Below, piece after piece: positions 1 through 10,003 of a DNA stretch of 10,003 bases (positions are counted from its first letter, which is position 1; the number at the start of each line of letters is the position of its first letter). Source of the stretch: a bacterium (lineage in GTDB: Bacteria; CG2-30-53-67; CG2-30-70-394). The notes under the pieces were generated by a model. It searched no databases. It saw only the letters and a program-made list of their open reading frames with translations, and was not told the DNA's origin. The translations under genes were made by a program, and so were the position numbers. The stretch is taken from NCBI GenBank assembly GCA_024278555.1, contig JAJRSX010000074.1:1-10003 (forward strand), given 5' to 3'.

Positions 1-22
1 CCCCTGACATCTTGCCCTCTTT

Positions 23-61
23 CCGATTGCCCATCGTCGGTCATGAGCTAGGGGCAATCGG
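23..61. repeat. 10-bp perfect inverted repeat (stem-loop)
   Basis: CCGATTGCCC at 23-32 is the exact reverse complement of GGGCAATCGG at 52-61, with a 19-nt loop. No T-run follows, so it does not look like an intrinsic terminator. Its role is unknown; it could be the end of a mobile or repeat element that begins before the window. Confidence 0.6.
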
Positions 62-83
62 CATTTCTTGCGATGACGGCGTC

Positions 84-105
84 GGTCGGCTGAAGCCGAC
101 CCTAC
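84..105 (-). repeat. REP-like hairpin with GTAG foot
   Basis: GGTCGGC (84-90) and GCCGACC (95-101) form a 7-bp stem with a TGAA loop, followed by CTAC. Read on the minus strand this is GTAG directly followed by a hairpin. That is the hallmark layout of REP sequences mobilised by REP-associated tyrosine transposases. Its stem sequence differs from the larger elements at 1054 and 8466, but the GTAG-hairpin layout is shared. No transposase is in the window. Confidence 0.5.
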
Positions 106-137
106 GGTCTGGTAACCCGATCTTGTTTCCGCTGATC

Positions 138-335
138 CTCTTCGTGGTCTTCGCGCCCTTGGCGTCTTCGCGGTGAGCCCAGCCTTGCAGGCCCCTGCCG
201 TGCCCTGGTCTTCACCACCAGCGACGCCTCTACCCGTGGCTCGCTTCCCTTCCGTGTCTTTGTGTGGATTCCGTGGCTCAAATGGCCTTCCTGGCCCACG
301 CCATCCCCCGGTCCACCACCGGCGACACCCTCCCG
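138..335 (-). repeat. Composite dispersed repeat, copy L (minus orientation)
   Basis: Read on the minus strand, this stretch aligns by eye over about 190 bp with plus-strand 8074-8262, at roughly 75-80 percent identity with small gaps. Shared order: GGCGAC-containing lead, GGAAGGC, a CACGGAA array (units of 9, 10 and 10 nt, 247-275), a GGTGGTGAA block, a GGGCTC lead motif, then an 8/9-nt-period CGCGAAGA-type array (138-172). The homology continues through all reading frames and both strands, which argues for a DNA or RNA element rather than a protein gene. Confidence 0.6.
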
Positions 336-358
336 CCCCGGCCTCCCCCCCTATCTAC

Positions 359-384
359 TGTCTACTACCTCTGTCTACTACCTC
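359..384. repeat. 13-nt perfect tandem duplication
   Basis: TGTCTACTACCTC occurs at 359-371 and again immediately at 372-384, within a pyrimidine-rich tract. On the minus strand the pattern reads as GTAGTAGACAG-type units. A related but looser CTACTTCCTACTTTC tract lies at about 5362-5376, upstream of the hemerythrin gene. Confidence 0.75.
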
Positions 385-476
385 CTGCTGTTCCCCCTCC
401 CGCCTCCCCCTCCCCACCCCCGCTGTCCTCCGCCTCTCTGCGCGAGAATCCAAACCGACGATGATGGGGTGGCCGA

Positions 477-531
477 TTGACTAGAACGGGGACCGTACCT
501 ACGTTGTTGACACCTGCATCGTGGTATGCAG
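477..531 (+). promoter_or_regulatory. Candidate erpA promoter region with operator-like dyad
   Basis: Two -35-like boxes are visible: TTGACT at 477-482, with a weak TACGTT 17 bp downstream (500-505), and a perfect TTGACA at 507-512, with no well-spaced -10 (TATGCA at 525-530 is only 12 bp away). An 18-bp dyad, CTGCAT-cgtggt-ATGCAG (514-531), lies just after TTGACA and could bind a dimeric repressor. Fe-S assembly genes are often controlled by IscR, but this dyad does not clearly match a known IscR site. The assignment is inferred. Confidence 0.35.
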
Positions 532-591
532 CTCACCGCCCCGGCCGGGGCACACCATCGACCCCCCAGGGAACCCAAGGAGAACCACACC

Positions 592-915
592 ATGGTCACC
601 ATCACCGACGCCGCAGCGGCCAAAATTCGCGACTACCTGAAGCAGGAGGAGAAGCCCAACGCCGCCTTCCGCCTCTATGTCGAGGGGGGTGGCTGCTCCG
701 GCTACCAGTACGGCATGGGGCTCGACGAGAACGAGCGCGAGGGCGACAACGTGATCGCCGCCGACGGCTTCACCGTCCGCATCGACCCGATGAGCGCCCC
801 CCTCCTCAAGGGTGCGGTCATCGACTACACCGAGGGGCTCACCGGCGCCGGCTTCTCCATCCAGAACCCGAACGCCCAGACCACCTGCGGCTGCGGCTCC
901 TCCTTCTCGGCGTAG
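592..915 (+). CDS. erpA: A-type iron-sulfur cluster carrier (ErpA/IscA/HesB family)
   Basis: This 107-residue protein belongs to the HesB/IscA/ErpA family, which accepts nascent Fe-S clusters from the IscU/SufU scaffolds and delivers them to apoproteins in the cytoplasm. The three conserved cluster-binding cysteines are present: Cys35 in GGGCSGYQYG, and Cys99 and Cys101 in TTCGCGSSF near the C-terminus. Length is typical. The GGGCSG and CGCGSSF blocks favour ErpA or a close relative; IscA and SufA cannot be fully excluded because no isc or suf genes are adjacent. The ATG at 592 was chosen because AAGGAG (577-582) lies 9 nt upstream; an in-frame ATG at 526 would add 22 non-conserved residues. 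It is monocistronic, closed by a strong terminator 24 nt after the stop. Confidence 0.93.
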   Translation: MVTITDAAAAKIRDYLKQEEKPNAAFRLYVEGGGCSGYQYGMGLDENEREGDNVIAADGFTVRIDPMSAPLLKGAVIDYTEGLTGAGFSIQNPNAQTTCGCGSSFSA

Positions 916-939
916 CCTCAGACCAGCAGCAAGATGAGA

Positions 940-972
940 GGCCCCGGGCGGCAACGCCCGGGGCCTTTTTTT
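940..972 (+). terminator. Intrinsic terminator of erpA
   Basis: A perfect 11-bp GC-rich stem (GGCCCCGGGCG 940-950, CGCCCGGGGCC 955-965) with a GCAA tetraloop is followed by seven T residues (966-972). It begins 24 nt after the erpA stop, so erpA is transcribed as a single-gene unit. The T-run lies on the plus strand only, so it is unlikely to serve comF. Confidence 0.92.
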
Positions 973-977
973 GTGCA

Positions 978-1007
978 GCGCGGATCGGGGGCATGGCCCC
1001 CTCCTAC
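978..1007 (-). repeat. Partial copy of the BIME-like element (hairpin 4 plus CTCCTAC)
   Basis: These 30 nt are identical to 1105-1134, the right end of the complete element. They include hairpin GGGGGC-ATG-GCCCCC (987-1001) followed by TCCTAC. Read on the minus strand this is a GTAGGA foot plus hairpin, the REP layout. It begins 6 nt after the erpA terminator T-run. The left half (GTAGGA plus hairpin 1) is missing, so this is a half element. Confidence 0.8.
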
Positions 1008-1053
1008 CGGAAGGCCGGGGGGATGGAGGGTCGGGCAGCGGTGGTGGGAGGGG

Positions 1054-1134
1054 GTAGGAGCGGGTTGTACCCGCGACCCGCGCCCGCAGGGCGCGCCGCG
1101 CTACGCGCGGATCGGGGGCATGGCCCCCTCCTAC
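1054..1134. repeat. BIME-like element: closing stem around four 3-nt-loop hairpins
   Basis: GTAGGA (1054-1059) pairs with TCCTAC (1129-1134). Between them lie four perfect 6-bp hairpins, each with a 3-nt loop: GCGGGT-TGT-ACCCGC (1060-1074), GCGCCC-GCA-GGGCGC (1080-1094), CCGCGC-TAC-GCGCGG (1096-1110), GGGGGC-ATG-GCCCCC (1114-1128). Both ends have the GTAG-plus-hairpin layout of REP sequences, in inverted orientation, so it resembles a bacterial interspersed mosaic element. The right edge supplies the stop codon of comF. A second full copy is at 8466-8550. Confidence 0.8.
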
Positions 1135-1880
1135 TCCCGATACGCCAGGGTGATCGCCCTCACCTCCATGGCCCCGGCGCCGGTGAGGGCGCGGGCGAGG
1201 GCGGCGACCGTCGAGCCGGTGGTGAAGACATCATCCACCACCACCACCCGCCGGCCGCAAAACCGCGCCCCCTCCACCACCCGGAAGCGGCCGCGGGCGT
1301 TGATCCGCCGTTGGGCGCGAGTGAGCCCCACCTGCGGTGGCCCCGCACGGCGCACGACCCCGCGCGCCTCCACCTCCACCCCCCATCGCCGCCCCGCCCA
1401 GCGCGCCAGCAAGAGCGCCTGGTTGAAGCCGCGGTCGCGCAGACGCGCGGCCGCCAGGGGCACCGGCACCAGAAGATCTCCATCGCACCCCGACCACCCT
1501 CCCCACGCCCAGTCGGCGAGGCGCGGCGCCAGCTCCCGGCGGCGCCGGTACTTTAACGCGGCGATCAGCTCGCGCACCGGACCACCGTGGACAAGGCCCG
1601 ACCGGTGCGACCGAAAGGGCGGGCGATCGGCACGGCAGCGACCGCAGACCAGCAAAGAGCCAGGAAGATCGACACCGGCAGCCGCCCCCCCCTCCCACCG
1701 ACGGCCGCACACCGAGCACCCCGCCACCTGCTGCTCCACCACCCACCGGTCGCGACCGCACGCCGCACACAGCACCCCGTCGGCGACCTCCACGCCGCAC
1801 CCCTCGCAGGTCAACGGAAAGAGGAGGTCGACCACCCCTCGCCCCGCCCGCGCCCACCATCGCCCCCTTCCAGCCCCCAT
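1131..1880 (-). CDS. comF: ComF family phosphoribosyltransferase-like protein
   Basis: This 249-residue protein is of the ComF family, implicated in DNA uptake and ssDNA handling during natural transformation, though it is also kept in many species with no known competence. An N-terminal zinc-ribbon region shows four CxxC pairs (Cys25/28, 38/41, 55/58, 79/82). The ComF hallmark VPVPLAAARLRDRGFNQA is at 138-155, the LTRAQRRIN block near 187, and the phosphoribosyl-pyrophosphate loop VVVVDDVFTTGST at 212-224. The ATG at 1880 follows AGGGG on the minus strand at close spacing (3 nt). Divergent from fabI, with 65 bp between starts. The stop TAG comes from the GTAGGAG end of the adjacent repeat element. 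High Arg/Gly/Trp content reflects the GC bias. Confidence 0.93.
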   Translation of the reverse strand: MGAGRGRWWARAGRGVVDLLFPLTCEGCGVEVADGVLCAACGRDRWVVEQQVAGCSVCGRRWEGGAAAGVDLPGSLLVCGRCRADRPPFRSHRSGLVHGGPVRELIAALKYRRRRELAPRLADWAWGGWSGCDGDLLVPVPLAAARLRDRGFNQALLLARWAGRRWGVEVEARGVVRRAGPPQVGLTRAQRRINARGRFRVVEGARFCGRRVVVVDDVFTTGSTVAALARALTGAGAMEVRAITLAYRE

Positions 1881-1945
1881 AGTCCCCTATGGTAACCTCT
1901 CGCGCCGTTCACGAGGCACTCTTCCACCACGGAAAGGAAACACCC

Positions 1946-2716
1946 ATGGGTCTGCTCGACGGCCAGGTCGCCCTCATCTTCGGCATCGCCAATGAGCGCA
2001 GCATCTGTTGGGGGATCGCCCAGGCCCTCGCCGCGGAGGGCGCACGGCTGGCCGTCACCTACCAGGGACCGGCTCTGGAAAAGCGGGTCCGGCCCCTGGC
2101 CGAGAAGCTGGGTGCCGAGCTCTGTCTAGACTGCGACGCGGTCAACGACGACCAGGTGGAGGCGGTCTTCCAGCAGGTCGGCGACCACTTCGGCCACCTC
2201 GACGCCATGGTCCACGGCATCGCCCACGCCCATCGCGCCGACCTCAAGGGGCGCTTCTGCGACACCAGCCGCGACGGCTTCGCCTACGCCCTCGACGTCT
2301 CCGCCTACACCCTCATCCACTTCTGCCGCCTCGCCCGTCCCCTCATGGAGGGGCGCGACGGCCGAGTCATCACCCTCACCTACTACGGCGCGGAGAAGGT
2401 CATCCCCAACTACCACGTCATGGGGGCGGCCAAGGCGGCCCTGGAGGCGAACGTCCGCTACCTCGCCGCCGACCTCGCCGAGGACGGGATGCGCATCAAC
2501 GCCATCTCCGCCGGCCCCATCAAGACCCTGGCGTCGGTGGGAATCTCCGACTTCTACAGCATCGGCAAGGCCGCCCGCGACAACGCCCCCATGCGGCGGC
2601 TCATCACCCAGGACGATGTCGCCAAGACCTCCCTCTACCTCCTCTCCGACCTCTCCAGCGCGGTCACCGGCGAAGTCATCCACGTCGACTGCGGCTACCA
2701 CGTCATCGGCATGTAG
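1946..2716 (+). CDS. fabI: Enoyl-[acyl-carrier-protein] reductase [NADH] FabI
   Basis: FabI is the cytoplasmic NADH-dependent enzyme that reduces trans-2-enoyl-ACP in the last step of each type II fatty-acid elongation cycle; it is the target of triclosan in species that carry it. The 256-residue protein is a short-chain dehydrogenase fold with the FabI-type cofactor loop GIANERSICWGIA (13-25). Active-site Tyr146 and Tyr156 and Lys163 (NYHVMGAAK, Tyr-x6-Lys) fall at the same numbers as in E. coli. GPIKTLAS is the conserved substrate-loop segment, and the C-terminal VDCGYHVIGM matches the family. The ATG at 1946 has AAAGGA (1933-1938) 7 nt upstream; an in-frame upstream ATG at 1889 would add 19 non-conserved residues. 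A TETYYGAE-type block replaces the common SYLGAE. Confidence 0.97.
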   Translation: MGLLDGQVALIFGIANERSICWGIAQALAAEGARLAVTYQGPALEKRVRPLAEKLGAELCLDCDAVNDDQVEAVFQQVGDHFGHLDAMVHGIAHAHRADLKGRFCDTSRDGFAYALDVSAYTLIHFCRLARPLMEGRDGRVITLTYYGAEKVIPNYHVMGAAKAALEANVRYLAADLAEDGMRINAISAGPIKTLASVGISDFYSIGKAARDNAPMRRLITQDDVAKTSLYLLSDLSSAVTGEVIHVDCGYHVIGM

Positions 2717-2772
2717 CCGACGCCTCCACCGCCTCCACCGTACCTCCGAACACCGCGGCAGGGGCCCCTCGC

Positions 2773-2801
2773 TTGACCTCACCAAAGGCCATCGCTATAA
2801 A
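2773..2801 (+). promoter_or_regulatory. Sigma-70 promoter for the tRNA pair
   Basis: TTGACC (2773-2778) and TATAAA (2796-2801) are separated by exactly 17 bp, close to the sigma-70 consensus. Transcription would begin near 2808, a few bases before the mature tRNA-Gln 5' end. The sequence between -10 and the start is G/C-only apart from one A (CCGCCGCACC), a GC-rich discriminator typical of stable-RNA promoters under stringent control; that regulation is inferred. Confidence 0.85.
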
Positions 2802-2813
2802 CCGCCGCACCGG

Positions 2814-2887
2814 TCGGGGGTCGTCTAATGGTAGGACTGCAGACTCTGAATCTGCCTATTGGGGTTCGAATCCCTGCCCCCGAACCA
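2814..2887 (+). tRNA. tRNA-Gln (anticodon CUG)
   Basis: 74 nt including an encoded CCA. The acceptor stem TCGGGGG (2814-2820) pairs with CCCCCGA (2877-2883), followed by discriminator A and CCA. The D arm carries TAATGGTAG. The anticodon arm is GCAGA-CTCTGAA-TCTGC with CTG at positions 34-36. The T arm contains GGTTCGAATC; its outer two pairs are G-U wobbles. A C34 anticodon reads CAG only, so a UUG isoacceptor is expected elsewhere in the genome. Confidence 0.96.
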
Positions 2888-2956
2888 GTCTCTCGTCGCA
2901 CACCGTGTAGCCGACCGCCCACAGACTAACGACAGACAGATCTCATGCCCGGCCTT

Positions 2957-3031
2957 GGTCCCATCGTCTAGGGGTTAGGACGCCGCCCTCTCACGGCGGA
3001 AACAGGGGTTCAATTCCCCTTGGGACTACCA
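2957..3031 (+). tRNA. tRNA-Glu (anticodon CUC)
   Basis: 75 nt including an encoded CCA. The acceptor GGTCCCA (2957-2963) pairs with TGGGACT (3021-3027) with a G1-U72 wobble, then discriminator A and CCA. The anticodon arm is CCGCC-CTCTCAC-GGCGG with CTC at 34-36, and the T arm is a perfect AGGGG-TTCAATT-CCCCT. It lies 69 nt after tRNA-Gln and is probably co-transcribed from the promoter at 2773. C34 restricts decoding to GAG. No T-run terminator is evident downstream. Confidence 0.95.
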
Positions 3032-3169
3032 AACCGCCACCGGCTCACGCCGCCGGCGGGATCAGGCGGGTAAGGCTGAACCACCACGGCACACCGGTGG
3101 AGACCAGGGGCGCCACAGGAGGAGGAGAGAGGAGTGGACCCTGAGTCCGCCCCCTGCTGCCGACGCCCT

Positions 3170-3204
3170 CCCCTCTGTGGCCTCCGTGTCTCTGCAGTGA
3201 GCCC
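3170..3204 (-). repeat. Short-period repeat module with GGGCTCAC lead
   Basis: On the minus strand this reads GGGCTCAC (3204-3197) followed by CTGCAGAGA, CACGGAGG and CCACAGAGG units. The same lead octamer precedes other short-period arrays at 173-180 (minus) and 7892 (plus). It sits in the 179-bp gap between tRNA-Glu and the end of the cytochrome gene, in which I see no gene or terminator. Confidence 0.5.
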
Positions 3205-3210
3205 GCCCCC

Positions 3211-3540
3211 TCACGAACCGCCGCCGACGCTGGCGACGCGTTCGCTGCTCAACAGGCGGACCACCGCCTCCAGCTCCAGGGGCCGCAGCCCCCGTGAGGC
3301 GGGCATCCGACTCCGGGCGTCCACCGAACGCGGCCCCTCAATGTACTGGCGGATCGCCTCCGGCTCCATGCGCGACCCCACATCGGTGAGATCCGGGCCG
3401 ATCTGGCGGTGGCCAAGGGTGCGGAAGGTGTGGCAAAAGCCACACCGGTGAACGAAGAGACGCTCCCCGTCCACCGCCCACACCGGCCGCGATGCGACCA
3501 CGACGAATACGATCCCCACGGCTACGACGACTCTCCTCAT
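3211..3540 (-). CDS. Small secreted c-type cytochrome (monoheme)
   Basis: A 109-residue exported protein with one covalent haem site, expected to carry electrons in the periplasm. A signal peptide is evident: MRR, a hydrophobic stretch to about residue 19 and a likely cleavage after VWA (residue 22). The haem motif is CGFCH (33-37), followed by IGPDLTDVGSRM (47-58) and a probable axial Met79 in SRMP, as in class I cytochromes c. The start at 3540 was chosen because GGGGG lies 8 nt upstream and MRR begins a good signal peptide; an in-frame ATG at 3555 would add five residues. It is divergent from the kinase gene with only 13 bp between starts. Its redox partner cannot be told from the neighbours. 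Confidence 0.88.
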   Translation of the reverse strand: MRRVVVAVGIVFVVVASRPVWAVDGERLFVHRCGFCHTFRTLGHRQIGPDLTDVGSRMEPEAIRQYIEGPRSVDARSRMPASRGLRPLELEAVVRLLSSERVASVGGGS

Positions 3541-3553
3541 ACGCGCTACCCCC

Positions 3554-4534
3554 ATGGGAGAGACTCTTCGACACCCGGCCACGGACACCCGAGCCAACGG
3601 CCTAAATCCCACCCAGTGGGCGGCGGTGGTGGCCTGGCGACCGGCGTGGCGCGACCATCCGCCGCACCTCACCCCCCTCACCCCGGAGGCCTCCAGCCGT
3701 CGCTACCTGCGCGCCGAGGACAACTCGACCACCGTCGTCCTCCAGCTCCACCCGGGGCCGATCCGGGCCGACGACCCCTTCCTGCGCCTCCAACGGTGGT
3801 TCGCAGAGGCAGGCTGGCCGGTGGTCCGGGTGGTCGCCGCCCTTGTGGAGGCCGGCATCGTGGTCCTCGAGGACCTCGGTGATCACTACCTGTCCGCGGA
3901 ATCCGAATCCGGCGGCTATGGGGAGGCGGTCGACCTCCTCGCCGACCTCCACCGCCTCGACCCGGCCGGCGCCCCCCTCGCGCCCCCCTTCGACGGCCAC
4001 CTCTTCCGCGCCGAGCTCCGCCTCTTCCTCGACACCTTCTCCGCCCTCACCGGCTGGCGCGACACCGACCGCGCCGCGACCCTGCTGGCGCCGGTGTGCG
4101 ATGCCCTCGCCCGCCTGCCGCGGGTCATCTGCCACCGCGACTACCACCGCCGCAACCTGATGGTGACGGCCGCCGGGTTGCGGGTGATCGACTTCCAGGA
4201 CGCCCGCCTCGGACCGGCCGCCTACGACCTCGCCTCTCTCCTCGAAGACCCGTACACCAGCCTGGGGGAGTCGACCCGCGCGGCGCTGCGCGCGCGCTAC
4301 GCGACGACCGCCAGCGCGACGCCCGGCTACGACCTGGCCGCCTGCCAGCGGCTGGTGAAGGCGGCGGGGACCTACTGCAACCAGCAGGTCGCCCACCACA
4401 ACGGCGGCTACCTCCCCTACGTCGCCCCGGCCCTGGCCCGCGCCCGCCGCGCCGCCCGCCGCATCGCCGGCGACCACCCCGACCTCGCCCCCCTCCTGGC
4501 GGAGCTCGCCGCCGTCTGGGAGCGGCGAAGATGA
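3554..4534 (+). CDS. amgK: N-acetylmuramate/N-acetylglucosamine kinase AmgK-like (aminoglycoside phosphotransferase fold)
   Basis: This 326-residue phosphotransferase resembles AmgK, which phosphorylates N-acetylmuramic acid (and GlcNAc) at the anomeric position in the peptidoglycan-recycling shortcut of Pseudomonas and many other proteobacteria. The catalytic loop HRDYHRRN is at 194-201 (Asp196 base, Asn201), and the metal-binding Asp213 is in VIDFQDARLGPAAYDLASLL, the AmgK-type version of the DFD/DxD motif. The N-terminal lobe shows EASSRRYLR and VVLEDLGD. It overlaps the next gene by ATGA, a translational coupling seen for amgK-murU. No clear ribosome site precedes the ATG at 3554; a start further in, such as GTG at 3626, is possible. 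The substrate is inferred from motif style and the murU neighbour; other APH-family kinases remain possible. Confidence 0.85.
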   Translation: MGETLRHPATDTRANGLNPTQWAAVVAWRPAWRDHPPHLTPLTPEASSRRYLRAEDNSTTVVLQLHPGPIRADDPFLRLQRWFAEAGWPVVRVVAALVEAGIVVLEDLGDHYLSAESESGGYGEAVDLLADLHRLDPAGAPLAPPFDGHLFRAELRLFLDTFSALTGWRDTDRAATLLAPVCDALARLPRVICHRDYHRRNLMVTAAGLRVIDFQDARLGPAAYDLASLLEDPYTSLGESTRAALRARYATTASATPGYDLAACQRLVKAAGTYCNQQVAHHNGGYLPYVAPALARARRAARRIAGDHPDLAPLLAELAAVWERRR

Positions 4535-5244
4535 CCGGCGTCGTCCTCTGTGCCGGCCGCGGCACCCGCCTGGCCCCCCTCACCGAGCGAATCCCGAAGC
4601 CCCTGGTGGAGGTGGCGGGGAGGCCGATGGTCCACTACCCCCTGGCGCTCCTGCGCGCCGCCGGCATCCACCGCATCGTCCTCAACAGCCACCACCTCGC
4701 CGACCGGCTCGAGGCCACCCTCGGCGACGGCCGTCGATGGGGGGTGGAGCTGCGCTACTCGCGCGAGCCGCGCCTGCTCGGCACCGGCGGCGGCCTGCGC
4801 CACCTGGCGCCCCTGTTGGACGACGACCTGGCGGTGGTCCTCAACACCGACCAGATCACCGACCTCGACATCACCCGGTTGATCGCCCACCACCGGACCA
4901 CCGGCGCCATGGCGACCCTGGCAACGGTGGTGGGAACGGACGACCTCCCCCACCGTCGCCTCGCCGAGCACCACGGCCGGCTCACCGGCCTCGCCCCGAG
5001 CGGCAGCCGCAACGGCCCCCTCTTCATGGGGTGCTACTGCCTCGACCCGGCGCTCCTGGCGCGCCACACCCCGCCCGCCCCCGCCTGCATCCTGCGCCAC
5101 TTTCTCCTCCCCGAGATCGCCACCGGCGGCCGCGTCGCCCTCTACCGCCACCCGGGCACCTGGCTCGACACCGGCGACTTCGCCGCCATCGCCCGCGCCG
5201 AGGCCGCCCTCGCCGCGGGGCTTACCGTGCCGACCCTGGACTAG
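4531..5244 (+). CDS. murU: N-acetylmuramate-1-phosphate uridylyltransferase MurU-like nucleotidyltransferase
   Basis: This 237-residue sugar-1-phosphate nucleotidyltransferase would convert MurNAc-1-phosphate plus UTP to UDP-MurNAc, the step after AmgK, feeding recycled sugar back to peptidoglycan synthesis and bypassing the fosfomycin-sensitive MurA step. The nucleotide-binding signature is VVLCAGRGTRLAPLTE (4-19), with Lys23 in KPL; GTGGG (85-89) and NTDQI with Asp108 form the metal site; GTWLDTGD lies near the C-terminus. Length is close to the family norm. Its start overlaps the kinase stop (ATGA). The general fold is shared with mannose-1-phosphate guanylyltransferases; the MurU call depends on the adjacent AmgK-type kinase. 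Confidence 0.87.
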   Translation: MTGVVLCAGRGTRLAPLTERIPKPLVEVAGRPMVHYPLALLRAAGIHRIVLNSHHLADRLEATLGDGRRWGVELRYSREPRLLGTGGGLRHLAPLLDDDLAVVLNTDQITDLDITRLIAHHRTTGAMATLATVVGTDDLPHRRLAEHHGRLTGLAPSGSRNGPLFMGCYCLDPALLARHTPPAPACILRHFLLPEIATGGRVALYRHPGTWLDTGDFAAIARAEAALAAGLTVPTLD

Positions 5245-5591
5245 CGCGGGGTGGGGGGTGGAGGGTGAGGGGATGGTTGGCCGCTGGCGCGGCCAGATAA
5301 TCCTCTCCTTGGGGCTGGCTTCCACTGGCACCCCATCAGCCCGGAGGGCTGTCCTCCCCCTTTCTACTTCCTACTTTCTTCCTTCCCTCCAGCGGACCGA
5401 CGAGGTCGCCGGCACCCGCGGTGCTCGGGAGAGAGCTTCACCCGTCGTTATTGTCCGGAGGCCGGCACGCGACCACCCGGAGCGGTCCGTGCAACGTGGG
5501 GGGTGTCGGGGGATGGGTCGACCCCTGGTGCAACTGCATAGGGATGTTCCAAGATGGCCCACATCTCACCGCACGTTCGAGAGGAGAGGCC
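5245..5591. other. Intergenic region murU to hemerythrin gene
   Basis: I see no gene in these 347 bp. A hairpin TGGCCGC-TGGC-GCGGCCA (5278-5295) lies 33 nt after murU but has no T-run, so at best it is a weak terminator. A second small hairpin, AGCCC-GGA-GGGCT, is at 5338-5350, followed by a pyrimidine tract with CTACTTCCTACTTTC (about 5362-5376). The last 60 bp carry a dyad (5552-5566) and the ribosome site of the hemerythrin gene. Confidence 0.6.
5552..5566. promoter_or_regulatory. Inverted repeat upstream of the hemerythrin gene
   Basis: AGATG-gccca-CATCT is a perfect 5-bp inverted repeat with a 5-bp spacer, 25 bp before the start codon. Hemerythrin-like genes are often controlled by NO- or oxygen-responsive factors, and the ATG-containing half sites loosely recall NsrR-type sites, but the match is partial and the operator role is inference. 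Confidence 0.3.
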
Positions 5592-6077
5592 ATGGATGCG
5601 AACACCGCGCTCGACTTCCTCTACCACACCCACACGGCGCTCCGGGCACAGCTCCCGGCGATCGCCACGGGGCTCCACCGGATGGCCGGCGGCGGACCGC
5701 CGGAGCGGGCGGTGGTGGCCCAGCTCATCGGCCACGTCATCGCCCTGCGCTCCGCCGTGGAGGACCACTTCCAGCAGGAGGAGCTCCACCTCTTCCCCCT
5801 CCTGGTGGAGCGGCTGCCGGAGATCGCCGGGCCGGTGAACGGCCTGCTCACCGAGCACGACGACATGCGCTACCTCATCAACACCCTGCTCGCGGCGCTC
5901 CAGCGCATCCCGGACGATCCGCAAGCGGTCGAGGAGGCGTCGACCTGCGCGAGCCGCTACCTGCGGCTCCTCGGAGACCACTCGGAGCTGGAAGAGCACA
6001 CCTTCTTTCGCTACGCCCAGGAGCACCTCGACTCGGCGCACCTCGCCGAGCTCGCCGCGACCCTCGGCGCGGAGTAG
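5592..6077 (+). CDS. Hemerythrin HHE-domain protein
   Basis: A 161-residue protein with a single hemerythrin cation-binding (four-helix HHE) domain and no signal peptide or membrane segment. Likely di-iron ligands are a His near residue 12-14, His59 and Glu63 ([13 protein letters not shown]), His89 (TEHDDMRYL), and His130 with Glu134 ([12 protein letters not shown]). Such stand-alone domains bind O2 or NO, or store iron for repair and sensing; which of these applies here is not shown by the sequence. The ATG at 5592 follows AGGAG at 5582-5586 (5-nt spacing); the upstream in-frame extension is not conserved-looking. It is convergent with ettA, with 45 bp between the ends. Confidence 0.9.
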
Positions 6078-6122
6078 CGACACCCCCTCGCGCCGGGATC
6101 ACCGCACCGCCGGCGGCGTGTG

Positions 6123-7807
<1,685 letters not shown>

Positions 7808-7891
7808 GCGCGGGTACTCCGGGAGAAGAGGGGCAGATGCAGTGCGGCGGCGGATGATCGCACGGCGGCGGGGAGCAAGACACCACCGGGC

Positions 7892-7918
7892 GGGCTCACC
7901 ACGGGGGACACGGGGGGG
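7892..7918 (+). repeat. GGGCTCAC-led short-period module
   Basis: GGGCTCACC (7892-7900) is followed by ACGGGGGACACGGGGGGG, a degenerate CACGG-type tandem. The same lead octamer precedes short-period arrays on the minus strand at 180-173 and 3204-3197. Confidence 0.45.
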
Positions 7919-7923
7919 CCTTG

Positions 7924-7946
7924 GGGTCAGGCTTGCAAACTTGCAA
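7924..7946 (+). repeat. GGGTCAGG with CTTGCAA direct repeats
   Basis: GGGTCAGG (from 7924) runs into CTTGCAA (7932-7938), one A, and CTTGCAA again (7940-7946), in a locally A/T-richer patch (to about 7965). Similar GGGTCAGG/TTGCAA sequences are known to me near REP-associated transposase genes, so it may be a remnant of a mobile element end, but no transposase is present. Confidence 0.35.
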
Positions 7947-8030
7947 TATCACGCACAACGCTCTGAAAGCAGGCTCGCAAGAAGACCACGAAGGAGAGGG
8001 GCGGGAGCGGGGGTGGGCTGAACAGCTCAA

Positions 8031-8062
8031 CGCAAAGGCGCCAAGACGCCAGGGCGCAAAGG
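8031..8062 (+). repeat. Four-unit 8-nt array (CGCAAAGG type)
   Basis: Four abutting 8-nt units: CGCAAAGG, CGCCAAGA, CGCCAGGG, CGCAAAGG. The first and last units are identical. The related minus-strand array at 138-172 uses CGCGAAGA and CGCCAAGG units. Confidence 0.75.
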
Positions 8063-8136
8063 GGGGAATAATTGGGGGGGGAGGCGTCGCCGGCCGCAAA
8101 CCGGGGAACGGCGGGGGCCTGGAAGGCTATTTCAGC

Positions 8137-8165
8137 CACGGAATTCACGGAAGGGCACGGAAAGG
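8137..8165 (+). repeat. CACGGAA array, units of 9, 10 and 10 nt
   Basis: Units are CACGGAATT, CACGGAAGGG and CACGGAAAGG. The same 9/10/10 spacing recurs at 8415-8443 and, on the minus strand, at 275-247, so the unit lengths themselves are conserved. Confidence 0.75.
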
Positions 8166-8238
8166 GAGGGCTGCCGGGAGAGGGGAGTCACCGGTGGTGA
8201 ACACCGGGGGCCGGCAACGGCCTGGAAGGCGGGGCTCG

Positions 8239-8262
8239 CGCAGAGGCGCCGCGACGCAGAGA
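8239..8262 (+). repeat. Three-unit 8-nt array (CGCAGAGG type)
   Basis: Units CGCAGAGG, CGCCGCGA and CGCAGAGA abut exactly. It follows a GGGGCTCG lead (8231-8238) and corresponds in position to the CGCGAAGA array of copy L. Confidence 0.65.
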
Positions 8263-8274
8263 ACCGCTTATTGG

Positions 8275-8301
8275 ACAGGATGAACAGGATTTACAGGATG
8301 G
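8275..8301 (+). repeat. Three-unit 9-nt ACAGGAT array
   Basis: Three 9-nt units with an invariant ACAGGAT core: ACAGGATGA, ACAGGATTT, ACAGGATGG. A lone AGGATCAGCGGAAAC on the minus strand at the matching end of copy L (near 140-125) may be a decayed counterpart. Confidence 0.75.
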
Positions 8302-8414
8302 AGGGGGTGGAGCTTGACCACCGTAGTGGGAAACCAACGCAGGTAAGCAATAAATGACTCACATGGGTGCAAACCGAGGCATGGGGATGGGTGGCCGGGG
8401 AGGGAAAAATTGAC

Positions 8415-8443
8415 CACGGAATCCACGGAAGAGCGCGGAAAGG
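8415..8443 (+). repeat. Second CACGGAA array, units of 9, 10 and 10 nt
   Basis: Units CACGGAATC, CACGGAAGAG and CGCGGAAAGG follow TTGAC. It repeats the 8137-8165 array without the rest of the composite element, and lies 22 bp before the BIME-like element. Confidence 0.7.
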
Positions 8444-8465
8444 TCGCGCCGGGGAGGGGGGGGAG

Positions 8466-8550
8466 GTAGGAGCGGGTTGTACCCGCGATCCGGCGCCAAC
8501 GGCGCCGGCCGGCCCGAAGGGCCGGGGTCGGGGGCGCGGCCCCCTCCTAC
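8466..8550. repeat. BIME-like element, second complete copy
   Basis: GTAGGA (8466-8471) pairs with TCCTAC (8545-8550). Four hairpins lie between, all with 3-nt loops: GCGGGT-TGT-ACCCGC (8472-8486), CCGGCGCC-AAC-GGCGCCGG (8490-8508), CCGGCCC-GAA-GGGCCGG (8509-8525) and GGGGGC-GCG-GCCCCC (8530-8544). The first 23 nt are identical to 1054-1076. Hairpins 2 and 3 have different stem sequences from the first copy but retain full pairing. Confidence 0.82.
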
Positions 8551-8661
8551 CGGGGATCCGAAGGTGGGGGCGTCCTGCGCCGCCCCAACCCACCGCGTTC
8601 GCCCGCGGTGAGGTGTCACCCAAGCCCGCCTGTGTCCCCCGTGCCCTCCCGGAGGGGGCGC

Positions 8662-10003
8662 TCACGGCCGCTCGGGCCGCCTGATCTGGTGCTTCTTCAT
8701 CCGGTAGAGGAGGACGTGGCGGGGGACGCCGAGGGCGCGGGCCGCGGCGGACTGGTTCCAGTGGTGCTCCTCCAGGGCGTGGACCACCGCGTCGCGCTCC
8801 ACCCCCGCCAGGGTCGTCTCCACCCGTCCCCCGCCCGGGGCGAGGATCGTCTTGGGCAGGTCGTCGACGCCGATCCGCGCGCTGCCGGCGAGCAGGGCGA
8901 GGCGGCGGCAGAGGTTCTTCAGCTCGCGCACGTTGCCCGGCCAGCGGTACCCGCAAAGGCCCGCCATGGCGGCCTTCGAGAACGTGCGCGGTCGGAGCTT
9001 GACCTCGGCGGCGAACCGATCGGCGAAGTGGGTCGCCAGGAGCGGGATGTCCTCGGGTCGCTCGCGCAGCGGCGGCACGCGCAGCACCTCGAAGCTCAGG
9101 CGGTCGTAGAGGTCGGCGCGGAACGTCCCCTCCTCGATCCGCTTCTTCAGGTCGGAGTTCGTAGCGGCGATCACCCGGACGTCGACCCGGACCGGCTTCT
9201 GCCCGCCGACGCGCTCGAACTCCTGGTACTCGATCACCCGGAGGACCTTCTCCTGGAACTCGGCCGACATGTTGCCGATCTCGTCGAGGAGGAGCGTGCC
9301 TCCGTCGGCCAGCTCGAATCGGCCGAGGCGCCGCTGGTTGGCCCCGGTGAAGGCGCCCTTCTCGTGGCCGAACATCTCCGACTCGAGCAGCGTGCCACTG
9401 AAGGCGGCGCAGTTGACCTTGATAAACGGCTTGCCGCGGCGGTCGCCGGCGTAGTGGATCGCGGCGGCGACGAGCTCCTTGCCGCTCCCGCGCTCGCCCA
9501 GGATCAACACGGGGCGGGGGATCGAGGCGAGGCGGCCCGCGCGCTCCAGCACGTCCAGGAACGCCGGAGACTCGCCGATCGGGCGGTACTTGAGGTGCTG
9601 GATCTCCCGCACGAACGCCGCGGTGCGGCGGAGATCCGCGTTCTCCTTCTCGAGCCGCCGGCTCTTCCCCACCACCTCGACGAGCCGCTCGACCCGGTGC
9701 AGCGATGCGCCGAGGGTGTCCTCTATGTAGATGTCCTTCTCTAAGAAGTCCTCGGCGCCGATCTTGAGCGCGCGCACCGCCAGGTCGACGGTTCCCTTGC
9801 CGGTGAGGACGAGGAGCGGGAGCTCGGGGCGGATCTCGCGGGCCCGCCGCAGGAGCTCGAGGCCTTCCTCCGCGCCGCCGCCGAGGTCGAGGTCGAAGAT
9901 CGCGAGGGAGTAGCGCCGCTTCGCGTCCTCGAGCCGGGCGATGGCCGCCTCCGGGCGGTCTACGGCGTCGGTCTTGTAGCCGCGCCGCCGGAGGATGCGG
10001 GCG
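8662..10003 (-). CDS. NtrC-family sigma-54-dependent response regulator (5' end beyond window)
   Basis: A two-component response regulator and sigma-54 activator; 446 residues are visible and perhaps 15-20 N-terminal residues are missing past the window end. Receiver: phospho-acceptor Asp at 9892-9894 (AIFDLDLGGG), VLTGKGT, and the conserved Lys in FLEKD (9736-9738). AAA+ domain: Walker A GERGSGKE (9475-9498), sigma-54-contacting GAFTGA (9340-9357), Walker B TLLLDEIGN near 9271-9297. A Fis-type helix-turn-helix ends the protein (SAAARALGVPRHVLLYRMKK, about 8680-8740). Walker A has Arg and Ser where GESGTGKE is usual, a mild variant. With GAFTGA intact it should drive sigma-54 promoters once phosphorylated. 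The partner kinase and targets are not in the window. Confidence 0.95.
   Translation of the reverse strand, partial: ARILRRRGYKTDAVDRPEAAIARLEDAKRRYSLAIFDLDLGGGAEEGLELLRRAREIRPELPLLVLTGKGTVDLAVRALKIGAEDFLEKDIYIEDTLGASLHRVERLVEVVGKSRRLEKENADLRRTAAFVREIQHLKYRPIGESPAFLDVLERAGRLASIPRPVLILGERGSGKELVAAAIHYAGDRRGKPFIKVNCAAFSGTLLESEMFGHEKGAFTGANQRRLGRFELADGGTLLLDEIGNMSAEFQEKVLRVIEYQEFERVGGQKPVRVDVRVIAATNSDLKKRIEEGTFRADLYDRLSFEVLRVPPLRERPEDIPLLATHFADRFAAEVKLRPRTFSKAAMAGLCGYRWPGNVRELKNLCRRLALLAGSARIGVDDLPKTILAPGGGRVETTLAGVERDAVVHALEEHHWNQSAAARALGVPRHVLLYRMKKHQIRRPERP

Follow-up and report, generated by a model that had tools for sequence, protein, structure and literature searches.

REPINs of Pseudomonas fluorescens SBW25 are built of two inverted REPs with conserved ends and a variable spacer, occur in many extragenic copies, and bear compensatory changes within the spacer that were explicitly noted (Bertels and Rainey 2011, PMC3116915). 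The element described here has all of this in common with them. However, the SBW25 spacer closes one long hairpin (PMC3116915), whereas that of the present element consists of two adjacent hairpins of fixed geometry (6–8 bp stems, 3-nt loop) with GNA-biased loops; and SBW25 REPINs lie near specific RAYT genes (PMC3116915), whereas no such gene was found in the source genome.

With GTAG-1 REPs (Di Nocera et al. 2013, PMC3733652), the element shares a construction from GTAG, GA, a stem-loop, and a short conserved motif (CGA), as well as the formation of head-to-head (HH) dimers—often heterodimers—at unidirectional or convergent sites and the use of the terminal TAG as a stop codon. Dimer spacers with small stem-loops are described in that survey: some have complementary ends, some one stem-loop, and those of CGTC-3 dimers of A. 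tumefaciens two stem-loops 20–23 bp apart (PMC3733652). Two abutting spacer hairpins with a loop rule, as present here, are not reported there (PMC3733652). A further likeness from the same survey concerns the double inverted repeats of P. putida and P. fluorescens, in which a degenerate GTAG-1 unit is joined to an unrelated stem-loop and which number hundreds of copies (PMC3733652): a REP hairpin stands beside a second stem-loop, as in the half-unit of our element. Double inverted repeats flank TIR-type transposase genes (Di Nocera et al. 2013), whereas the half-units described here form compact 81–87-nt head-to-head dimers and were not seen around transposases. The inner hairpins, in turn, resemble the early promoter hairpins of phage N4, which bear short GC stems and a C–G-closed 3-nt loop with a 5′ G and a 3′ A (PMC4496689).

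REPINs with compensatory spacer changes and REP dimers with spacer stem-loops are, hence, already published. The literature searched, which lacked most subscription journals, held no example of two abutting spacer hairpins that obey a polar GNA rule. With this element, REPINs reach a lineage beyond the phyla given for GTAG repeats in the 2013 survey, which do not include Nitrospirota (PMC3733652), and its spacer is clearly structured, beyond mere fixed length. The strand-polar loop rule offers a handle, in this REP element, on DNA-level versus RNA-level selection—a long-standing uncertainty about REPs.

Architecture of the element

The window, i.e. the whole stretch of DNA analyzed, is one entire contig of 10,003 bases; the genome searched is a draft of 3.06 Mb in 211 contigs. 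The feature under study joins two GTAG-type REPs head to head (REPIN/BIME), with two further hairpins as the spacer between them. Both window copies, at 1054–1134 and 8466–8550 (Table 1), show the GTAGGA/TCCTAC closing stem and the four hairpins of the original prediction, and hairpin 1 and the stem of hairpin 4 are indeed identical between them. Copy 1 is oriented opposite to copy 2, as judged from the inner hairpins and junctions. A search of Rfam up to E = 1 matched neither copy.

Table 1 Features of the element copies in the window
Feature	Position	Strand	Remark
Complete element, copy 1, 81 nt	1054–1134		inner hairpins A-first on − strand
Copy 1 outer closing stem, left arm GTAGGA	1054–1059	+	pairs with 1129–1134 TCCTAC; fold, invariant ends
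Copy 1 outer hairpin 1, REP palindrome GCGGGT-TGT-ACCCGC	1060–1074	+	fold; covarying pairs in hairpin
Copy 1 inner hairpin, B type, CGCGCCC-GCA-GGGCGCG	1079–1095	+	loop GCA on +, TGC on −
Copy 1 inner hairpin, A type, CCGCGC-TAC-GCGCGG	1096–1110	+	loop is GTA on −, beside GTAG of − strand
Copy 1 outer hairpin 4, second REP inverted, GGGGGC-ATG-GCCCCC	1114–1128	+	fold
Copy 1 outer closing stem, right arm TCCTAC	1129–1134	+	
Complete element, copy 2, 85 nt	8466–8550		A-first on + strand
Copy 2 outer hairpin 1, GCGGGT-TGT-ACCCGC	8472–8486	+	fold
Copy 2 inner hairpin A, CCGGCGCC-AAC-GGCGCCGG	8490–8508	+	fold
Copy 2 inner hairpin B, CCGGCCC-GAA-GGGCCGG	8509–8525	+	fold
Copy 2 outer hairpin 4, GGGGGC-GCG-GCCCCC	8530–8544	+	fold
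Truncated half copy (one REP and one arm of inner hairpin), 30 nt	978–1007	−	identical to 1105–1134

Between the invariant ends GTAGGAG and CTCCTAC, the A-first layout reads GTAGGA, H1 (6 bp), GAT, hairpin A (7–8 bp stem), hairpin B (7 bp stem), GRTC, H4 (6 bp), TCCTAC, with a 3-nt loop in A and in B. Each half consists of GTAGGA, a REP hairpin, GAY, and a further hairpin, the 3-nt loop of which varies; at one locus (L163), such a half-unit stands alone with its inner hairpin complete. In total, 71 complete copies of 80–87 nt could be parsed. Their commonest A stems are CCGCGCC, CCGGCGCC, CCGCGGCC, and CCGGGGCC, and their commonest B stems CCGGCCC and CAGGCCC. The outer loops fall into few types (TTGYA, CCRTG, and CTCCYG), which H1 and H4 mostly share, while in 61 of the 71 copies the H1 and H4 stems are unlike, making these copies heterodimers. 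The 3-nt loops predicted throughout hold for both window copies; genome-wide, this length is constant only in the inner hairpins, and outer hairpins elsewhere can carry 4-nt loops (e.g., GCGAGC-TCCC-GCTCGC).

Copy number and classification

A covariance-model search of the genome returned 146 matches on both strands, corresponding to about 95 distinct places by our count, so that further copies do exist. The pattern of the ends only, GTAGGAG-N55..84-CTCCTAC, occurs 58 times compared with two occurrences of the reversed pattern. The copies are related, so counts across them, here and below, are not independent.

With a short palindrome, a GTAG tag at one end, and many mostly intergenic copies, the element belongs to the GTAG REP superfamily. 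The order GTAG-GA-stem-loop-GAY/CGA in nearly all copies matches GTAG-1/-2 as described (PMC3733652), exact family number aside, and two inverted REPs forming a conserved unit around a spacer able to form hairpins constitute a REPIN/BIME. The REP/BIME membership initially proposed is thus borne out by GTAG termini, head-to-head dimers, about 95 copies, and an intergenic location beside gene 3′ ends.

Covariation and folding

An alignment of mixed orientations and lengths with MAFFT was poor, and gapless classes of equal length were used instead. Across the 71 copies, inner stem A is Watson–Crick paired to 92.3% compared with 78.7% when right arms are shuffled among copies, and inner stem B to 95.8% compared with 83.6%. 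Pairing of the inner hairpins, hence, lies far above partner-shuffled controls rather than being lost as often as chance predicts. The covariation score, computed on 22 gapless 85-nt copies, reaches 0.119 versus 0.047 ± 0.007 for shuffled copies and at most 0.059 with partners slid; two-sided changes occur in seven pairs, among them the inner-stem columns 28–40, 29–39, and 45–59. Compensatory changes in the inner stems—and with them the proposed constraint on structure—are confirmed by both data sets. The original prediction had arrived at this point by noting that hairpins 2 and 3 differ between the two window copies with pairing kept. Preserved pairing stands on the 71-copy test, which is independent of that comparison; the hairpin-by-hairpin match itself, however, may join non-homologous hairpins, given the opposite orientation of copy 1.

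As single-stranded DNA, both strands of both window copies adopt the four-hairpin structure as their minimum-energy fold (−32 to −35 kcal/mol; z of −3.7 to −4.3 against dinucleotide shuffles). As RNA, four hairpins are obtained for copy 1 on the + strand and copy 2 on the − strand, and the remaining two strands prefer a long form with the outer REPs paired together. This long form is also favored by 49 of 64 isolated copies folded as DNA, most of which retain both inner hairpins. On the level of sequence evolution, however, the long-form pairs 8–78 and 20–66 are broken in 18–19 of the 22 copies, whereas the local pairs 8–20 and 66–78 hold. This favors local outer hairpins over REP–REP pairing, despite isolated-strand energies that often prefer the long form.

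Genomic context

Gene context was taken from a codon-usage gene caller trained on the element loci. Copies lie between unidirectional genes in 34 cases, between convergent genes in 26, and between divergent genes in one, and the orientation of the element relative to flanking genes is evenly split (16:18). Nearly all copies are downstream of at least one gene, and 38 of 86 adjacent gene 3′ ends lie no more than 50 nt from the element. At 22 of these 86 ends, the G-TAG of the element itself is the stop codon; the remaining 64 genes end in TGA (27), TAG (27), or TAA (10). In the window, positions 1131–1133 (CTA) in the right arm of copy 1 form the TAG stop codon of a comF-like gene on the − strand. 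Placement after gene 3′ ends with TAG often as the stop codon is the location habit of the GTAG superfamily, whose REP termini often supply TAG stop codons (PMC3733652). Among sister-species orthologues of genes with such G-TAG ends, four lack an element yet terminate at the same codon (two with GTAG, one with GTAA, and one with CTAG), and the others end earlier or fail to align to their ends. This small number of orthologues hints that the stop codon may predate insertion of the element.

The truncated copy at 978–1007 directly follows the Rho-independent terminator (~937–971) of an iron-sulfur carrier-like gene (592–915).

Inner loops and their polarity

The inner loops are near saturation: 58% of their sites differ even between copies with 0–1 differences at the other ~78 positions—a bin of only four pairs—compared with 66–68% for unrelated or most different pairs and 2–28% for other site classes in their closest bin. 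Yet, out of 142 inner loops, 64 (45%) are GNA or its complement TNC, compared with 38.8 expected from single-position composition and a background share of 13% (CCNNNGG in the loci examined), and loops able to extend the stem by pairing of their first with their third base are depleted (10% versus 27%). In 48 cases, GNA is on the strand that carries the nearer 5′-GTAG, and in 16 it is on the opposite one (p = 8e-5). The copy set defined by its ends only behaves similarly, with GNA/TNC in 40 of 90 inner loops and a ratio of 30:10 for the own-GTAG strand. Because of this polarity, the element reads as two inverted half-units, each of a REP hairpin and a GNA hairpin. The remaining 55% of inner loops are neither GNA nor TNC; a recent subfamily, for instance, has retained GTG.

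A C(GNA)G loop of the N4 type on a short GC stem is, hence, found in a large minority of the inner hairpins but not in all. In N4 promoters, the closing C–G and the 5′ G and 3′ A of the 3-nt loop are needed for hairpin extrusion and stability (PMC4496689), and the hairpins extrude under physiological supercoiling (PMC4496689). The analogy is limited to the inner hairpins of the element and implies no promoter or polymerase role. As C(GNA)G is needed for this supercoil-driven process in N4, its presence here favors a DNA reading over an RNA reading. DNA loop energies are of no use for GNA stability, as the parameter set assigns all triloops the same value.

The transposase question

The substrate of TnpA-REP must be folded single-stranded DNA that carries GTAG, in which the enzyme reads features of loops or bulges (PMC8266576). 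The REP-associated tyrosine transposase that the original prediction suggested looking for did not turn up: neither the genome nor the examined loci hold a GTAG-flanked RAYT gene. The genome encodes four Y1 transposases (PF01797), one above and three below the REP_Tyr_transpos (NCBIfam) cut-off. None is flanked by GTAG REPs; the repeats at their flanks contain GGGGTCAG or GGGGACAG, in agreement with the TIRYT-type motif GGGGWSAS. These terminal inverted repeats are unrelated to the element, and one of the genes has a single REP ~100 bp off. The four REP-type Y1 genes (L029–L032) have differing flanking inverted repeats, and the protein of L032 bears a C-terminal DnaA-like DNA-binding domain (TIGR00362 residues 331–436). 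As the assembly consists of 211 contigs, several of which end beside element copies, a cognate transposase gene could be absent from it. REP families without a REPtron have been reported (PMC3733652).

What maintains the structure

The original prediction left selection as a transposase substrate and selection as RNA side by side. GNA polarity follows the GTAG ends and not transcription, and the orientation relative to genes is even; the evidence, hence, leans toward folded single-stranded DNA, although the GTAG-flanked RAYT gene expected with it was not found. The element is probably a non-autonomous REPIN/BIME with a structured spacer that spreads as folded single-stranded DNA by a RAYT-type enzyme, with the inner hairpins aiding folding or extrusion. 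We infer mobilization and extrusion, the latter by analogy with N4 promoters. The enzyme moving the copies would be a TnpA-REP/RAYT-type Y1 (HUH) transposase; it would require GTAG plus hairpin and might by now be lost, be unassembled, or act in trans. The inner C(GNA)G hairpins would be kept because, on the strand of the active REP, they aid folding of the single-stranded substrate or its extrusion from supercoiled DNA. If only folded copies were replicated, stem pairing would be preserved, while loop letters beyond GNA could drift freely through many rounds. The idea that every transposition renews the loops was abandoned, as one subfamily and one pair retain theirs.

A more specific and tentative possibility is that the inner hairpins form a DNA-extrusion module, in which C(GNA)G tips on the strand of the 5′-GTAG REP open the duplex under supercoiling. 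If true, a single-strand-specific REP transposase would not have to await replication to gain access to its folded substrate, and a mobile element would carry its own hairpin-extruding parts—with loop-type selection recorded in nearly 100 copies of one genome.

Selection might instead act on transcripts, with the element maintained as a fold of the mRNA 3′ end (a stabilizer, an attenuator, or a ribosome-stalling hairpin near the stop codon) and covariation reflecting this role. The position downstream of genes, often within 50 nt of the 3′ end, and the stable RNA folds of the window copies speak for such a role, and E. coli REPs ≤15 nt from a stop codon are reported to stall ribosomes, as cited in PMC12306157. 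We nevertheless consider it unlikely, given the random orientation relative to flanking genes and a GNA/TNC asymmetry that tracks GTAG ends. In addition, the frequency of a loop bears no relation to its energy in RNA (Spearman 0.10), the copies are lineage-specific, and mismatches on the A-first strand show no G–U excess (T–G/G–T 13 versus A–C/C–A 15), which is a weak argument as this strand is not set by transcription.

Alternatively, the inner loops could be hypermutable or re-made, with the arms held complementary by a mutational process (template switching, palindrome correction, or opening and repair of hairpin tips) and not by selection. This would account for arms that change in matched pairs and for loops almost as divergent between near-identical copies as between unrelated ones; between L005 and L011, for example, none of the six loop bases agrees, against a single difference elsewhere. 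However, loops were retained across the copies of the subfamily L038/L046/L047/L051 and in the pair L049/L050, so that they are not re-made each time, and the closest bin holds only four pairs. The constant 3-nt length, the GNA preference, and the scarcity of extendable loops suggest a structural filter, and strong constraint on all but the loops yields the same pattern; we, hence, regard a mutational origin as rather improbable. Ordinary Rho-independent terminators or chance palindromes, which are easily found in this very GC-rich genome and of which a real terminator lies near copy 1, are ruled out by copy number (58 copies versus two for the control) and covariation, as well as by invariant termini and stems that no T-tract follows.

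Distribution and relatives

The closest named relative is Nitrospirae bacterium CG2_30_70_394, whose FabI is 92% identical (contig MNYW01000179.1). A sister species holds about five decayed copies of the same plan, which makes the plan older than the split but not the expansion; the latter is, judging from these genomes, lineage-specific. The element is absent at five of five comparable syntenic sites of the sister species, where intergenic divergence is too great for a clean empty site. Neither excision nor fresh insertion was seen in this comparison, in which divergence blurs the insertion boundaries. Two sister-species copies lie 128 bp apart (L196 1501–1583; G001:C158:1768–1850 and 1896–1978) and are followed by near-identical sequence, a tandem amplification that took in the element and its flank.

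Six more genomes of the class contained no copies. Among 185 genomes drawn from the class to which an Acidithiobacillus genome belongs, the covariance search found matches in two, absence from the others being weak evidence given strict filters and a narrow model. Both have GTAG-type REP ends like those of the source genome and ordinary spacers. In one of them (G195; L280, L282, and L283), REP dimers carry the same GTAGGAGCGGGCCATGCCCGCGAC half-sequence around an unrelated spacer, which suggests that outer REPs and spacers evolve separately.

Within the source genome, the starts of contigs C48 and C102 (L038 1–260 and L046 1–260) are near-identical over 260 nt including the element, apart from a C-to-G difference at a single stem base that disrupts its pair; they represent either a recent duplication or a strain variant.

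Other features of the window

The ABC-F (EttA-like) gene at 6123–7807 on the − strand is split into two overlapping open reading frames, 6123–7160 and 7157–7807, with a frameshift near 7157–7196 that is either an assembly error or a real lesion. Another repeat family of the same genome is represented by the intervals 175–352 and 8060–8237, an inverted pair of 178 nt that is 73% alike and is made of intergenic repeats of the 'cacggaattcacggaagggcacgg' and 'caaaggcgccaagacgcc' type.
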